Under the pieces are notes generated by a model. The model saw only the letters and a list, made by a program, of their open reading frames with translations, searched no databases and had not been told where the DNA came from. DNA of 64,000 nt, from assembly GCF_007995065.1 (NCBI RefSeq), contig NZ_VOQR01000001.1, positions 3,414,501 to 3,478,500 on the forward strand, read 5' to 3'. Origin of the DNA: Sphingomonas ginsenosidivorax (GTDB taxonomy: Bacteria > Pseudomonadota > Alphaproteobacteria > Sphingomonadales > Sphingomonadaceae). The translations under genes and the position numbers were made by a program. Within the stretch, counting starts at the first letter, position 1; each line of letters starts with the position of its first letter. Below, piece after piece: positions 1 to 64,000 of the stretch.

Positions 1-1616
1 TCGCCCGCCAGCCGCTTTTCCGCCGCGGCGAGCAACAGTCGCTTGTCCGCCGCGCGCGCGTCCGCCGCGACGGTGAAGCGGAACCCGTCGAGCCGGCCGA
101 TCGCATGGTCTTCGACCATCACCTCGCCCTCCGCACCGATCACGACGGGCAGCGACGCGGCATCGGCGCCGATCTGCCGCATCAGCGCGGTGGTACGCTT
201 GTCGACGAAGCGCTGCGTCAGGCTGGCATGCAGCGCGTCGGACAGCCGCTCCTCGAGCGCGGCGGTGCGCGCCGCCCAATGCGCGGGCTCGGCCAGCCAG
301 TCGGTGCGCTGCGCGATATAGGCCCAGCTGCGCGCGGCGGCGATCCGCCCGGCGATCACCTCGACGTCGCCCGCGACGGTGTCGAGCCGGGCGATTTCGT
401 CGGCGAACCATTGGTGCGGAATATGCCCGCGCGCCTCGCTCAGATGACCGAACAGCCGCGAGACGAAGCGCGCATGCGGATCGAGCCCGACTTTCCGGAA
501 ATCGGGAACGCCGCATGCCGCCCACAGCCGCGCGACCATCTTCGGATGGCGCGCACGCTCGCGGACCCAGCCTTCTTCGGCAAGCCGCTTCAGCACGCCG
601 AGATCGAGCGCCTGGGGTGCCGCGCGCAGCACTCCCGATGGCGGTCGCGCCTCCAGGCTCGCGATCAGCGCATCGACGCTCGCGAAATCGGGCTCGCCCT
701 CGCGCCAGTAGAGGTTCTCGAGCCGCGGGAAGCGATGCTCCTCGATCGCCAGCACCTCTTCGGGCAGGAACGCGCCGGGACCGTCGTCGGACAGCGCGCC
801 GAACGTCCCGTCGCGCTGGTGGCGGCCCGCACGGCCAGCGATCTGCGCCATCTCTGCGACGGTCAGCCGCCGCTGGCGCTTGCCGTCGAACTTGTTGAGG
901 CTGGCGAACGCGACGTGCGCGACGTCCATGTTCAGCCCCATCCCGATCGCGTCGGTGGCGACGAGATAATCCACCTCGCCCGCCTGGAACATCGCGACCT
1001 GCGCGTTGCGCGTGCGCGGGGACAGCGCGCCCATTACCACCGCGGCGCCACCCCGCAGCCGACGCAGCATCTCGGCGACCGCGTAGACTTCCTCGGCGCT
1101 GAACGCGACGATCGCGGAACGCTTGGGCAGACGGCTGATCTTCTTCGCGCCTGCATAGGTCAGCGTCGAGAATCGCGGGCGATTGACGATCTCGGCGGTC
1201 GGCACCAGCGCCTTGATCATCGGCCGCAGCGCCTCCGACCCCAGGATCATCGTCTCCTCGCGACCGCGCGCGCGCAAAAGCCGGTCGGTGAAGACGTGGC
1301 CGCGTTCGGGATCGGCCCCCAGCTGCGCCTCGTCGATCCCGACGAACGCGACGTCCCGGTCGGGCATCGATTCGGCCGTGCACAGCAGCCAGCGTGCGTC
1401 CGGCGGCGTGATCTTCTCCTCGCCGGTGATCAGCGCGACGCGGTTCGCGCCCTTGATCGCGACGACGCGGTCATAGACCTCGCGCGCCAGCAGCCGCAGC
1501 GGAAAGCCGATCATCCCGCTCGAATGCGCGCACATCCGCTCGATCGCGAGATGCGTCTTGCCCGTGTTGGTCGGCCCCAGCACGGCCGTGATCGTACCGG
1601 ACGCATCGTCGTTCAT
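1..1616 (-). CDS. SUV3-like ATP-dependent RNA helicase, C-terminus beyond the window
   Basis: This is the N-terminal 538 residues of a superfamily 2 helicase read on the minus strand; the gene runs off the left edge. Motif I is GPTNTGKT at residues 14-21, motif II is DEAQ at about 95-98, and motif VI reads QIAGRAGRH at about 257. The order and the GPTNTGKT form match the mitochondrial SUV3 family, whose alphaproteobacterial members are RNA helicases thought to act in RNA turnover. The chosen start is the ATG at 1616; an in-frame ATG at 1628 (adding MLPR) is equally possible, and neither has a strong ribosome site. The long plus-strand frames over this gene are antisense shadows. The family is clear; the substrate is unknown. 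Confidence 0.88.
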   Translation of the reverse strand, partial: MNDDASGTITAVLGPTNTGKTHLAIERMCAHSSGMIGFPLRLLAREVYDRVVAIKGANRVALITGEEKITPPDARWLLCTAESMPDRDVAFVGIDEAQLGADPERGHVFTDRLLRARGREETMILGSEALRPMIKALVPTAEIVNRPRFSTLTYAGAKKISRLPKRSAIVAFSAEEVYAVAEMLRRLRGGAAVVMGALSPRTRNAQVAMFQAGEVDYLVATDAIGMGLNMDVAHVAFASLNKFDGKRQRRLTVAEMAQIAGRAGRHQRDGTFGALSDDGPGAFLPEEVLAIEEHRFPRLENLYWREGEPDFASVDALIASLEARPPSGVLRAAPQALDLGVLKRLAEEGWVRERARHPKMVARLWAACGVPDFRKVGLDPHARFVSRLFGHLSEARGHIPHQWFADEIARLDTVAGDVEVIAGRIAAARSWAYIAQRTDWLAEPAHWAARTAALEERLSDALHASLTQRFVDKRTTALMRQIGADAASLPVVIGAEGEVMVEDHAIGRLDGFRFTVAADARAADKRLLLAAAEKRLAG

Positions 1617-1955
1617 GCGGGGTAACATCGGGCGTTCGGGCCGCGCTTGCAATGACTTGCGCGACACCGCGTCCTGTCCCGCCGTCAGTCCAGTCCTTGC
1701 GCCGGCGATAGACGCGCGAGCAATCCGACGGCGTCCGCACCGCGAACCGCGCACCCGACCAGCTGTGCGAAACCGGAGAAAACCCCTCGCTTCGCGCCGG
1801 TTCCACACGGGTTTCACGGGCCGGCTGCACGGCGCAACGCCTCGGCGCAAACGCGTCTCTCCCTGCCCCCGGTTAATTTGACTTTAGCACCTGTTCTCCA
1901 CAACCACCGCACCCGACGCCGCGGGGGGACCGCGCGCTTTGCCGAAAGTGCCTGC
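1617..1955. other. Divergent intergenic region between helicase and M23 peptidase genes
   Basis: About 340 bases separate the helicase start from the preferred start of the peptidase. No RNA gene or well-formed terminator was recognised. It must carry promoters for both genes, but no convincing -35/-10 pair stands out. A TTGACT at 1878 overlaps the alternative TTG start of the peptidase and has no -10 box at 16-18 bases. Confidence 0.5.
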
Positions 1956-3446
1956 GTGTTTCTTCGTGACGAGACTGGACTGGAACTGGCCGGCGGAACC
2001 ACCGCGCGCGCGTTCGGTCGTGCCTTGGTGGAGTATCCGGTACCGACGCGGTTCGACCGCGTTCGCGACGCGCTGGCGCAGGTCGACTGGGTGCCCGATC
2101 TCGGGTCACGCGTCGGATCGCGCGACTGGTGGCGCGGGCTTGCGACCTGCACCGCGCTGTGCGCGGCGACCTGGGCGTTGTCGCCGGGCTTTCGTCCCCT
2201 GGTCGGTGCCGTTCCTGCGCCGCTTGCCGGTGCCGAATGGGACGAATCGCGCGCGCTGGCGATCTCGCCGCTCGCGCTCGGTGCCGATACCGGGCGGCAC
2301 ATGGCGGCGAACGACCTAGTCGCGCCACTCGCCGAAGCACCCGAGCGGCCGTCCGTCGAGCTGTCGGCGACGCTTGGCGAAGGCGATGCGCTCGACCGCG
2401 TGCTGATCCGCGCCGGCGTCGGCCGCAACGATGCCGAAGCCGCAGCCGCGCTCGTCTCGCAGGCAGTGGACCCGGCTGCCATCAAGGCCGGGACGCGGAT
2501 CGCGCTGACGCTCGGTCGTCGCGCCGATCGCACCACCGCGCGGCCGCTGGAAGCGCTCGACTTCCGCGCCCGGTTCGACCTCGGCCTGACGCTGACGCGC
2601 GCCGCCACCGGCCTGACCATGACGCGCAAGCCGATCGCGATCGATTCAACCCCGCTTCGGATCCAGGGGCTGGTCGGCTCCAGCCTCTACCGCACGACCC
2701 GGGCGGCAGGCGTCCCGGCCAAGATCGTCGAGGCGTATATCAAGGCGCTCGCGACGCGTATGTCGATCGGCCGCGACGTGACGGCAGCCGACCGGTTCGA
2801 CCTGATCGTCGAGCGCGACCGCGCCGCGACCGGCGAGACGCGGATCGGTAATCTTCTCTTCGCCGGGCTGGACCAGGGTCGCAAGACCGTGCAGCTCGTC
2901 CGCTTCGCCGCCGACCCCTCCAACGAGGATGCCAGCATCGGTGGCTGGTTCGACGTCAACGGCCAGACCGAGCGCCGCGCGGTGTCGGGGCTGCCCGTGC
3001 TCGGACGGATCACGTCGAGCTTCGGCTGGCGGATGCATCCGCTGCTGGGCTTCACGCGGATGCACAAGGGCCTCGATATCGGTGCGCCCTATGGGTCGCC
3101 GATCCATGCGATGACCGACGGCATCGTCGCGTTTGCGGGCCGCACCGGCGGCTACGGCAATTTCGTCAAGCTGGCGCATGGCGGCGGGATGGCGAGCGGA
3201 TACGGCCATATGAGCCGGATCGCGGTCTCGTCCGGCACGCGCGTGCGCCAGGGCCAGGTGATCGGCTATGTCGGCTCGACCGGCATGTCGACGGGGCCCC
3301 ACCTGCACTGGGAGGTCTGGCGCAACGGCACGGCGATCAATCCGAGCTCGGTCGCCTTCACCAGCGTCGCGGCGTTGTCGGGTGAAAAGCTGCGTGCGTT
3401 CAAGGCGCGGGTCGCGCGGCTGCTGGCGGTCAGGGTCGGCGCGTAG
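1956..3446 (+). CDS. M23 family metallopeptidase (murein endopeptidase-like), envelope
   Basis: The protein is about 496 residues: a short cytoplasmic lead, one hydrophobic segment (around GLATCTALCAATW), a central region resembling peptidoglycan-peptidase accessory domains, and a C-terminal LytM/peptidase_M23 domain. The zinc site is visible as HKGLDIG near residue 369 and HLHWEVW near 449. M23 enzymes cut peptide cross-links in peptidoglycan or act as amidase activators. The start is uncertain. An open frame reaches a TTG at 1878, but its first 26 codons look non-coding and lack a Shine-Dalgarno. The GTG at 1956, with GAAAG about eight bases upstream, is preferred. All catalytic residues are present, so it is probably an active hydrolase. 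Confidence 0.85.
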   Translation: MFLRDETGLELAGGTTARAFGRALVEYPVPTRFDRVRDALAQVDWVPDLGSRVGSRDWWRGLATCTALCAATWALSPGFRPLVGAVPAPLAGAEWDESRALAISPLALGADTGRHMAANDLVAPLAEAPERPSVELSATLGEGDALDRVLIRAGVGRNDAEAAAALVSQAVDPAAIKAGTRIALTLGRRADRTTARPLEALDFRARFDLGLTLTRAATGLTMTRKPIAIDSTPLRIQGLVGSSLYRTTRAAGVPAKIVEAYIKALATRMSIGRDVTAADRFDLIVERDRAATGETRIGNLLFAGLDQGRKTVQLVRFAADPSNEDASIGGWFDVNGQTERRAVSGLPVLGRITSSFGWRMHPLLGFTRMHKGLDIGAPYGSPIHAMTDGIVAFAGRTGGYGNFVKLAHGGGMASGYGHMSRIAVSSGTRVRQGQVIGYVGSTGMSTGPHLHWEVWRNGTAINPSSVAFTSVAALSGEKLRAFKARVARLLAVRVGA

Positions 3447-3453
3447 CCGCGCG

Positions 3454-4341
3454 CTACAGTCCGGTTGCCAGCGTCTTGATTAGCCAGTCGTGGAACAGCT
3501 TGACCGGCTTTTGCTGCAGGGCGCGCGGCCGGCACACGAACCAGTAGCTGTACGGGCTCTCGACCTCGATATCGAACAGCCGCACCAGCCGCGGGTCGTT
3601 AGCGTCCTCGAAATGGCTGGCATGCATGAACGCGATGCCAAGCCCCTGCGCCGCCGCCTCGAGCATCAGCGCGCCAGAATCGAAATGGTCGATCGCCAGC
3701 GGCTCGATATCCTCCAGCCCCGCCGCGGTGCGCCAGGCGGTGAACGTGTCGGGCATGTCGCGGTGCAATAGCGCGGTCAGTTCCGAGAGCTGCTCAGGCT
3801 TCGTGACAGGGTTCGCCCGTTCGAGCAGGCTGCGTGCGCCGATGACATAGACCGAGTTGCGATCCAGCCGCTTGGCATAGAGCGACGGGTCGATCTCGCG
3901 CTGCAACGCGATCACGGCGTCCAGACCGTCGCCCAGCCGCGACACGCCGTGCCCGGCCGTGTCGATGTCGAGATGCAGTTCGGGATGCGAGATGCGCAGT
4001 TCCCCCAGCCGCGGGAACAGGCGTTGCGACGCGAACAGCGGCAGGATGCCGAGCCGCAGCCGTAGCACTTCGGTCCCGCTGGTCAGCGATTCGACCGCGT
4101 CGGACAGGCTGTCGAGCACCGGCGCGATCTGCGCCAGCAGCCGTTCGCCGTCGCCGTTCAGGACCATCGCCTGGTGACGCCGCGCGAACAAGGGCTTGCC
4201 GATGAAGCGCTCCAGGCTCTGTACGCGACGGCTGAGCGCCGGCGCCGACAGCGCCAAATCCTCTGCCGCCGCCTTGATCGATCCCAGCCGCGCGACCTGC
4301 ACGAAAGCCTCGATCGCGCCCAATGGGGGCAGTCTGCGCAT
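3454..4341 (-). CDS. LysR-type transcriptional regulator (GcvA-like)
   Basis: A 295-residue LysR regulator: an N-terminal winged helix-turn-helix in residues 1-60 (LPPLGAIEAFVQVARLGSIK followed by the ALSRRVQSLE recognition helix) and a periplasmic-binding-fold effector domain over the rest. The ATG at 4341 is chosen because GGAGG lies six bases ahead; the GTG two codons upstream would abut that site. It is divergent from the CDC48-like gene, and an inverted repeat GCAATCG-N6-CGATTGC lies 26 bases upstream of its start, suggesting autoregulation. It is convergent with the M23 gene, ending eight bases from it. The effector is unknown. Confidence 0.9.
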   Translation of the reverse strand: MRRLPPLGAIEAFVQVARLGSIKAAAEDLALSAPALSRRVQSLERFIGKPLFARRHQAMVLNGDGERLLAQIAPVLDSLSDAVESLTSGTEVLRLRLGILPLFASQRLFPRLGELRISHPELHLDIDTAGHGVSRLGDGLDAVIALQREIDPSLYAKRLDRNSVYVIGARSLLERANPVTKPEQLSELTALLHRDMPDTFTAWRTAAGLEDIEPLAIDHFDSGALMLEAAAQGLGIAFMHASHFEDANDPRLVRLFDIEVESPYSYWFVCRPRALQQKPVKLFHDWLIKTLATGL

Positions 4342-4366
4342 GATCACCCTCCCGGAGTCGTCGCCT

Positions 4367-4400
4367 GCAATCGTACCGGCGATTGCGTCGACTGCAATCG
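4367..4400. promoter_or_regulatory. Putative LysR operator: inverted repeat plus a third half-site
   Basis: GCAATCG (4367-4373) and CGATTGC (4380-4386) form a 7-base inverted repeat with a 6-base spacer. GCAATCG recurs at 4394-4400 in the first orientation. The cluster sits just upstream of the LysR start at 4341, the usual place for an autoregulatory LysR box and a second activation half-site. Inference from position and symmetry only. Confidence 0.45.
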
Positions 4401-4425
4401 TAGTGATTCCTTTCGCACTTGCAAC

Positions 4426-4476
4426 ATGAACCGCTGCCGGCGAAAAGGACCTCGCCTTTCAGGCATCCTCTCCTAA
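4426..4476 (+). other. Possible 16-codon leader peptide upstream of the CDC48-like gene
   Basis: An ATG at 4426 opens a 16-residue basic peptide (MNRCRRKGPRLSGILS) that stops at 4476, eleven bases before a strong rho-independent terminator and 112 bases before the CDC48-like start. It has no good Shine-Dalgarno and could be chance. It is listed because a leader ORF followed by a terminator ahead of a gene is the layout of an attenuator. Confidence 0.2.
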
Positions 4477-4486
4477 AAACTTTCAC

Positions 4487-4517
4487 GGGCTGGCCTTTCG
4501 GGGCCGGCCCTTTTTTT
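4487..4517 (+). terminator. Rho-independent terminator in the 5' region of the CDC48-like gene
   Basis: GGGCTGGCC (4487-4495), loop TTTCGG, GGCCGGCCC (4502-4510), then seven T (4511-4517). This is a near-perfect 9-bp stem with one G-U pair and a U-tract, oriented to end plus-strand transcripts. No annotated plus-strand gene ends here: the gene to the left is on the minus strand. It therefore ends either a small RNA starting in the divergent region or a leader of the downstream gene. Confidence 0.8.
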
Positions 4518-4587
4518 GTCTTTTCAAGTCCTCGCAAGCCCGGAACGCGCGACCTATCTCACGCGCTATCAAGCCCGAAGGATGATC

Positions 4588-6858
4588 ATGGCCGACAGCG
4601 AAACCCCGACGCGGAAAATCCAGGTTGCCAATGCCCGGCCCGAAGACAGCGGGCGTGGGCTGGCGCATCTGCCCCGCGCTCTGATGGCGGCGCTGCAGAT
4701 CGCCGAGGGCGACGTGATCGAGATCCTCGGCAAGCAGAACACGCCCGCGCGCGCCGTCGGCCCCTATCCCGAGGACGAAGGCCTCGACATCGTCCGCATC
4801 GACGGGTTGCAGCGCGCCAATGCCGGGGTCGGGTCGGGCGATTTCGTCGAGGTGCGCAAGGCGGAATCCAAGCCGGCGACGCGCGTCGTCTTCGCGCCCG
4901 CGCAGCAGAACCTGCGGCTGCAGGGGTCGACCAACGCATTGAAGCGGACCTTTCTGGGCCGGCCGATCTGCCAGGGCGACATCGTCGCGACCGCGGGTCA
5001 CCAGCGCGTCGGCAACATGCCGCCAGGCGTTCAGCAGTTCATGAACGCGCCGGCCTATGCGTTGCAGGAGATCCGGCTCGCGGTGATCGCGGCGAGCCCC
5101 AAGGGCGTCGTCCATATCGACGAGAATACCGAGATCGAGCTGCGCGCCGAATATGAGGAGCCCGAGGCCGCGCGGCGTGCCGACGTCACCTATGACGATA
5201 TCGGCGGCATGGCGCAGACCATCGACCAGTTGCGCGAGATGGTCGAGCTGCCGCTGCGCTACCCCGAACTGTTCCAGCGCCTCGGCGTCGATCCGCCCAA
5301 GGGCGTGTTGCTGCACGGCCCGCCCGGCACTGGCAAGACGCGGCTCGCACGCGCGGTCGCCAATGAATCTGATGCGCAGTTCTTCCTGATCAACGGCCCC
5401 GAGATCATGGGCTCGGCCTATGGCGAGTCGGAAGGCAAGCTGCGCCTGGTGTTCGAGGAGGCCGCCAAGTCGGCGCCGTCGATCGTGTTCATCGACGAGA
5501 TCGATTCGATCGCGCCGAAGCGCGGACAGGTGTCGGGCGAAGCGGAAAAGCGTCTCGTCGCGCAGCTGCTGACGCTGATGGACGGGCTGGAATCGCGCGC
5601 GAACCTCGTCGTGATCGCCGCCACCAACCGGCCCGAGGCGATCGACGAGGCGCTCAGGCGTCCCGGCCGGTTCGACCGCGAGATCGTCGTCGGCGTCCCC
5701 GACGAGCGCGGGCGTCGCGAGATCCTCGGCATCCACACCCGCGGCATGCCGCTGGGCGACCGCGTCGACCTCGCCGAGCTGGCGCGCACGACCTATGGGT
5801 TCGTCGGGGCCGATCTCGCCGCACTGACGCGCGAGGCGGCGATCGAGGCGGTGCGTCGGATCATGCCGAAGCTTAACCTCGAAGAGCGAACCATCCCGCC
5901 AGAGGTACTCGACGAGCTGTCGGTGACGCGCGAGGATTTCATGGGTGCGCTCAAGCGCGTCCAGCCCTCGGCGATGCGCGAGGTCATGGTGCAGGCGCCG
6001 ACCGTGCGCTGGGCCGATGTCGGCGGGCTCGACGACGCGCAGATGCGGCTGAAGGAAGGCGTGGAACTGCCGCTCAAGAACCCCGACGCGTTCCGGCGGC
6101 TCGGCATCCGGCCCGCCAAGGGGTTCCTGCTCTATGGTCCGCCCGGTACCGGCAAGACCTTGCTCGCCAAGGCGGTCGCGCGCGAATCGGAGGCGAACTT
6201 CATCGCCACCAAGTCGAGCGACCTGCTGAGCAAATGGTATGGCGAGAGCGAGCAGCAGATCGCCAAGCTGTTCAGCCGAGCACGGCAGGTCGCGCCGTGC
6301 GTGATCTTCATCGACGAACTCGATTCGCTGGTGCCCGCACGCGGCTCCGGTGCGGGCGAGCCGCAGGTGACCGAGCGCGTGGTCAATACCATCCTCGCCG
6401 AGATGGACGGGCTCGAGGAGATGCAGTCGGTCGTCGTGATCGGCGCGACCAACCGGCCGAACCTGATCGACCCGGCCCTGCTCCGCCCGGGCCGGTTCGA
6501 CGAACTCGTCTATGTCGGCGTCCCCGACAAGGCGGGGCGCCGGCGGATCCTGGGTATCCAGACGGGCAAGATGCCGCTTGCCGGCGATGTCGATCTTGAC
6601 GTCATCGCGAGCCGTACCGAGCGGTTCAGCGGTGCCGACCTTGAGGACGTCGTCCGCCGCGCCGGGCTGGTCGCACTGCGCCGCGCCATCGACTCTACGC
6701 AGGTGACGATGGCCGACTTCGACACCGCGCTGACCGAATCGCGCCCGTCGGTGACGCCAGAGACCGAACGCGAATACGAGCAGATGGCCGCGCGGCTGAA
6801 ACAGGATGCGACCGCGATCCAGCCGATCGGTTTCGCGTTTCCCAAGCGCGACGACTGA
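4588..6858 (+). CDS. CDC48/VCP-type AAA+ ATPase (VAT-like)
   Basis: A 756-residue tandem AAA+ ATPase with the architecture of archaeal VAT and eukaryotic CDC48/p97: an N-domain with a double-psi barrel over the first ~190 residues, then ATPase D1 and D2. Both Walker A motifs are GPPGTGKT (about 244-251 and 517-524). Walker B motifs are IVFIDEIDS (about 301) and VIFIDELDS (about 572), and arginine-rich [17 protein letters not shown] segments follow in each domain. Such enzymes form hexameric unfoldases that feed proteases or remodel complexes; the bacterial partner is not visible here. The open frame extends to 4516, but the ATG at 4588 has GAAGGA at correct spacing and begins the conserved sequence. 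CDC48 homologues are patchy in bacteria. Confidence 0.93.
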
Positions 6859-6863
6859 CCTTC

Positions 6864-6896
6864 CCCGTCGCCCCGGACCGGGTCCGGGGCGACGGG
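6864..6896. repeat. Perfect 16-bp inverted repeat between convergent genes
   Basis: The 16 bases at 6864-6879 are repeated as their exact reverse complement at 6881-6896, one base apart (core CCCCGGACC/GGTCCGGGG). It lies between the stop of the CDC48-like gene and the stop of the ABM-domain gene. It could act as a bidirectional terminator, but there is no T-tract. The GGACC/GGTCC core resembles a repeat at about 9990-10015, which suggests a dispersed palindrome. Confidence 0.6.
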
Positions 6897-6903
6897 ACCG
6901 GAG

Positions 6904-7239
6904 TCATGCCGGCCCGACGATAGCGTCCCAGCGATACCCCCGCGTCACGGTCGCGACCGACACGGTATACCAGGCGTACCAGCGCGCGCGCCCCATTTCG
7001 CGGATCGCCGCATGATCGACCTGGCCGCGCCAGGCGATCGCGGCGGCCTCGTCCCTCCAGTAGCTGACCGTGACGCCGATCCCGTCGGTCCCGCGCGCGC
7101 TGTCGATGCCGCGATACCCGGGCTGGGCAGCGGCGAGCCGGTCCATCGCGTCGGCGGCCGCGGCATAGCCCGCATCGTCCGCAGCGGTGCGCTGCGAGAC
7201 GAAGATCACCGCGACCTGCCCGTTCCGATCGTCATCCAT
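6904..7239 (-). CDS. Antibiotic biosynthesis monooxygenase (ABM) domain protein
   Basis: A 111-residue single-domain protein with the ferredoxin-like ABM/EthD-type pattern: an opening beta strand (VAVIFVSQR), a central region GYRGIDSARG…GITVSYW-like, and a C-terminal segment ending in a W/Y-rich helix (RARWYAWYTV). ABM proteins are dimeric and include quinol monooxygenases and haem-degrading enzymes, but many have no known reaction. The ATG at 7239 is chosen; the frame also offers a GTG two codons upstream. It faces the CDC48-like gene and is divergent from the methyltransferase at 7398. Confidence 0.8.
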   Translation of the reverse strand: MDDDRNGQVAVIFVSQRTAADDAGYAAAADAMDRLAAAQPGYRGIDSARGTDGIGVTVSYWRDEAAAIAWRGQVDHAAIREMGRARWYAWYTVSVATVTRGYRWDAIVGPA

Positions 7240-7397
7240 GTGCACCGATTAGGCGCCGCGCCGGTCGTGGCAAGTCCTTGCCGACCCGCGGCTCGTCGCG
7301 GCGATGCAACCGCGACGCTTGAAAGACGTTCGGATTTCGTGCGACGGGAGTGTCAAAGCTTCGCCAGCGCGCGAGCGCCTGGAAATTAAGGAACGCG

Positions 7398-8012
7398 ATG
7401 CCTAGTTCGACCACCGCCGCCCGACGTGCGCGCACCCGTCCCGCCGGCGTTCCGTCCCCGTGGCAGATGTTCTTTTCGGAATTTCTGAAACACCCGGTGA
7501 TGGTCGGATCGGTCGTGCCGTCGTCGGACAAGCTGATCCGTAAGATGCTCGACCGCGTCGACTGGGCGAACTGCAAGCTGTTCGTCGAATATGGCCCGGG
7601 CGTCGGCACCTTCTGCCGCCCGATCCTCGACCGCATGGCGCCCGATGCCAAGCTGATCGTGATCGACACCAACGCCGATTTCATCCGCTATCTGCGCCAC
7701 ACGATCACCGATCCGCGGTTCTTCGCGGTGCTGGGGTCGGCGGCCGAGGTCCAGACCATCGTCAGCGACCACGGCTTCGAATCGGCGGACTATGTGCTGT
7801 CGGGCCTGCCCTTCTCGACCCTGCCCGCCGGTGTCGGCCCAGCGATCGCGCATGCGACGCACGCCGTGCTGCGTCCGGGCGGCGCGTTCCTGGTCTATCA
7901 GTTCAGCCCGAAGGTAAAGGACTTCCTCACCCCCCATTTCGCGACGATCGATCACGACATGGAATGGTGGAACGTACCCCCGGCCCAGCTGTACTGGGCC
8001 TGGAAGGCCTGA
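7398..8012 (+). CDS. SAM-dependent methyltransferase, phospholipid N-methyltransferase-like
   Basis: A 204-residue class I methyltransferase. The SAM-binding motif I is VEYGPGVGTF and the motif II acid is in LIVIDTNADF; a later stretch (DYVLSGLPFSTLP) recalls the rRNA-dimethylase/PmtA family. The PmtA-like group methylates phosphatidylethanolamine towards phosphatidylcholine, and the MFFSEFLKHP opening is typical of that set. ATG 7398 follows AAGGA at good spacing; the longer frame from 7350 does not. A phospholipase D/cardiolipin-synthase-like gene lies immediately downstream on the other strand, consistent with a lipid role. The exact substrate is inferred. Confidence 0.8.
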   Translation: MPSSTTAARRARTRPAGVPSPWQMFFSEFLKHPVMVGSVVPSSDKLIRKMLDRVDWANCKLFVEYGPGVGTFCRPILDRMAPDAKLIVIDTNADFIRYLRHTITDPRFFAVLGSAAEVQTIVSDHGFESADYVLSGLPFSTLPAGVGPAIAHATHAVLRPGGAFLVYQFSPKVKDFLTPHFATIDHDMEWWNVPPAQLYWAWKA

Positions 8013-8057
8013 GCCTCACGGCTCGGCCACAACGGTACCGCCGCGGCCGACCCTCGA

Positions 8058-9218
8058 CTATTCGTCGATGCCGAAGTTCAGCCCGCGGGACACGCTGGGA
8101 TCGACGACCGCGACCAGGAAATAGGCGCCGAGCTGCTTCAATCGCTGCACCCACCCGGTGTTCGCCTTGTACAATGCGGCCGTGATCTCCGTTGATTTGC
8201 CGATCTCGCCGTCGACATAGCGTCGGACATGGTCGGCGAACGCCCGGTCCTCGATCCTGAGCATCAGCTCGAGATTAATGAACAGGCTCCGCATGTCGAA
8301 ATTCGCGGATCCGATATGGACCGCGTCGTCGATCACGTAGAGCTTGGTATGCAGCTTGGTCGGCTGATATTCGAACAGCCGGACCCCCTTCCGGAGCAGG
8401 CCGGCATAGGTGAAGCGTGCCGCTGCGATCGTCGCATTGTTGTCGGACTTGCTCGCCGTCACGATCCGGACGGCCGCCAGCCGCCGTCCCGCGCGGTCCA
8501 GCCGGCGCAGCAGCGCGGGGCTCGGCGTGAAATAGCCCGCGATCACGTCGATCCGGCGGCCGGCGCGCATGTCGTCGCGCACCGCCCGCGCCCAGGGCGA
8601 CAGCCGCCGCGTCGGTCCGCCGATCAGCCAGCGCGTCGCGCCCCGGGTCTCGCTCCACCGCGACAGCGCGGCATTCAGGCGGCGCAGCTTGCCCTTGCCG
8701 TCATGGATCCAGTCGCGCAGCGCGTCGAAATAGCCGGCTAGCCGCTCGGCCGCGGGCCCCTCGACCAACAGCCCCAGGTCGCGCCAGGCCTGTTCGGCGA
8801 CGGTGCCGAAATAATCATCCTCGATGTTGAAGCCGCCGATGATGATCCGCTGCTCGTCGGCCAGCGCCAGCTTCTGGTGGTTGCGCAGCAGATAGCGTCG
8901 CCCGAAGCTCGCCGAGAAGCGGCAGACCGCGACACCCGCGGATTCCAGGGGGCGGAAGAAGCGATCGTCGGCCCCGTCGCTGCCGAACCCGTCGACGATC
9001 AGCGAGACCGTCACGCCGCGTCTGGCGGCCGCGATCAGCGCGGCGTTAACACGCTGCCCCGACTCGTCGTCGGCATAGATGTAATAGAGGATGCGCAGCG
9101 ACCGCGTCGCGCTGTCGATGAGTTCGAGCAGCGCGTCGAGCCGCCGCGGGCCGGTATCGAGAAGCGTCAGCCCGTTGCCGTCGACGGTGAAGCTGGGCTG
9201 CGGCTGAAGCGGTTCCAT
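8058..9218 (-). CDS. Phospholipase D / cardiolipin synthase family protein
   Basis: A 386-residue protein with two PLDc domains. The first HKD motif is HQKLALAD at about residue 112, the second HTKLYVID at about 289, each followed by a GG/GS-N pattern (IGGFNIED and IGSANFD) as in cardiolipin synthases. It lacks the two N-terminal membrane helices of ClsA, so it resembles soluble or peripheral ClsB-like enzymes. The ATG at 9218 starts the conserved part; the open frame to 9521 runs antisense through rpoZ and is not used. It is convergent with the phospholipid-methyltransferase-like gene. Confidence 0.88.
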   Translation of the reverse strand: MEPLQPQPSFTVDGNGLTLLDTGPRRLDALLELIDSATRSLRILYYIYADDESGQRVNAALIAAARRGVTVSLIVDGFGSDGADDRFFRPLESAGVAVCRFSASFGRRYLLRNHQKLALADEQRIIIGGFNIEDDYFGTVAEQAWRDLGLLVEGPAAERLAGYFDALRDWIHDGKGKLRRLNAALSRWSETRGATRWLIGGPTRRLSPWARAVRDDMRAGRRIDVIAGYFTPSPALLRRLDRAGRRLAAVRIVTASKSDNNATIAAARFTYAGLLRKGVRLFEYQPTKLHTKLYVIDDAVHIGSANFDMRSLFINLELMLRIEDRAFADHVRRYVDGEIGKSTEITAALYKANTGWVQRLKQLGAYFLVAVVDPSVSRGLNFGIDE

Positions 9219-9269
9219 GGCCGCGGGTGATGGCCATGCCGGGCCGTGCTGGCAAGCATCGGCGTTTTC

Positions 9270-9298
9270 TTGACTTCGGCGTGCCCTTCGCCTAGGCC
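9270..9298 (+). promoter_or_regulatory. Possible rpoZ promoter
   Basis: TTGACT at 9270-9275, a 17-base spacer, then TAGGCC at 9293-9298, about 37 bases ahead of the rpoZ start. The -35 box is good and the -10 weak. Inferred from sequence only. Confidence 0.35.
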
Positions 9299-9335
9299 AT
9301 CTGCTTCCATTTATCGTTGTTGCGAAGGATGCGGC

Positions 9336-9680
9336 ATGGCGCGCGTTACCGTCGAGGATTGCGTCGACAAGATCCCCAACCGGTTCGACCTGGTGCTGTT
9401 CGCGGCTCAGCGGGCACGCCAGATCTCGGGCGGCGCCGAACTGACGCTCGAACGCGACCGTGACAAGAACCCGGTCGTCGCGCTGCGCGAGATCGCGGAC
9501 CAGAACGTCAAGCCGGCGCATCTCAAGGAACAGGTGATCCAGGGCCTGCAGAAGGTCCGCGTCGACGACGACGACGAGGTCGATGCGGTCGGCAGCCTCT
9601 CGGCCTCGGCCGAGGCGCTTCGCCTCACCGCCGCCGCGCCGCCGCGGAACCAGAATCTGGGCGCGGACTACGAGGGCTGA
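9336..9680 (+). CDS. rpoZ: DNA-directed RNA polymerase omega subunit
   Basis: A 114-residue omega subunit. The N-terminus ([20 protein letters not shown]) and the [14 protein letters not shown] segment are hallmark omega sequences; they contact the beta-prime C-terminus and help RNA polymerase assembly. The C-terminal 40 residues are an acidic then Ala-rich extension, normal for alphaproteobacteria. GAAGGA precedes the ATG by seven bases. It is monocistronic by the look of its flanks: a divergent PLD gene upstream and two hairpins downstream. Confidence 0.97.
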
Positions 9681-9691
9681 GCATGAGCCCG

Positions 9692-9716
9692 CCGTCTAAC
9701 GCTTAGCGTTGGACGG
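9692..9716 (+). terminator. Hairpin downstream of rpoZ
   Basis: CCGTCTAACGC (9692-9702), loop TTA, GCGTTGGACGG (9706-9716): an 11-bp stem with one G-T wobble, 11 bases after the rpoZ stop. No T-tract follows, so termination is plausible but unproven. Confidence 0.5.
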
Positions 9717-9775
9717 CCATCAGGCAAATGCTGCCCGCGGACGGCGCGGCTTCACCGCGACGCCGAAATACGAAT

Positions 9776-9804
9776 AGCCCGTGGGTAGTGCCTGCGGGCT
9801 TTTT
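9776..9804 (+). terminator. Rho-independent terminator-like hairpin
   Basis: AGCCCG (9776-9781) pairs with CGGGCT (9795-9800) across a 13-base loop and runs straight into TTTT. It is oriented for plus-strand transcripts and is probably the true end of the rpoZ transcript. Confidence 0.5.
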
Positions 9805-9822
9805 CGTGCCTGTTTGCCCAAT

Positions 9823-9893
9823 CCGTTCGTGCTGAGCGAAGTCGAAGCACAGGACCCACGCGCAGGCCCTTCGACCTCGCTCAGGGCGAACGG
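9823..9893. repeat. REP-like imperfect inverted repeat
   Basis: The left arm begins CCGTTCGTGCTGAGCGAAGT (9823) and continues to GAAGCAC. The right arm GCCCTTCGACCTCGCTCAGG ends in GCGAACGG (about 9893). The arms are imperfect reverse complements with a spacer of about 17 bases. The core (TTCG…GCTGAGCGAAGTCGAA) has the look of dispersed repeats common in sphingomonad intergenic regions. No other copy was searched for systematically. Confidence 0.55.
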
Positions 9894-10025
9894 GGGGGGT
9901 GGTGCGCCTCCACGTCTTGATACGTGATGCCGGACCTGGCCCGCCATCCACCGTCCCGCACGCTCTCAGGCCGATGGGTACGCGGCCCGGTGGACCCCGG
10001 ACCAAGTCCGGAGTGACGAAGGGGT

Positions 10026-10718
10026 CTATTCCTCGTCGGTCTCGGTTGCCCGTGTCGACCGCCCCTTGAACCCCTGCGCCACCACGAACCATTCGACCGA
10101 CCCCTTGCGGCTCGCCGGCGGCTTGGCGTGCTTCACGCTGGTGAAATTGCGTTTCATCTCGGCCACCAGCTGCGAATCCGCGCCGCCGGCGAACACCTTC
10201 GCGACGAACGCGCCGCCCGGCATCAGCACGTCGCAGGCGAAATCGAGCGCGGTCTCGACCAGCGCCATCGTCCGCAGCGCGTCGGTCTGCGGATGCCCCA
10301 CGGTGTTCGCCGCCATATCGGACAGCACCAAGTCGGGGGCGCCGCCCAGCGCGTCGATCAGCTTCCCCGGCGCGGCATCGTCGAGGAAATCCATTTCCAG
10401 GATCGTCACGCCGTCGATCGGGTCGACCGGCAGCAGGTCGATGCCGACGACCGCAGCGTTCGGCAACCGGCGGCGCAGCACCTGCGCCCAGCCGCCGGGC
10501 GCCAGCCCCAGATCGACGACGCGCTTCTTGCCGCGCAGGAACGCGAACCGCTCGTCCAGTTCGCTCAGCTTGTACGCCGCGCGGCTGCGAAAGCCGTCGG
10601 CCTTGGCGCGCTTGACATAGGGGTCGTTCAACTGCCGCTCGAGCCACCGCGTCGACTGCGCCGTGCGCTTGCGCGCGGTCAGGACGCGGGTATGCCCGCC
10701 GGATCCTCCGCGGCTCAT
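10026..10718 (-). CDS. rlmE: 23S rRNA (uridine-2'-O) methyltransferase
   Basis: A 230-residue FtsJ/RrmJ family enzyme that methylates 23S rRNA U2552 in the A loop of the large subunit. Visible are the basic N-terminus, the entry SRAAYKLSELDERF, motif I VVDLGLAPGGWAQVL, and the catalytic tetrad context (K near the N-terminus, D in LSDMAANTVG, K in AKVFAGG). The ATG at 10718 is shared with the upstream ppx-like stop in a 4-base ATGA overlap, so the two genes are translationally coupled. The longer frame to 10868 is rejected for that reason. The C-terminus carries a short acidic tail (TRATETDEE). Confidence 0.95.
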   Translation of the reverse strand: MSRGGSGGHTRVLTARKRTAQSTRWLERQLNDPYVKRAKADGFRSRAAYKLSELDERFAFLRGKKRVVDLGLAPGGWAQVLRRRLPNAAVVGIDLLPVDPIDGVTILEMDFLDDAAPGKLIDALGGAPDLVLSDMAANTVGHPQTDALRTMALVETALDFACDVLMPGGAFVAKVFAGGADSQLVAEMKRNFTSVKHAKPPASRKGSVEWFVVAQGFKGRSTRATETDEE

Positions 10719-11755
10719 GGCTTCTGTGCCCCCATCAGGCGGCGAAGGATGCCTTCGCGGATCCCGCGATCGGCAATGCCGATGCGTTCGGCTGGCCACA
10801 CGTCCATGATCGTCTCCAATATCGCGCAGCCCGCGACCACCAGGTCGGCGCGCTCGTTGCCGATGCACGGCAGCTTCGCCCGTTGCTCGATCGCCATGTG
10901 CGACAGATCGGCGCTGATCTTGCGCATTGCGGATGCCGGTACGATCAGCCCGTCGACGACGGAGCGATCATAATGGCTCAGTCCCAGATGCACGCTGCCG
11001 AGCGTCGTGACCGTACCGCTGGTCCCCAGCAGCCGCGGGCATGCGACGTCGCGCGGCAGACGCCCGGCGAAGCCCGCAAAGCTGTCCGCGACGATCCTGC
11101 GCATCCGCGCGTAAGCCTCGCGCCGTCCGGCCTCGCCCTCGCCGCCTCCGGCATGCTCGGTCAGCGACACGACGCCCCATGGCGCCGAATGCCAGTCGAG
11201 CACGGTCGGAACCGGCGTCGAGGTATCGACCAGCACCAGTTCGGTCGATCCGCCGCCGATGTCGAAGACCAGCGCCGGATCCTCGCCCGGCTCGATCAGC
11301 GCATGGCACCCTAGCACCGCAAGCCTGGCCTCCTCCTCCGCCGAGATGATGTCGAGATGGATGCCGGTCTCCTCGAACGCGCGCGCGATGAACGCGGCAC
11401 CGTTGCTGGCCCGGCGACACGCCTCGGTCGCCACCGATCGGGCGAGCGTGACGTTGCGGCGCTTGAGCTTTTCCGAACACACCCGCAACGCGGCGATCGT
11501 GCGTTCGATCGCGGCGTCGCTCAGCTGCCCCGTTGCCGCCAGCCCCTCGCCCAGCCGGACGATTCGCGAAAACGCATCGACGACCGCGAACCCGCCATTT
11601 TGCGGCCGCGCGATCAGCAACCTGCAATTATTGGTACCCAGATCGAGCGCGGCAAACGCCTGCGCATCGGACCAACGGCCACGGGAGGGCCGGGTCGCAA
11701 CCGGACGGGCAGGAACTCCCTGCCGGTACGGCATTCGGGCGGAACCATCCCCCAT
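10715..11755 (-). CDS. Ppx/GppA family exopolyphosphatase / pppGpp phosphohydrolase
   Basis: A 346-residue protein of the ASKHA fold: phosphate-1 motif FAALDLGTNNCRLLIA near residue 35, the acidic catalytic segment SAEEEARLAVLG, phosphate-2 motif VFDIGGGSTELVLVD, and a later LGTSGTVTTLG loop. It lacks the C-terminal HD-like domain of E. coli Ppx, so it is the short form common in alphaproteobacteria. It likely splits inorganic polyphosphate or converts pppGpp to ppGpp. ATG 11755 is used; longer frames run through the tRNA gene at 11917. It is coupled to rlmE by a 4-base overlap. Confidence 0.9.
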   Translation of the reverse strand: MGDGSARMPYRQGVPARPVATRPSRGRWSDAQAFAALDLGTNNCRLLIARPQNGGFAVVDAFSRIVRLGEGLAATGQLSDAAIERTIAALRVCSEKLKRRNVTLARSVATEACRRASNGAAFIARAFEETGIHLDIISAEEEARLAVLGCHALIEPGEDPALVFDIGGGSTELVLVDTSTPVPTVLDWHSAPWGVVSLTEHAGGGEGEAGRREAYARMRRIVADSFAGFAGRLPRDVACPRLLGTSGTVTTLGSVHLGLSHYDRSVVDGLIVPASAMRKISADLSHMAIEQRAKLPCIGNERADLVVAGCAILETIMDVWPAERIGIADRGIREGILRRLMGAQKP

Positions 11756-11875
11756 CGCCGTAAGACTCGCTATATGATCTGCCGTCGCGGGACGATACCC
11801 GCTCGGTGCTTGCACCCAACGTAGCGCAGCACCCGGGTCAGGACAAGGTAAGCACCCAACAAGGCACGCAAGACG

Positions 11876-11904
11876 TTGACAGCGCCCGACCCGCCGCCTA
11901 GATC
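11876..11904 (+). promoter_or_regulatory. Promoter of the tRNA-Gln gene
   Basis: TTGACA (11876-11881), a 17-base spacer, then TAGATC (11899-11904), 12 bases before the mature tRNA 5' end. A near-consensus housekeeping promoter at the expected distance. Confidence 0.7.
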
Positions 11905-11916
11905 GCCCATCGCTGA

Positions 11917-11990
11917 TGCCCCGTCGTCTAATGGTAAGACTGCGGTTTCTGATACCGCCTATTGAGGTTCGAATCCTCACGGGGCATCCA
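11917..11990 (+). tRNA. tRNA-Gln(CTG)
   Basis: A complete 74-base cloverleaf including the encoded CCA (11988-11990). The acceptor TGCCCCG pairs with CGGGGCA. The D arm is GTCT-AATGGTA-AGAC. The anticodon stem GCGGT/ACCGC encloses the loop TTCTGAT, giving anticodon CTG, which reads the glutamine codon CAG. The T arm is TGAGG-TTCGAAT-CCTCA. It stands alone with its own promoter. No attachment-site duplication or integrase is seen near it. Confidence 0.97.
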
Positions 11991-12181
11991 GCGTTCCGCG
12001 CTGTGATGACAAGCGCAGCCTTTCGTACAGCGTGGTCGAATTCAGTGCCTTGGGCGATCTGACGGTCGCGTCCGCGAGGCGAATGCTGCACGAGGGTTGC
12101 CTTCATCGGCACGGTCGCTTGATGGCCCAGGCCGGCGAACCTCATGACCCGCAGGAAGAGGTGTCCCCCTCTAGAGCGTCG

Positions 12182-13048
12182 CTAAGACGTCAGGAATGTT
12201 CGAAGCTGGGCGACGAGCCTTTCCTTGCGCCCGGCACGGTCGGATACGAGGTAATACGTCACGTCCTCCTGATCGACCTCCACCGGAAGAGGAACCACCA
12301 GACTGCCGTTCGCAAGCTCCGTCGAGACGAGGACGCGTTGCGCCAGCGCGACGCCCTGCCCTTCGATGGCCGCTTGATAGGCAAGTGCCGAGCTTTCGAG
12401 TTCGCGTCGGTGGGGAAGCCGCCCGAGATCGATCTCAGCGGCCTTGCACCACAGCCCCCAGTCGTCCGGACGCGCGCGCACCAGCAAAATGGTCTGTTCG
12501 GCCAGCCATGCCGCATCGGCGGGACGGCTGGGACGGATCAGGGACGGATGACATACCGGCACGAGAACGTTGGAGACCAACCGTGTGCAGCGATAGTGCG
12601 GCCAGTTGCCGTCGCCCAGCCGGATCCCGGCGTCGAAGTCCCCAAGATCGCTCCATTCTGACACCGTCGTCAGTCGGACATCAATCTCGGGATGGGCAAG
12701 TTGCAGCTGCGTGAGGCGGGGAATCAGCCACCGCGTAGCGAACGTCGTATAGGAGCGCAGGCGCAGGACCGATCGTCCCGCGGAGCCGTGCAGCTGCCCG
12801 CTCGCCTGGCGTAGCCCTTCGAAATGCGCGGTCACTCGCTCGAAATAGGTCGCGCCCGCGGCTGTCAGGGCAAGGCCGCGACCTTGCCGGACGAAGAGCG
12901 TGAGGCCGAAATGCTCTTCGATCTGTCGAAGCTGGTGGCTCACGGCGCCCGCGGTCACGCGCATCTCCTCGGCGGCCGCCTTCACGCTCCCCGTCCGCGC
13001 CACGCTCTCGAAGGCCCGCAGGCCGTTCAGGGGAGGCAGATCTCTCAA
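12182..13048 (-). CDS. LysR-type transcriptional regulator (GcvA/AmpR-like)
   Basis: A 288-residue LysR protein with helix-turn-helix RDLPPLNGLRAFESVARTGS followed by AGAVSHQLRQIEEHFG, the GcvA signature, and a C-terminal effector domain. The start is a TTG at 13048; no in-frame ATG or GTG lies upstream before a stop, and a GAGG sits 11 bases ahead. It is divergent from the semialdehyde dehydrogenase at 13206, the most likely target. A TGCTCAA/TTGAGCA inverted repeat begins at its start codon. Confidence 0.9.
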   Translation of the reverse strand: MRDLPPLNGLRAFESVARTGSVKAAAEEMRVTAGAVSHQLRQIEEHFGLTLFVRQGRGLALTAAGATYFERVTAHFEGLRQASGQLHGSAGRSVLRLRSYTTFATRWLIPRLTQLQLAHPEIDVRLTTVSEWSDLGDFDAGIRLGDGNWPHYRCTRLVSNVLVPVCHPSLIRPSRPADAAWLAEQTILLVRARPDDWGLWCKAAEIDLGRLPHRRELESSALAYQAAIEGQGVALAQRVLVSTELANGSLVVPLPVEVDQEDVTYYLVSDRAGRKERLVAQLRTFLTS

Positions 13049-13075
13049 TGCTCAAAATACCTCAATTGTTGAGCA
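13049..13075. promoter_or_regulatory. Putative LysR operator overlapping its own start
   Basis: TGCTCAA (13049-13055) and TTGAGCA (13069-13075) are perfect 7-base inverted arms 13 bases apart; a second inner pair CTCAA/TTGAG is nested at 13061-13073. The site directly abuts the LysR TTG codon and lies 130 bases before the dehydrogenase start, a typical repression/activation layout. Confidence 0.55.
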
Positions 13076-13205
13076 GGATTACTCGATTGTCCGGCATGGT
13101 CCAAGCACTGACATGGGGGTCGTGCCGCTGAGAGCGTTCCCGGACGATTTCACTGCATCGAAGCCCGGGACGTTCGACACGCCGGGCGAACATGAGGAAT
13201 ACAGC

Positions 13206-14585
13206 ATGATCAAGGTCTTCAATCCAGCCGACGGCTCGGTCGTCGGCGAAGCGCCCGAGTTGAGCGATGCCGAGGTGCAGGCCGCGGTCGATCGCACCTG
13301 TGAGGCGTTCCCAGCCTGGTCGCGCCGCCTGGCGAAGGAGCGGGGCGACCTGCTGCGTCGCTGGTTCGAACTCGTTCGCGACGACAGGCGCGCCTTTGCC
13401 GAAATCATGGTCAAGGAGAACGGCAAGTGCCTGACCGAGGCTCTCGGCGAGATCGATTACGGGCTCGGCTTCGTCGAATGGTATGCCGAGGAAGCCAAGC
13501 GCGTCTACGGCGACACGATCCCCAGCCACGCGCTCAACGCGCAAGTGCTCGTGACCAAGGAGCCGGTCGGGCCGACGGCGGCGATCACCCCGTGGAACTT
13601 CCCGTTCATGATGATCACGCGGAAGGTCGCAACGGCGCTCGCGGCAGGCTGTACCATGATCATCAAGCCGTCGGAGGAAACGCCGCTGACCGCGTACAAG
13701 CTGCTGGACTATGCCCGTAAGGCCGGCATTCCCGAAGGCGTGTTCGAAATGGTCACGGGCAACCCGAAGGCGATCGGCGAAGCCTTCACGAACGAACCGC
13801 GCATCCAGAAGATCTCGTTCACGGGATCGACCAACGTCGGCAAGCTGCTCGCGCGCAACAGCGCGGACAGCTTGAAGAAGATGACGTTGGAGCTCGGCGG
13901 CAACGCGCCGTTCATCGTTTTCGACGACGTCGATCTGGACATTGCGGTCCAGGGGCTGGTCTCGGCCAAGCTGCGCAATTCGGGGCAGGTCTGCATCTCG
14001 CCGAACCGCGTGTACGTGCAGAGCGGCGTCTACGAGCCGTTCATCGAAAAGCTCAGGGACGCGGTAGCGAAGATCCGTATCGACCAGGGGCTGCAGGACG
14101 AGTTCGTCGTCGGGCCGCTGATCAACCAGTCCGGCCTCAACAAGGTCATCGCGCTGGTCAAGGACGCGACCGACAAGGGCGCCCGCGTCGTGCTCGGCGG
14201 TGAACTCGCCGAACAGGGAGGCCTATTCTACAAGCCGACCATCCTCGCCGACACGACCGACGACATGCAGCTCGCATCGACCGAGATCTTCGGCCCGGTC
14301 TTCGCGATGTATCGCTTCGACAGCGAGGACGAGGTGGTCGCCCGTGCGAACGACTCCGAATACGGGCTCGTAGCGTACGCATACACGCGGGATCTCGGTC
14401 GTGCCTTCCGGCTCTCGCGCAACATCGAGGCTGGCATGGTGATCCTCAATTCGGGGTCGGTCGGCACCGCGTCGGTGCCGTTCGGTGGCATCAAGCAGTC
14501 GGGCTATGGCCGCGAAGGCAGCTATTACGGCATCGAGGAATACGTCCACGTCAAATACGTGCTGATGGCCGGTCTCGATCAATGA
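13206..14585 (+). CDS. NAD(P)-dependent succinate-semialdehyde dehydrogenase family protein
   Basis: A 459-residue aldehyde dehydrogenase. Diagnostic segments are TPWNFPFMMITRKVATALAA (cofactor entry and oxyanion Asn), TMELGG-type TLELGGNAPFIVFDD with the catalytic Glu, and NSGQVCISPNR with the catalytic Cys. The VKENGKCLTEALGEIDYG region and overall sequence fit the GabD-like group, which oxidises succinate semialdehyde to succinate; other short semialdehydes are possible. ATG 13206 follows GAGGAA. Divergent LysR control is likely. A 10-bp GC-rich hairpin follows the stop. Confidence 0.88.
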   Translation: MIKVFNPADGSVVGEAPELSDAEVQAAVDRTCEAFPAWSRRLAKERGDLLRRWFELVRDDRRAFAEIMVKENGKCLTEALGEIDYGLGFVEWYAEEAKRVYGDTIPSHALNAQVLVTKEPVGPTAAITPWNFPFMMITRKVATALAAGCTMIIKPSEETPLTAYKLLDYARKAGIPEGVFEMVTGNPKAIGEAFTNEPRIQKISFTGSTNVGKLLARNSADSLKKMTLELGGNAPFIVFDDVDLDIAVQGLVSAKLRNSGQVCISPNRVYVQSGVYEPFIEKLRDAVAKIRIDQGLQDEFVVGPLINQSGLNKVIALVKDATDKGARVVLGGELAEQGGLFYKPTILADTTDDMQLASTEIFGPVFAMYRFDSEDEVVARANDSEYGLVAYAYTRDLGRAFRLSRNIEAGMVILNSGSVGTASVPFGGIKQSGYGREGSYYGIEEYVHVKYVLMAGLDQ

Positions 14586-14592
14586 AACGCCG

Positions 14593-14621
14593 CGCGGGAG
14601 CGGCGGTACGTCGCTCCCGCG
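14593..14621 (+). terminator. Hairpin after the aldehyde dehydrogenase gene
   Basis: CGCGGGAGCG (14593-14602) pairs perfectly with CGCTCCCGCG (14612-14621) across a 9-base loop, eight bases past the stop. There is no T-tract. Confidence 0.4.
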
Positions 14622-14784
14622 GTGGGGCTGCCTGCAACGGCGCGTGGCAGTCCGGAACGCTCGCGACCGACGTTCGAAACACCGACCGCCGGCCGCCCCA
14701 TCGGGAGGATATCGGTATGCCTGTAGCCTCTCTCTGGCCTAGGCGAGCTCGAGGCCGGTACATGAGCGCAGCATCGGAGCAAGT

Positions 14785-15861
14785 ATGACGGATCCATCTG
14801 CCAGAACGCCACAATTCCTGATTATCGGCGCGATCGTCGGCGCGATCCTGGTGCTGTTCGCATGGGTCGGCGGCTTTCTGAGTCCCACGCGGATCAGCGG
14901 CGGCAAGCTGGCCGACACGCTGCAGGCCAGCAGCAGTCAACCGCATCCCGGCTTCCGCCGCGCCCACGCCAAGGGGTTGTGCGTCTCGGGCCGTTTCACA
15001 GCAACCGGCGCGGGCGCAGCGCTGACCAGCGCAAGCCTTCTCGAGGCCGGTACGCTGCCAGTGATCGGACGCTTCTCGACGAACGCCGGCGATCCGGCCG
15101 CGCCTGACGCGAAGGCGGTGTTCCATGCTCTCAGCCTGCGTCTTGCCGGATCGGGCGGGTCTGAATGGCGGATGGCGATGGATCACACGCCGATCTTCAT
15201 CGTGTCCAACGCCACCGATTTCGTCGCCCTGCAGAAGACCGGTCGGCCGGACCCGAAGACCGGCAAGCCCGACCCGGCAGCGATGCCGGCGTTCGTCGCC
15301 AGCCATCCCGAGACGGCCCGGTTTCTCGCCTATGTGAAATCCGCGCCGGTGCCCGCGAACTTCGCCGTCGGGACATACCACAGCATCAACGCCTTCCGCT
15401 TCACCACTGCGGACGGCAGGGCCAGCATGGTGCGCTGGCAGTTCGAGCCCGAGACGCCATTCGTTGCTCTCGACCCCAAGGCACCGCCCCCGTCGCGCGA
15501 TGCATTGTTCGACGATCTGCGCACGCGAATGGCGTCCGGTCCGTCCGGTTGGCGGATGATCCTGATCCCGGCCAATCCCGGCGACCGCACCGACAATGCG
15601 ACGATCGCGTGGACCGGTCCGCATCGCCGCATCGACGCGGGCGAACTGGTGCTCGATCATGTCGCCAGCGAGGAGACCGGCGGCTGCCGCGATTTCAACT
15701 TCGATCCGATGATCCTGCCTCCGGGTGTCGCTGCGGGCGACGATCCGCTGCCCGCCGTGCGCTCCGCAGCCTATTCCGCCTCGTTCAGACGGCGGGCGCT
15801 CGAAGGGCCGCGGCCCTCCCCTCTCTCTATCGCCGCCGCCAAGGAAGGGACCGTCCGATGA
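14785..15861 (+). CDS. Membrane-anchored catalase-related peroxidase (SrpA-like)
   Basis: A 358-residue protein. Residues 11-30 (FLIIGAIVGAILVLFAWVGG) form one membrane helix, leaving the rest in the periplasm. The body is the compact catalase-like haem peroxidase fold: RRAHAKGLCVSGRF contains the distal His region, IGRFSTNAGDP follows, and YHSINAFRF lies near the haem. At this length it is the small catalase-family peroxidase type, which reduces peroxides with an external donor rather than dismutating H2O2 efficiently. It overlaps the cytochrome b561 gene by 4 bases (ATGA), so that protein is the probable electron donor. CGGAGC precedes the ATG. Confidence 0.9.
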   Translation: MTDPSARTPQFLIIGAIVGAILVLFAWVGGFLSPTRISGGKLADTLQASSSQPHPGFRRAHAKGLCVSGRFTATGAGAALTSASLLEAGTLPVIGRFSTNAGDPAAPDAKAVFHALSLRLAGSGGSEWRMAMDHTPIFIVSNATDFVALQKTGRPDPKTGKPDPAAMPAFVASHPETARFLAYVKSAPVPANFAVGTYHSINAFRFTTADGRASMVRWQFEPETPFVALDPKAPPPSRDALFDDLRTRMASGPSGWRMILIPANPGDRTDNATIAWTGPHRRIDAGELVLDHVASEETGGCRDFNFDPMILPPGVAAGDDPLPAVRSAAYSASFRRRALEGPRPSPLSIAAAKEGTVR

Positions 15862-16385
15862 GCGCACCGTCCCGCTTCGCACTGCCGGCCCGTATGCTCC
15901 ACTGGTCGATGGCGGTCGCGATCTTCGCCATGTTGCTGATCGGGGTGGGCATGGTCTCGACGTCCAGCGGCCGTTACGACGCGCTGCTCGCCTGGCACCG
16001 GCCGATCGGCATCGCCGTCCTGGTACTGGCACTGATCCGGCTTGCAGTCCGCTTCACGCACCGGGCACCATCGCTACCCGCCGATCTGCCGCCCGCACAG
16101 GCATTCGCCGCAAAGGCCTCGCACTGGTTGCTCTACGCCACGATGGTCGCGCTGCCGTTGATCGGCTGGGCCATGCAGTCGGCGGGCGGGTATCCGGTCG
16201 AAATATGGAAGGGCCTCGTGCTCCCCCCGATCCTGCCGCACGACATCGTGACCTACGGACTCCTGCGCCGCGCGCACGGCGTGATCGCGTACCTCTTCTT
16301 CGCACTCATCCTCGCTCACCTTGCGGCGGCGCTCTATCACGGCCTGGTGCGGCGCGATGGCGTACTGCGTAGCATGACCGGCTGA
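15858..16385 (+). CDS. Cytochrome b561 family protein
   Basis: A 175-residue integral membrane cytochrome with four helices (ALPARMLHWSMAVAIFAMLL; LAWHRPIGIAVLVLALIRLA; SHWLLYATMVALPLIGWAMQ; AHGVIAYLFFALILAHLAAA). Histidines in helices 1, 2, 3 and 4 (HW, WH, SHW, AH, LAH) are the two haem b ligand pairs. Members move electrons from quinol to periplasmic acceptors. The 4-base overlap with the catalase-like peroxidase supports a two-gene peroxide-reducing unit fed from the quinone pool. Confidence 0.93.
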   Translation: MSAPSRFALPARMLHWSMAVAIFAMLLIGVGMVSTSSGRYDALLAWHRPIGIAVLVLALIRLAVRFTHRAPSLPADLPPAQAFAAKASHWLLYATMVALPLIGWAMQSAGGYPVEIWKGLVLPPILPHDIVTYGLLRRAHGVIAYLFFALILAHLAAALYHGLVRRDGVLRSMTG

Positions 16386-16434
16386 TGGCGGGCGGTTCCC
16401 GACGGATCGGTGCAACGTCGGCGAGGACGGCAGC

Positions 16435-16707
16435 ATGAGCGCGCTGCCGAAGACTTGGTTGCCGATCTCCGATATGCCCGGGGCGATGCGGGACGGGCGG
16501 TTGCTCATGCTGCTGCATGGCGGTCGGCAGGTGGTAGCATCCTGGTCCCGCGAACCACCGACCGACAAAGGCTTCTGGTGGAACGGCGAGGTCTCGGAAG
16601 AGACTGGTCGCAAGTGCCGGGTCGAAAATCCGACCTGCTGGTCCGAGATCGACCTGGATGCCTACAGGGACCATCACCGAGAACTGATTAGGGTCAGGGG
16701 CGCTTGA
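16435..16707 (+). CDS. Small hypothetical protein, tryptophan-rich
   Basis: A 90-residue frame beginning at ATG 16435 with GAGGA eight bases ahead. It is rich in Trp (TWLPIS, VASWSRE, GFWWNGE, CWSEID) and has two Cys. The layout of a WLPIS opening, a central 'grrvVASW' strand and a late WW/CW motif weakly resembles DUF551-like small proteins often found in phages, but I do not recognise it firmly. It overlaps the convergent methyltransferase by 14 bases. The function is unknown. Confidence 0.5.
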   Translation: MSALPKTWLPISDMPGAMRDGRLLMLLHGGRQVVASWSREPPTDKGFWWNGEVSEETGRKCRVENPTCWSEIDLDAYRDHHRELIRVRGA

Positions 16708-17452
16708 AGACGTAGACGAACTGGTCGGTGTGCCCCCTGATGGGACCTTCGAAGACCGTCGCGGTGTGCGGGTCGGCAGGGTTGCGCAGGACATCGCTCA
16801 CAGCGACGAGCCGGAAGCCCGCCCTGGCGGCGTCGGCTTTCACTCTCTCGGGGTCGATGCGGTGTGTGGTGTCGGTCGATCGGAGCCCCGAGCCGGCCGG
16901 CGCTACGTGATCGATGACGACGAACCGGCCGCCCGGTTTGAGAGATTGAAACACGGCTCTGTTGAACGCGGCGACGTCGGCCGGCCCCATGAAGCGGTCG
17001 TAGAGATCATGATAGTTCTGGCGAATCCAGACGATATCGGCCCTGGTCGGCAGGCTGAACCTGTTCGGATGCGAGACCACGACCGTCACGTTGTCGTGTC
17101 CGGGCAGCGACTTCGAGCCGGACGGCGGCGTCACGATCTTGTCGTCCTTGTCGCCTTCGACGAAATGGACCGCGTAGACCTTGCCCGTCGAGCCGACGAG
17201 CGTGGAGAACAGCCGATCCCAATAGTCACCGGGCCAGATATCGGCGATGGTCGCGCCGGGACGAAGATCGAGAAGGGCGAGCAATTCCGCGGGATGGCGC
17301 GGGGCATCCTTCGCGCGATCGGCGCTTGGCCTGGCTGGGTCACCGATCGCAGCCGCGACCGGGGTCTCGGTCCGCGACGTGGCCCGTGCGGGGCCCGCGG
17401 ACAACAGCACCGCCGCGAGCGGGAGGACCCAACGATCCGATCTTCGTGTCAC
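16694..17452 (-). CDS. Exported class I SAM-dependent methyltransferase-like protein
   Basis: A 252-residue protein that starts at GTG 17452 with AGGGGGCGG about ten bases upstream. Residues 1-25 are a signal peptide (TRRSDRWVLPLAAVLLSAGP then ARA). The body has a methyltransferase fold: PGATIADIWPGDYWDRLFST (degenerate motif I), ADIVWIRQNYHDLYD, and LKPGGRFVVIDHVA. A predicted periplasmic location is odd for an enzyme needing SAM. Such exported relatives are common in proteobacteria and unexplained; the motif I glycines are altered (WPGDYW), so catalysis may be lost or changed. Confidence 0.85.
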   Translation of the reverse strand: MTRRSDRWVLPLAAVLLSAGPARATSRTETPVAAAIGDPARPSADRAKDAPRHPAELLALLDLRPGATIADIWPGDYWDRLFSTLVGSTGKVYAVHFVEGDKDDKIVTPPSGSKSLPGHDNVTVVVSHPNRFSLPTRADIVWIRQNYHDLYDRFMGPADVAAFNRAVFQSLKPGGRFVVIDHVAPAGSGLRSTDTTHRIDPERVKADAARAGFRLVAVSDVLRNPADPHTATVFEGPIRGHTDQFVYVFKRP

Positions 17453-17810
17453 GGTGCGCCGCCCCCTGGATGTTCGATACCGATGTTCTGCTCCCGGGCG
17501 CGGTCGACATCATGATGTCTCGAAAGCCACGGAACTCGGACATCCGTAGCGGGAGAAACGACCCAGTCTCTATACCCGATAAATCGAACGATGGGTTCGG
17601 GTTATCGTGGATAGTCGCGACCGGCCGCAATCCATACCGCTTGCCGAATGAATGACGCGGTTACAGACGCTTCCCGTCGATCGACGATCGATGGCGTGTC
17701 GGTGCCCCACCAGCGGGCACCGGGAGCCGATGCGTGAATGATCCGCTTCCTCAAGAAAGCCGTGTTGATGATCGCAACGGCATCGGCACCGCCGACCTGC
17801 GCCACGCCCG
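17453..17810. other. Non-coding stretch with decayed sequence
   Basis: About 360 bases between the exported methyltransferase start and the metallo-beta-lactamase-fold remnant. No intact gene, RNA or terminator is seen. The last 70 bases may be further eroded N-terminal sequence of the pseudogene, but I cannot read a conserved motif there. Confidence 0.5.
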
Positions 17811-18046
17811 ATCCAGCATACCGCCGGCAACCAGGGCTTGCTGGTCCACCTTCCGAACACCGGCGCTGTCCTGATCTCCGGGGACTGGAGCCATCGAGCC
17901 GCCGCACGTCGCCCCCGACGACCGTCAGCGGCAAAACCCTGACGTCGATCGACCGCATACCGACCATCGGCCGCGACGCGCATGCCACTTTGGTGATCGA
18001 ACACGATCCGCCGGCCTCTGCCGGTAAGCGGCACCGGGTCCGATGA
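17811..18046 (+). pseudogene. C-terminal remnant of a metallo-beta-lactamase-fold lactonase-like gene
   Basis: From 17811 one frame reads IQHTAGNQGLLVHLPNTGAV then LISGDWSHR, matching the 'GHTpGnQ…LpktGavLlSGDl-H' centre of metallo-beta-lactamase-fold (quorum-lactonase-like) hydrolases. A second frame then reads TLTSIDRIPTIGRDAHATLV followed by IEHDPP, matching the 'QTLASIDRIEAIAkrt-A-lVIeHDP' end of the same family. The two pieces are in different frames, and the N-terminal HxHxDH zinc motif and start codon are absent. It is therefore a degraded fragment with at least one frameshift and a 5' truncation. The exact borders are approximate. Confidence 0.6.
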
Positions 18047-18181
18047 TCTGGAACGACGCCCAGGTTGCTCGGCTCGTCCTGTCGGGCGCTCGCTCGGCGC
18101 GGAGCGGCCGACAGATGCTTGCGTGGCCGCGGCGTTGCCATCACGCCAGCTGACATGGGCATGGGGGGAGACAGTTCGGCG

Positions 18182-19054
18182 ATGCGATTCGACAATCGGA
18201 ATCCAATCAATCGTCGGACCGTGCTCGTCGCCGGCGCCGCCGCGCTCGCAAGCCAGGCAATGCCGACGGCCGCTGCAATGGACGAGATCTCGGCGTTGGA
18301 GCGCCGTTATGGCGGCCGGCTGGGCGTCTTCGCATTGGATCTCGAGACCGGTCGCACGTTTGCACATCGCAAGGACCAACGCTTCAAACTGCAGAGCACC
18401 TTCAAGGGCCTTCTCGCTGCCCTGGTACTCGCCGACGTAAGCCGAGGAGCGGAGAAGCTCGACGGCATCGTCCACTTCGGCAAGGCAGACTTGTTGCCGG
18501 CCTCGCCTGTCACCGAGGACGCCGTGGCGCGTGGACAGATGACGGTCCGCGAACTCTGCGAGGCCATCATGTATCGCAGCGACAACACCGCGGCCAACCT
18601 GCTGATGACGCGCCGCGGCGGGCCCGATCGCCTGACGAGGTTCCTTCGGGGCCTCGGCGACGACGTTACGCGCACGGACAGTTACGAAGGGCACATGAAC
18701 GGACGCCCGGCGGCGTTCGACACGACGAGCCCACAGGCCATCGTGAAGACCGTCCGGACCCTGCTTCTCGGCAGCGCGCTTCCGCCTTCCTCCCAACGAC
18801 AGCTCGAAACCTGGATGGAGGGCAACGTCGTCGGACGCACGCGTCTCCGCGCGGCATTCCCGTCGGACTGGCGGTCGGGAGACCGGACGGGCACCGGTGA
18901 CGGGGTCTGCAACGATTACGCGATCGCACGACGGCCAGGGCGCGCGCCCCTCGTCATGAGTGCCTATTACGCCGCGCCCGGGATGCGCCTTCTGGATCAG
19001 GAAGCCGTGATCCGTTCGGTGGGCCGTACCGTCGTGGAATGGCAAAAATTCTGA
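18182..19054 (+). CDS. Class A beta-lactamase with Tat-like signal
   Basis: A 290-residue serine beta-lactamase. The N-terminus (INRRTVLVAGAAALASQAM, cut near PTAAA) is a twin-arginine-like signal. Active-site elements are all in place: STFK with Ser72; SDN at 133-135 (YRSDNTAANLL); the omega-loop Glu169 in YEGHMN in place of the usual E-x-x-L-N; and RTG at 235-237 in place of K-T-G (GDRTGTGDG). These are conservative changes, so it is probably an active periplasmic hydrolase of penicillins or cephalosporins, with a spectrum that cannot be read. Start ATG 18182 has GGGGGAG eleven bases ahead; ATGs at 18155 and 18161 and the longer frame from 18065 are alternatives. No AmpR-type regulator is adjacent. 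Confidence 0.92.
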   Translation: MRFDNRNPINRRTVLVAGAAALASQAMPTAAAMDEISALERRYGGRLGVFALDLETGRTFAHRKDQRFKLQSTFKGLLAALVLADVSRGAEKLDGIVHFGKADLLPASPVTEDAVARGQMTVRELCEAIMYRSDNTAANLLMTRRGGPDRLTRFLRGLGDDVTRTDSYEGHMNGRPAAFDTTSPQAIVKTVRTLLLGSALPPSSQRQLETWMEGNVVGRTRLRAAFPSDWRSGDRTGTGDGVCNDYAIARRPGRAPLVMSAYYAAPGMRLLDQEAVIRSVGRTVVEWQKF

Positions 19055-19140
19055 TTGCTCCCGCCCGGGCCGGCTCGTCGCGATTGCGACACTCGCGGCG
19101 TTTCCGGCGGGTACGTCTTGCGATCGAACCGTCGATACCC

Positions 19141-20520
19141 TCATCCATCAGCGTCGATCAAAGCGTCCTGAGCTCGGTCGAAGCTCAGTCGGAAGGTCGC
19201 GCCGGGGCCGTTGCCGACTACCGCCGCCTTTCCACCGTGTGACGCCATGATCTCCTGGACGAGATGAAGTCCCAGTCCACAGCCGTCGCGGTCCCAACGC
19301 TCGCGATGAAACGGCTCGAAGATGCGCGTCCTCGCGTCAGGTGGGACCCCTGGGCCCTCATCCGAGACCTCTATGGCGCGGTCATCGGTCACGCGCACCT
19401 CGATGGTCCCCGCTGCGTCTCCATGGGCGATCGCGTTGCCGAGAAGATTTGAGACCGCACGCGTGATCGCGTGCCAGTCGCCCTCGACGATCGCGGTTTC
19501 CCGCTCCGCGCTGAACGCGATCTCATAGCCGCTCGACAACGCCAACGGCGCCACGTCTGCCGTGGCTTCGCGCGCGAGCGCGACCAGATCGACCGGCTCT
19601 CGCCGCCGTCCTGCGAGTGTCAGGCGTTCGACGTCCAGCATCTGCCCGACCATCTGGTTCAGACGGTACAGCGTGCGTTGAAGGTCCACCCTCCGCGGAT
19701 CATCGGGGACCGTCTCGATCTGTGCGCTGAGCACGGCCAAGGGCGCGCGAAGTTCGTGCGCGACGTCCGCGATGAAGCGGCGGCGCTGGTCGAATACGTG
19801 CGAGAGCCTGTCCAGCACGGCGTTGAACGCGCGGACCAGCGGCAGGATCTCCTTGACCACCCGGTGTTCCGACAGCCGCCCGTCCAGATCGGACGGATCG
19901 AGGCGGCCCGCTGCCTTCGCGACCGGACGGACCGAGTAGAGCACGATCGGGATCGCGAACGGCGCGCCCGCCATCGAGGTCAGGCATATCAGGCCCAGAC
20001 TTATGTAGAACTCCACATCGCGGAGAAAAAACCCGAGCATCCAGTCCATCGCCGTGACGGCCCCCGGCCGGACGCCCCCGACGAACAGCGTCACGCTACC
20101 ACCCGGTCCTACGATCTCCCGGATTGAGAAGTCGGTCGTGCGATCCGGCGAATCGACCTTCCCGAGATCCGCCGTTTTGAACTGGATCGGGAGGGATCGG
20201 ATGGCTGCCAAGGTTTGTGCGGGGGGGCGACCGAGGAGCAGCGTGGCGTTCCCGTTCGAATCCTGGCCCACGATCCAGAGCGGGGGACTACGGCGCGCTA
20301 TTCCAAAGATCCGCGACCCCGGCTTGACCATGAGCCGGCCGCCGGCGCGTGTCAGATCATGGGTGAGCAGTTCGATGACCGACGAGGGCCCCGCGTTGGC
20401 AGCCGGTTGGCCAACCATCCACAGGGTCAGCAGCGCGAGAAGCATCAGGCTTACGGACACCGCGCCGAATGCGAACCCGAGCGCCAGCCGCCGAACCAGC
20501 GAGGGACGGAGCAGGCTCAT
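19141..20520 (-). CDS. Sensor histidine kinase of a two-component system
   Basis: A 459-residue HisKA kinase. An N-terminal membrane helix (residues ~15-37), a ~125-residue periplasmic sensor region, a second helix near 170-195 (YISLGLICLTSMAGAPFAIP), a HAMP-like linker, and the H box FIADVAHELRAP with the phospho-His near 251. The ATPase domain has the N box (SNLLGNAIAHGD), G1 (EVSDEGPGVP), F (RIFEPFHRER) and G2 (GCGLGLHLV). Its ATG overlaps the stop of the response-regulator gene in ATGA, so the two are coupled. The signal is unknown; the divergent outer-membrane barrel gene suggests an envelope stimulus. Confidence 0.95.
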   Translation of the reverse strand: MSLLRPSLVRRLALGFAFGAVSVSLMLLALLTLWMVGQPAANAGPSSVIELLTHDLTRAGGRLMVKPGSRIFGIARRSPPLWIVGQDSNGNATLLLGRPPAQTLAAIRSLPIQFKTADLGKVDSPDRTTDFSIREIVGPGGSVTLFVGGVRPGAVTAMDWMLGFFLRDVEFYISLGLICLTSMAGAPFAIPIVLYSVRPVAKAAGRLDPSDLDGRLSEHRVVKEILPLVRAFNAVLDRLSHVFDQRRRFIADVAHELRAPLAVLSAQIETVPDDPRRVDLQRTLYRLNQMVGQMLDVERLTLAGRRREPVDLVALAREATADVAPLALSSGYEIAFSAERETAIVEGDWHAITRAVSNLLGNAIAHGDAAGTIEVRVTDDRAIEVSDEGPGVPPDARTRIFEPFHRERWDRDGCGLGLHLVQEIMASHGGKAAVVGNGPGATFRLSFDRAQDALIDADG

Positions 20521-21191
20521 GCCGCCCGCAAGATGTACCCGAGGCCTCGAACACCGTTGAGGATCACGCCCGCGCTGCCATCGACGAGCCGCTTGCGCAG
20601 GCGCGAGACATGGGCATCGAGCGCATTGGAACTGATATCGTCATCGAAGCTATAGACCTGCGCCTCGATGTGCTCGCGCATCACGACGCGCCCTGCCCGT
20701 CGCACGAGCGTTTCGAGAATTGCCAGTTCGCGTCTGGGCAACAGGAGCAGCGTTCCGCCGATCGAGGCTTCGAGTGATGCAAGGTCGAACGTGAGCCGTC
20801 CGATCGCCACTTTCTGCGCCAGATCTCCGCTCCCGTCCCGGCGCAGCAATACCCGAAGGCGCGCCAGGAGTTCGTCGAACGAATAGGGCTTGATCAGATA
20901 GTCCTCGGCACCCGCGTCGAGGCCGGCCACGCGATCGGGCACGTCCCCGAGCGCCGTCAGCATTATGACCGGCGGTGGGGCGGGACGCGTGCGGATGACC
21001 GGAAGCAGCGACAGGCCGTCGCCGTCGGGAAGCCGTCTGTCCAACAGGATCACCCGGTACTGCGCACTGATCACGGCCTCGATCGCCTCGCCGAGCGTAC
21101 CGAAGCAGTCGACCACGAACCCTTCCAGGTTGAGCCGAGCGGTCACGGCCTCTGCGAGCTCGCGCTCATCCTCGATCAGCAAAATTCGCAT
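20517..21191 (-). CDS. OmpR/PhoB family response regulator
   Basis: A 224-residue regulator with an N-terminal receiver (acidic pocket ED at 7-8, phospho-acceptor Asp51 in VILLDRRLPD, Thr in MLTALGD, Lys in LIKPYS) and a C-terminal winged helix (LLLLPRRELAILETLVR…NALDAHVSRLRKRL…GVRGLGYIL). It resembles the QseB/TctD/PmrA subgroup. It is the promoter-proximal gene of a regulator-kinase operon. The 200-base region upstream, shared with the divergent barrel gene, carries a perfect 10-base inverted repeat that is a candidate binding site. Confidence 0.95.
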   Translation of the reverse strand: MRILLIEDERELAEAVTARLNLEGFVVDCFGTLGEAIEAVISAQYRVILLDRRLPDGDGLSLLPVIRTRPAPPPVIMLTALGDVPDRVAGLDAGAEDYLIKPYSFDELLARLRVLLRRDGSGDLAQKVAIGRLTFDLASLEASIGGTLLLLPRRELAILETLVRRAGRVVMREHIEAQVYSFDDDISSNALDAHVSRLRKRLVDGSAGVILNGVRGLGYILRAA

Positions 21192-21234
21192 GAAGTGTCC
21201 CCAAGGAAGTTCTCTTCGGTGAGGAAGGTTGCGC

Positions 21235-21270
21235 GAAGCTTACGCCCAACCGGCACCGCACGTAAGCTTC
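21235..21270. promoter_or_regulatory. 10-base inverted repeat between the response regulator and outer-membrane barrel genes
   Basis: GAAGCTTACG (21235-21244) and CGTAAGCTTC (21261-21270) are perfect inverted arms 16 bases apart. Each contains the palindrome AAGCTT, so the half-sites can also be read as direct repeats 26 bases apart. The site is 44 bases from the regulator start and about 140 from the barrel start. Confidence 0.55.
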
Positions 21271-21408
21271 ACACAACGCACGGTTCGTAATTCTCAGGAT
21301 GTCGGCGCCGCAATGGCAGCCGGACGTTCGGAGGCGTCGATAGCGACCTTCGGGGTTGCGCCTGGCCCGTTATCAGGGCGGGTCGAAACAGTAAAAAGGG
21401 ATATGGAT

Positions 21409-22011
21409 ATGAAGAGTCTAGCACTGGCTGCGGTCGCATTCGTCGTCGTCGCATCGCCCGCGATCGCGCAGACCGCGAAGGTCAGTGGTCCCCGCGTCGA
21501 GGCCAACGTCGGTTGGGATCGCGTCGTTCTGAAGGCGGATGGCGAGAGCGAAGGCAAGAGCGGCGTCACCTATGGCGGCGAAATCGGCTATGACGTCATG
21601 ATCGGCTCGCGCGCCGTGCTCGGCGCTTACGCCGGCATTGACGGTGCCAGCACGAAGGACTGTGATTCCGACGGCACCCTGTCGGGTTGCGTCAAGGCAG
21701 GACGCAACCTCACCGCCGGGGCGCGCGTCGGCTATCTGGTCGGCCCGACCTCCCTCCTTTACGTCAAGGGCGGCTATTCGAACGGCCGCATCCAGGTCTC
21801 CGTTACCGAGACCGCGGCTCCGGCGTTCGCGTTCGATGATGGCGTCAACTTGCGGGGATTCCACGTCGGAGCCGGCGCCGAGGTCGGACTTGGGCATGGC
21901 CTGTATGGCAAGGCCGAATACAGCTACACCAACTACGAATCGTTCGAGTTCGTCGGAACGGTGAATCCCGATCGCCACCGGGTCGTGATTGGCGCCGGCT
22001 TCCGCTTCTGA
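21409..22011 (+). CDS. Outer-membrane beta-barrel (opacity/Omp25-like) protein
   Basis: A 200-residue exported protein. The signal peptide MKSLALAAVAFVVVASPAIA is cut before Q-T-A. The mature part alternates hydrophobic strand residues and ends in the aromatic motif HRVVIGAGFRF that outer-membrane barrels use for BAM recognition. The 8-strand pattern (VEANVGWDRV; GGEIGYDVMIG; LTAGARVGYLVG; LYVKGGYSNGR; GFHVGAGAEVGLG; LYGKAEYSYTNYE; HRVVIGAGF) matches the Omp25/RopB porin-like family. ATG 21409 is spaced correctly from AAGGG; ATG 21403 is too close. Divergent from the two-component operon, so probably its target. Confidence 0.88.
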   Translation: MKSLALAAVAFVVVASPAIAQTAKVSGPRVEANVGWDRVVLKADGESEGKSGVTYGGEIGYDVMIGSRAVLGAYAGIDGASTKDCDSDGTLSGCVKAGRNLTAGARVGYLVGPTSLLYVKGGYSNGRIQVSVTETAAPAFAFDDGVNLRGFHVGAGAEVGLGHGLYGKAEYSYTNYESFEFVGTVNPDRHRVVIGAGFRF

Positions 22012-22021
22012 CGTCGCACTC

Positions 22022-22063
22022 GGTAGTTCCGTTCGACGACCGAGGTCCGACGACGGAACTACC
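22022..22063 (+). terminator. Hairpin after the outer-membrane barrel gene
   Basis: GGTAGTTCCGT (22022-22032) pairs perfectly with ACGGAACTACC (22053-22063) across a 20-base loop, starting ten bases past the stop. A short T-rich run follows about ten bases later (CTTTC). Confidence 0.5.
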
Positions 22064-22186
22064 ACCGCGTCTTTCACAATATCCCGCAAACAGCCGTCCT
22101 CACGACGCGACCTTATCGAAGCTCGAGCGTCCCGATGAGCGGCAGGGTCCGCTGGGAAGCGGATTCCGGATATTTCTTCGGCAGAT

Positions 22187-22212
22187 GTAACCTTTCTCCC
22201 ATTGCGGGCGAA
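22187..22212 (+). promoter_or_regulatory. Sigma-F-type ECF promoter ahead of the sigma/anti-sigma genes
   Basis: GTAACC (22187-22192), exactly 16 bases, then CGAA (22209-22212). This equals the motif described for the Caulobacter sigma-F regulon (GTAACC-N16-CGAA). It stands immediately ahead of the ECF sigma gene, implying autoregulation, with transcription starting near 22219. Confidence 0.75.
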
Positions 22213-22221
22213 TGACCAGGT

Positions 22222-22836
22222 ATGTCTGTCCGGCCTCCCCTCTCATCGCTCAGGATCCTGTCGGGATCGGGCAAGCCGGGCTACCGCAATGACGATCACG
22301 TGACCCTCGCCGAAGACGAATGGGGCCGCCTGATGCGGGCGGCGCAGGACGGGAACGGCGGCGCTTATCGCCGCCTGCTCGCGGAGATCACCATCTGGCT
22401 GCGTCGATACTTCACGCGACGGCTGCCTCTGATCGTCGTCGACGATGCCGTGCAGGAAACCCTTATGGCGGTCCATCGCAACCGGCACACCTACAACCCG
22501 GACCATCCCTTCTCGCCCTGGCTGGGAGCGATCGCCAAACGCAAATGGGTCGACCAGCTGCGGACGCTCAAACGGCGCTCCACCGACGAACTCACCGATA
22601 CCATCGCGACCCCCGATCATGAATCCTCGGTCACCAGCGCGTCGGTGCTGTCCAGCCTCATGAACGAGCTGCGACCGGCGCAGGCCAGGGTCATCGATCT
22701 CGTGAAATTGCAGGGCTGCACGATCGAAGACGCCTCCCGGGAGACGGGCCAGTCGGTGTCGGCCGTGAAGGTGAACATCCATCGCGGCATCGCCCGACTG
22801 GCCGCTTTGGTGATGAGGACGAACAATGTTGAATGA
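22222..22836 (+). CDS. sigF: ECF RNA polymerase sigma factor, SigF/NrsF-associated type
   Basis: A sigma-70-family ECF factor of 204 residues if it starts at ATG 22222. Region 2 (AYRRLLAEITIWLRRYFTRR, then VDDAVQETLMAVHRN) and region 4 (PAQARVIDLVKLQGCTIEDA, then GQSVSAVKVNIHRGIARLAA) are clear. The inferred transcription start is only a few bases ahead of ATG 22222, so that start would be near-leaderless. The GTG at 22300 (178 residues, beginning TLAEDEWG) is a good alternative. It is followed by an overlapping NrsF-type anti-sigma gene. In Caulobacter this pair answers heavy metals and oxidative stress; that role is inferred here. Confidence 0.9.
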   Translation: MSVRPPLSSLRILSGSGKPGYRNDDHVTLAEDEWGRLMRAAQDGNGGAYRRLLAEITIWLRRYFTRRLPLIVVDDAVQETLMAVHRNRHTYNPDHPFSPWLGAIAKRKWVDQLRTLKRRSTDELTDTIATPDHESSVTSASVLSSLMNELRPAQARVIDLVKLQGCTIEDASRETGQSVSAVKVNIHRGIARLAALVMRTNNVE

Positions 22837-23467
22837 CGTTTTCCTCGATGAGCTGGCCTCTAGCCTGACGCCGGTGCGGCGGCGGAGCGTGAGACGCGAA
22901 ACCGGCATGCTCGTCGGCCTTGGGGCGCTCGAACTCGCTCTCTTCCTGGGCATCGGCGCGATGCGCCCGGACATGGGTCAGGCGATCGGCCTTCCCTTCA
23001 TGTGGTGGAAGCTCGGCAGTCTCGCGTTGATCGTCGCGATCAGCGTCCATACCGCGGTTCGTTCGTTCTCGCCGACGGTCTCTCCGCGGCCCGGACTCAT
23101 CCTTCTGACGGGCGTGATCGGGCTGGCTGCGATCATGGGAGCGGTTGTCAGCCCGGGACTCTCCGCTGGTGGCACCATCTTGGAGCGTCTGTCTCCAGCC
23201 CATGGCCTGGTCTGCATGGCCGCCATCGTCGTGCTTTCGCTTCCGATGCTGGGCATGCTCGCGATCCTCATGCGACGGGGCGCGTCGACCCATGCAGAGG
23301 GAAGCGCGCTGGCGGTCGGCGTCGCGGGCGGCAGCTGGGGGGCATTCGTCTTTGCCTTCTGCTGCCCTGCCAATGATCCGCTCTACGTACTCATCTGGTA
23401 CTGCGCGGGATGTGCGGCCGTCACGCTCACGTCGCGGCTGATATTGCCGAAGTATTCGACCCTGTAA
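22826..23467 (+). CDS. nrsF: NrsF-type (DUF1109) integral membrane anti-sigma factor
   Basis: A 213-residue protein with a short cytoplasmic lead (LNDVFLDELASSLTPVRRRS) and six predicted membrane helices from about residue 30. It ends in a conserved pair of Cys-containing segments (FAFCCPANDPLYVLIWYCAG). NrsF proteins hold the sigma factor at the membrane until their cysteines sense stress. It overlaps the sigma gene by 11 bases and has GAGGA ahead of its ATG. The identity rests on the gene pairing, topology and DUF1109-like signature. Confidence 0.9.
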   Translation: MLNDVFLDELASSLTPVRRRSVRRETGMLVGLGALELALFLGIGAMRPDMGQAIGLPFMWWKLGSLALIVAISVHTAVRSFSPTVSPRPGLILLTGVIGLAAIMGAVVSPGLSAGGTILERLSPAHGLVCMAAIVVLSLPMLGMLAILMRRGASTHAEGSALAVGVAGGSWGAFVFAFCCPANDPLYVLIWYCAGCAAVTLTSRLILPKYSTL

Positions 23468-23611
23468 CCCAACGCCGACAGGCAACCCTCTCCTCCATAT
23501 CGCAGACGGCCAGCCTATCCGCTGTGCCGGGCGACGCCGCACGTCCGTGGCGCCGTATTCACAGCCACGTCCGGCCTCTCACCAGGCCATCAAGACAAGA
23601 AGGAACCACCC

Positions 23612-24196
23612 ATGCTCACGGCGTTCAAACAGTCCAGCAGCGACCCGCGCTGGCTGGCGCGATATTACGGTACGCGCGCATTGTTCTCGGTGGCGTGGGT
23701 GGCGGCGGCCTTCGCGGCGGGAAAGACTCCGTCCCCGCTGACGAGCGCACTTCTCGTGGCCTACCCGGCATGGGACGCGCTCGCGAACCTGTACGACGCC
23801 CGTCGCAACGGCGGCCTCGCAGCCAACCCGACCCAGGCGTTCAACGCCGTCGTCAGCGCAGCCGTGACCGTTGCAGTCGTGGTCACGATGCGGACCAACA
23901 TCCACGCTGTCTTCGCCGTGTTCGGCATCTGGGCGACGCTGTCGGGCCTGCTTCAGCTGGCGACCGGCATTCGACGGTGGCGCAGCGTCGGCGCCCAGTG
24001 GCCGATGATCCTCAGCGGTGCGCAGTCCGGTCTGGCAGGCGTGTTCTTCGTCAAGCAGGCGGCCGACGGGGTGATCGTGCCGAGCGCGGCCGACATCGCA
24101 CCCTATGCGGCGTTCGGCGCACTCTACTTTGCGATGTCGGCGATCGTGCTGGCCATATCCTCGCACCGAGCGACCCGCCCCGCACGGACCGCGTAG
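23612..24196 (+). CDS. DUF308-like integral membrane protein
   Basis: A 194-residue protein with about six hydrophobic helices (for example TRALFSVAWVAAAFAAG, AVVSAAVTVAVVVTM, HAVFAVFGIWATLSGLLQLA, APYAAFGALYFAMSAIVLAI) and an ATGIRRWR loop after the fourth. It resembles HdeD/DUF308 family proteins associated with acid or general stress; the function is not established. AGAAGGAACC precedes ATG 23612. It lies 144 bases after the anti-sigma gene and may belong to the sigma factor's regulon, but no GTAACC-N16-CGAA site precedes it. Confidence 0.75.
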   Translation: MLTAFKQSSSDPRWLARYYGTRALFSVAWVAAAFAAGKTPSPLTSALLVAYPAWDALANLYDARRNGGLAANPTQAFNAVVSAAVTVAVVVTMRTNIHAVFAVFGIWATLSGLLQLATGIRRWRSVGAQWPMILSGAQSGLAGVFFVKQAADGVIVPSAADIAPYAAFGALYFAMSAIVLAISSHRATRPARTA

Positions 24197-24277
24197 CGGC
24201 TCGGAGACCAGCAACACGACCTCGAATTCAACGCCGGGCTCCGTCGTCGGCGGAGCCGCCAACCGGGAATTGTGACC

Positions 24278-25054
24278 ATGCAGATCGATCGCCGCACCTT
24301 TTCGTCCTCGCTCCTCGCCGGTGCCGTAACGGCGCTCGCTCCAGGGGCGGCACGGGCCGCCATCGCCGCTCCTTCCAGGTCGAGGAACGTGGTCCTCGTC
24401 CACGGCCTCTACGCCGACGGTTCGTCCTGGTCGGAGGTCATTCCCCATCTTCTGGCGCACGGCCTGAACGTCACCGCGGTCCAGCAGCCGCTCACCACGC
24501 TGCCGGATGCGGTCGCGGCCTGCCAAAGGGTACTGGCACGGCAGGACGGTCCGACCATCCTCGCCGCGCACTCGTTCGGGGGAGCGGTTGCGACCGAAGC
24601 CGGCATGGCGCCGAACGTCTCGGCGCTGGTCTACGTCGCCGCGCGCGCGCCCGATGCCGGCGAGAACTTCCCCGACCTCGCGAAAGGGTTTCCATCGACA
24701 CCAGCGTCGGCAGGCGTGGTGTTCGATGGGGATGAGGGGCGGCTCGGCAAGGAGTCCTTCCTTCGCGATTTCGCGCCCGATCTGCCACGCAGCAAGGCCG
24801 AGGTGCTCTATGCGGTGCAATGGCCGTTCAACAAGGCGCTGATGGCGGGACGACCGCAGCAGGCGGCCTGGAGGACCAAGCCCTCCTACTATGCGGTGTC
24901 GACGCAGGACCGGGTGATCAATCCCGATCTCCAGCGGTTCATGGCGAAGCGCATCAAGGCGGAGACGATCGAACTGCCCGCCAGCCACGTCTCGCTGCTC
25001 TCGCACCCCCGGGCGATCGCGAACCTCATCATCAAGGCCGCCGCCGAGCATTGA
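24278..25054 (+). CDS. Alpha/beta hydrolase with Tat signal (esterase-like)
   Basis: A 258-residue serine hydrolase. A twin-arginine signal (DRRTFSSSLLAGAVTALAPG, cleavage after ARA) exports it. The core holds NVVLVHGLYADGSSW (oxyanion loop), the nucleophile elbow AAHSFGGAV with the Ser, an Asp in the late strand STQDRVINPD, and the His in ELPASHVSLL. This set is the EstC/salicylate-esterase-like group. It is 37% or more alike by eye to the next gene, so the pair is a tandem duplication. Start ATG 24278 is favoured by GGGAA upstream; a GTG two codons earlier exists. Confidence 0.85.
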   Translation: MQIDRRTFSSSLLAGAVTALAPGAARAAIAAPSRSRNVVLVHGLYADGSSWSEVIPHLLAHGLNVTAVQQPLTTLPDAVAACQRVLARQDGPTILAAHSFGGAVATEAGMAPNVSALVYVAARAPDAGENFPDLAKGFPSTPASAGVVFDGDEGRLGKESFLRDFAPDLPRSKAEVLYAVQWPFNKALMAGRPQQAAWRTKPSYYAVSTQDRVINPDLQRFMAKRIKAETIELPASHVSLLSHPRAIANLIIKAAAEH

Positions 25055-25125
25055 CGTTGGCGCTCCCGACTTAGCCGACCACGGATCCCCGATTTTTCAG
25101 AACGCGTCGAACCAAGGACATACTC

Positions 25126-25881
25126 ATGATCAGCCAGCTCTTCACGTCGTTTGCAGCGATCTCCGTCGCCCTCTGCGCAAGCTCCGCCGCCGAGGCCGCC
25201 CCGGCGAAGAACATCGTTCTCGTGCACGGTGCCTATGCCGATGGCTCGGGATGGAAGGCCGTCAGCGACATCCTGACGCGGGATGGGTACCGCGTGAGCA
25301 TCGTTCAGGAACCCGAAACCTCGCTGGAAGACGATGTCGCGGCCACCAGGCGGATCCTGGCGCTGCAGGACGGACCGACCATACTCGTCGGTCACAGCTA
25401 TGGCGGCGTGGTGATCAGCGACGCCGGCAACGATCCCAAGGTGCAGGGACTGGTCTATATCGCCGCGCTCATGCCCGATGCCGGTGAGCTTCTCCGTACG
25501 CTGAGCAGCCGCCTGCCGCCCGCCACGAACAACGTCGTCTCGATCGGCGACGGCTTCCAGATCCTCGACCCCAAGACCTTCGCACAGGACTTCGCCGCCG
25601 ATCTTCCTGCCGATCAGGCCGCCTATATGGCGATTTCGCAGGTACCGATCGCGATCAAGGGGTTCGCCACGCCGATCGCCAAGGCCGCCTGGCGCAGCAA
25701 GCCCAGCTGGTTCGCGGTCGCGACGGAGGATCGCAAGATCAATCCCGATCTCGAGCGCTTCATGGCGAAGCGCGCCGGTAGCAAGACGGTGGAGATCAAG
25801 GGCAGCCACGCCGTCTATGCGTCTCAACCTCGGGCGGTGGCAAAGCTGATCGAGGATGCGGCAACGCACAGCGGCGGCTGA
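25126..25881 (+). CDS. Alpha/beta hydrolase, exported paralogue of the preceding gene
   Basis: A 251-residue hydrolase with a Sec-type signal peptide (LFTSFAAISVALCASSAAEA). Catalytic features match its neighbour: NIVLVHGAYADGSGW, nucleophile elbow VGHSYGGVV, Asp in ATEDRKINPD, His in IKGSHAVYASQ. The shared blocks (VLVHG-YADGS-W, LQDGPTIL, RFMAKR) show common descent. One copy uses Tat and the other Sec export, an unusual split for close paralogues. The substrate is unknown. It lies 71 bases after the first copy, probably in the same operon. Confidence 0.87.
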   Translation: MISQLFTSFAAISVALCASSAAEAAPAKNIVLVHGAYADGSGWKAVSDILTRDGYRVSIVQEPETSLEDDVAATRRILALQDGPTILVGHSYGGVVISDAGNDPKVQGLVYIAALMPDAGELLRTLSSRLPPATNNVVSIGDGFQILDPKTFAQDFAADLPADQAAYMAISQVPIAIKGFATPIAKAAWRSKPSWFAVATEDRKINPDLERFMAKRAGSKTVEIKGSHAVYASQPRAVAKLIEDAATHSGG

Positions 25882-26042
25882 ACGCGACGCTGACGGATCG
25901 ACCGGCAGCATGCCCGATCGCGGACACCGGCACCAAGCGTCCGGTGTTCGCGAACGCACGAACACCGAACCCGATAGACCCAACGGCCTCGATCGCCGCG
26001 GCTCCGGCGGCACCGAGCCCTGCCCTCCCTGCTAGGACCGCC

Positions 26043-27683
26043 ATGCGTCTTCTGCTCGCTCCGCTCATCGCCGCCGGCCTGGTTGCCGCGACGTCGCCGG
26101 GGACACGCGTCGTCGTCGCGCTGCCGCCGGGCATCGTCGGCGACGCCAGCGGACGACTGCTGCTCTTCGCCGTTCCGGCGACCGCCAAAAACGCGGATAG
26201 CGATGCGGTGGATGTCGATTCCGACGGCGTGTCGGTCGCGGCGCAAGACGTCGCCGGGTTCGGACCGGCGGGCAGCGTCACGATGGATACGCAGGCAATC
26301 GCCTTTCCCGAAAGTTTCGCGGCGCTGAAGGGCGAGTACCGCGTGCAGGCAGTGCTGGATCGCGACGCGAGCTACAACTACGGCGGACGAGGCCCGGGCG
26401 ACCTCGCTTCCAAGGTCGTGACCGTCCGTTTCCCGCTGGCGTCCGTGCCCGTCATCCCGCTGGACCACGCGCTGCCGCCGGAGGCCGGCCCGTTCGACGT
26501 CGCCGGACTGCCACCCGTCGCGGCGGAGCAGATCACCGCGTCACGGCCGCATCTGCATGACGAACGCATCGCATCGCGCCTGCTCACGCGCTTCCACGGT
26601 TCCAGCCAGAGCGTCGCGGCATGGGTGCTGACGCCGCCCGGCTATGATCCCAGGTCGCGAACGACGTATCCCACGGTCTATACCGCCGGCGGCTTCGGCA
26701 CGACCCACAAGCTCGACGGCCAGACGCTGTCCAAGCAATGGCATCTGATGGAGACGGGCGTCATTCCGCCGATGATCTGGGTCGCGCTCGATTTCGCGAC
26801 GCCGACCGGAACGACCGAGTTCGCGGACAGCGCCAATAACGGACCCTGGGGCCGCGCGCTGATCGACGAGGTGATACCGACGCTCGAACGCAGATACCGG
26901 ATGGACGCCAGACCGTCGGGCCGTTTTTTGACCGGCCACAGCTCTGGCGGCTGGTTCGCTCTATGGACGATCGTCCACTACCCTGCGCTGTTCGGTGGAA
27001 GCTGGCCGACCTCTCCCGATCCGTCGGACTTCCACGACTTCATCGGCGTCGATCTCTACGCACCCGGCGCGAACATGTATCACGACGCGGCCGGCGCGCC
27101 CCGCCCGCTCGAGCGTGACGACGGAGAGGTCCGGGAAACCATCGAGCAGCACGTCCGGATGGAGACCGTTCTCGGTCGCGAAGGCGGCCAGTTCCGCGCG
27201 TTCGACTGGGTGTTCTCGCCACGCCGCGCCGATGGCTCGCCCGCATTCCTGTTCGACCGCAGGACCGGTGCGATCGACCCGAAGGTCGCCGCGTACTGGC
27301 ACGATCATTACGATATCAGCCACCGCATCGAGGCAGACTGGCCGCGACTGAGAACGGATCTGGACGGCAAGATCCATCTGACGGTCGGTGCCGCGGATTC
27401 CTATTATCTCGACGGCTCTGTGCACAGGCTCGAGGCCGCAGTCCACCGGGTCGGTGGACGGGCCGATTTCACCTACGTTCCGAAAGCGACCCATAGCATG
27501 ACCCAGGTCTATGCGCGCGACGGCGACCGTAATGCGCTGTGGAAGGACATGACGCACGCAATGGTCGCGATCGCCCGGGCGACGCCGGAGGCGGACAATT
27601 CACCTCGCTCTGAGGCGAACTTCGCCGGTCATGTCCGACCGGAAACGGAACCAGACAGGACGCTCAACCAGAATCGGCGTTGA
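26043..27683 (+). CDS. Exported esterase (putative esterase D-like, alpha/beta hydrolase)
   Basis: A 546-residue protein with a signal peptide (RLLLAPLIAAGLVAATSPG). The N-terminal ~190 residues form a beta-rich domain (VVVALPPGIVGDASGRLLLF; FGPAGSVTMDTQAIAFPESF), followed by an esterase_D-type hydrolase: TYPTVYTAGGFG, IWVALDF, nucleophile elbow LTGHSSGGWFALW, and His in YVPKATHSMTQVY. Such two-domain enzymes include enterobactin- and sugar-ester esterases; which one applies is unknown. ATG 26043 has AGGA at six bases; the frame from 25944 is rejected. It ends inside the last 20 bases of the convergent tetR-like gene. Confidence 0.85.
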   Translation: MRLLLAPLIAAGLVAATSPGTRVVVALPPGIVGDASGRLLLFAVPATAKNADSDAVDVDSDGVSVAAQDVAGFGPAGSVTMDTQAIAFPESFAALKGEYRVQAVLDRDASYNYGGRGPGDLASKVVTVRFPLASVPVIPLDHALPPEAGPFDVAGLPPVAAEQITASRPHLHDERIASRLLTRFHGSSQSVAAWVLTPPGYDPRSRTTYPTVYTAGGFGTTHKLDGQTLSKQWHLMETGVIPPMIWVALDFATPTGTTEFADSANNGPWGRALIDEVIPTLERRYRMDARPSGRFLTGHSSGGWFALWTIVHYPALFGGSWPTSPDPSDFHDFIGVDLYAPGANMYHDAAGAPRPLERDDGEVRETIEQHVRMETVLGREGGQFRAFDWVFSPRRADGSPAFLFDRRTGAIDPKVAAYWHDHYDISHRIEADWPRLRTDLDGKIHLTVGAADSYYLDGSVHRLEAAVHRVGGRADFTYVPKATHSMTQVYARDGDRNALWKDMTHAMVAIARATPEADNSPRSEANFAGHVRPETEPDRTLNQNRR

Positions 27684-28296
27684 CCCCGCTGGCCGATACG
27701 TTGTCGAGCACGGCCGGCAGCAACCTCGCTATCACGGCGTCCGCGTTCTGGTCTTCCGAGACGAATATGCCATCGAGCATCAACACGGCAAATCCGTGGA
27801 CCAGCGCCCACACCGCGATCGCTGGGGCATCCTCGACGGCTCCGGGCGCTTGGATCGTCGTCGTCTTCGACGTCATGATGCGACTGAACATCGAGAAGGC
27901 TCGGTCCGCCACGTCGCGGTAGGTGTCATTGCCCTGGTCGAGCAAAGCGCCGCGCCACATGAGCTGGAACCGAGCCGGGCGGTCGATTGCGAAGCGGACG
28001 TAAGCGATCGCTACGGCGCGCGCCGCCGCACCGGCCGGAGCGGCATTCTCCGCGTCCGACAGGGCCTGTATCAGATCCACGAACCCGCGCGTCGCGACGG
28101 CGGTCAACAGACCGCGCTTGTCGACGAAATGATGCGCCGGCGCAGACGGCGAGACACCGGCGCGCCGCGCCGCCTCTCTCAGGCTGAAACCCTCGACGCC
28201 CTTTTCCCCGAGAATCGCCTCGGTCGCATCCATCAACGCCTCCGGCAACTGGCCATGATGGTATTGGAACTTGACGGTGTTCAGATCGTTCGTCAT
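27664..28296 (-). CDS. TetR/AcrR family transcriptional regulator
   Basis: A 210-residue regulator: N-terminal helix-turn-helix (LPEALMDATEAILGEKGVEG, then SLREAARRAGVSPSAPAHHF) and a ligand domain with the WHG-type sequence ARFQLMWRGALLDQG. Start ATG 28296 is preferred to the frame-extending codon at 28311. It is divergent from the hydrolase at 28330, with only 33 bases between. A palindrome CTATACA-C-TGTTTAG lies in that gap, so it very likely represses both itself and the hydrolase. Confidence 0.92.
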   Translation of the reverse strand: MTNDLNTVKFQYHHGQLPEALMDATEAILGEKGVEGFSLREAARRAGVSPSAPAHHFVDKRGLLTAVATRGFVDLIQALSDAENAAPAGAAARAVAIAYVRFAIDRPARFQLMWRGALLDQGNDTYRDVADRAFSMFSRIMTSKTTTIQAPGAVEDAPAIAVWALVHGFAVLMLDGIFVSEDQNADAVIARLLPAVLDNVSASGVNADSG

Positions 28297-28303
28297 TCGC
28301 AAT

Positions 28304-28318
28304 CTATACACTGTTTAG
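28304..28318. promoter_or_regulatory. TetR operator candidate
   Basis: CTATACA (28304-28310), central C, TGTTTAG (28312-28318): a 15-base palindrome with one mismatch, filling the gap between the tetR start (28296) and the hydrolase start (28330). Binding here would block both promoters. Confidence 0.6.
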
Positions 28319-28329
28319 AAGGACCTGTC

Positions 28330-29541
28330 ATGCTTCGACTGAACCCCGATCATTCGTTCAACTACGAGCTTCTCCGCATCCTCGGCACGGCGCACGACCA
28401 CGGCGCCGACGTGGCGGAGGTCCTCGACGTCGCCGGCGAAATCGTCGCCGGCGATTTCGAGAGCTGGTTCGACGCGTTCAGCAAACGGGCGCGGCACGTC
28501 GATGCGCAGGCGCAAGGGTTCGCGAACGCCGGTCGCGATGCCAGCGCACGCGGCACGTTCTTCCGGGCTGCCAGCTATTACCGCGCGGCCGACTTCTTCC
28601 TGCACGGCCAGCCGGACGATCCCCGGATCGCGTCGATCTGGAAGGATGCGACCCGCTGCTTCGACGCCGCGAACGCACGGCTGCCGATCCCCGGCGAGCG
28701 GATCGACGTCCAGGCGGACGGGTTCAGCGTACCGGCGATCTTCTTCCGCTGCTCCACCGATGGTGTCGCGCGCCCGACGCTGCTGCTGATGAACGGCTAT
28801 GACGGTTCGCAGGAGGAGATGTATCACGTGCTCGGCGTCGCCGCGCTGTCGCGCGACTTCAACGTCGTGACGTTCGAAGGACCGGGCCAGCCCACGGTGA
28901 TCCGGGACCAGGGCCTGACCTTCATCGACGAGTGGGAGAAGGTCGTGACGCCGCTCGTCGACTGGTGCCAAAGCCAGCCGGAGATAGACGCGGGCAAACT
29001 CGGCCTCGTCGGCTATTCGCTGGGTGGCTGGCTCGTCGCGCGGAGCGGCTGTTTCGAGCATCGCCTGGCGGGGATCGCCTGTGTCGACGGCCTGTTCGAT
29101 CCGGCCCGTGCGTATCGCGCGAGCCTGCCGGACTCGATCTGCGCCGCGATCGACCGGCGGGACGCCTCCACCGCCAACGCGGCCCTGTCGACGGCGATGG
29201 CGGCCAACACCATTCTGCGGTGGGCGATCGAGCAGGGTATGTGGGCCTATGGCTGCGCAACCCCGATGGACCTCATGCTGCGTTTCGACAAACTGACGCT
29301 TGATGGCATCGTCGATCGGATCACGACCCCGGTGCTGGTATGCGAGGGCGCGGACGACCAGTTCTTCCTCGGTCAGGCCGAGCGGCTTGCCGATGCGCTC
29401 GGCGCGCGTGGCGATCACGTGCGTCTGACATCCGCGGACTCCGCGTCCGAGCATTGCCATGTCGGGTGCAGCGACCTTCTGGGCAACGTCGTCCTCGACT
29501 GGTTCGAAAGCCGGATGACGAACACCCCCGAGCCCGCCTGA
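28330..29541 (+). CDS. Alpha/beta hydrolase (dihydropseudooxynicotine hydrolase-like)
   Basis: A 403-residue cytoplasmic hydrolase. A helical N-terminal domain of about 130 residues (DVAGEIVAGDFESWFDAFSK; FFRAASYYRAADFFLHGQPD) precedes the alpha/beta core: LLLMNGYDGSQEEMYH, nucleophile elbow LVGYSLGGWLVAR with the Ser, Asp in CEGADDQFF, and His in SASEHCHVG. This layout fits the 2,6-dihydropseudooxynicotine hydrolase/FrsA-like family that cleaves C-C or ester bonds in ketones. AGAAGGA precedes the ATG. It is controlled, by position, by the divergent TetR protein. The natural substrate is unknown. Confidence 0.85.
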   Translation: MLRLNPDHSFNYELLRILGTAHDHGADVAEVLDVAGEIVAGDFESWFDAFSKRARHVDAQAQGFANAGRDASARGTFFRAASYYRAADFFLHGQPDDPRIASIWKDATRCFDAANARLPIPGERIDVQADGFSVPAIFFRCSTDGVARPTLLLMNGYDGSQEEMYHVLGVAALSRDFNVVTFEGPGQPTVIRDQGLTFIDEWEKVVTPLVDWCQSQPEIDAGKLGLVGYSLGGWLVARSGCFEHRLAGIACVDGLFDPARAYRASLPDSICAAIDRRDASTANAALSTAMAANTILRWAIEQGMWAYGCATPMDLMLRFDKLTLDGIVDRITTPVLVCEGADDQFFLGQAERLADALGARGDHVRLTSADSASEHCHVGCSDLLGNVVLDWFESRMTNTPEPA

Positions 29542-29553
29542 ACAACGACAGCC

Positions 29554-29586
29554 GCCGCCGATCCATCGACCAGCCGGATCGGCGGC
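29554..29586. terminator. Hairpin between convergent hydrolase and S41 peptidase genes
   Basis: GCCGCCGATCC (29554-29564) pairs perfectly with GGATCGGCGGC (29576-29586) across an 11-base loop, 12 bases after the hydrolase stop and 45 before the S41 stop. It could serve both strands. No strong T-tract is present. Confidence 0.5.
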
Positions 29587-29631
29587 TGCTATCAAGGATC
29601 GCTCTCCTCCGACGTTGGACCGGCGCGCACT

Positions 29632-31152
29632 CTATCTGGCGCCGGATCGATCGCTCGGAATCACGACCCGTTCGATCCATTCGCGCACCTTGGCATCGTC
29701 GCCGATATTGCCATCGAACGCGTATGTCGGCTTCTGCGGGACGGCATCGCCCCTGACGCGGCCATCGCGCGTCATCGTCGCCGCCGAGACCCGGCCGTTC
29801 CCGCTGGGGAGCGGCATGCCCAGCGGCGTACCGGTGCGTTCGTCGACGAACGTGTCCTGACCGATCTGCGTGACGCCGGGGAACAGCTTCAGTTCGTCGA
29901 CGAAGCTGATACAGGCGCTGCCGCATCGATAGTCGGTCAGAACGTACACCTTCGCCCTGACCGGGTTGGGAGGCGCGCGATCGGTCGGCCTCGGCAACGG
30001 CGTGGCCGCATTGCGATACCATGGACGTCCCTGCTTCAGCGCCTCCTCGATGCCGGCATTGACCGGATCCTCGCCCGTGCCGCCCCCACGCGGCAGGTCG
30101 AGCGGTTCTTCGACCGCGCCGCCTTGAGCATCGGAGGCTCTGTAGCTTGCCAGTATTTCCGGCGTGGCGCGGTGCACGGCCCGGATGGCCAGCCGTGCGC
30201 GCGCATAATAGTCGGCATATGCGTCCCCATACAGTCCGCGCAGAAAGGCCATGAACCAGTTGTAGGGGCCGCCGCCATTGCCGCGCACGTCGAGCACGAT
30301 CACGGATTTATTGCGGATCCTGGCCGCGTCGGCGATCACCGCGTGGAACGCCCTGGCCTCCTCGGGACTATCGGGCTGGAAGATGCCGAGCCGGACCCAC
30401 GCACCGTCGGTCGAGAAGTCGGAGATGCGGGTCTCGCGCGTGACGCTCCCGCTGGATGCTCGCACATTTGCCAGATGCTCGGCGAGCGGCAGCGGGCGCC
30501 AGGCGAGCGGGTGCGAGACGCCGTCGATCACGCAGGCCGCCGACCGCATAACGAAGGGGTTGCCGGCGTCCACGAACATGGCGGTCGCGGACGATGCCCT
30601 GGTGGATTCCAGGCCGGCATGGCCGCCCTCGAACTGCGCGATCCGTTCGACCCACGTCTCGACGGGCACGCCATCGCAACTGGTGATCTCCGAACCATCA
30701 TGGATGTCGCCGCCGGAGGTCGCAGATGTCAGGTACCGATGCCCTTGATAGGTAGCGAGGAAGCCCGGCCAGCTCAGTCGGCTCTGCATCACAAAGAACG
30801 AAATGCCGATATGCTCGTCGTCGAAGCTGTTGATGAACCGCTTCAGCAACGCTCGGTATCCCGCGAAGCTGCCGACCTTCGGCAGATCCCGAAGCGCCTG
30901 CATGCGCGCCGCCTCGACCGTCTTCGCGAAGGAAGCAGGGTCGGGATAGACCGCACCGATATACTGGCTGCGGATCAGCGCCGTCGCAAAGTCGAGATCG
31001 ATCCTCGCCATCTCGCGCCACGGCGCCTGATCCGTCGTCGGCATCTGAACCTGCGCGGTCGGTACGGGTCGTGCCGCGGCGACCCCCGTCCCCGTCGAGC
31101 TTAGAGCACAGGCCGCGAGGCACCCCCCAGCAATTCGAATAGAGGCCCGCAT
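29632..31152 (-). CDS. Exported S41 family peptidase-like protein
   Basis: A 506-residue protein with a signal peptide (RASIRIAGGCLAACALSSTG, then VAAARP). A central PDZ-like stretch (GSEITSCDGVPVETW) precedes the peptidase_S41 core: VIVLDVRGNGGG and the catalytic-serine loop TDYRCGSACISFVDELK, where GSA holds the Ser; the downstream Lys of the dyad is not certain. C-terminal processing peptidases are usually processive envelope proteases, but long members like this often have other, unknown roles. ATG 31152 with GGAA eight bases ahead is used; the TTG at 31167 is the alternative. It is convergent with the hydrolase gene. Confidence 0.87.
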   Translation of the reverse strand: MRASIRIAGGCLAACALSSTGTGVAAARPVPTAQVQMPTTDQAPWREMARIDLDFATALIRSQYIGAVYPDPASFAKTVEAARMQALRDLPKVGSFAGYRALLKRFINSFDDEHIGISFFVMQSRLSWPGFLATYQGHRYLTSATSGGDIHDGSEITSCDGVPVETWVERIAQFEGGHAGLESTRASSATAMFVDAGNPFVMRSAACVIDGVSHPLAWRPLPLAEHLANVRASSGSVTRETRISDFSTDGAWVRLGIFQPDSPEEARAFHAVIADAARIRNKSVIVLDVRGNGGGPYNWFMAFLRGLYGDAYADYYARARLAIRAVHRATPEILASYRASDAQGGAVEEPLDLPRGGGTGEDPVNAGIEEALKQGRPWYRNAATPLPRPTDRAPPNPVRAKVYVLTDYRCGSACISFVDELKLFPGVTQIGQDTFVDERTGTPLGMPLPSGNGRVSAATMTRDGRVRGDAVPQKPTYAFDGNIGDDAKVREWIERVVIPSDRSGAR

Positions 31153-31245
31153 GTCGCTGATTTCCAATTCTTCCGTGGCCCAGGCGCTAGCTATCCCGGG
31201 CTGACGACCACTGGCAATCGCCGCGCCCGCGCAGCTTCGGCTGCC

Positions 31246-31656
31246 TCACTTCCCGGGTAGCAGATCGATCAACGGCCGGCTCGCGGTATCGGTCAGATAG
31301 AATAGCGTGATGGCTGCCGATCTGGTCCGCGACACATTGTCGAAGTGCAGGATCCGGTGGCGAGCCGGTTCGAAGAACGAGTCTCCGACATGCAGGATGC
31401 GCCGCCGCTCGCCTTCCGGCTGGAACACGAAGCTCCCCTCGGTGACCACGCCGACGGTCGACGCGGGATGCAGGTGCAGCCCGGTCGGCTGGCCCGGCGC
31501 GAACCGGATGTGCGCGCCACGCACGAGCCGCACCGTCGGATTTGCGGCCGGCAGTTTCGCCTCGAGCACGGACTGGCGTTGGAGCGGGGGATAGGTTTGC
31601 GCGCCAACCGGTGCGTTCACGCTGAGGATCGCCAAAGCGACCAGGAGTTTGGTCAT
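31246..31656 (-). CDS. Exported cupin-domain protein
   Basis: A 136-residue protein with a signal peptide (TKLLVALAILSVNAPVGA, cut before Q-T) and a single cupin barrel. Motif 1 is GLHLHPASTVGVVTEGSF, with His-x-His and the Glu of the metal site; motif 2 is ILHVGDSFFEPARHRILHF, with the later His. Small periplasmic cupins bind metal or small ligands; no enzyme activity can be assigned. The ATG at 31656 fits the GAGGGAA site better than the codon at 31662. It is divergent from a LysR gene. Confidence 0.85.
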   Translation of the reverse strand: MTKLLVALAILSVNAPVGAQTYPPLQRQSVLEAKLPAANPTVRLVRGAHIRFAPGQPTGLHLHPASTVGVVTEGSFVFQPEGERRRILHVGDSFFEPARHRILHFDNVSRTRSAAITLFYLTDTASRPLIDLLPGK

Positions 31657-31751
31657 GATCATTATTCCCTCGTACGAGCGGCAAGCGTGTCGCCAGTCAC
31701 TTGACGGCTACGAGGTAGGCCGGGATACAGTTCGGAAATATCGAAAATATC

Positions 31752-31783
31752 AGAACGGTCACTTCAATAAAAGAGAACTGTCA
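31752..31783. promoter_or_regulatory. Direct repeat in the cupin-lysR divergent region
   Basis: AGAACGGTCA (31752-31761) and AGAACTGTCA (31774-31783) repeat with one mismatch, 22 bases apart (two helical turns). They lie 20 bases ahead of the lysR start and about 95 from the cupin start. A plausible LysR binding pair. Confidence 0.45.
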
Positions 31784-31803
31784 TACTCGGCACGAACCTC
31801 GAC

Positions 31804-32670
31804 ATGGACGTCCTGCGAACCTTCGTGCTCGGCTTCCAGCTCGGCAGCTTCTCTCGCGCCGCTGAGCGCCTCGGGCGATCGCCGTCTGCGATCAGCACGC
31901 AGCTGCGCAAACTCGAAGACCAGATCGGGCAACCTCTTGTACGCAAGGCGGGCCGTGGGCTTGCGCTGACGGACGTCGGCGACACCCTGTTCAGCTATGC
32001 CCAGCGGATACTCGCGCTGAACGACGAGGCGATCGCCGCGACCCGAGGATCCGGAGTGGAAGGGTGGGTCAAGCTCGGGCTCTCGCAGGATTTCGCGGAA
32101 AGCTGGCTCGCAGACGTGCTCGCCCAGTTCGCTCGACTCCACCCGAAGGTGCGGGTGGAAGCCCAGGCCGAAAAGACGGGAGCGCTGCTCGAGAAGACGA
32201 TCCGCGGCGAGCTCGACATGACGTTGGGTTGGGGATCGACCGTCGAGGGACTCGAAGTCGAGCATCTGGCGGATATCCCCATGGTCTGGGTAGGACCGCG
32301 TGACTGGCCCGGCATGTCCGCGTTGCCCGGCGACGCGCTCTCGCTGGTGGCCTTCGAACCACCATGCTCGTTCCGCGATCCCGCGATCGCAGCCCTCGAC
32401 AAAGCTGGCATCTCCTGGCGGGTCGTCTTTTCGAGCCCCAGCCTGTCGGGATTGTGGGCCGCCGCAACCGCGGGGCTCGGCATCACGATGCGGACGTCGA
32501 TCGGGCTGCCGGACTCGCTCGTAGCGCTCGACGCAAAGAAGCTGGGCCTGCCCAAATTGCCCAGCGTACCTCTTTCCCTCTACTCCGTCGGGCAAGCCGG
32601 AAGCACGGCCGCTACCGTGCTAGCCGAAATTCTCGTGGACGTCGTCCGCGACAAGGTCGCCGCCGGATAA
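31804..32670 (+). CDS. LysR-type transcriptional regulator
   Basis: A 288-residue LysR protein. The N-terminus (MDVLRTFVLGFQLGSFSRAA, then SPSAISTQLRKLEDQIG) is the helix-turn-helix of the NhaR/IlvY-like branch, and the rest is the ligand domain (VKLGLSQDFAESWLADVLAQ; AATAGLGITMRT). It is divergent from the cupin gene, with a 22-bp-spaced direct repeat between them, so the cupin is the probable target. Confidence 0.9.
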   Translation: MDVLRTFVLGFQLGSFSRAAERLGRSPSAISTQLRKLEDQIGQPLVRKAGRGLALTDVGDTLFSYAQRILALNDEAIAATRGSGVEGWVKLGLSQDFAESWLADVLAQFARLHPKVRVEAQAEKTGALLEKTIRGELDMTLGWGSTVEGLEVEHLADIPMVWVGPRDWPGMSALPGDALSLVAFEPPCSFRDPAIAALDKAGISWRVVFSSPSLSGLWAAATAGLGITMRTSIGLPDSLVALDAKKLGLPKLPSVPLSLYSVGQAGSTAATVLAEILVDVVRDKVAAG

Positions 32671-32800
32671 GCACCTGGCGTCAGGGCGCGAGCCGGAGAG
32701 ATCGGTCTTTCCCAATTTTCGGTGCGCGATCTTCCGCGTGCAAGATCGCATGTCAGCCCGTCGTCCTCCGATGACAGGCGCGCTGTCGCGAGCGCGCTGG

Positions 32801-33199
32801 TCAGGTCTGCCGCTCATCATAGGCCTCGCGGTGCTCCGCGATCCGGGGCCAATTGTCCTTGATCCAGGATGTGAAGCCCTCGAGCGCAGGCAGCATGCTG
32901 GCACCCATCTCGGTCAGCTCATACTCCACGCGCGGCGGGACCTCGGGAAAGTAATGCCTCGTCAGCAGGCCATCGCGCTCCAGGTTGCGGACTGTCAGCG
33001 TCAGCATCCGCTGCGTGATCCCTTCGATGCCGTTCTTCAGGGCGGAAAAGCGGAGCCGGTGCCCGGTCGCCACCGCGAGGTGCGACATGACGAGGATGGT
33101 CCACTTGTCGCCTAGCCGCGCGAGAACGCTGTTGGGAGCACAGGGCTTGAAGCGGGGACCCCGATCGGTCTGCTCATAGGCCCGGCCGTGGATTAGCAT
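32801..33199 (-). CDS. HxlR family transcriptional regulator
   Basis: A 132-residue winged-helix protein. PNSVLARLGDKWTILVMSHL is the HxlR signature (the family's Cys-containing lead 'CP' is present as KPCAPN), followed by LRFSALKNGIEGITQRMLT and the wing LTRHYFPEVPPRVEYELTEM. Many HxlR proteins sense electrophiles or aldehydes through a Cys near the N-terminus, present here. Only ATG 33199 fits the family length; the frame to 33499 runs antisense through the neighbour. It is divergent from the NmrA-like oxidoreductase at 33306, the standard partner arrangement. Confidence 0.92.
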   Translation of the reverse strand: MLIHGRAYEQTDRGPRFKPCAPNSVLARLGDKWTILVMSHLAVATGHRLRFSALKNGIEGITQRMLTLTVRNLERDGLLTRHYFPEVPPRVEYELTEMGASMLPALEGFTSWIKDNWPRIAEHREAYDERQT

Positions 33200-33305
33200 G
33201 TCCAAAGGTATCAGTCCTGTGCCTGAGGGTAAGACATGTGCCGTCTTCCGAGCGCGTTGGCCCGGTATATATGCGTAACCCACGTTCACGCGGAGGGTAA
33301 TCTCG

Positions 33306-34232
33306 ATGTCCGACAGCAAACGACCGATCCTGGTCTTCGGCGCCACCGGCCAGCAGGGCGGATCGGTCGCCGCCGCGCTGCTAAAGGCAGGTTGGCCGGT
33401 CCGCGCACTGGTCCGGGACACCGCATCGGCGAAGTCCGCCGCGCTCCGCGAGGCGGGCGTCGAACTCGTCCGGGGCAGTTTCGCCGACACGGACGCCATT
33501 CGCGGTGCGATGAACGGCGTTCACGGGGTCTTCAGCGTCCAGCCGAGTTCGGGACAGGGGCCGATCCTGGGCTTGAGCGACGAGGACGAAGAGCGTTTCG
33601 GCGTTTCCATTGCCGACCTTGCCGTCGAGACCGGCGTCGATCATCTCGTCTACACGTCCGCCAACGGCGTCAGCGACGAGCCGACGGGAATGGCGCATTT
33701 CGATACTAAGGGCCGCATCGAGGCGCACATCCGCACGCTCCCGATCAATGCGACCATCGTCCGCCCCGCGGGATTCATGGACATGCTCGTCATGCCGGGC
33801 TTCGGACTCGATCAGGGTCGCTTCGACTTCTTCCTGCAGCCGGACCAGTCGATGGAGCTGATCGCGGTCGAGGATATCGGCCCGTTCGTCGCCGCGATCT
33901 TCGCCGATCCGGCACGCTTCGGCGGACAGACGCTCACCATCGCGAGCGACGTCGTGACCGGTCGCGATCTCGAAACCGCATTCACCGACGCTGCGGGCCA
34001 GCCCATCACCTATGGCCGCTTTTCCGACGCCGTTCTGGCCGCCAGTCCTTTCCTCGCGAAGCTGACCGCGATGGCGGATGAGGGCCTGTTCTCGAACAAG
34101 GCGGACCTCCACGCGCTGCGTGCGATCAACCCCGAGATGCAGACCTTCCGTGCCTGGCTCGACGGAACAGGCCGAGAGGCGTTCGAGAAGGTACGCGGCA
34201 CGGCCGGCGCATGGGAATATGGCACCGCGTAG
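33306..34232 (+). CDS. NmrA family NAD(P)-binding protein
   Basis: A 308-residue short-chain-reductase-like protein. The Rossmann motif ILVFGATGQQGGSV lies at residues 8-21 and the NADP-discriminating Arg in VRALVRDTASAK at about 38. The later GVDHLVYTSANGV strand lacks the Y-x-x-x-K catalytic pair, as in NmrA redox sensors and isoflavone-reductase-like enzymes. GGAGGG precedes the ATG. It is likely induced by removal of the divergent HxlR protein, as in the HxlR/quinone- or aldehyde-responsive pairs. Confidence 0.88.
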   Translation: MSDSKRPILVFGATGQQGGSVAAALLKAGWPVRALVRDTASAKSAALREAGVELVRGSFADTDAIRGAMNGVHGVFSVQPSSGQGPILGLSDEDEERFGVSIADLAVETGVDHLVYTSANGVSDEPTGMAHFDTKGRIEAHIRTLPINATIVRPAGFMDMLVMPGFGLDQGRFDFFLQPDQSMELIAVEDIGPFVAAIFADPARFGGQTLTIASDVVTGRDLETAFTDAAGQPITYGRFSDAVLAASPFLAKLTAMADEGLFSNKADLHALRAINPEMQTFRAWLDGTGREAFEKVRGTAGAWEYGTA

Positions 34233-34349
34233 CGATCGCGCGGGTCGTGGGCAGAGAACGCGGTCCTGGATGGACGTCTCGCGAAGCGGCAACGCGCGTT
34301 GCCGAGGCGCGCAAGCTCCGGATCGACTGGTCTGCTCGAGCTGGCGACA

Positions 34350-35237
34350 TCACAAGCCGGCGGCCAGGCTGTCGATTGCAGCGCGAACCCGCGTCGGCAA
34401 ATGCGGGGCCTCTGGCCAGATGAGGTGTATCTCGTCGAGCCTGCTGGCGTAGTCGGGCAGAAGCTCGACCACCGTCCCTCGTTTCAGACTGTCGGCGATC
34501 AGCCATTCCGGAAGCCAGGCGATGCCATATCCTGCGACGACGGCGTCCAGCATGGTTCCCAGATCGTCGAGGCGCAGTCGCGCATTCGGGGTCATTTCCG
34601 TCAAGCGGCCATCTGACGACTGGAACTGCCAGGTCTGGACCCGCCGGTCGCGCATGTAGACGATCGCATCATGTCGGGCGAGTTCGCCGAGTTCGACGGG
34701 CATCCCGCGCCGTTCGACATAGGACGGCGCCGCGCACACGATGGTCCGCTTGCGCGCGATGCGCCGTGCCATCAGACCCGTTCCCGCGCCGATCGGGCCG
34801 TTTCGGATCGCGAGGTCCATTCCCGTGTCGAACAGGTCCAGATGATGATCGCGAAAATCAAGTTCCAGGACCAGCTCGGGGTTTTCCGCGGCCAGTCGTA
34901 GCAGGATGGGAGCGACGCACAGCCGTCCGAAGAGGACGGGCATCGACATCCGCAACGTACCGTCGACCTTGGTCCGGCCGGTCTCGATCAGCGTCGTACC
35001 GGTGTGGAGGACCTCGATCGCCCGCTGACAATGTTCGTAGAAGGACTGGCCGTCGTTGGTCAGGCTCAAACTGCGCGTCGTGCGCTGGAAGAGCCGGACG
35101 GCGAGCCGTTGCTCGAGGCGGGCAATGGCCTTGCCGACGGCAGAGCGGGAGAGATGCAGGCGCCGACCGGCAGCCGAGAAACTGCCGCATTCCACCACGG
35201 CCACGAAAGCGGGCACGTCGTTGAAAAGGTCGATCAT
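34350..35237 (-). CDS. LysR-type transcriptional regulator (DsdC/CrgA-like)
   Basis: A 295-residue LysR protein: helix-turn-helix FVAVVECGSFSAAGRRLHLS with SRSAVGKAIARLEQRL, the FQRTTRSLSLTNDGQSFYEH linker typical of the CrgA/YhjC branch, and the effector domain with YGIAWLPEWL near the end. It is divergent from the DUF1579-like gene, with a CATGTAG/CTACATG inverted repeat between them. The target is probably that gene and the reductase after it. Confidence 0.92.
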   Translation of the reverse strand: MIDLFNDVPAFVAVVECGSFSAAGRRLHLSRSAVGKAIARLEQRLAVRLFQRTTRSLSLTNDGQSFYEHCQRAIEVLHTGTTLIETGRTKVDGTLRMSMPVLFGRLCVAPILLRLAAENPELVLELDFRDHHLDLFDTGMDLAIRNGPIGAGTGLMARRIARKRTIVCAAPSYVERRGMPVELGELARHDAIVYMRDRRVQTWQFQSSDGRLTEMTPNARLRLDDLGTMLDAVVAGYGIAWLPEWLIADSLKRGTVVELLPDYASRLDEIHLIWPEAPHLPTRVRAAIDSLAAGL

Positions 35238-35260
35238 GATTGTAGCTCCAGACGCGACAA

Positions 35261-35307
35261 CATGTAGGCGTAATGCCGCGATTGTCAGCGGAAAAAAGCA
35301 CTACATG
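35261..35307. promoter_or_regulatory. Inverted repeat between lysR and the DUF1579-like gene
   Basis: CATGTAG (35261-35267) and CTACATG (35301-35307) are inverted 7-base arms 33 bases apart. GACAA and TTGTC form a second, nested pair. The spacing is wide for one LysR dimer but suits a tetramer bound across the divergent promoters. Confidence 0.35.
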
Positions 35308-35332
35308 GGTGGGAGCAGCCAAGGAGCTACCG

Positions 35333-35995
35333 ATGCCCAACGCCCTCATCCATACGCGGCCGTCCACCAGGACCTGGGCAGGACCTCGATGTGCGCTGTC
35401 TGTCGCTTCGCTACTGCTTGCGGCCTCGGCATCGACTTTCTCGGTACCCCTCTCCGCCGCCCGGCCGAGTCCGGAGGAGGCCGCCGTTGTACGATCAGAC
35501 CCCAATGCGCCGGGGCCGGAAGGTGCGATGCTTGCAGCGCAGGTCGGAACATGGACGGTGACCGAAACCGTCTGGGGTACGCCGAACGCGCAACCGGTCA
35601 TCAGCGGCAACCTCGTGGCCGAGCGCCGACTGGTCGGCAACCTCCTCGAGGAATCGCTCCGGGCCGCATCGGGCGGCGCGGTCCTGCGCCGTGACTTCCT
35701 GACCTTCAACCGCATCGAGGGTCGCTGGGAGTACATGTCGTTCGATACGCGCGCGGCGGTCGGCATGATGACCGCGCAGAGTCTCGGGCGCGAGAAGAAC
35801 GGAACCATCGCACTCGTCTTCCAGCCTTTCGCGCTTCCGGGCGAAGGAGCGGGACAGGGGCAGATGCTCCGGATGCGGCAGGAAATCGTTCGGATCGGAC
35901 CCGACCATATCGTCAAGGACCAGTATTTCACGCTGGCGGACGGTCTTGGCGGCGAGTGGCTGGCGCATCGCTACGACGCGGTTCGCAGGCCGTGA
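35333..35995 (+). CDS. Exported DUF1579-like protein
   Basis: A 220-residue protein with an N-terminal export signal (TWAGPRCALSVASLLLAASA) ending near LSAARP. The body has the lipocalin-like DUF1579 pattern: a length of about 160 residues, MLAAQVGTWTVTETVWG near the start, and LTFNRIEGRWEYMSFDT in the middle. The function of the family is unknown; small-molecule binding is guessed from the fold. AAGGAG lies six bases ahead of ATG 35333. It is probably co-transcribed with the reductase that follows 84 bases later. Confidence 0.75.
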   Translation: MPNALIHTRPSTRTWAGPRCALSVASLLLAASASTFSVPLSAARPSPEEAAVVRSDPNAPGPEGAMLAAQVGTWTVTETVWGTPNAQPVISGNLVAERRLVGNLLEESLRAASGGAVLRRDFLTFNRIEGRWEYMSFDTRAAVGMMTAQSLGREKNGTIALVFQPFALPGEGAGQGQMLRMRQEIVRIGPDHIVKDQYFTLADGLGGEWLAHRYDAVRRP

Positions 35996-36079
35996 CGATC
36001 GAGACGCGTCACGCGCCATAGGCGCTCTTCCGGACCGATACCCCGCCAGTAACCCCAAGACTCACGAGAAGGCCTGAAC

Positions 36080-37096
36080 ATGAAAGCCTATCAACTCGCC
36101 TCCGCTGCCGGCATCGACGGCCTGCGTCTCGTCGACCGCCCTCGCCTTCCCCTCGCCGCGAACGACGTCCGCGTGGCGATCGGCGCGGCGGCGCTCAACT
36201 TCCGCGACCAGATGTTCGCCGACGGCAATTACGGCGTACCCGCCGGCAACATCGTTGTCCCTCTCAGCGATGGCGCCGGCGAAGTGGTCGAGATCGGGGG
36301 CGCCGTGACGAGAGTCAAAGTCGGCGATCACGTCATGCCCGGCTTCTGGCCGAAGTGGGTGGATGGCGACATCGCGCCCGACAAGGTGGCCGGCGCGTTC
36401 GGCGCCCAGTTCGACGGCACACTGGCGGAAGAACTCGTCACGGACGAACAGGCGCTGACCATTACCCCCGCCGGGCTATCGATGGTCGAGGCCGCTACGA
36501 TCCCGTGCGCCGGCGTGACCGCGTGGAACGCATTGTTCGTCCGCGGCAACCTGAAGCCCGGTGCGACGGTTTTGCTCCTCGGGACCGGTGGCGTCTCGGT
36601 CTGGGCCTTGCAGCTGGCGCATGCAGCCGGTCTTCGCCCTATCATCACCTCGTCGAGCGACGCGAAGTTGGCACAGGCACGCGCGCTCGGCGCGGTCGAG
36701 ACGATCAACTATGCGACCCATCCGGAGTGGCAGGACGAGGTGACGCGACTGACCGACGGTCGCGGCGTCGACCTGGTGGTGGAGGTGGGCGGTAAGGGCA
36801 CCATGCCGCGCTCGGTCGCCGCCACGCGTCTGGGCGGAACCGTCATCGTGGTCGGGGCGCGCGCCGGCGTTCAGGAAGGCGGCGTGGACCCCGGTGCACT
36901 GATCGGCGGCGCCAAGACGCTGGCCGGGATCATGGTCGGCAGCCGTGCCATGCAGGAGGACCTGGTGCGCTTCATCGAAGCGACGGGCATTCGGCCGGTC
37001 ATAGACCGCCGCTTCGCGTTCACCGATGCGCTCGATGCCTACCGCCACTTGCAGACGGGTGCGTTCGGGAAAGTCGTGATCGATGTGACTGGCTGA
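36080..37096 (+). CDS. Medium-chain NAD(P)-dependent alcohol dehydrogenase / quinone reductase-like
   Basis: A 338-residue MDR protein. The N-terminal GroES-like part has ALNFRDQMFADGNYG in place of the Cys zinc ligand seen in true alcohol dehydrogenases, so it is of the zinc-lacking quinone-oxidoreductase/zeta-crystallin type. The Rossmann motif is VLLLGTGGVSVWALQLAHAA, with AGVTAWNALF before it and SSSDAKLAQARALGA after it. It probably reduces quinones or enones with NADPH. AGAAGGCC precedes the ATG weakly. Its position downstream of the DUF1579 gene suggests joint control by the LysR protein. Confidence 0.87.
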   Translation: MKAYQLASAAGIDGLRLVDRPRLPLAANDVRVAIGAAALNFRDQMFADGNYGVPAGNIVVPLSDGAGEVVEIGGAVTRVKVGDHVMPGFWPKWVDGDIAPDKVAGAFGAQFDGTLAEELVTDEQALTITPAGLSMVEAATIPCAGVTAWNALFVRGNLKPGATVLLLGTGGVSVWALQLAHAAGLRPIITSSSDAKLAQARALGAVETINYATHPEWQDEVTRLTDGRGVDLVVEVGGKGTMPRSVAATRLGGTVIVVGARAGVQEGGVDPGALIGGAKTLAGIMVGSRAMQEDLVRFIEATGIRPVIDRRFAFTDALDAYRHLQTGAFGKVVIDVTG

Positions 37097-37228
37097 AGGA
37101 CCTGTCCGGACGAAAGGACTTCATGATCGCAGTCGTTGCGTCCCCTGGTCGTCAGGGCCGCGTGTCAGGAGAACTAAGTTCACCCCATACCCGCCCCAAA
37201 CGGGCATGGTCGATGCAACCCGAACGAT

Positions 37229-37249
37229 GCGGGACGAACCACGTCCCGC
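37229..37249 (-). terminator. Hairpin downstream of parB
   Basis: GCGGGACG (37229-37236) and CGTCCCGC (37242-37249) form an 8-bp stem with a 5-base loop, 12 bases past the parB stop. No T-tract on the minus strand. Confidence 0.4.
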
Positions 37250-37261
37250 GATCGGCGGCGC

Positions 37262-38155
37262 CTAGATCGCGCCGCCGGTGAGCCGCTGGCAGACCATGTC
37301 GAGCTGGTCGAGCGTCGAATAGCTGATCGTCAGCGTACCGCCCGTCTCGGCATGCGCAACGCGGACCTGCAGGCCCAGCAGGTCCGCGAGCTGGCGTTCG
37401 AGCGCGGCGATGTCCGCGTCTGGGATCCGTGCCTCGGCAGGCCCTCCGGCACGGGCACGCGGTGGCTTGGCCGCCCGCGTCAGCTTCTCGGTGTCGCGCA
37501 CCGACAGACCCTTGGCCACGACCTTGTCCGCCAGCGCCTCGACATCGGGCGCCCCGAGCAGCGCACGCGCATGGCCCATCGACAGCGAACCGTCCATCAC
37601 CTGCGACTGCACGACGTCGGGCAGCTCGAGCAGGCGCAGCAGGTTGGCAACATGGCTGCGCGACTTGTGGACGATCTTGGCGAGCGCCTCCTGCGTATGG
37701 CCGTACTCGCCGGCAAGACGCTGGTAAGCCTGCGCCTCCTCGATCGCGTTGAGATCCTGCCGCTGGATATTTTCGATCAGTGCGATCTCGAGCGTCTCGG
37801 AATCGTCGAAGTCGCGGACGACGACCGGCACCTCGTGCAGCCGCGCGCGCTGTGCCGCACGCCAGCGACGTTCGCCCGCGACGATCTGATAGTCATGGCC
37901 GTGCGGCCGCACGACGATCGGCTGGATCAGCCCACGCGACGCGATCGAGGCGGCGAGCTCGTCGAGCAGCGCGTCGTCGAAATGGCGCCGCGGCTGGTCG
38001 GGATGCGGCGACAGCGAGCTGACCGGCAGCATCCGCACGCCCGATGGCGGCGGTTCGGTGCCGGGCGTGACGGGCGCCTCGCGCGCCATTTCGCCGAGCA
38101 GTGCGTTCAACCCGCGCCCCAGCCCCGGACGGCCGCGCTTCATACCCTCGCTCAT
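37262..38155 (-). CDS. parB: Chromosome partitioning protein ParB
   Basis: A 297-residue ParB. After GRPGLGRGLNALLGEM it has the Sulfiredoxin-like CTPase region (LSPHPDQPRRHFDDALLDEL; GLIQPIVVRP; IVAGERRWRAAQRA), where the GERRxRA motif binds CTP, then the helix-turn-helix KIVHKSRSHVANLLRLLELP and a C-terminal dimer domain. It loads onto parS and slides, forming the origin-proximal complex moved by ParA. It overlaps parA by four bases (ATGA). Candidate parS sites lie 0.8-12 kb upstream. Confidence 0.97.
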   Translation of the reverse strand: MSEGMKRGRPGLGRGLNALLGEMAREAPVTPGTEPPPSGVRMLPVSSLSPHPDQPRRHFDDALLDELAASIASRGLIQPIVVRPHGHDYQIVAGERRWRAAQRARLHEVPVVVRDFDDSETLEIALIENIQRQDLNAIEEAQAYQRLAGEYGHTQEALAKIVHKSRSHVANLLRLLELPDVVQSQVMDGSLSMGHARALLGAPDVEALADKVVAKGLSVRDTEKLTRAAKPPRARAGGPAEARIPDADIAALERQLADLLGLQVRVAHAETGGTLTISYSTLDQLDMVCQRLTGGAI

Positions 38156-38931
38156 GCCGCCTCCGCCGCTGCGGGCAGCCGGACGAGCAGTTCGCGCGCC
38201 AGCGCGATATAGGCCTGCGACCCCGAGCATTTGTAATCGTAGATCAATGCGGGCAGCCCATGGCTCGGCGCTTCCGACAGGCGGACGTTGCGCGGAATGA
38301 CGGTCTCGAACACCACTTTGCCCAGCACGGCCCGCACGTCCGCCGATACCTGGTCGGTGAGGCGGTTGCGGCGATCGTACATGGTCAGCGCGACGCCGAG
38401 GATCGAAAGTCCGGGGTTGAAGCGCTGGCGGATCCGCTCGACCGTGCTGAGCAGCTGCGACAGCCCTTCCAGCGCGAAGAACTCGCACTGGAGCGGCACG
38501 AGCAGCGAATCCGCCGCGACCATCGCATTGATCGTCAGCAGGCCGAGCGACGGCGGGCAGTCGATCAGCACGATGTCCCACTGGCCCCGCGCCGCCTTCA
38601 TCGCGCGATCGAGCCGGTGCGTGCGCGCGTCGTAATCGACGAGTTCGATCTCGGCGCCGGACAGGTCGACAGTCGCCGGCACGACATCGAGCCGCGGCAC
38701 GCGGCTGTGCACGACCGCGTCGTCGATACTGGTCTCGCCCACCAGCACGTCATAGCTCGACCGCTCGCGCGACGAATGCGCGATGCCGAGTCCGGTCGAC
38801 GCGTTGCCCTGCGGGTCGAGATCGATCAGCAGCACGCGCATGCCCGTCGCGGCCAGCGCCGTGGACAGATTGATGGCGCTGGTGGTCTTGCCCACCCCGC
38901 CCTTTTGGTTTGCCACGGCAATGCAGATCAC
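38152..38931 (-). CDS. parA: Chromosome partitioning ATPase ParA (Soj-like)
   Basis: A 259-residue P-loop ATPase. The deviant Walker A KGGVGKTT lies near residue 10, the switch I region is around IDLDPQGNASTGLG, and Walker B is in DIVLIDCPPSLG. Its C-terminus is the standard Soj length, without the N-terminal DNA-binding extension of plasmid ParA. The start is the GTG at 38931 inside a 4-base GTGA overlap with the rsmG stop; an upstream frame to 39012 lies inside rsmG and is rejected. The parA and parB genes are coupled. Confidence 0.97.
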   Translation of the reverse strand: MICIAVANQKGGVGKTTSAINLSTALAATGMRVLLIDLDPQGNASTGLGIAHSSRERSSYDVLVGETSIDDAVVHSRVPRLDVVPATVDLSGAEIELVDYDARTHRLDRAMKAARGQWDIVLIDCPPSLGLLTINAMVAADSLLVPLQCEFFALEGLSQLLSTVERIRQRFNPGLSILGVALTMYDRRNRLTDQVSADVRAVLGKVVFETVIPRNVRLSEAPSHGLPALIYDYKCSGSQAYIALARELLVRLPAAAEAA

Positions 38932-39542
38932 CGGGCGCTTACCTTGTCCAGAACCACGATCGACGACTCCGGGCTCGTGACGCTTTGTTCCACGTGGAAC
39001 ATAAACCGCCAATGTTCGCGCAACGCGGCAAGCTCATCCTCGTCGAGGCGACCTCGCGGAAGGAGCCACCGCGTGTCGGTAGTGGCGCAGTGCGCCGCTG
39101 CGCGCAAAAGGTTTTGCAACGACGCGACCGCACGCGCCGAAATAATCTGCGCCGTCCCCGCCACTTGTTCGATCTTCTTCGCTTCCACGGTGACGCGGTC
39201 GCCGACCCCGAGACGCGCGATACACAGCGACAGGAAGTCGGCCCGCCGCCGTCGCGGTTCGACGAGCACCATCCGTGCCGGGATCACGAGCGCGACCGCG
39301 AGCCCCGGAAAACCACCACCGGTGCCGATGTCGATCCAGCTCGATGGCGTCTCTCCTGCCAGGCCGACCAGCTGGACCGAGTCGACGGCATGGCGCGCCC
39401 AGATCGACTCGATCGTCGAGGGGGCGATCAGATTCTGGTGCGGCGCCTCGGCGACGACCATGTCGAGAAACGCCCCGAGCCGGTCGGTCGCCTCCGTACC
39501 GAACCGCTCCGCGATCCAGGCCTTCGCATCGTCTTCGGTCAT
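38928..39542 (-). CDS. rsmG: 16S rRNA (guanine-527-N7) methyltransferase
   Basis: A 204-residue GidB-family enzyme. [12 protein letters not shown], then [20 protein letters not shown] (SAM motif I) and [15 protein letters not shown] (motif II) are the family signature; loss in other bacteria gives low-level streptomycin resistance. Its ATG overlaps the mnmG stop in ATGA, and its stop overlaps the parA GTG, so mnmG-rsmG-parA-parB is one chain. A parS-like 16-mer is embedded in its 3' end at 38986. Confidence 0.96.
38986..39001. promoter_or_regulatory. parS site 1 (ParB binding)
   Basis: TGTTCCACGTGGAACA is a perfect 16-base palindrome and the standard alphaproteobacterial parS form. It lies inside the 3' end of rsmG, about 55 bases upstream of the parA start. 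Confidence 0.85.
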
Positions 39543-41374
39543 GCGGCCATCTTTCGCGTGTGGAGCAGTACGGCGGATAGCGCCGCCGGGGTAATGCCCC
39601 GGACCCGCGCCGCTGCCGCGAGCGAAGCCGGCCGGGCCGCGCTCAGTCGGTCGATCATTTCCTGCGATAGTCCCGGGACCGCGGCATAGCGGATCGCGTC
39701 GGGCAAGGGGATAGCTTCGTCGAGCCGCATGCGTGCGACCTCGGCCGCCTGGCGTTCGACATAGGGCGCGTAGCGTGCGTCCTCGAGTCCCTCGGCAACA
39801 ACGGCCTCCGACAGCCCGCGCGCGGCATCAGGCGCGACGTGATCGAGCGCAACGCCGTCGAATCGTAACCAGTCGAACGCCGTCCGCCGCGCACCGTCCC
39901 GGCTGACCCCGACTCGCTGGTCCGCGATTTCCGTCGCGGTCAGTTCATGGGTCAGTCCCGCACGAAACAGGGCGCGCTCGGCATCGCGGCGATCCTGATG
40001 CGCGATGCGGTCGGCGCCAAGGCAGCCGGCGTTACGCGCGATGCCGCCGAGCCGGGTCTCGGCATTGTCGGCGCGCAGCGACAACCGGAACTCGGCGCGC
40101 GCGGTCAGCATGCGATAGGGTTCGGTCACGCCCTGCAGCACGAGGTCGTCGATCATCACGCCGAGATAGCTCGACGCCCGGTCGAGGATCACGGGCGCCA
40201 GGTCGCACGCATAGGCCGCTGCGTTGAGCCCGGCGACGAGCCCCTGCCCTGCCGCTTCCTCATAGCCCGTGGTGCCGTTGATCTGCCCTGCGCAGAACAC
40301 GCCGGGCATCGCGCCGAGCGCGAGCGTCGCATCCAGCGCGCGCGGATCGACATGGTCATATTCTACCGCATAACCCGGCACCGTGACCGTCGCGCGCTCG
40401 AGCCCCGCGATCGTACGCAGGAACGCCGCCTGGATATCCACCGGCAGCGAGGTCGAGAGGCCATTGGGATAGACCGTCGCGTCTTCCAGCCCTTCGGGTT
40501 CGAGGAAGACCTGATGGCCGTCACGGTCGCCGAAGCGCTGGACCTTGTCCTCGATCGACGGACAATAGCGCGGCCCCGCCCCCTCGATCGCTCCGCTGAA
40601 CAAGGGGGACCGATCGAACGCCGACCGGATGACGTCGTGCGTTGCGGTCGTCGTCCGCGTGATCGCACAGGCGACCTGTGGCAGGATTCGCGCCGCCGTC
40701 ATCGGCGACATCGTCCAGGGCTCGGCGTCGGACGGCTGCTCGGCAAGCGCCGCCCAGTCGATCGTCCGGCCGTCGAGCCGGGGCGGCGTCCCCGTCTTCA
40801 GCCGTGCCATCGGCAAGTCCCGCGCGCGCAACTGCGCAGCGAGCGGCTTGGCCGCGCGTTCGCCGATGCGTCCGCCCTCGTCCCGCTCGTCGCCACGGAA
40901 CAGGCGAGCGCCGAGAAACGTCCCCGTCGCCAGCACGATCGCGCGCGCCTCGATCGTAGCCCCATCGGCCAGGACGATCCCCGTCGCCCGGTCGCCGTCG
41001 AGCACGAGCGCAACGGCTTCGCCCTCCACGACCGTCAGGTTCGGGGTCTCGGCGATCATCGCCTGGATTGCGGCGGCATAGAGACGCCGGTCGGCCTGCA
41101 CCCGCGGCCCCCACACGGCGGCCCCCTTGCTGCGGTTGAGCATACGATGATGGATCGCAGCAGCATCCGCGGCCCGCGCGATCAGCCCGTCGAACGCGTC
41201 GACCTCACGGACGATATGCCCCTTTCCGAGCCCGCCGATCGCGGGGTTGCAGGACATCGCCCCGATCTGCCGCGCGTCGAACGAGACCAAGGCGGTCCGC
41301 GCGCCGCGTCGCGCAGCCGCGGTTGCAGCTTCGGTGCCGGCATGGCCACCGCCAATGACTAGTACGTCGAACAT
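39539..41374 (-). CDS. mnmG: tRNA uridine-5-carboxymethylaminomethyl modification enzyme MnmG
   Basis: A 611-residue FAD enzyme (GidA) that with MnmE installs carboxymethylaminomethyl on U34 of tRNAs. The FAD motif [18 protein letters not shown] lies at residues 4-21. [14 protein letters not shown], the [11 protein letters not shown] block and the C-terminal helical domain are all present, giving the full family length. It is coupled to rsmG by ATGA and lies 60 bases downstream of mnmE, an ancient neighbour pairing. A parS site sits in that short gap. Confidence 0.98.
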
Positions 41375-41418
41375 GCCCCTGCCCTAAGCCGCGCGACGCT
41401 TCGGGTCAAAGTCACGGG

Positions 41419-41434
41419 TGTTCCACGTGGAACA
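41419..41434. promoter_or_regulatory. parS site 2 (ParB binding)
   Basis: TGTTCCACGTGGAACA, identical to site 1, in the 60-base gap between mnmE and mnmG and ending immediately before the mnmE stop codon. Confidence 0.85.
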
Positions 41435-42709
41435 TCACTTCCCGATACAGAAGCGGACGAAGAGGGCGTCGAGCATCTCGCCGGTCGCATCGAGCCCCAG
41501 GATTGCCGCAAGTGACATCCGAGCCTGCCGCAGATTCTCACCGAGTATCAGCGGGTCGGTCGTCGGATCGCGCAGCGCGGCAACGGCCGTGGCGCAGCGG
41601 CTCCGCTGATCCCGCTTCAACGCGATCGCATCCCCTCGCGGCAGCATCCTCACAGCGCGGTCGTGCAGAGCGGTCCAGACCCGCTCGCCCGACCCGCCAT
41701 CATCCTGCGCGATCGCGAACGCCCGACCGGCGGGAAGCCGTTCGCGCCCGGCAATATCAGCCCGCGCATGCACCCAGATCGCGTCGGCGCGCGGTGGCGT
41801 TTCGTCCCCGAGCCAGAGCGGAATGTCCGCCGACCGGAACGCGTCCTCCGCGCGCGCGACCCCGATCGCCTCGATCGGATCGTCGGTCGCGGTCAGGCCG
41901 GCCGTGTCGGTCAGCACATAGGCGATACCGCGACGCGTCACCGGCACGTCGATCCGGTCGCGCGTGGTTCCCGAGATCGCGGACACGATCGCCGCGTCGC
42001 GGTCACCGAGCAGGTTCAGCAGGGTCGACTTGCCGCTGTTGGGCGGTCCCCCGATCACCACGCGAAGTCCGTCCTTCAACCGTTCGACCGGCGGCGCATC
42101 GATCACCGCCGCGATATCCGAAGCAAGGGCCGCTGCGTCGGCCCGGACGGCGGCGAACGCGGCTGCGTCGTTGTCGACATCGTCCTCGTCGGCGAAGTCG
42201 AGCATCGCCTCGACGCGCGCCGACAGCATCGCGACGCGGTCCATCCACGACCGGATGGCCTGGCTGACACGGCCCTCGGTCGCGCTGAGCGCGGCCTGGC
42301 GCTGTGTCTGGGTCTCCGCCTCGAGCAGGTCTGCCAGCCCCTCCGCCTCGGCCAGATCGATCCGGCCGTTGCCGAGCGCCCGCCGGGTGAACTCCCCCGC
42401 GACCGCCGGACGCAGTCCCGCGATCCGCCCGAGCGCGGCTTCGACCGCCGCGATCACCGCACGGCCGCCATGGCAGTGGAACTCGACCAGGTCCTCGCCA
42501 GTCGCGGTGGCCGGGCCGGGGAAAGTAAGAACCAGTGCGCGATCCAGCACGCCGTCCCCCTCGCGCAACGCCCGCAGGCTGGCGCGGCGCGGTTCGGGCA
42601 ATCCACCGGCAAGAGATTCTCCCGCCGCAAACGCGCGCGGTCCGCTGATCCGGATGACGGCGATCGCCGCCGGCGGTCGTCCGCTCGACGTCGCGAAGAT
42701 CGTGTCCAT
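41435..42709 (-). CDS. mnmE: tRNA modification GTPase MnmE
   Basis: A 424-residue GTPase (TrmE). The N-terminal tetrahydrofolate-binding domain opens TIFATSSGRPPAAIAVIRIS and includes EFTRRALGNGRIDLAEAEGL. The G domain has the P-loop GPPNSGKST near residue 220, then DTAGLTATDDPIE. The final FCIGK is the conserved C-terminus with the catalytic Cys. It is somewhat shorter than the ~455 of E. coli, mainly in the G-domain loops. Start ATG 42709; it precedes mnmG in an operon. Confidence 0.97.
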   Translation of the reverse strand: MDTIFATSSGRPPAAIAVIRISGPRAFAAGESLAGGLPEPRRASLRALREGDGVLDRALVLTFPGPATATGEDLVEFHCHGGRAVIAAVEAALGRIAGLRPAVAGEFTRRALGNGRIDLAEAEGLADLLEAETQTQRQAALSATEGRVSQAIRSWMDRVAMLSARVEAMLDFADEDDVDNDAAAFAAVRADAAALASDIAAVIDAPPVERLKDGLRVVIGGPPNSGKSTLLNLLGDRDAAIVSAISGTTRDRIDVPVTRRGIAYVLTDTAGLTATDDPIEAIGVARAEDAFRSADIPLWLGDETPPRADAIWVHARADIAGRERLPAGRAFAIAQDDGGSGERVWTALHDRAVRMLPRGDAIALKRDQRSRCATAVAALRDPTTDPLILGENLRQARMSLAAILGLDATGEMLDALFVRFCIGK

Positions 42710-42713
42710 GCGC

Positions 42714-42956
42714 TCAGCTACCGGATGTGCCGCCCGTCGTGCCGCGATCGAACAGGCCCTTCCAGAAACTCATCCCCGCCTCACCCATCGGTTGCCACGC
42801 CCGGATCATCGCGTCGCGCATCTCTGGCGCGATCTGACCCTGCATCGTCTCCATCATCATCGCGACATAGCGGTCGTGGATCGGCGTCAGATCGGGCAGC
42901 CCGACCGCGCGGCGCGCCTCTTCCGGCGTGCACTCGAGTTCGATGTTGATCTTCAA
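42714..42956 (-). CDS. DUF6489-like small protein
   Basis: An 80-residue protein whose conserved part reads KINIELECTPEEARRAVGLP, then LTPIHDRYVAMMMETMQ and a C-terminal WQPMGEAGMSFWKGLF helix. This pattern recurs next to mnmE in sphingomonads (DUF6489); its function is unknown. A TTG at 42956 is the likely start, since AGAGGGG precedes it by about eight bases and the homologous N-terminus begins there. An ATG at 42995 would add 13 residues. It ends four bases before the mnmE start, so the two are probably co-transcribed. Confidence 0.7.
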   Translation of the reverse strand: MKINIELECTPEEARRAVGLPDLTPIHDRYVAMMMETMQGQIAPEMRDAMIRAWQPMGEAGMSFWKGLFDRGTTGGTSGS

Positions 42957-43067
42957 GGCCTGGCCCCTCTTGAGCGGTACGGTGGTGCGCGGCATAGCGC
43001 GCGGACAATATGCGCGCGATGCCGCGGCGCCCGCAACGGCTATCGCGCTCGCGCAAGGAGACGCGTT

Positions 43068-43766
43068 ATGACTGCCACGATCACGATCGACACGCTGGAC
43101 GGCAGCGGTCAATTTTCCGGCTACATCGCCAAGCCGCAGGCACAGGCGAAAGCGGCGATCGTCGTCATCCAGGAGATCTTCGGGGTGAATGCCGGCATCC
43201 GCCGCAAATGCGATACGCTCGCCGAAGCCGGCTATCTGGCGATCGCGCCCGACCTGTTCTGGCGGATCGAACCGGGGATCGAGCTCGACCCCGACATCAA
43301 GTCCGAGTTCGACCGTGCGCTCCAGCTGATGGGCCAGTTCGACCAGGACCAGGGCGTCGCGGACATCGAAGCGACGATCCGCGCGGCGCGCGCGCTGGTG
43401 GACGACGGCAAGGTCGGCGTGGTCGGCTATTGCCTCGGCGGGCGCCTCGCCTTCATGGCCGCCGCGCGGACCGATGCCGATGCGAGCGTCGGCTATTACG
43501 GCGTCGGGATCGACGGGCTGCTCGGCGAGAAGCACGCGATCGCCAACCCGGTGCTGCTGCACGTCCCCGAAGAGGATCATTTCGTCGACAAGGCCGCGCA
43601 GAAGGCGATGCACGCCGGGCTCGACGATCACCCCAAGGTGACGATCCACGACTATCCGGGCGAGGATCACGGCTTCGCGACCGAGTTCGGCGAACGGCGG
43701 TCGGATGCGTCGGCGAAGCAGGCGGACGCGCGGACGGCCAAGTTCTTCGCCGAGAACCTCGCCTAA
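43068..43766 (+). CDS. Dienelactone hydrolase family protein
   Basis: A 232-residue alpha/beta hydrolase. AAIVVIQEIFGVNAGIR contains the dienelactone hydrolase Glu, VGVVGYCLGGRLAFMA is the Cys-nucleophile elbow (GYCLGG), and the His is in YPGEDHGFATEF. The Cys-His-Asp triad matches DLH enzymes that open dienelactones in chlorocatechol breakdown; most chromosomal copies have other, unknown substrates. AAGGAG precedes the ATG. It stands alone between a palindromic repeat and the minus-strand MnmE group. Confidence 0.93.
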   Translation: MTATITIDTLDGSGQFSGYIAKPQAQAKAAIVVIQEIFGVNAGIRRKCDTLAEAGYLAIAPDLFWRIEPGIELDPDIKSEFDRALQLMGQFDQDQGVADIEATIRAARALVDDGKVGVVGYCLGGRLAFMAAARTDADASVGYYGVGIDGLLGEKHAIANPVLLHVPEEDHFVDKAAQKAMHAGLDDHPKVTIHDYPGEDHGFATEFGERRSDASAKQADARTAKFFAENLA

Positions 43767-43773
43767 TCTTAAC

Positions 43774-43867
43774 CTGCCCTCACCCTTCCCACCGCAAGAG
43801 CGGCGGGCCCCTTCCCTCTCCCATCGGGAGAGGGAGAGACGCCGAAGGCGTCGATGGGTGAGGGCAG
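43774..43867. repeat. Palindromic dispersed-repeat element
   Basis: CTGCCCTCACCC (43774-43785) and GGGTGAGGGCAG (43856-43867) bound a 94-base element with internal hairpins (for example CCCTCTCCCATCGGGAGAGGG near 43813). It follows the dienelactone hydrolase stop directly. Its GC-rich palindromic form suggests a non-autonomous repeat shared across the genome. Confidence 0.55.
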
Positions 43868-43889
43868 GACGCGGATGACGACCGCCATG

Positions 43890-43926
43890 AAAAAGGCCTC
43901 GCCGGACGATCCCGGCGAGGCCTTTT
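43890..43926. terminator. Bidirectional rho-independent terminator
   Basis: AAAAGGCCTCGCCGG (43891-43905), loop ACGATC, CCGGCGAGGCCTTTT (43912-43926): a 15-bp perfect stem with A/T arms, giving U-tracts on both strands. It lies between the dienelactone hydrolase (plus) and the TerC gene (minus) stops. Confidence 0.92.
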
Positions 43927-43947
43927 CGCTGTCTCGAAACGATGCGA

Positions 43948-44682
43948 TCAGCGGAAGAGCGAGATGATCCCCAGCGTCTCGCCGGTGCCGACCCAGCCTT
44001 CGTAGATCATCTTGCAGGCGACCACGAGGATCACCGCGAGGCCGACATAGGCGATCCAGCGGTAGCGGTTGATGATGCGTGCGATGTAGTTCGCGGCGAG
44101 GCCCATCATCGCCACCGACAGCAGCAGGCCGATGACGAGGATGCCGGGATGCTCGCGCGCCGCGCCCGCGACCGCCAGGACGTTGTCGAGGCTCATCGAG
44201 ACGTCGGCGACCGCGACCGCCCAGGCCGCGCTGGCGAAGCCCTTGGCGGACCGGAGGCCCGAATGCTCGTCGCCCTCGATCTCCTCCGAGCCCGCATTCT
44301 GCGCGCCCTCGCGGATTTCCCGCCAGAATTTCCAGCAGACCCAGAGCAGCAACAGGCCGCCTGCGAAGATCAGCCCGACGATCCCCATCAGCCACGTCAC
44401 AATCAACGCGAAGAAGATGCGCAGGACCAGCGCCGCGCCGATGCCGATCAGGATGACCTTCTTGCGCTGGTCGGCGGGCAGACCCGCGGCGAGCGCGCCG
44501 ACGACGATCGCATTGTCGCCCGCGAGGACGAGGTCGATCATCAGGACCGATCCGAACGCGGCCAGCGCCTTCGGATCGCCCAGGTTGGAGAAGTCGGCGA
44601 CGATGTGCTGCCAGATCTCCAGCGGCGAACCGGGTCCGGCCACGGTCGTCGCGGCGGCGGCCAGCATGGCGATGATGCTCAA
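43948..44682 (-). CDS. TerC family integral membrane protein (metal export)
   Basis: A 244-residue membrane protein with about seven helices. The signature LMIDLVLAGDNAIVVGALAAGL near the N-terminus and AVADVSMSLDNVLAVAGAA near residue 150 are the two acidic 'DNA/DNV' motifs of TerC/YjbE transporters. TerC proteins have been linked to tellurite resistance and to Mn(II) efflux at the membrane. The start is taken as TTG 44682, because GGGAG sits eight bases ahead; ATG 44667 lacks a ribosome site. No Mn riboswitch could be recognised in the upstream 180 bases. Confidence 0.9.
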   Translation of the reverse strand: MSIIAMLAAAATTVAGPGSPLEIWQHIVADFSNLGDPKALAAFGSVLMIDLVLAGDNAIVVGALAAGLPADQRKKVILIGIGAALVLRIFFALIVTWLMGIVGLIFAGGLLLLWVCWKFWREIREGAQNAGSEEIEGDEHSGLRSAKGFASAAWAVAVADVSMSLDNVLAVAGAAREHPGILVIGLLLSVAMMGLAANYIARIINRYRWIAYVGLAVILVVACKMIYEGWVGTGETLGIISLFR

Positions 44683-44725
44683 AATGTCAGCTCCCGGTGA
44701 CGGTAAAATGGGATCAATAGCAAAG

Positions 44726-44759
44726 CGGCACGCGAAAGCCATTGCCCTCGCGTGCCGCG
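44726..44759 (-). terminator. Strong hairpin between rho and terC
   Basis: On the minus strand GCGGCACGCGA pairs perfectly with TCGCGTGCCGC across a 12-base loop, then TTTGC. It lies 44-77 bases upstream of the terC start and could end rho transcription or act as a terC leader element. Confidence 0.45.
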
Positions 44760-44835
44760 ATGTCGGTGGTAACGCGCCGCGGCGAAGCCGCGTCGTCGGT
44801 CGGGGCGGTGCCCCGCCGGCCGGATCGATGCGAGT

Positions 44836-44856
44836 CCCGCTGCAACGTGCAGCGGG
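44836..44856 (-). terminator. Hairpin after rho
   Basis: CCCGCTGCA (44836-44844), loop ACG, TGCAGCGGG (44848-44856): a 9-bp perfect stem 11 bases past the rho stop. There is no T-tract. Confidence 0.4.
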
Positions 44857-44866
44857 CCGCATTCGA

Positions 44867-46123
44867 TCACTGATTCATGGAATCGAAGAAATTCTCGTTG
44901 GTCTTCGAATCCTTCATCTTGTCGAGCAGGAACTCCATCGCGTCGATCGTGCCCATCTGCATGAGGATGCGGCGCAGCACCCACATCTTGGAGAGCTTGG
45001 CCTTGTCGACCAGCAGCTCTTCCTTGCGGGTACCCGACTTGCCGACGTCGAGCGCCGGGAAGATGCGCTTGTCCGCGACCTTGCGGTCAAGCACAATTTC
45101 CGAGTTGCCGGTGCCCTTGAACTCCTCGAAGATCACCTCGTCCATGCGGCTGCCGGTATCGATCAGCGCGGTGGCGATGATCGAGAGCGAACCGCCCTCC
45201 TCAATGTTGCGCGCGGCACCGAAGAAGCGCTTCGGGCGCTGCAGCGCGTTCGCATCGACACCGCCGGTCAGGACCTTGCCCGACGACGGCACGACGGTGT
45301 TGTAGGCGCGGCCCAGACGCGTGATCGAGTCGAGCAGGATCACGACGTCCTTCTTGTGCTCGACGAGGCGCTTGGCCTTTTCGATCACCATCTCGGCGAC
45401 CTGCACGTGGCGCTGCGCGGGTTCGTCAAACGTCGAGCTGACGACCTCGCCCTTCACGCTGCGCTGCATGTCGGTGACTTCCTCGGGGCGCTCGTCGATC
45501 AGCAGGACGATCAGGAACACCTCGGGGTGGTTGTCGGTGATCGCCTTGGCCATGTTCTGCAACATGACCGTCTTGCCGACGCGCGGCGGCGCGACGATCA
45601 GCGTACGCTGGCCCTTGCCCTGCGGGCTGACGATGTCAATCACCCGCGCCGACTTGTCCTTGACGGTCGGGTCGGCGGGATCGAGCGTCAGCTTGCTCTC
45701 GGGGTAGAGCGGCGTGAGGTTGTCGAAATTGACGCGGTGGCGGACGACGTCGGGGTCGTCGAAATTGACGGCCGTGAGCTTCACCAGCGAGAAATAGCGC
45801 TCGCCATCCTTCGGCCCGCGGATCTCGCCCTCGACCGTGTCACCGGTGCGCAGCCCGAACTTCCGGACCTGGTTCGGCGAGATGTAGATATCGTCGGGAC
45901 CGGCGAGATAGTTGCTCTCGGGCGAGCGCAGGAAGCCGAAGCCGTCGGGCAGCACCTCGATCGTGCCGAGACCCATGATCTGGTCGCCATTGTCGGCCTG
46001 GACCTTGAGGATCGCGAACAGCAGGTCCTGCTTCCGGAGCGTGGACGCGCTCTCGACGCCCAGTTCTTCCGCCATGCTGACCAGTTCGGCAGGCTTCTTC
46101 TTCTTCAGGTCTTTGAGATGCAT
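44867..46123 (-). CDS. rho: Transcription termination factor Rho
   Basis: A 418-residue Rho. The N-terminal helical domain ([20 protein letters not shown]) and RNA-binding cold-shock-like domain ([20 protein letters not shown]) are followed by the ATPase: Walker A APPRVGKT near residue 181, [14 protein letters not shown], the Q-loop and R-loop, and a C-terminal [15 protein letters not shown]. It is the full family length, and all RNA- and ATP-binding motifs are present. The upstream gap to hemJ holds a 119-base palindromic element. Confidence 0.98.
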
Positions 46124-46426
46124 GAGGATTTCCGGATATCGATCGACGGGAGGCGTATTCGGCGGAGCGCGCTTGAAAAGCGAAACTGGGCGAAACGATA
46201 GGATAAAGCCACGACCGGGCAGGACGCCAGGAGGCCGTGTCTGGGCTCGGGTTAGAATTGGGGTGGCGGTTAGTCAAGCGGAGACGAATGCCCTTAACCC
46301 TCCCCCGCCAGGGGGAGGTGTCACTGCAGGTGACGGAGGGGGCGGACACGAAGCAGGCGTTATCGTTTCCGCCCCCTCCGTCACGCCACGCGTGCCACCT
46401 CCCCCTGGCGGGGGAGGATCGAGACG
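46124..46426. other. Gap between rho and hemJ with a large palindrome
   Basis: About 300 bases upstream of rho (minus strand). The hemJ-proximal part is filled by the palindromic element at 46299-46417; the remaining ~175 bases next to rho presumably hold its promoter. No gene is visible. Confidence 0.5.
46299..46417. repeat. 119-base nested palindrome (BIME/MITE-like)
   Basis: Outer arms CCTCCCCCGCCAGGGGGAGG (46299-46318, continuing TG) and their 22-base reverse complement at 46396-46417. An inner pair reads GTGACGGAGGGGGCGGA near 46331 and TCCGCCCCCTCCGTCAC near 46369. The whole element can fold into one long cruciform. It resembles dispersed palindromes of sphingomonads; copies were not counted. 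Confidence 0.65.
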
Positions 46427-46888
46427 TCAGAACGGCTTCACGATCACCAGCACGACGATCAGCGTCACCGCCAGCGCAGGCACCTCGTTCAACATCCGCA
46501 GCTGCTTGCCCTTGAGCGTCGGCGCACCGCGGGCGAGCTTCTTCGCATAGCCGACCGCCCAACCGTGATAGCCCGACAGGATCAGCACCAGCAGCAGCTT
46601 GAGGTGCAGCCAGCCGAGCCCCGGCGCGCCGTCCGCCAGCCCCAGGTTGAGCGCGAGCGCGATCCCGAGCACCCAGACGACGATCATCGCAGGCGTCAGG
46701 ATGATGCTGCGGATCTTGCCCTCGCGGTCGACCCAGCTCGCGGCCTCGCCCGCGTTGCCGGCGGCCAGCGCCTCCTGGTGATAGACCAGGTAGCGCGGCA
46801 GCATGAACAGCCCCGCCATCCAGAAGATCACGAAGATCAGGTGCGCGGCCTTTACCCAGTCATAGGACGCGCCGAGGAAACCGCTCAT
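46427..46888 (-). CDS. hemJ: HemJ-type protoporphyrinogen IX oxidase
   Basis: A 153-residue membrane protein with four helices (DWVKAAHLIFVIFWMAGLFM, ILTPAMIVVWVLGIALALNL, LHLKLLLVLILSGYHGWAVG, PALAVTLIVVLVIVKPF). The conserved His in AAHLIF and Lys/His in WLHLKLLLV are haem-binding positions of the HemJ family, which oxidises protoporphyrinogen IX late in haem synthesis. It overlaps hemE by four bases in ATGA; linkage of hemE to hemJ supports the role. Confidence 0.93.
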   Translation of the reverse strand: MSGFLGASYDWVKAAHLIFVIFWMAGLFMLPRYLVYHQEALAAGNAGEAASWVDREGKIRSIILTPAMIVVWVLGIALALNLGLADGAPGLGWLHLKLLLVLILSGYHGWAVGYAKKLARGAPTLKGKQLRMLNEVPALAVTLIVVLVIVKPF

Positions 46889-47913
46889 GTAGTGCTCCGT
46901 ACGCGGGCGATCAGCTGTTCGACATGCGCGATCGGCGTGTCGGGCAGGATGCCGTGGCCAAGGTTGAAAATGTGCGGACGATCGACGAACGCCGCAAGGA
47001 TCCGGTCGACCGCCGCATCGAGCTCCTCGCCGCCCGCGATCAGCGCGAGCGGATCGAGATTGCCCTGCACCGGCATGTCGGCGGGCAACGACGCATGCGC
47101 CCAGACCGGATCGACCGTCTCGTCCAGCCCGATCGCATCGACGCCCGTCTCGCGTGCATAGGCGAGCAGCTTGCCCCCTGCCCCCTTCGGGAAGCCGATC
47201 ACCGGCACCCCAGGGCAGCGGTCGTGCAGCGCCGCGACGATCCGCGCGGTCGGCGCGATCACCCAGCGTTCGAACTGGGCGGGCGACAAGGATCCCGACC
47301 AGCTGTCGAACAGCTGCACCGCATCGACCCCTGCCGCGATCTGCTTCGCCAGATAGTCGACGGTACTGTCGGCGATCGCGTCGATGATCGCGCCGAAGCC
47401 GACCGGGTCGCCGTACGCGAACCGCCGGGTCTCGCCCTGGTCCTTGCTGCCCCTGCCCGCCACCATATAGGTCGCGACCGTCCAGGGAGAGCCCGCAAAG
47501 CCCAGGAACGTCGTCGCGGGCGGCAACGCCTCGGCGACGCGCGCCACGGTGCTGTAGACCGGCTCCAGGCGCTCGGGATGGGCATGAAGCCGGTCGAGCG
47601 CATGATCGACGAGCGCAGGCTCGAGCCGCGGCCCCTCGCCCACCCCGAAGCTCAAATCCTGTCCCAGCGCCCAAGGCACCATCAGGATGTCGGAGAACAG
47701 GATCGACCCGTCGAACGCGAACCGGCGGATCGGCTGCAGCGTCACCTCGGCCGCAGCCTCGGGATCGGTCGCGAGCGCCAGGAAGCCGCCCTTGTCCGCC
47801 CGCAGCGCGCGATATTCGGGGAGATAGCGTCCGGCCTGGCGCATCAGCCAGAGCGGCGGCACGGCCTGACGCTCGCCACGGAGCGTCGCGAGGAGGGGCT
47901 TGGGATCGGTCAA
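46885..47913 (-). CDS. hemE: Uroporphyrinogen decarboxylase
   Basis: A 342-residue UroD that removes the four acetate carboxyls of uroporphyrinogen III. Conserved substrate-cleft elements are present: PPLWLMRQAGRYLPEYR near residue 19, FSDILMVPWALGQ near 73, and GNLDPLAL near 285. The start is a TTG at 47913 with GAAGGGG seven bases ahead, unusual but convincing. The DNA immediately upstream is the predicted oriC, exactly as in Caulobacter. Confidence 0.96.
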   Translation of the reverse strand: MTDPKPLLATLRGERQAVPPLWLMRQAGRYLPEYRALRADKGGFLALATDPEAAAEVTLQPIRRFAFDGSILFSDILMVPWALGQDLSFGVGEGPRLEPALVDHALDRLHAHPERLEPVYSTVARVAEALPPATTFLGFAGSPWTVATYMVAGRGSKDQGETRRFAYGDPVGFGAIIDAIADSTVDYLAKQIAAGVDAVQLFDSWSGSLSPAQFERWVIAPTARIVAALHDRCPGVPVIGFPKGAGGKLLAYARETGVDAIGLDETVDPVWAHASLPADMPVQGNLDPLALIAGGEELDAAVDRILAAFVDRPHIFNLGHGILPDTPIAHVEQLIARVRSTT

Positions 47914-48218
47914 CGGGCGTCCCCTTCTTCAATAAAGAAGATTCTAAAAAGGATTGTTGAAGTGGTTGGCAGGTGGATGTCGGGGCTTATGCGGTCATCC
48001 CCGAAATGCCAACAGCTTGACCGTGGCGGCACCGCGGAAACGCCGTGATTCGGATCGGGCGTCCCCGTTATCCACAGGCTGTTGAGCAAAACACTCCCTG
48101 TGTGCGGGGCTGTGGATAGATCGGGACTTTTCCACGGGTCCCGGGTCGCTTGGCGGAGGGGCGGAGTTACGCTAGCCCTTGTGCCCATGTTATCCACAGA
48201 ACTGCCCGGGACCGGCCG
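47914..48218. other. Predicted chromosomal replication origin (oriC)
   Basis: This is the hemE–PPSR(DUF299) gap, the place of the Caulobacter origin. It contains an AT-rich tract (47926-47962: a CTTCTT/AAGAAG hairpin then AAGATTCTAAAAAGGATTG) that would suit unwinding, and four DnaA-box-like 9-mers in 131 bases: TTATCCACA at 48068 and 48190, CTATCCACA reading leftward at 48111, and TTTTCCACG at 48128. A GATTC site of the CcrM/GANTC type is in the AT-rich tract. Genes diverge from it. Origin function is inferred from synteny and these motifs. Confidence 0.82.
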
Positions 48219-49037
48219 ATGATGCGCCTGCATCTCCACCTGCTGTCCGACTCCACCGGCGAGACGCTCGAGAACATCGCCAAGGCGGCGCTCGCGCAAT
48301 ATGACGACGTCGAGACCGTCCGCCATTTCTGGCCGATGGTCCGCACCGAGGCGCATCTCGAACGCATCCTGCAGGAGGTCGCGCAGAACCCCGGGCTCGT
48401 GATCTTCACGCTGGTGAACCCGGCGACGCGGCGGATCCTCGAACAGCGCTGCCTCGCGCTCGGCCTCCCCGCGGTCGCCCCGCTCGATCCGGTCAACGAC
48501 GCGCTGTCGGGGCTGCTCGGCCAGCAGGCCAAGGCCCGGCCGGGCCGCCAGCACGTCCTCGATGCCGCCTATTTCGCGCGCGTCGATGCGATCCAGTGGA
48601 CCATCGCGCATGACGACGGGATCGCCTCGGACGAATGGGAAGAGGCCGACGTCGTGCTCGCGGGCGTATCGCGCTCGTCGAAGACGCCGACCTCGATCTA
48701 TCTCGCCAATCGCGGCTACAAGGCGGCGAACATCCCGATCGTGGTCGAGAGTCCGCCGCCAAACAATCTCTACGGGTTGAAACACCCGCTGGTGGTCGGC
48801 CTCACGACCAGTGCGGACCGGCTGATCCAGGTGCGTCGCAACCGGCTGTTGTCGCTGCACCAGGCGCCCGACACCTCCTATGTCGAGGAGGAAGCGGTGA
48901 TGCGCGAGCTGGCGTTCGCGCGGCGGATGTTCGCGGACAATGGCTGGCCTGTGATCGACGTGACCCGGCGATCGATCGAGGAAACCGCCGCGGCGATCAT
49001 CGCGCTGTGCAACGACCGCCGGGGTGTCACCGCATGA
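48219..49037 (+). CDS. Pyruvate, phosphate dikinase regulatory-type protein (PPSR/DUF299)
   Basis: A 272-residue DUF299 protein. LHLLSDSTGETLENIAKAAL opens the fold; GVSRSSKTPTSIYLA near residue 148 is the P-loop of the ADP-dependent kinase/Pi-dependent phosphorylase that switches PPDK or PEP synthase. ATG 48219 and ATG 48222 are adjacent candidates, with no clear Shine-Dalgarno. It is the first plus-strand gene right of the origin and overlaps maf by four bases (ATGA). Confidence 0.93.
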   Translation: MMRLHLHLLSDSTGETLENIAKAALAQYDDVETVRHFWPMVRTEAHLERILQEVAQNPGLVIFTLVNPATRRILEQRCLALGLPAVAPLDPVNDALSGLLGQQAKARPGRQHVLDAAYFARVDAIQWTIAHDDGIASDEWEEADVVLAGVSRSSKTPTSIYLANRGYKAANIPIVVESPPPNNLYGLKHPLVVGLTTSADRLIQVRRNRLLSLHQAPDTSYVEEEAVMRELAFARRMFADNGWPVIDVTRRSIEETAAAIIALCNDRRGVTA

Positions 49038-49624
49038 CCTTGGTCCTCGCATCGCAGAGTGCATCGCGTCGCGCGATGCTGGCGGCGGCAGGCGTGCCGT
49101 TCGAGGCGACGCATGCCGGTGTCGACGAGGATGCCGCGAAGCCCGCGCTGCGGCATCTGGCGCCGCGCGATCTCGCCGACGCGCTCGCCGAACTGAAGGC
49201 GCTGAAGGTGTCGGCACGCAAGCCCGGCCATCTGGTGCTCGGCAGCGACTCGCTGGTCGCGTTGGCGGACGGCAGCATCCTCGACAAGCCGGTCGACCGC
49301 GCCGATGCCGCCGACCATCTCCGCCGCATGGCCGGCGCGCGGCACGATCTGTGGAGCGCGGCGGTGATCGCCGAGAACGGCCAGATTGTCTGGCGCCATG
49401 TCGAACGCGCGAAGGTGTTCGTACGCCCGCTGTCCGATGCGTTCATCGAGACCTATCTCGACGCCGAATGGCCGGCGATCGCGAACTGTGTCGGATGCTA
49501 CCGCGTCGAAGGTCCCGGCGTGCAGCTGTTCGAGAAGATCGAGGGCAGCCAGTTCACCGTGCTGGGGATGCCGTTGCTCAACGTGCTCGACTATCTGCGG
49601 GTCCGCGGCGAGCTCCCCTCATAA
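49034..49624 (+). CDS. maf: Maf family nucleotide pyrophosphatase
   Basis: A 196-residue Maf/HAM1-like protein. MTLVLASQSASRRAMLAAAG is the family N-terminus, though the usual SPRR is SASRR. LGSDSLVALADGSILDKP contains the catalytic acid and G-rich loop, and the GCYRVEGPGVQLFEKIEGSQ block matches. Maf proteins hydrolyse modified nucleotides such as dTTP/UTP analogues. It is coupled to the PPSR gene, as is common near alphaproteobacterial origins. Confidence 0.9.
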   Translation: MTLVLASQSASRRAMLAAAGVPFEATHAGVDEDAAKPALRHLAPRDLADALAELKALKVSARKPGHLVLGSDSLVALADGSILDKPVDRADAADHLRRMAGARHDLWSAAVIAENGQIVWRHVERAKVFVRPLSDAFIETYLDAEWPAIANCVGCYRVEGPGVQLFEKIEGSQFTVLGMPLLNVLDYLRVRGELPS

Positions 49625-49670
49625 CGACCCCGCCAGCGCGACAACGCTCGCGCGGGAACAAGGAACGACG

Positions 49671-50483
49671 ATGACCAAAGCCTATGCCGAAGTGATCGGT
49701 GACCCGATCGCGCAATCCAAGTCGCCGATCATCCACGGCTTCTGGCTCGACGCGCTCAGGATCGATGCCGAGTATCGCCGCGCACACGTGACCGCCGACG
49801 CCCTCCCCGCCTATTTCGAGAGCCGCAGCGCCGATCCCGACTGGCGCGGCTGCAACGTCACGATGCCGCACAAGCTGGCTGCGCTCGATCATGTGACCGA
49901 TCCCGGCGATGTCCGCGGCACGATCGGTGCGATCAACACGGTGTTTCGCGGCAAGGACGGCGCGATGATCGGGACCAACACCGACGCCGCGGGGTTCTGG
50001 GCGCCGATCGACGATCTCGATATCGCGGGGCAGCCGGTGACGGTGATCGGCGCCGGCGGCGCGGCGCGCGCGGTGCTGTTCGCGCTGTCGCGGATGGGGG
50101 TCGGTCCGGTGACGATCCTCAACCGCAATCCGTTGAAAGGTGCAGCGCTGCTGGCGCTGTTCAAGCTGAAGGGCCAGGCGTTGCCACTGGCTCCCGCGGC
50201 CCCGCCCTCGCGGTTGCTGGTCAACACCAGCGTACTCGGCATGGCTGGCCAACCGCCGCTCGATCTCGATCTGGGCGCACTGGACGATGACAGTCTCGTC
50301 TACGACATCGTCTACTCGCCGCTGGAAACGGGCCTGCTCAAGGCTGCGCGGAAGCGGAACCTCGAGACCGTCGACGGGCTGGAGATGCTCATCGCGCAGG
50401 CGGCCGTCGCGTTCGAGATATTGTTCCACGTGGAACCTCCGCAGGATCGCGACGAGGACTTGCGGGCGCTGCTGACCGCATGA
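49671..50483 (+). CDS. aroE: Shikimate 5-dehydrogenase
   Basis: A 270-residue NADP-dependent shikimate dehydrogenase. Substrate site: [17 protein letters not shown] near residue 10 and [14 protein letters not shown] with the catalytic Lys near 66. NADP site: [10 protein letters not shown] and [17 protein letters not shown], then ILNRNP. GGAACG precedes the ATG. It overlaps coaE by four bases. A 15/16 parS-like sequence lies in its last codons (50422). Confidence 0.96.
50422..50437. promoter_or_regulatory. parS site 3 (one mismatch)
   Basis: TGTTCCACGTGGAACC differs from sites 1 and 2 only at the last base. It is inside the 3' end of aroE, 2.2 kb on the other side of the predicted origin. Confidence 0.7.
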
Positions 50484-51067
50484 TCATCGGGCTCACCGGA
50501 TCGATCGGCATGGGCAAGTCCACGGTCGCGGCGATGTTCCGAGATCTCGGCGTCCCGGTGTTCGACGCGGATGCAGAAGTGCACCGGCTGCAAGGCCCGG
50601 GCGGTGCTCTGGTCGGCGCGATCGAGGCGGCGTTTCCAGGCTCGACGACCGACGGCGCGGTCGATCGCGCGAAGCTGCGCTTGTCGGTGTTCGGCGACGA
50701 CGCCGCGATCGCACGACTCGAGGCGATCGTGCATCCGGCGGTCGCGGCGGCCCGCACCGACTTTCTCGCGCGTCATGGCGACGCGCTGGTGGTCTTCGAC
50801 GTGCCGTTGCTGTTCGAGACCGGCGGCGATGCGAAGGTCGACCGGGTCGTTGTGGTCTCCGCTCCGGACGCGGTTCAGCGCGCGCGCGTGCTGGCCCGTC
50901 CCGGCATGACTCGCGAGACGTTCGAGGCGATCCTCGCCCGTCAGACGCCCGACGCGGAAAAGCGCGCGCGCGCCGATTTCGTCATCGAGACCGATACGGG
51001 ATTGGATGAAACGCGTGCGCAGGTGCGTGCGGTGATCGCTTGCGTGACGCGCGGTGAAGGAGGATAA
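50480..51067 (+). CDS. coaE: Dephospho-CoA kinase
   Basis: A 195-residue kinase for the last step of coenzyme A synthesis. The P-loop [10 protein letters not shown] is at residues 6-15, followed by [12 protein letters not shown] and [12 protein letters not shown]. The tail ends in [17 protein letters not shown]. Length and motifs are standard. It is translationally coupled to aroE (ATGA) and leads into dnaQ eight bases later. Confidence 0.96.
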
Positions 51068-51074
51068 CCTGCCG

Positions 51075-51767
51075 ATGCGCGAGATCGTCTTCGACACCGA
51101 AACCACCGGCCTCAGTTTCTCCGGCGGCGACCGCATGGTCGAGATCGGCTGCGTCGAGATGATCAACCGGGTCGAGACCGGGCGTACCTTCCACGCCTAT
51201 TACCATCCCGAGCGCGACATGCCGGTCGAGGCGTTCAACGTCCATGGGCTCAGCGAGGCGTTCCTGTCCGACAAGCCGCGCTTCGGCGATGCGGTACACG
51301 AGCTGATCGACTTCATCGGCGACGCGCCGATGATCGCGCACAATGCGAGTTTCGACTTTTCCTTCCTCAACGGCGAGATGCAGCGCTGCAACCGGCCGAT
51401 CATCCACATGAACCGGATGGTCGACACGCTGCAGATCGCGCGCAGCCGCCATCCCGGGGCCAAGCATTCGCTCGATGCGCTGTGCTCGCGCTTCGGGATC
51501 GACCGCAGCCACCGCGTGCTGCACGGCGCGCTGCTCGACGCGCAGCTGCTCGCGCAAGTCTATGTCGAGCTGATGGGCGGGCGGCAGATCGGTCTGGGGC
51601 TGCTGGCGGAGGCCACTGCCGCAAGCGCCGCACCGGTCGTCGCGCCCCCGCCCCGTATCGCCCGCCCGCCGCGCATTTTCGTCGCGAGCGAGGGAGACCT
51701 TGCGGCGCATGCAGCGTTCATGAGGGGGATCAAGGATCCGATCTGGGGGGCCGCGGCGTCCGGATGA
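51075..51767 (+). CDS. dnaQ: DNA polymerase III epsilon subunit (proofreading exonuclease)
   Basis: A 230-residue DEDD exonuclease. ExoI FDTETTG (D7, E9), ExoII AHNASFDFSFL, and ExoIII HGALLDAQLLAQV place the four metal-binding acids and general-base His. A Pro/Ala-rich tail (AAPVVAPPPRIARPPRIFVA) may tether it to the polymerase. Start ATG 51075; the seven-codon extension to 51054 is rejected. It is the final gene of the origin-proximal aroE-coaE-dnaQ run. Confidence 0.96.
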   Translation: MREIVFDTETTGLSFSGGDRMVEIGCVEMINRVETGRTFHAYYHPERDMPVEAFNVHGLSEAFLSDKPRFGDAVHELIDFIGDAPMIAHNASFDFSFLNGEMQRCNRPIIHMNRMVDTLQIARSRHPGAKHSLDALCSRFGIDRSHRVLHGALLDAQLLAQVYVELMGGRQIGLGLLAEATAASAAPVVAPPPRIARPPRIFVASEGDLAAHAAFMRGIKDPIWGAAASG

Positions 51768-51816
51768 CGCCGAGCGGACGGAGCCAACAGGACCGTCAGC
51801 GTATAAGGAGACGAAA

Positions 51817-52431
51817 ATGGATATCCGGATTTCAGGTCATCAGGTCGCCACCGGCGATGCGCTCAACAGCCATGTGGAAGACCGACTCCAGGGTATCGCC
51901 GACAAGTATTTCTCCCGCGCCATTTCGGCCGAGGTGACGTTCGGCAAGGGCCCGCACGATGCCGGGTTCAAATGCGACATCGTCGCGCACGTCATGAAGG
52001 GGCTGGTGCTCAAGGGGCATGCCGAGGCCTATGACGCGCATCCCGCGTTCGACGGCGCCGCCGCGAAGATCGAGACGCAGCTGCGCCGCTACATGCGCCG
52101 CCTGAAGGATCGCCATGCCGGCGAGGCCGTCGCGGCAGCCGAGAGCATCGGCTACGACAATGCGGGCTACACCCTGTTCCAGGAAAGCGTCGAGGAAGAA
52201 GACGTCGCGGATGCGCCGCTGATCATCGCGGAGACCCGCGTCGACGTGCCCGTCGCCAGCGTGTCCGACGCGGTGATGATGCTCGATCTGCGCAATACCG
52301 CGGCGTTGCTGTTCGAGAATGCGGGCACCGGCGCGCACAACATGGTCTATCGCCGCGGCGATGGCACGATCGGCTGGGTCGAGCCGCAGCGCGCCGCCGC
52401 GTCCCCGGCTGCGACACCCCCCGCGACCTGA
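51817..52431 (+). CDS. hpf: Long ribosome hibernation promoting factor (HPF)
   Basis: A 204-residue long-form HPF. The N-terminal YfiA-like domain (MDIRISGHQVATGDALNSHV…HDAGFKCDIVAHVMKGL) binds the 30S decoding centre. A linker leads to the C-terminal dimer domain (VSDAVMMLDLRNTAALLFEN, then HNMVYRRGDGTIGWVEP), which joins two ribosomes into 100S particles. AAGGAG precedes the ATG. Its pairing with ptsN 60 bases downstream is the usual rpoN-hpf-ptsN order, with rpoN absent here. Confidence 0.95.
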   Translation: MDIRISGHQVATGDALNSHVEDRLQGIADKYFSRAISAEVTFGKGPHDAGFKCDIVAHVMKGLVLKGHAEAYDAHPAFDGAAAKIETQLRRYMRRLKDRHAGEAVAAAESIGYDNAGYTLFQESVEEEDVADAPLIIAETRVDVPVASVSDAVMMLDLRNTAALLFENAGTGAHNMVYRRGDGTIGWVEPQRAAASPAATPPAT

Positions 52432-52493
52432 CCTTTACGTCCCTGCGCGACGCGACTAGCGCTCGCGCAGGGGCAAGGATCCATTCCACGACC

Positions 52494-52961
52494 ATGAATG
52501 ATTTCAGCGATATGCTGCGCGACGACGCCGTGCTGACGGGCGTCGTCGCTGCGACAAAGAAGGCCGTGCTCCAGCAGCTCGCCGCGGTAGCGGCGACCGT
52601 GATCGACGGCGACGCGAAGATGATCACCGACAAATTGCTCGCCCGCGAGAAGCTGGGATCGACCGGGTTCGGCGGCGGTGTTGCGATCCCGCACGCCAAG
52701 ATCGATGGCCTCGAACAGGTGACCGCGGTGTTCGCACGTCTGGCGCAGCCGGTGGATTTCCAGGCGGTGGACGATCTGCCGGTCGACCTCGTCTTTCTCC
52801 TGCTGTCGCCGACCGACGCCGGTGCGGTGCACCTGAAGGCGCTTGCCCGCGTCTCGCGTCGCCTGCGCGACCAGGCCTTCCTCGCCAGGCTGCGCGGTAC
52901 GGGCTCGCGCGACACCCTCTACGCCCTGTTCGCGACCGACGATGCCCGCGATGCAGCCTGA
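52494..52961 (+). CDS. ptsN: PTS nitrogen-regulatory enzyme IIA
   Basis: A 155-residue EIIA-Ntr. The phospho-accepting His lies in GGVAIPHAKIDG near residue 67, in the family consensus. It carries no sugar specificity; in the alternate PTS it regulates potassium transport and stress functions through its phosphorylation state. Its position after hpf is conserved. It overlaps the next gene by 11 bases. Confidence 0.95.
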   Translation: MNDFSDMLRDDAVLTGVVAATKKAVLQQLAAVAATVIDGDAKMITDKLLAREKLGSTGFGGGVAIPHAKIDGLEQVTAVFARLAQPVDFQAVDDLPVDLVFLLLSPTDAGAVHLKALARVSRRLRDQAFLARLRGTGSRDTLYALFATDDARDAA

Positions 52962-53406
52962 GAGCGGCGCGCAGGCGCATTTCCGCGCGCTGGAGTCGCT
53001 CTACGCGGAAGCACCGATCAACCGGTTCTTCGAATCGTCGCTCGAGATTCCGGAGAGCGGGTTCGCGCGCATCCACTTCGCGATCGACGAACGCCATTAT
53101 CACGCCGGCGGTGCCGCGCACGGAACGAGCTATTTCAAGATGCTCGACGATGCGGCCTTCTATGCCGCCAACAGCCTCGTCACCGATCGCTTCCTGCTCA
53201 CCACCGCGTTCAACCTGCTGCTCACGCGCCCCTTGAAGGCAGGACCGGTCATTGCCGAGGGTCGCTGGATCAGCGGCAAGCGACGGGTATTCGTCGCCGA
53301 TGCGCGGCTGATCGATGCGGACGGCGAGGAAGCGGCCCGGGGAACGGGCACGTTCATGCGGTCGCGCATCCCGCTTGCCGACCTGCCGGGATACCGGATG
53401 ACATGA
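52951..53406 (+). CDS. PaaI-like hotdog thioesterase
   Basis: A 151-residue hotdog-fold protein: RIHFAIDERHYHAGGAAHGT carries the PaaI-type HGG(A)xxHG substrate motif, followed by MLDDAAFYAANSLV (long central helix with Asp). It probably hydrolyses acyl-CoA thioesters; the physiological substrate is unknown. ATG 52951 (MQPESG) is used; ATG 52942 is an alternative. It overlaps the end of ptsN, so the pair is likely co-transcribed. Confidence 0.88.
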   Translation: MQPESGAQAHFRALESLYAEAPINRFFESSLEIPESGFARIHFAIDERHYHAGGAAHGTSYFKMLDDAAFYAANSLVTDRFLLTTAFNLLLTRPLKAGPVIAEGRWISGKRRVFVADARLIDADGEEAARGTGTFMRSRIPLADLPGYRMT

Positions 53407-53416
53407 GGCCCGCGCG

Positions 53417-53740
53417 ATGAGCGGACGTCTGCCGACCGGGATGATGGCCACCGCCCTGCTCCGGCGCGTCAACGATTCCGGGGGCTCGGGGATGGTGCTC
53501 GCCAAGGGCACGTCCGACGGCACCATACTCGTGGTTGCGATCGAACGTGGTGAGCCCCCCAAGCTGTTGGAGCGCGGCCCGGGGCCGGACGGCCGCACCA
53601 TTCTGATCGACTCGACTCCGGCCGAGGATATCGACGGCTATTGGCGCCGGCGGCGCGCGCGTGACCCGGATTTATGGGTGATCGAGGTGGACATCGCAGG
53701 CGCGGAACGGTTCGCCGCTGAAACGATCCTCGACGATTGA
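53417..53740 (+). CDS. DUF1491 family protein
   Basis: A 107-residue protein with the DUF1491 layout: RLPTGMMATALLRRVNDSGG at the start, GMVLAKGTSDGTILVVAIER, then YWRRRRARDPDLWVIEVDIA with the family's aromatic-basic centre. The function is unknown; the family is largely alphaproteobacterial. It begins ten bases after the thioesterase stop. Confidence 0.9.
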   Translation: MSGRLPTGMMATALLRRVNDSGGSGMVLAKGTSDGTILVVAIERGEPPKLLERGPGPDGRTILIDSTPAEDIDGYWRRRRARDPDLWVIEVDIAGAERFAAETILDD

Positions 53741-53892
53741 CTCCAATCCCCCGTGAAACGAGGGAGATTGCAGAAGAAATCGCGTTGTGTCGGTGCGGGT
53801 GCGATCCGGGTCGATTACGCAGTCGGGGGGATGCCCGGACGATTGGCCTGGCCGATCGGGTCCGTGGTCCAACCGCATATAAACTTGAGTGA

Positions 53893-54546
53893 ATGACGAT
53901 TCTGCAGCGGGCCGCGACGATCGCAGCCATGACCTTCTCCCTCGCCGGCCTGCTTGGACACAGCACGCCTGGAAAGGCCACGGAACTCGACCGCACCGCG
54001 ATCACGACTCCCGTTTCTGTAAGTTACAACACCCTCGCCCCGGCAAATGTTCCGCAGATCGTGCCCGCCGTGACCCCCGTTTTCGAACCGGCCGTCACCC
54101 CCGCACCGATCGCCCCTGCCGAAGCCGAATCCGAAGATTTCGACTCCCTCGCCGAAGCCGTCGCCGCGCAGGATTCCGCTGCCGCCAACGAATCGCTGCA
54201 GTGCCTCGCCGGTGCGGTCTATTTCGAATCGAAGGGTGAACCGCTCGCCGGCCAGCTCGCCGTCGCTGAAGTCATCATCAACCGCGCCAAGTCGGGCCGC
54301 TTCCCCGCAGACGTCTGCGACGTCGTGACGCAGCGTGGCCAGTTCAGCTTCGTGCGCGGCGGCCATATCCCGACGATCACCGCGGGCAAGGCCTATCGCA
54401 CCGCGATCGCCGTCGCCAAGGTCGCGCTTGCCAGCGCCTGGAACAGCCCCGCCCCCAAGGCGCTGTTCTTCAACACGCCGAACCGCTCGCCGGGCGGCCG
54501 CCTCACCAAGATCGCGGCGATCGGCAACCACATCTTCTATCGTTGA
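53893..54546 (+). CDS. Exported cell wall hydrolase (SleB-like)
   Basis: A 217-residue protein. A signal peptide (ILQRAATIAAMTFSLAGLLG) leads to a Pro/Ala-rich linker (VPAVTPVFEPAVTPAPIAPA) and a C-terminal hydrolase_2/SleB domain: LQCLAGAVYFESKGEPLAGQ, where Glu is the catalytic acid, then VAEVIINRAKSGRFP and GQFSFVRGG. Such enzymes are probable lytic transglycosylases acting on peptidoglycan. A terminator follows. It has no obvious partner gene. Confidence 0.9.
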   Translation: MTILQRAATIAAMTFSLAGLLGHSTPGKATELDRTAITTPVSVSYNTLAPANVPQIVPAVTPVFEPAVTPAPIAPAEAESEDFDSLAEAVAAQDSAAANESLQCLAGAVYFESKGEPLAGQLAVAEVIINRAKSGRFPADVCDVVTQRGQFSFVRGGHIPTITAGKAYRTAIAVAKVALASAWNSPAPKALFFNTPNRSPGGRLTKIAAIGNHIFYR

Positions 54547-54593
54547 TCCGCACGCGCCGGGGCCCCTGCTCCACCCGCTGCCGATGACCGACC

Positions 54594-54636
54594 AATCCGC
54601 GAACGGGCTTGCCCTGTTCGCGGATTGTTCTATTTC
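54594..54636 (+). terminator. Terminator after the SleB-like gene
   Basis: AATCCGCGAAC (54594-54604) pairs perfectly with GTTCGCGGATT (54616-54626) across an 11-base loop and is followed by GTTCTATTTC. It lies between the hydrolase stop and the mmcB start. Confidence 0.65.
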
Positions 54637-54642
54637 TGGGCC

Positions 54643-55149
54643 ATGCTCGATGTCCCTTCCCGCCCCCCCGCCTCGTGCGTCGACGCGCCCGGTTCGCCCC
54701 TTTGTGCCGCGGATGTCACCCGCGGCGTGACGCGCATGCTGTTGCGGCACGACCTGACCGCGATGGCAGAGGTTCCGCTCGACGGTGGCCGACGGGCCGA
54801 TCTGATGGCGCTCGACGCGCGCGGGCAGATCGTGATCATCGAGATCAAGGTGTCGCGCGCCGACCTGCTGGGCGACGGCAAATGGCCCGATTACCTGGCG
54901 CATTGCGATCGCTATTACTGGGCGGTGCCAGCGGGATTCGACATCGGCCCGCTGGACGGGTCGGCGTTCCTGCCCGGGCGGACCGGGATCATCGTCGCCG
55001 ATCGCTACGACGCGGCGATCGTCCGCGAGGCACACTCCACCCCCCTGCCCGCGCATGTCCGCAAGCGCTGTACGCTGGCGTTCGGCCGGCGCGCGGCGCG
55101 GCGGCTGATCGGGGTGGTCGATCCCGATGCGGACGGACTGGCCTTCTAG
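54643..55149 (+). CDS. mmcB: MmcB family DNA repair protein
   Basis: A 168-residue protein of the MmcB (DUF1052) family. Its core is a PD-(D/E)XK nuclease-like pattern: LTAMAEVPLDGGRRADLMAL, VIIEIKVSRADLLGDGKWPD (E-I-K), then YLAHCDRYYWAVPAGFD. In Caulobacter MmcB is an SOS-regulated protein that protects against mitomycin C-like damage. ATG 54643 (MLDVPS) is preferred to the TTG-led frame at 54625. No LexA box was recognised upstream. Confidence 0.9.
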   Translation: MLDVPSRPPASCVDAPGSPLCAADVTRGVTRMLLRHDLTAMAEVPLDGGRRADLMALDARGQIVIIEIKVSRADLLGDGKWPDYLAHCDRYYWAVPAGFDIGPLDGSAFLPGRTGIIVADRYDAAIVREAHSTPLPAHVRKRCTLAFGRRAARRLIGVVDPDADGLAF

Positions 55150-55177
55150 CGCGCCGGCAGCCCGCCCGGGGGGACGA

Positions 55178-55774
55178 TCAGAATTTCGGGCCCGACACGG
55201 CCTTCTGCGTCTTTTTCGGCGCGTCCTCGAGCAGCTTGGTCACCACCGGATTGCGGCTGTCCTGCTTGGCATAGGCGCGTGCCGACATGCCGGCGATGAT
55301 ATCGGCCTGGTCGGGATCGGCGCCCTCGTTCAGCAGGATGCGGATCATGGCGATGTCGCGGCGCTGCACGGCGCGGATCAGCGGCGTCTCGCCCGCCGAG
55401 TTGCCGAGGTTCGGATTGGCTTTCGCCGCGGTCAGGATCGGGATCATCCCCGTCTGCCCCATCGTCACGGCAAGGAGCAGCGGCGTGTTGCCCTTGCCGT
55501 CGCGCATGTTCGCGTCGGCGCCCTTCTGCAGCAGGAAGCGCAGATAGGTCTCGTCGCCGCGCTTGATGACGATGTGCAGCGCCCCCTCGCCCGTCGTCAC
55601 GTCACGCGCGTTGACGATGTTGCTGCCCGGCCTGCCGAGCATTTCGAGCACCTCGTTGTTCTTCGCGTCGCGCACCGCGGACAGGAACTTGTATCCGGCC
55701 GATTGCTGCTGCGCGAGCGCGGGCGCGCCGGAGGTCAGCAGCAGGGCCGTCAGGAACAGGCGGAAGGGCGACAT
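55178..55774 (-). CDS. Exported ankyrin-repeat protein
   Basis: A 198-residue protein with a signal peptide (SPFRLFLTALLLTSGAPALA, cut before QQQ) and four or so ankyrin repeats: EGALHIVIKRGDETYLRFLL; QKGADANMRDGKGNTPLLLA; KANPNLGNSAGETPLIRAVQ; and NEGADPDQADIIAG. The periplasmic location suggests a scaffold or binding role. It stands alone, convergent with mmcB and divergent from SCO1. Confidence 0.9.
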   Translation of the reverse strand: MSPFRLFLTALLLTSGAPALAQQQSAGYKFLSAVRDAKNNEVLEMLGRPGSNIVNARDVTTGEGALHIVIKRGDETYLRFLLQKGADANMRDGKGNTPLLLAVTMGQTGMIPILTAAKANPNLGNSAGETPLIRAVQRRDIAMIRILLNEGADPDQADIIAGMSARAYAKQDSRNPVVTKLLEDAPKKTQKAVSGPKF

Positions 55775-55848
55775 AGCGGATATCCTCGAAGCCGGGCTTT
55801 TGCCGACGCTTGCGCTGCAACCGCTAACAGATCAAGGCTGGCGTCATC

Positions 55849-56436
55849 ATGAACATCGTCCGCCATGTCCTGTTCGGGGCGCTCGCCCTGGCCGCCTGCA
55901 GCCCGACGCCGGTCGCTCCGGCCCGCCCCCCGCTCGAAGGGGCCCGGATCGGCGGACCGTTCACGCTGACCGACCAGGATGGCCGCACCGTGTCCGACCG
56001 CGATTTCGCAGGCAAATACCGGATCATGTACTTCGGCTACACCTTCTGCCCCGATGTCTGCCCGACCGACGTCCAGGCGATCGGCGCCGCGCTGAAGACG
56101 CTGGAAGCGAGCGACCCGGCGGTCGCCGCCAAGGTCGTCCCGGTCTTCGTCACCGTCGATCCGGCGCGCGATACGCCTCCGGTGCTCAAGGCCTTCGTAT
56201 CGGCGTTCCACCCGCGCATGGTCGGGCTGACGGGAACGCCGCAGCAGATCGAGGCCGTGAAGAAGGAATTCGCGATCTTCTCCGCCAAGGGCGATCCCGC
56301 ACCCGGTGGCGGTTACCTCGTAAACCACAGCCGCCAGACCTATCTGATGGGGCCGGACGGCAAGCCGATCGCGCTGCTGCCCCAGGAACAGGGACCGAAA
56401 GCCGTGGCCGACGAAATCAAGCGGTGGGTTCGTTGA
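55849..56436 (+). CDS. SCO1/SenC family copper-binding protein
   Basis: A 195-residue lipoprotein-like protein: the signal ends LFGALALAACSP, a lipobox with Cys17. The thioredoxin-like domain carries FGYTFCPDVCPTD (C-x-x-x-C copper site) and the distal His in GGYLVNHSRQTYLM. SCO proteins deliver copper to the CuA centre of cytochrome oxidase or act as thiol reductants. It overlaps the next gene by four bases (TTGA). Confidence 0.95.
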   Translation: MNIVRHVLFGALALAACSPTPVAPARPPLEGARIGGPFTLTDQDGRTVSDRDFAGKYRIMYFGYTFCPDVCPTDVQAIGAALKTLEASDPAVAAKVVPVFVTVDPARDTPPVLKAFVSAFHPRMVGLTGTPQQIEAVKKEFAIFSAKGDPAPGGGYLVNHSRQTYLMGPDGKPIALLPQEQGPKAVADEIKRWVR

Positions 56437-56864
56437 GCCGCTTCTGGGAAACCACGCCGATCGAACAGCTCGACCGCGGCCAGTGGGAGGCGCTGTGCGA
56501 CGGCTGCGGCAAATGCTGCATCCACAAGCTGGAGGACGAGGATACCGGGGAGCTGGTCCCGACCAACGTCGCCTGCCGCCTGCTCGACCGGCGCAGCGGG
56601 CAGTGTTCCGACTATCGCCACCGCCATGCCTATGTCCCCGAATGCGTCCGGCTGACGACGGGCAACGTCCACGGGATCGACTGGCTGCCCAGCACCTGCG
56701 CCTACCGCCTCCGCGCGGCGGGCGAGGCGCTGCCCGAATGGCATTACCTCGTCTGCGGCGACCGCGAGGCGGTCCACCGCGCCAAGCAATCGGTACGCGG
56801 CTGGACGGTCAGCGAGGACGAGGCCGGCGAGCTCGAATATCATGTGGTCGAGCGCGAGCTGTGA
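56433..56864 (+). CDS. YcgN/UPF0260 family cysteine-cluster protein
   Basis: A 143-residue protein. It carries the UPF0260 signature: FWETTPIEQLDRGQWEALCD then GCGKCCIHKLEDEDTGEL, TNVACRLLD, and the later TCAYR and LVCGD cysteines, a likely metal (Fe-S or zinc) site. The start is a TTG at 56433 within a TTGA overlap of the SCO1 stop; a GTG at 56424 is also possible. Its function is unknown. Confidence 0.9.
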   Translation: MSRFWETTPIEQLDRGQWEALCDGCGKCCIHKLEDEDTGELVPTNVACRLLDRRSGQCSDYRHRHAYVPECVRLTTGNVHGIDWLPSTCAYRLRAAGEALPEWHYLVCGDREAVHRAKQSVRGWTVSEDEAGELEYHVVEREL

Positions 56865-56871
56865 TCCGCAG

Positions 56872-57546
56872 GTGATCGACGGCCTCGACATCGTCCGCCA
56901 CCCGCGTGCCCGGCGTGCGCGGCTGTCGATCGATCCGGCCAGCGGCCGGGCAAAGCTGGTCCTGCCGAAGCGCGCGGCGCTGAAACCCGTGCTGGCCTGG
57001 GCGGAAGAGAAGGCGGGCTGGCTCGCCGAGCAGCGCGCCCGCCTGCCACAGGCGCGTCCGTTCGCGCCCGGTGCGGTGGTGACCGTGGCCGACGAACCGC
57101 TGACGATCGCCTGGCAGCAAGGCGCGCGGCGCACGCTGGTCCGTGACGGCGATACGCTCTCGCTGTCCGGTCCGATCGAGACCGTGCCGCGCCGGGTCGA
57201 GGCGTGGATCAAGCGCGTCGCGCTCGACCGCCTGGCCCAGGAAACCGCCGAATTCGCCGCGAAAGCGGGCGTTTCGGTGACCCGCGTGACGATCGGCGAT
57301 CCGACGGGCCGCTGGGGCAGCTGTGCGTCGAGCGGGGCGATCCGCTACAGCTGGCGGCTGATCCTCGCCCCCGGCTGGGTCCGTCGCGCGACCGTCGCGC
57401 ACGAAGTCGCGCACCGCGTACACATGAACCATGCACCGGTGTTCCACGCGCTCGTCGCCGAGCTGCTCGACAGCGACCCGATGCCCGCGCGCGCATGGCT
57501 GCGCACGCACGGCGCCGCGCTTCACTGGATCGGTCGGTCGTCCTGA
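56872..57546 (+). CDS. YgjP-type (DUF45) metallopeptidase
   Basis: A 224-residue protein of the YgjP/DUF45 family. The N-terminus (IDGLDIVRHPRARRARLSID) leads to the zinc peptidase core: ASSGAIRYSWRLILAPGWVR and the catalytic HExxH in VAHEVAHRVHMNH followed by FHALV. Relatives are predicted metal-dependent proteases. The GTG at 56872 fits the family N-terminus; the ATG at 56842 would overlap the YcgN-like gene by 23 bases. Its last 25 bases overlap the convergent PBP gene. Confidence 0.87.
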   Translation: MIDGLDIVRHPRARRARLSIDPASGRAKLVLPKRAALKPVLAWAEEKAGWLAEQRARLPQARPFAPGAVVTVADEPLTIAWQQGARRTLVRDGDTLSLSGPIETVPRRVEAWIKRVALDRLAQETAEFAAKAGVSVTRVTIGDPTGRWGSCASSGAIRYSWRLILAPGWVRRATVAHEVAHRVHMNHAPVFHALVAELLDSDPMPARAWLRTHGAALHWIGRSS

Positions 57547-59675
57547 TTGCGCTCGCGCGGTACGTCGCGCTGTAGCGGCTGACGCCCGGCCGGCCCGTCG
57601 CGCCGCGGCAGATCGCGGCCGGACCCGTCACGCGCGGGGGCATCGCGGCCGGTGACCCGGTCGATCCAGTCCTGGTTCAACTGCTGCGGCGGCACCGGGG
57701 CCTGCTGATCGCCCTCGATCACCGGGACGCTACCGTCGTCCTCTGGCGCCTGCTGTACCGGCGCCGGGCGCTCGATCGGGTTGCCATCGGCATCGACCAT
57801 CTGCCCGGACTCGCCATTGTCGGGCTGGCCGAAATAGCTCTCCTCGTCGGGCTCCAGCTGCCATTCGGGCAACGTCACCTGCGTTTCGAACTGCTCGATC
57901 GGGCGGTTGGCGGTCGCGGGCTTCATGAATGCGGCCCAGGCGCGCGCCGGCGCCGTCCCGCCGTGCAGCCCCGCGATCGGGCGCGCATCGTCGCGACCCA
58001 TCCACACGCCGGTCGTGATCCCGCTCGAGAAGCCCAGGAACCAGCCGTCCTTCGACGAACTCGTCGTACCCGTCTTGCCCGCGACCGGCCGGCCGATCTG
58101 CGCGGCGCGGCCCGTGCCGGTATTGACCGCGGTCTGCAGCAGGTCGGTCATCTCCGCCGCGACATAGGGCGCGACCAGCACATGGCTGCGGTCGACCTCG
58201 TGCGTGTAGATCGTCTGTCCGTTCGAGCTGACCCGGGTGATGCCGTACGGCGTCACCGCCACGCCCTTGCTGGCGACGCTGGCGAAGGCGCGGGTCATGT
58301 CGAGCAGGCGCACCTCCGAGGTGCCGAGCACCATCGAGGGATGGGTGTTGACCGGCGTGGTGATCCCGAACCGACGCGCCATGTCGGCGACCGTCGCGAA
58401 GCCGACCTCCTGGCCGAGTTTCGCCGCGACGGTGTTGAGCGAATAGGCGAACGCGGTGCGGAGCGACACGGCGCCCGAGTTGCGACGCGAATCGTTGCGC
58501 GGGCTCCACCCGCCGATCGTGACGGGTTCGTCGACGATCGAATCCTCGGGCTTGTGGCCTGCTTCGAGCGCGGCGAGATAGACGAACAGCTTGAATGCGG
58601 AGCCGGGCTGGCGGACCGCCTGCGTCGCGCGGTTGTAGATCGACGACACATAGTCCTTGCCGCCGACCATCGCGCGCACCCCGCCGTCGCGGTCGAGCGC
58701 GACCAGCGCGCCCTGCGCACCCGCGGGTGCGTTGGCGCGGATCGCGGCGTCGGCCTGGCGCTGCATCGACAGGTCGAGCGTCGTCCAGACCTCGAGTGGC
58801 TGCGTCGTTTCGTCGATCAGCGTGTCGAGCTGCGGCAGCGCCCAGTCGGTGAAATAGCGTACGCTGTTCTGCTTGGGCTCGGGCGCGAGCTTCAATCCCT
58901 GGATGTCGGCGGCGGCGGCTTGCGACGCGGTAATGGCCCCCGTTTCCTCCATCGTCCTGATGACGACGCCGGCGCGACCGACCGCGGCCTCGGCATCGGC
59001 GGTCGGCGAATAGTTGGACGGCGCCTTGACCAGCCCTGCGATCACCGCGGCCTCGGCGAGGCTCAGATGGTCCGCGCCATGCCCGAAGAACTTCCGGCTA
59101 GCGGCATCGATGCCGTAGGCGCCGCCGCCATAATAGACCTTGTTGAGATAGAGCTCGAGAATCTGGTCCTTGGTGAACGCGCGCTCGATCGCGAAGGCGA
59201 GGATCGCCTCCTGGAATTTCCGCGCGAATTTCTTCTGGTTGTTGAGGAAGACGTTGCGGGCGAGCTGCTGCGTGATCGTCGACCCGCCCTGCGTGAACCG
59301 GCCGCGGTCCCAGCGCACCTTGATCGAGCGTGCGACGCCGATCGGATCGACGCCCAGATGCGAGCGGAAGCGGCGATCCTCGACCGAGATGGTCGCGTCG
59401 CGCATCACCTGCGGGATCTCGCTATAGGGCAGCCACTCGCCATAGCTCGGCCCGAGCGAGACGATGACCGTCCCGTCCGCGGCATGGACGCGGATCATCT
59501 GGCCGTTGGGCGAGGATTTCAGGCTGTCGAACGACGGCAGCTGCGACTTGGCGACATAGACCGCGATCACCAGCGCGGCGAAGGCGAGGACGGCCAGACC
59601 GACGAGCAGCTGGATCAGGATGATCAGCCGGCGGCGCCATCGGGGACGGGGGGGACGCGCACGAGCCATGAACAT
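57522..59675 (-). CDS. Class A penicillin-binding protein (PBP1A-like)
   Basis: A 717-residue bifunctional peptidoglycan synthase. One N-terminal membrane helix (LIILIQLLVGLAVLAFAALV) is followed by the GT51 glycosyltransferase (SVEDRRFRSHLGVDPIGVAR, GGSTITQQLARNVFL, KVYYGGGAYGIDAA) and the transpeptidase (PGSAFKLFV near residue 358, SLN-like YSLN, KTGTTSS near 536). The C-terminus is a long Pro/Gln/Asp-rich tail (PAPVQQAPEDDGSVPV…) that is not conserved. An alternative start is ATG 59669. It is convergent with the YgjP-like gene. Confidence 0.96.
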   Translation of the reverse strand: MFMARARPPRPRWRRRLIILIQLLVGLAVLAFAALVIAVYVAKSQLPSFDSLKSSPNGQMIRVHAADGTVIVSLGPSYGEWLPYSEIPQVMRDATISVEDRRFRSHLGVDPIGVARSIKVRWDRGRFTQGGSTITQQLARNVFLNNQKKFARKFQEAILAFAIERAFTKDQILELYLNKVYYGGGAYGIDAASRKFFGHGADHLSLAEAAVIAGLVKAPSNYSPTADAEAAVGRAGVVIRTMEETGAITASQAAAADIQGLKLAPEPKQNSVRYFTDWALPQLDTLIDETTQPLEVWTTLDLSMQRQADAAIRANAPAGAQGALVALDRDGGVRAMVGGKDYVSSIYNRATQAVRQPGSAFKLFVYLAALEAGHKPEDSIVDEPVTIGGWSPRNDSRRNSGAVSLRTAFAYSLNTVAAKLGQEVGFATVADMARRFGITTPVNTHPSMVLGTSEVRLLDMTRAFASVASKGVAVTPYGITRVSSNGQTIYTHEVDRSHVLVAPYVAAEMTDLLQTAVNTGTGRAAQIGRPVAGKTGTTSSSKDGWFLGFSSGITTGVWMGRDDARPIAGLHGGTAPARAWAAFMKPATANRPIEQFETQVTLPEWQLEPDEESYFGQPDNGESGQMVDADGNPIERPAPVQQAPEDDGSVPVIEGDQQAPVPPQQLNQDWIDRVTGRDAPARDGSGRDLPRRDGPAGRQPLQRDVPRERNQDDRPIQ

Positions 59676-59715
59676 GCGCGAAATACGCGCTAACCGCAGG
59701 GCCTACAAGCGAAGA

Positions 59716-60117
59716 TCACCCGGTTCGGCGCGCGCGGAACTCGAGTGCGACCGAATTCATGCAATAGCGCAGGCCCGTCGGCGGCGGTCCGTCGTCGACG
59801 ACATGGCCGAGATGACTGTCGCAGCGCGCACACCGCGTCTCGGTGCGGGTCATGCCGTGGTTCGCATCGCTATGGTCGGTGATCGCGTCGGTCGATGCGG
59901 GGCGCGTGAAACTCGGCCAGCCCGACCCGGACTCATATTTGTCCGCGCTGTCGAACAGCGGGTTGCCGCACGCCGCGCAGCGATAGATCCCGTCGGCCCT
60001 GGTATCGGTGAGGGCACCGCTGAACGCGGGTTCGGTCCCGGCTTCCCGCAGCACGTGGTACTGCACGGGGGTCAGACGCCGACGCCATTCGGCCTCGGAG
60101 AGGTTCAGCTGGTCCAT
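59716..60117 (-). CDS. msrB: Peptide-methionine (R)-S-oxide reductase
   Basis: A 133-residue MsrB. Zinc is held by two C-x-x-C motifs (YRCAACGNPLFDS and RCARCDSHLGHV); the catalytic Cys is in GLRYCMNSVAL. SGSGWPSFTRP is the substrate-pocket signature. It repairs oxidised methionine with thioredoxin. ATG 60117 (MDQLNLSEAEW) is chosen; the frame to 60174 is longer but overlaps the FAD gene. It lies between the PBP and FAD-oxidoreductase genes, all on the minus strand. Confidence 0.96.
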   Translation of the reverse strand: MDQLNLSEAEWRRRLTPVQYHVLREAGTEPAFSGALTDTRADGIYRCAACGNPLFDSADKYESGSGWPSFTRPASTDAITDHSDANHGMTRTETRCARCDSHLGHVVDDGPPPTGLRYCMNSVALEFRARRTG

Positions 60118-60148
60118 CGGATGACCGTCGTACCGGAACGGCCCTGGG

Positions 60149-61231
60149 TCAATGCGGGGGAATACGCGTCGCATCGGCGACGATCCGGATCAGCGACGGC
60201 CGGACGAGCGGCATCAGCCATGTCGCCCGGCTGTCCTCGGCGATACGGCGGACGAGGCCGGCGACTCCGATCGGGCGGGCGAGCCGACCCGCGAACCCGA
60301 CCTGCCAGTCCGCGGCGCCCTGTGCGCCGTTCCGCTGATAGGCAGCGGCCGCGGAGACACCGCTCGCCAGCGCGATCCCCATGCCTTCGCCCGCGAGCGA
60401 CGGAATGACGCCAGCCTGGTCGCCGAGCCGGAACAGCCCCGGCTCCCCGCTGCGCACGCGCCAGCCATAGGGGACGTTGGCGATCGCATCGACGGGCGCC
60501 TCGATCCGCGCGATCCAGTCGCCGAGCGCGGGCAGGTCCCGGCCGAGCGCGTCGAGCAGCTGTCGCGGGGTTCCCGCCGCCTGCAGCCTCGAGCGATGTA
60601 CCGCCAGGCACAGGTTCGCGCTGCCATCCTCCTGCAGCGCGAGCCCGGCATAGCCGCGATCGAACAGGTGCAGTTCGATCTGGCCGGCGAGCGACCTGGC
60701 GAGGGCAGGGGACGGCACGATCCGGACGCGGAGGCCCAGCGTCGGATCGGATCCGCGCGCGCTTTCCGGTCGCGCGAGTCCGCGGATGTCGTGCTTGCCG
60801 CTCGCGAGGAACAGCGCATCGGTGGCGAGCGTCGCGCCGTCGGCGGTGCGCACCGTGCGATCGTCGATCTCGCGTACCGTGACGCCGCGCTCGACCCCGG
60901 CGCCGAGCCGTACCGCCTCGGCGAGCAGCACCGTGTCGAGCCGGTGGCGCGACACCGAGAGCGCGGCGTGCGGCAGCGCCGCCTCGGCCCGCCGGCTCCC
61001 CGCGAACAGCCGTACCCGCGTCACGCGTGCCGGATTGAGCCGGTCGGGGTCGATCCCGAGCCCGGCCAGCGTCTCCAGCGACCGCCAGCTGAGGAAGCCG
61101 CCGCACAGCGCATCGCCCGTCTCGCGCGATCGTTCGAGCAGCGTGTGTGGCACGCCGGCGCGCGCGAGCCCGATCGCCGTCGCGGCCCCCGCGGGTCCGC
61201 CGCCGACGATCAGCGCAGATGTTCGACGCAT
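60149..61231 (-). CDS. FAD-dependent oxidoreductase of the type III polyketide operon
   Basis: A 360-residue flavoprotein. The Rossmann motif ALIVGGGPAGAATAIGLARA is at residues 6-25, a GDALCGGFLS segment follows, and LGDQAGVIPSLAGEGMGIAL is the second FAD-binding GD motif of the group I monooxygenase / geranylgeranyl-reductase-like family. It could hydroxylate or reduce the polyketide product. Start ATG 61231 overlaps the methyltransferase gene by 22 bases, completing a three-gene chain. This matches the SrsC position of the Streptomyces phenolic-lipid operon, though it is not a clear SrsC orthologue. Confidence 0.88.
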   Translation of the reverse strand: MRRTSALIVGGGPAGAATAIGLARAGVPHTLLERSRETGDALCGGFLSWRSLETLAGLGIDPDRLNPARVTRVRLFAGSRRAEAALPHAALSVSRHRLDTVLLAEAVRLGAGVERGVTVREIDDRTVRTADGATLATDALFLASGKHDIRGLARPESARGSDPTLGLRVRIVPSPALARSLAGQIELHLFDRGYAGLALQEDGSANLCLAVHRSRLQAAGTPRQLLDALGRDLPALGDWIARIEAPVDAIANVPYGWRVRSGEPGLFRLGDQAGVIPSLAGEGMGIALASGVSAAAAYQRNGAQGAADWQVGFAGRLARPIGVAGLVRRIAEDSRATWLMPLVRPSLIRIVADATRIPPH

Positions 61232-61887
61232 AGCCGGAACGGAAAGGCGCGGAACACCCGGGCATCGTCGATCCCGGCTTCGGCGAGGATCGGCGGCCAT
61301 TCGTCGGGCCGATAGCTGCGCGCGATCGACAGCGTGCCGTCATGCCGCACCATCGGATGCCAGCGCGCCAGCGTCGCGAGCAGCGGGTATCCGGCATGCG
61401 CGAACCGGTGGCGGTGGAGGTCGTTGACGAACCAGCCGACCCGCGCCTGCGCCTGCATGAAGCGTAGGAACGCGACGAGCTGGGCGTGCGTCATGTGATG
61501 CGCGACGAGGCTGCTGATGATCGCGTCCCACGGCTCGTCCGCCAGGTCCGCATAGTCGCCCGTGACGTAGCGGATCGCGCCGCCATGCACGCGCGCCGCG
61601 GCCTCGCTGCGCGGATTGAGATCGACGCCGACCAGCTCGACCGCCACGCCGCGCTTCGTTGCCCAGCGCGCGATCCGGCGCAGCATGTCGCCGTCGCCGA
61701 AGCCGACGTCGAGGATCCGGAGCGATGGCGATCGCTCGGCCGCACGCGCGAGGAAAGCGAGGGTAGGGCGCGCAGCGAGCGTGACGACGTTCACCTTGGC
61801 AAGGTCGCCGACGACCGCGGCGTAGACCGCGGGATCGAGATCGTCCGCGTCCATCTGCTCCTCGGCGTGCGACCGCGCGAGTGTCAC
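61210..61887 (-). CDS. SAM-dependent methyltransferase of the type III polyketide operon
   Basis: A 225-residue class I methyltransferase. Motif I is LRILDVGFGDGDML, the acidic loop LVGVDLNPRSEAAAR, and IISSLVAHHMTHAQLVAFLR follows. It starts at GTG 61887 in a 4-base GTGA overlap with the PKS stop, so it is coupled to the synthase. It could methylate the polyketide ring or chain, as SrsB does in Streptomyces griseus. Confidence 0.88.
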   Translation of the reverse strand: MTLARSHAEEQMDADDLDPAVYAAVVGDLAKVNVVTLAARPTLAFLARAAERSPSLRILDVGFGDGDMLRRIARWATKRGVAVELVGVDLNPRSEAAARVHGGAIRYVTGDYADLADEPWDAIISSLVAHHMTHAQLVAFLRFMQAQARVGWFVNDLHRHRFAHAGYPLLATLARWHPMVRHDGTLSIARSYRPDEWPPILAEAGIDDARVFRAFPFRLCVEHLR

Positions 61888-62948
61888 GGCGCGCTCCGGA
61901 AGCCGAACCCCTCCGCGGCCAGCCCCGGACCGAAGGCGAGCGCAACGCCGCGCGCGACAGGGGGACCGGCCAGCAGTCGCTCCAGCACGAACATCAGCGT
62001 CGCCGACGACATGTTGCCATTCTCCGCCAGCACCGCGCGCGATGCGGCCAGCGCGTCGGGCGACAGGTGCAGCGCATGCTCGACCGCGTCGAGGATCGAT
62101 CGCCCACCGGCGTGTACCGCCCAGGCATCGACGCTTTCGGGCGGATGGCCGCCGCTGGCGACGTCGCGGAAGGCGGGGTCGGCGATCGCGGTGGCGATCC
62201 GGCCCGGGACCTCGCCCGACAGATGCATCGCAAAGCCGCTGTCGGTGATGTCCCAGCGGATCAGGTGGTCGCTGTCCTCGAGCGTGGTCGCGAACGGCGC
62301 TTCGAGTGCGAACCCGTGCGCGTCGCCGGTCACCAGCGCGGCCGCGGCCCCATCGCCGAACTGCAGCATCGCGAGCAGCGGTTCGATCGCGCTGACCGCC
62401 TGCAGGTGGAGCGTCGACAGTTCGACGGTGACGACCAGCACGCGGGCGCCGGGTTCCGACCGGACGATGTGCCGTGCGCTGCGCAGCGCGACGACCGCGG
62501 CATAGCAGCCCATGAACCCGACCAGCAGCCGCTCGACGGTGGGGGACAGGCCGATCCGCCGGGCGATGATCTGGTCGATACCGGGAGCGACGAAGCCGGT
62601 GCAGCTTGCCACCACCAGGTGCGTGATGCCGTCGAGCGCCACCTGCGCACGCAAGGCATCGATTGCCGCGATGGCCAGATGCGGAGCGTGGTCGGCGTAG
62701 AGCGCCATCCGCGCGGCGGTGCCGGGCAGGGTCTCCGCGGCATAGAAGCCGTCCTCGGCGACCGGCGAAGCCCCGGTTTCGGTGCGCGGCAGGATCGACC
62801 AGCGATGCGCGATCCCCGATCGGTCGGCCATCCGATCGAACAGTCGCGCGGAACGGCCGTCGACGCGGGCCCGTGCCCAGTCGAGGAATGCAGCATGGAT
62901 GTCATGGTCGGGAACGGCGGATCCGACGGCGTTCAGATAAGCGGACAC
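61884..62948 (-). CDS. Type III polyketide synthase
   Basis: A 354-residue chalcone/alkylresorcinol-synthase-like enzyme. The catalytic triad is present: Cys in VASCTGFVAPG (near 113), His in DAWAVHAGGRS (near 276) and Asn in ENGNMSSAT (near 310). VGFMGCYAAVVALR is also typical. It condenses malonyl-CoA onto an acyl starter, giving pyrones or resorcinolic lipids. The start is the GTG at 62948 with AAAGGG five bases upstream. It leads the operon with the methyltransferase and oxidoreductase. Confidence 0.95.
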   Translation of the reverse strand: MSAYLNAVGSAVPDHDIHAAFLDWARARVDGRSARLFDRMADRSGIAHRWSILPRTETGASPVAEDGFYAAETLPGTAARMALYADHAPHLAIAAIDALRAQVALDGITHLVVASCTGFVAPGIDQIIARRIGLSPTVERLLVGFMGCYAAVVALRSARHIVRSEPGARVLVVTVELSTLHLQAVSAIEPLLAMLQFGDGAAAALVTGDAHGFALEAPFATTLEDSDHLIRWDITDSGFAMHLSGEVPGRIATAIADPAFRDVASGGHPPESVDAWAVHAGGRSILDAVEHALHLSPDALAASRAVLAENGNMSSATLMFVLERLLAGPPVARGVALAFGPGLAAEGFGFRSAP

Positions 62949-63007
62949 AGTGCCCTTTCGCGGGAATTCCGGCTATAACGCGCGAGACCGCGAAAGCATA
63001 CCGTGCC

Positions 63008-63169
63008 TCAATGACGGCAGGCGTCGTCGATCCGCTCATGCCCCAGCGCGTATTTCTCGTCGATCAGCGCCATGCCCTGCCCGACATAGGCCGCGATCAC
63101 ATGCTCGCCGGACTCCTCCAGCGCGCGACACGCATCGTTCAACATCGAATAGATCAGCTGGGCATTCAT
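63008..63169 (-). CDS. Small hypothetical protein (53 residues)
   Basis: A 53-residue acidic helical protein (MNAQLIYSMLNDACRALEES, then GEHVIAAYVGQGMALIDEKY, ending ALGHERIDDACRH) preceded by GGAG seven bases ahead of ATG 63169. Unlike shadow frames it has balanced codon use and charge, and is probably real. It lies 59 bases upstream of the PKS operon on the same strand. The function is unknown. Confidence 0.6.
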   Translation of the reverse strand: MNAQLIYSMLNDACRALEESGEHVIAAYVGQGMALIDEKYALGHERIDDACRH

Positions 63170-63575
63170 CGTCGGTCTCCGTGGTGCGGCCGAATCGTCG
63201 GCGGCCGTCCGAGTGCGCGCGCGATAGCCGCTCGGCCCACGAAGATTAGGATCTATTTTGGGGCGAGAACCAGAACGGGACAGATGAAACCGCAATGGTT
63301 TAGAATAGGGTCGATAATCCAGAGCATTAGATTGCCGAAGCAAATTATTACAAAAACGTTAGGTCGAAAATGAATGTATCGGGCCGATCCCGCTGCAGGC
63401 GCGACGATGCTTTCCTCTCGAAGGACCTGTCGGCCGCGGATCCGTAACATTGCGGGGCAGGTTTTGCTTGGCCCCCCCTTCGCAATGTGCCTAGGCTGAC
63501 CCGGTCGATGCGCCGTTCTGTACTTGACCCGGGGGGGCAGGGCGGGGTGTAGATTGCGGTAACGGGGAGCTTGGG
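63170..63575. other. AT-rich intergenic stretch with divergent promoters
   Basis: About 400 bases between the small gene and the right-edge gene. 63240-63400 is markedly AT-rich for this chromosome (GATTAGGATCTATTTTGG; CAAATTATTACAAAAACGTT). It presumably holds promoters in both directions. No gene or RNA was recognised. Confidence 0.5.
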
Positions 63576-64000
63576 ATGAACAACGATACGGTCGTTGGAT
63601 TGATGAAGGAACTGACCGCGACGCTGTCGGCGGTGGCCGGCGAATTCGACAAGCGCATTGCCGCGGTGGTCGAACCGGTCGAAGAGACCGACGATGAAGG
63701 ACCGAGTTCCGGCGCGTTGATCGCGCGCGCGAATGCGCTGCTGGCCGAACGGCGGCTGCGGCGCCAGCATCTGCCGGCCGAGCTGTTCCACGAACCGGCC
63801 TGGGACATGTTGCTCGCCTTGTTCGTGGCGGCGGACGATCCGCAGCCGATGAACATCAAGGCGCTGGTCGCGATGGCCGATGCACCGGTGACGACGTCGC
63901 AGCGCTGGATCGAGCATCTGTACAAGCTGCGCCTGATCGACCGCGTCATCGATCCCGCCGACCGCCGCCGCGTCGAGATATCGCTCAGTGCAATCGGGCA
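63576..64000 (+). CDS. Winged-helix (MarR-like) regulator, C-terminus beyond the window
   Basis: The first 141 residues of a protein starting at ATG 63576 with GGGGAG 9-10 bases ahead. A helical lead (LMKELTATLSAVAGEFDKRI) is followed by PAWDMLLALFVAADDPQPMN, then VTTSQRWIEHLYKLRLIDRV and DPADRRRVEISLSAIG, the recognition helix and wing of a MarR-type domain. The unusual ~60-residue N-terminal extension ahead of the wHTH recurs in sphingomonad regulators. Effector and target are unknown. It is cut by the right edge. Confidence 0.8.
   Translation, partial: MNNDTVVGLMKELTATLSAVAGEFDKRIAAVVEPVEETDDEGPSSGALIARANALLAERRLRRQHLPAELFHEPAWDMLLALFVAADDPQPMNIKALVAMADAPVTTSQRWIEHLYKLRLIDRVIDPADRRRVEISLSAIG

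What the first reader, a model, noticed from the sequence alone, without database searches (positions are those of the whole stretch)
47914..48218. Probable chromosomal origin between hemE and the PPSR gene
The gap holds four DnaA-box-like 9-mers (48068, 48111, 48128, 48190), an AT-rich tract (47926-47962) and divergent flanking genes. The gene order hemE–gap–DUF299 is that of the Caulobacter origin, and the parAB/parS block lies 9 kb away.
Basis: partly seen in the sequence, partly recalled or inferred. Interest (0 to 1): 0.75.

Follow-up and report, generated by a model that had tools for sequence, protein, structure and literature searches.

The report
Chromosome replication origin of a Sphingomonas
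This short gap between two genes is almost certainly where a Sphingomonas-like bacterium starts copying its chromosome; the location was expected, but the stretch where the strands probably open carries an every-third-base G pattern that differs from the textbook motif, as does the initiator protein residue that would read it.

Summary
Observation and interpretation both hold. Of only 4 exact DnaA boxes (TTATCCACA) in the 4.14 Mb genome, 2 lie in this 305-bp gap. The only three parS sites of the type searched flank it. Polarity of the KOPS-like octamer GGGCAGGG flips near here and again at a dif-like site 1.84/2.12 Mb away. All 80 related loci fetched keep at least one DnaA-box-like site in the same gap. 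Against: GC skew is messy, with its sampled minimum about 0.44 Mb away, and the pooled KOPS switch sits 9-11 kb to the PPSR side. The location is expected: PMC4741004 says hemE-side origins are predicted for most Sphingomonadaceae.

Not in the finding: beside the AT-rich tract is a five-unit array, TTG TTG AAG TGG TTG. Its third-position G is kept in at least 4 of 5 units in 47 of 47 distinct rows. Its geometry is that of the B. subtilis DnaA-trio element, without the conserved middle A. The DnaA residue that reads that A (Asn187) is Tyr/Phe in 120 of 120 listed DnaAs (own included) and Tyr in 9 of 9 other alphaproteobacteria. I infer a G-keyed variant of origin unwinding; untested.

The parts
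46885..47913 (-). hemE, uroporphyrinogen decarboxylase (left flank)
   Evidence: PF01208, E 2.8e-112
47914..48218 (.). oriC gap between the divergent genes hemE and PPSR
47924..47963 (.). AT-rich tract, presumed duplex unwinding element
   Evidence: 73% AT in the 30-base windows at 47924 and 47934; aligned in relatives; C nearly absent on the + strand at 47935-47969, mean 0.046 against 0.278 over the gap
47954..47968 (+). DnaA-trio-like array TTG TTG AAG TGG TTG, G every third base
   Evidence: G at 47956/59/62/65/68 in 1.00/0.98/0.90/0.95/1.00 of 61 distinct rows; at least 4 of 5 G in 47 of 47 distinct rows; column-permutation frequency 0.001
47972..47980 (-). weak DnaA-box-like site (ACATCCACC, 3 mismatches) beside the array; TTATCCACG in L126, L127 (by spacing) and L172
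48009..48021 (+). strongly conserved block CCAACAGCTTGAC; IHF-like on the - strand (48010-48022) with 2 mismatches
   Evidence: pattern CMACANNTTGAC in 74 of 79 gaps, 2 matches outside on the + strand; columns
47940..47944 (.). GANTC (CcrM-type) site
48047..48051 (.). GANTC (CcrM-type) site in the stretch where relatives concentrate them
48068..48076 (+). DnaA box B1, TTATCCACA
48111..48119 (-). DnaA box B3, CTATCCACA
   Evidence: same spacing in many relatives
48128..48136 (+). DnaA box B4, TTTTCCACG (2 mismatches); TTATCCACG in close relatives
48190..48198 (+). DnaA box B5, TTATCCACA
48149..48177 (+). conserved CTTGGC-N17-CTAGCC, probable PPSR promoter
   Evidence: conservation; the promoter reading is inference
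48219..49037 (+). PPSR / DUF299 (COG1806) gene (right flank)
   Evidence: PF03618, E 1.5e-90, on ORF 48150-49037
38986..39001 (.). parS
41419..41434 (.). parS
50422..50437 (.). parS on the PPSR side (inner 14 bases identical to the other two)
38152..39012 (-). parA
   Evidence: PF13614, E 1.7e-64
37262..38581 (-). parB (ORF starts too far upstream, overlapping parA)
   Evidence: PF02195 and PF17762

Best explanation
Window 47914-48218 is oriC of the 3.96-Mb chromosome of a Sphingomonas-like bacterium. DnaA binds the high-affinity boxes B1, B3 and B5 (48068-48198). With help from an IHF-like bend at 48010-48022 it is delivered to a weak leftward box at 47972-47980. From there it polymerises onto the + strand through the five G-keyed trios at 47954-47968 and opens the AT-rich tract next to hemE. 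Replication runs both ways to a dif-like site at C1:1,339,951, while ParB loads on the three flanking parS sites. Shown by sequence: position, boxes, parS-like sites, polarity, conservation. Inferred: organism name, DnaA loading order, IHF bending, ParB loading and the unwinding role of the trios. The confidence below is for the origin, not for the trio step.
For: 2 of the genome's 4 exact boxes are here. The only 3 matches to the parS 14-mer GTTCCACGTGGAAC with up to 1 mismatch are in the window. KOPS-like octamers: 15 of 213 misoriented for this origin, with the opposite switch between 1,335,012 and 1,361,571 bracketing the dif-like site. 80 of 80 loci have at least one box and 72 of 80 at least two (at most 1 mismatch) in the same gap. 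In the 601 bases before the PPSR match: at least one box in 19 of 20 Sphingomonadales and 18 of 20 other alphaproteobacteria (no chance control was run for these). Array conservation. Published hemE-side origin for Sphingopyxis, and predicted for most Sphingomonadaceae in DoriC (PMC4741004, passages).
Against: The cumulative GC-skew minimum of the sampled chromosome is at about 3.02 Mb, not here. The pooled KOPS change-point of the window plus 10 relatives is +9 to +11 kb on the PPSR side, 33 of 138 sites misoriented. In one relative (G018) the only parS 14-mer lies about 45 kb from the gap, in another (G022) three of four copies lie on other contigs, and G024 has none. The dif-like site has 3 mismatches to a recalled pattern, and five other sites in the genome match as well. 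The IHF-like site has 2 mismatches. The box beside the trios has 3 mismatches here and 4 or more in 28 of 47 distinct rows. No functional data.
Confidence: 0.94

Rival explanations
1. The true origin lies about 10 kb to the right (window 57-59 kb), where KOPS polarity and the local cumulative skew switch; the gap is only a DnaA-regulated promoter.
For: Pooled KOPS change-point +9 to +11 kb; the window's cumulative skew is lowest at about 58 kb.
Against: That stretch is a gene for a transglycosylase/transpeptidase (PF00912/PF00905); there is no DnaA box with at most 1 mismatch right of 51408 in the window; few independent KOPS sites near the origin, several at similar offsets in several relatives and so probably shared by descent.
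Confidence: 0.04
2. The origin is elsewhere: at the skew minimum near 3.02 Mb, at the second box cluster at C1:3.3195 Mb, or next to dnaA.
For: Skew minimum at about 3.02 Mb; a second cluster of three boxes with at most 1 mismatch at 3319517-3319754; dnaA at 724 kb.
Against: No exact box and no parS 14-mer lies within 100 kb of any of the three; KOPS fit far worse at 3.024 Mb and at dnaA, 40 and 63 of 213 misoriented against 15 (the 3.3195-Mb place was not scored); four ORFs beside the 3.3195-Mb cluster gave no replication family.
Confidence: 0.02
3. The G-every-third-base array is not an initiator site but a by-product of a purine-rich, C-poor strand or a hemE promoter element.
For: The adjoining strand is C-poor; the box beside it is degenerate in most rows; 30 of 40 other alphaproteobacterial upstream stretches show no run of 6 or more.
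Against: The conservation is periodic: G at least 0.90 at five positions three apart, permutation frequency 0.001. In the 40 stretches, runs of 6 or more in the same geometry occur in 10, against a shuffle mean of 1.21 (maximum 4 in 100), 4 on the other side of the box, and at most 3 for any other base.
Confidence: 0.33

Closest known systems
Caulobacter crescentus Cori (hemE / COG1806 origin)
   Same: Same flanking genes, several DnaA boxes, AT-rich region, GANTC sites (PMC1914354 and PMC3973325, passages).
   Different: Cori has five CtrA sites (PMC1914354, passage); no exact TTAA-N7-TTAA occurs in the whole window.
Sphingopyxis granuli TFA oriC
   Same: Near hemE, with conserved DnaA boxes and a putative DUE (PMC4741004, passages).
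   Different: Different genus; in the passages that I read no trio array is described; its supplementary alignment was not seen.
Bacillus subtilis basal unwinding system (BUS, DnaA-trios 3'-GAT-5')
   Same: Order box, short spacer, trinucleotide repeats and AT-rich DNA; same strand polarity; guanine kept; DnaA Glu228 conserved and Arg202 replaced by Lys.
   Different: Middle base T 140, A 47, G 46, C 2 of 235 instead of A; Asn187 replaced by Tyr/Phe; adjacent box weak.

Membership tests
Alphaproteobacterial hemE-COG1806 chromosomal origin | Intergenic gap between hemE and COG1806/DUF299 | tested here: met
Alphaproteobacterial hemE-COG1806 chromosomal origin | Cluster of DnaA boxes, rare elsewhere in the genome | tested here: met
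Alphaproteobacterial hemE-COG1806 chromosomal origin | AT content above the genome average in an unwinding tract | tested here: met
Alphaproteobacterial hemE-COG1806 chromosomal origin | Position at the replichore boundary | tested here: met
   KOPS polarity 15 of 213 misoriented, with the caveat that the best change-point is 7-12 kb to the right; GC skew alone inconclusive
Alphaproteobacterial hemE-COG1806 chromosomal origin | IHF binding site | tested here: inconclusive
   Conserved block matches WATCAANNNNTTR with 2 mismatches
Alphaproteobacterial hemE-COG1806 chromosomal origin | Replication starts here in vivo | not testable with these tools
   needs marker-frequency data
Caulobacter Cori subtype | CtrA sites TTAA-N7-TTAA | tested here: not met
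   0 exact matches in the window; 2 of 40 other alphaproteobacterial upstream stretches have one; looser half-sites not searched
BUS as defined by the PMC8287927 search rules | At least three consecutive trios with middle A (NAN) | tested here: not met
   In the phase of the array the window middles are T T A G T; 2 of 47 distinct rows have three consecutive middle A; the published program was not run
BUS as defined by the PMC8287927 search rules | DnaA box with at most 2 mismatches, 0-16 bp from the trios | tested here: not met
   3 mismatches in the window, 3-bp spacer; at most 2 mismatches in 7 of 47 distinct rows
BUS as defined by the PMC8287927 search rules | DnaA- and trio-dependent strand separation | not testable with these tools
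   biochemical assay

The most novel reading that the evidence does not exclude
Alphaproteobacterial origins use a re-keyed DnaA-trio. The guanine of each trio is the conserved letter and the middle base is free (T, G or A). In step, DnaA's middle-base reader (Asn187 in B. subtilis) has become an aromatic residue that could stack on any base, while the guanine contacts (Lys at 202, Glu at 228) are kept. This would be a co-evolved second code for origin opening, which searches for middle-A trios would miss.
Probability: 0.36. Interest if true: 0.72.

Novelty: new member of a known kind. Interest (0 to 1): 0.42.

Why it matters
The origin itself is where comparative genomics predicts it, so it is mainly a firm annotation; it shows that KOPS polarity and parS can locate an origin when GC skew fails. 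[quoted passage not shown] It also makes the nucleobase-capture model testable through a natural substitution at Asn187.

Tried and rejected
GC skew as sole arbiter: ambiguous; half of the chromosome was sampled, not all. Second box cluster at C1:3.3195 Mb: four neighbouring ORFs tested, three without a Pfam family, one with Schlafen/AAA domains. GANTC enrichment as a special feature of this origin: relatives average 5.23 per 320 bp in this gap against 1.14 in shuffles and 0.68 in the surrounding sequence (79 of 80 loci; L169 dropped, too little upstream DNA), but the window's own gap has only 2, and 7% of own-chromosome windows reach 2. GANTC in Caulobacter origins is already in print, and the authors found the DNA-content profile of cells lacking ccrM in minimal medium similar to wild type (PMC3973325, passage). 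Other intergenic regions were not used as a control, so enrichment beyond ordinary intergenic DNA is not shown. CtrA sites: none exact.

Rows dropped: the alignments left out 9 of 81 gap sequences (L132, L136, L154, L158, L159, L160, L162, L169, L170) because the automatic hemE boundary was wrong or the gap unusually long. One search used 37 of 81 chosen by hand. Searches took 20 of the 60 order-level and 20 of the 37 hit-bearing (of 57 searched) class-level genomes, own genome counted in the 60 and the 37; I chose them by hand, mostly from the better-scoring hits. Searches took 10 of 24 genomes. One search took the DnaA of 9 genomes picked from those with array candidates, so these 9 are not a blind sample. 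In one search, several of the 10 runs (L237, L249, L275) look doubtful and may be chance.

Not pursued: structure prediction of DnaA with the trio strand; the two other exact boxes in the genome (L002, L003) beyond a Pfam scan of two ORFs beside the first, which found nothing; the second contig C2.

Changed on checking: the probability of the novel case went from 0.40 to 0.36, because the PMC8287927 survey already covered Proteobacteria of all five classes with the middle-A rule, and because Glu183, a second contact of the middle A in B. subtilis, is kept in the relatives printed.

Full report
What is in the sequence. The gap 47914-48218 lies between hemE (leftward) and the PPSR/DUF299 gene (rightward). 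It holds two exact DnaA boxes (48068, 48190), one with one mismatch (48111, minus strand) and one with two (48128). An AT-rich tract follows the hemE start (73% AT in 30-base windows). The organism is not told; I call it Sphingomonas-like because the PPSR protein is 94-96% identical to the nearest named Sphingomonas loci and DnaA 90% identical to that of Sphingomonas sp. R86521.

Is it more than chance? The exact 9-mer occurs 4 times in the 4,135,604-base genome and twice here; the reversed control pattern occurs 20 times. In 1.964 Mb of sampled chromosome, 72 sites with at most one mismatch were found, and three within 305 bp only at this gap and at C1:3319517-3319754. The window as a whole is not enriched (5 sites, 2.91 expected); the clustering is what stands out.

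Chromosome-scale tests. The window is C1:3414501-3478500 of a 3,958,997-base contig. The KOPS-like octamer GGGCAGGG (name and motif recalled, not from a call) is far more regular: with the terminus fixed at the dif-like site, 15 of 213 sampled sites are misoriented if the origin is the gap, 14 at the best grid points (3.470 and 3.475 Mb), 40 at 3.024 Mb, 63 at dnaA. The opposite switch lies between 1,335,012 and 1,361,571 and brackets the match at 1,339,951 to a recalled dif pattern, which has 3 mismatches (five other 3-mismatch matches occur elsewhere in the genome). The two arms are then 1.84 and 2.12 Mb. The only three matches in the genome to the parS 14-mer GTTCCACGTGGAAC, with up to one mismatch allowed, are at window 38987, 41420 and 50423, on both sides of the gap; more divergent parS forms were not searched genome-wide. 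Twenty-three of 24 relatives tested carry the exact 14-mer, 1-4 copies each. In 22 of the 23 at least one copy lies within about 13 kb of the PPSR start (my arithmetic); in G018 the only copy is about 45 kb away, in G022 three of four copies lie on other contigs, and G024 has none.

A result against a perfect fit. In the window the octamer keeps its leftward sense up to 55043 and turns at 60703, with one stray at 63075. Pooled over the window and 10 relatives, the best change-point is 9-11 kb to the PPSR side, with 33 of 138 sites misoriented. In the window that stretch is coding, for a transglycosylase/transpeptidase, without DnaA boxes of at most one mismatch. I read this as sparse, partly inherited sites near the origin, but it is unexplained.

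Relatives. Of 80 loci fetched by the PPSR protein (nearly all titled Sphingomonas or Sphingomonadales), 80 have at least one and 72 at least two boxes with at most one mismatch in the 330 bases before plus 12 bases into the PPSR match; 61 have at least one exact box; 11 of 80 have any exact box in the rest of the locus. The boxes recur in five slots, in the window's frame at -163(+), -151(-), -120(-), -103(+), -41(+) counted from 12 bases inside PPSR; offsets shift between lineages while the spacing is largely kept. The window has lost the second. In 601 bases before the PPSR match of 20 Sphingomonadales and 20 other alphaproteobacteria, 19 and 18 have at least one box, 14 and 13 at least two (no shuffle control, and some of these genomes are AT-rich).

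The unwinding side. MAFFT alignments of 37 of 81 gaps (read by eye) and 72 of 81 (counts) show, from hemE rightward: the AT tract with almost no C on the + strand; a five-unit array TTG TTG AAG TGG TTG at 47954-47968; a weak box-like site on the minus strand at 47972-47980 (TTATCCACG in L126, L127, L172); a block CCAACAGCTTGAC that resembles an IHF site with two mismatches (present as CMACANNTTGAC in 74 of 79 gaps); then the strong boxes and a probable PPSR promoter. In the array the last base of each unit is G in 1.00, 0.98, 0.90, 0.95 and 1.00 of 61 distinct rows, with no alignment gaps there, while the other two bases vary. Permuting alignment columns gives five such columns three apart (G or C) in 0.001 of 20,000 trials. 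At least four of five G are kept in 47 of 47 distinct rows and all five in 38; the middle base is T 140, A 47, G 46, C 2.

Comparison with the B. subtilis system. There, box, spacer and trios (3'-GAT-5') direct DnaA onto one strand; the middle A contacts Asn187 and Glu183 and the G contacts Arg202 and Glu228; changing the middle A to G or T slows strand separation and initiation (PMC8287927, PMC10721633, PMC6669920; passages). Here strand, order and polarity agree but the conserved letter is G rather than A. By the published search rules (at least three NAN units; box with at most two mismatches) the array fails, though I did not run that program. DnaA of this genome aligns to chain 8btg_A (E 3e-92), which I take to be B. 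subtilis because its residues 187, 190, 193, 202 and 228 are those named in PMC10721633. In a 131-sequence alignment residue 187 is Tyr/Phe in 120 of 120 listed DnaAs (51/69, the own one included) and Tyr in 9 of 9 other alphaproteobacterial DnaAs, residue 202 is Lys and 228 is Glu in all 129, while the chains taken as B. subtilis and T. maritima have Asn at 187. The 120 are the top of 8000 matches and all close relatives, so they count as few independent events. Against re-keying, Glu183 is kept in all 12 alphaproteobacterial rows that one search printed.

Does the pattern reach further? In the 40 upstream stretches, runs of six or more G-keyed trios on the correct side of a box with at most two mismatches occur in 10, against 1.21 on average and at most 4 in 100 shuffles, 4 on the wrong side, and at most 3 for any other base; runs of five or more occur in 18, against 4.50 (at most 9) in shuffles and 7 on the wrong side. 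So 30 of 40 lack a run of six; this rule would also miss the window's own array, whose box has three mismatches. The clearest are L265, L271, L272 and L251, with a box of at most one mismatch and spacers of 0-5 bp; L237, L273 and L275 have similarly short spacers but boxes with two mismatches. The middle base over the 10 is G 28, T 23, A 13, C 5. This is suggestive, not proof; a few of the 10 look like chance.

What is in print. PMC4741004 (passages) places oriC near hemE in Sphingopyxis and says the same is predicted for most Sphingomonadaceae in DoriC; PMC1914354 (passages) summarises Cori. The PMC8287927 survey (passages) covered all five classes of Proteobacteria with the middle-A rule and did not find trios in 15% of genomes; I could not see which elements it assigned to alphaproteobacteria, so it may have placed trios elsewhere in these origins. 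PMC10721633 says that the chemical and physical properties of the contact residues are generally maintained in homologs; alphaproteobacteria are not named in the passages I saw. Searches for DnaA-trio (20 of 43 listed), with Caulobacter (one listed), with Alphaproteobacteria/oriC (10 of 137 listed), and for basal unwinding system with Caulobacter (1) listed no paper whose title or abstract start describes alphaproteobacterial trios; I read passages of only some of these papers, and no supplementary files.

Verdict. The gap is oriC (0.94). It works most likely as a box cluster feeding a BUS-like opening element; that the element is a G-keyed variant matched to an aromatic residue in DnaA is my inference (about 0.36).

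Noticed in passing
G000:C1:3319405-3319754 (L086:1405-1754): A second cluster of DnaA-box-like sites in a lower-GC stretch of the chromosome; of four neighbouring ORFs three gave no Pfam family and one carries Schlafen AlbA_2 and AAA domains.
   Followed up: partly
window 49-61 kb: KOPS-like polarity turns about 7-12 kb to the right of the DnaA-box gap, in the window and in the pool with 10 relatives.
   Followed up: partly
G000:C1 whole contig (sampled): GC skew is broken into several sign changes inside each arm although GGGCAGGG polarity is nearly regular.
   Followed up: no
L157, L160, L162, L167, L171, L175, L178, L179, L181, L183 (upstream of PPSR): Ten loci including S. sanguinis, S. 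paucimobilis and S. zeae have 11 GANTC sites in the 320 bp before the PPSR match, about ten times the mean shuffle expectation.
   Followed up: partly
G000:C1:724210: dnaA lies about 1.2 Mb from the origin, not beside it.
   Followed up: no
G000:C1:3360001-3380000 (L087): Extreme local GC skew of -0.195 over 20 kb, about twice the next largest in the sample.
   Followed up: no
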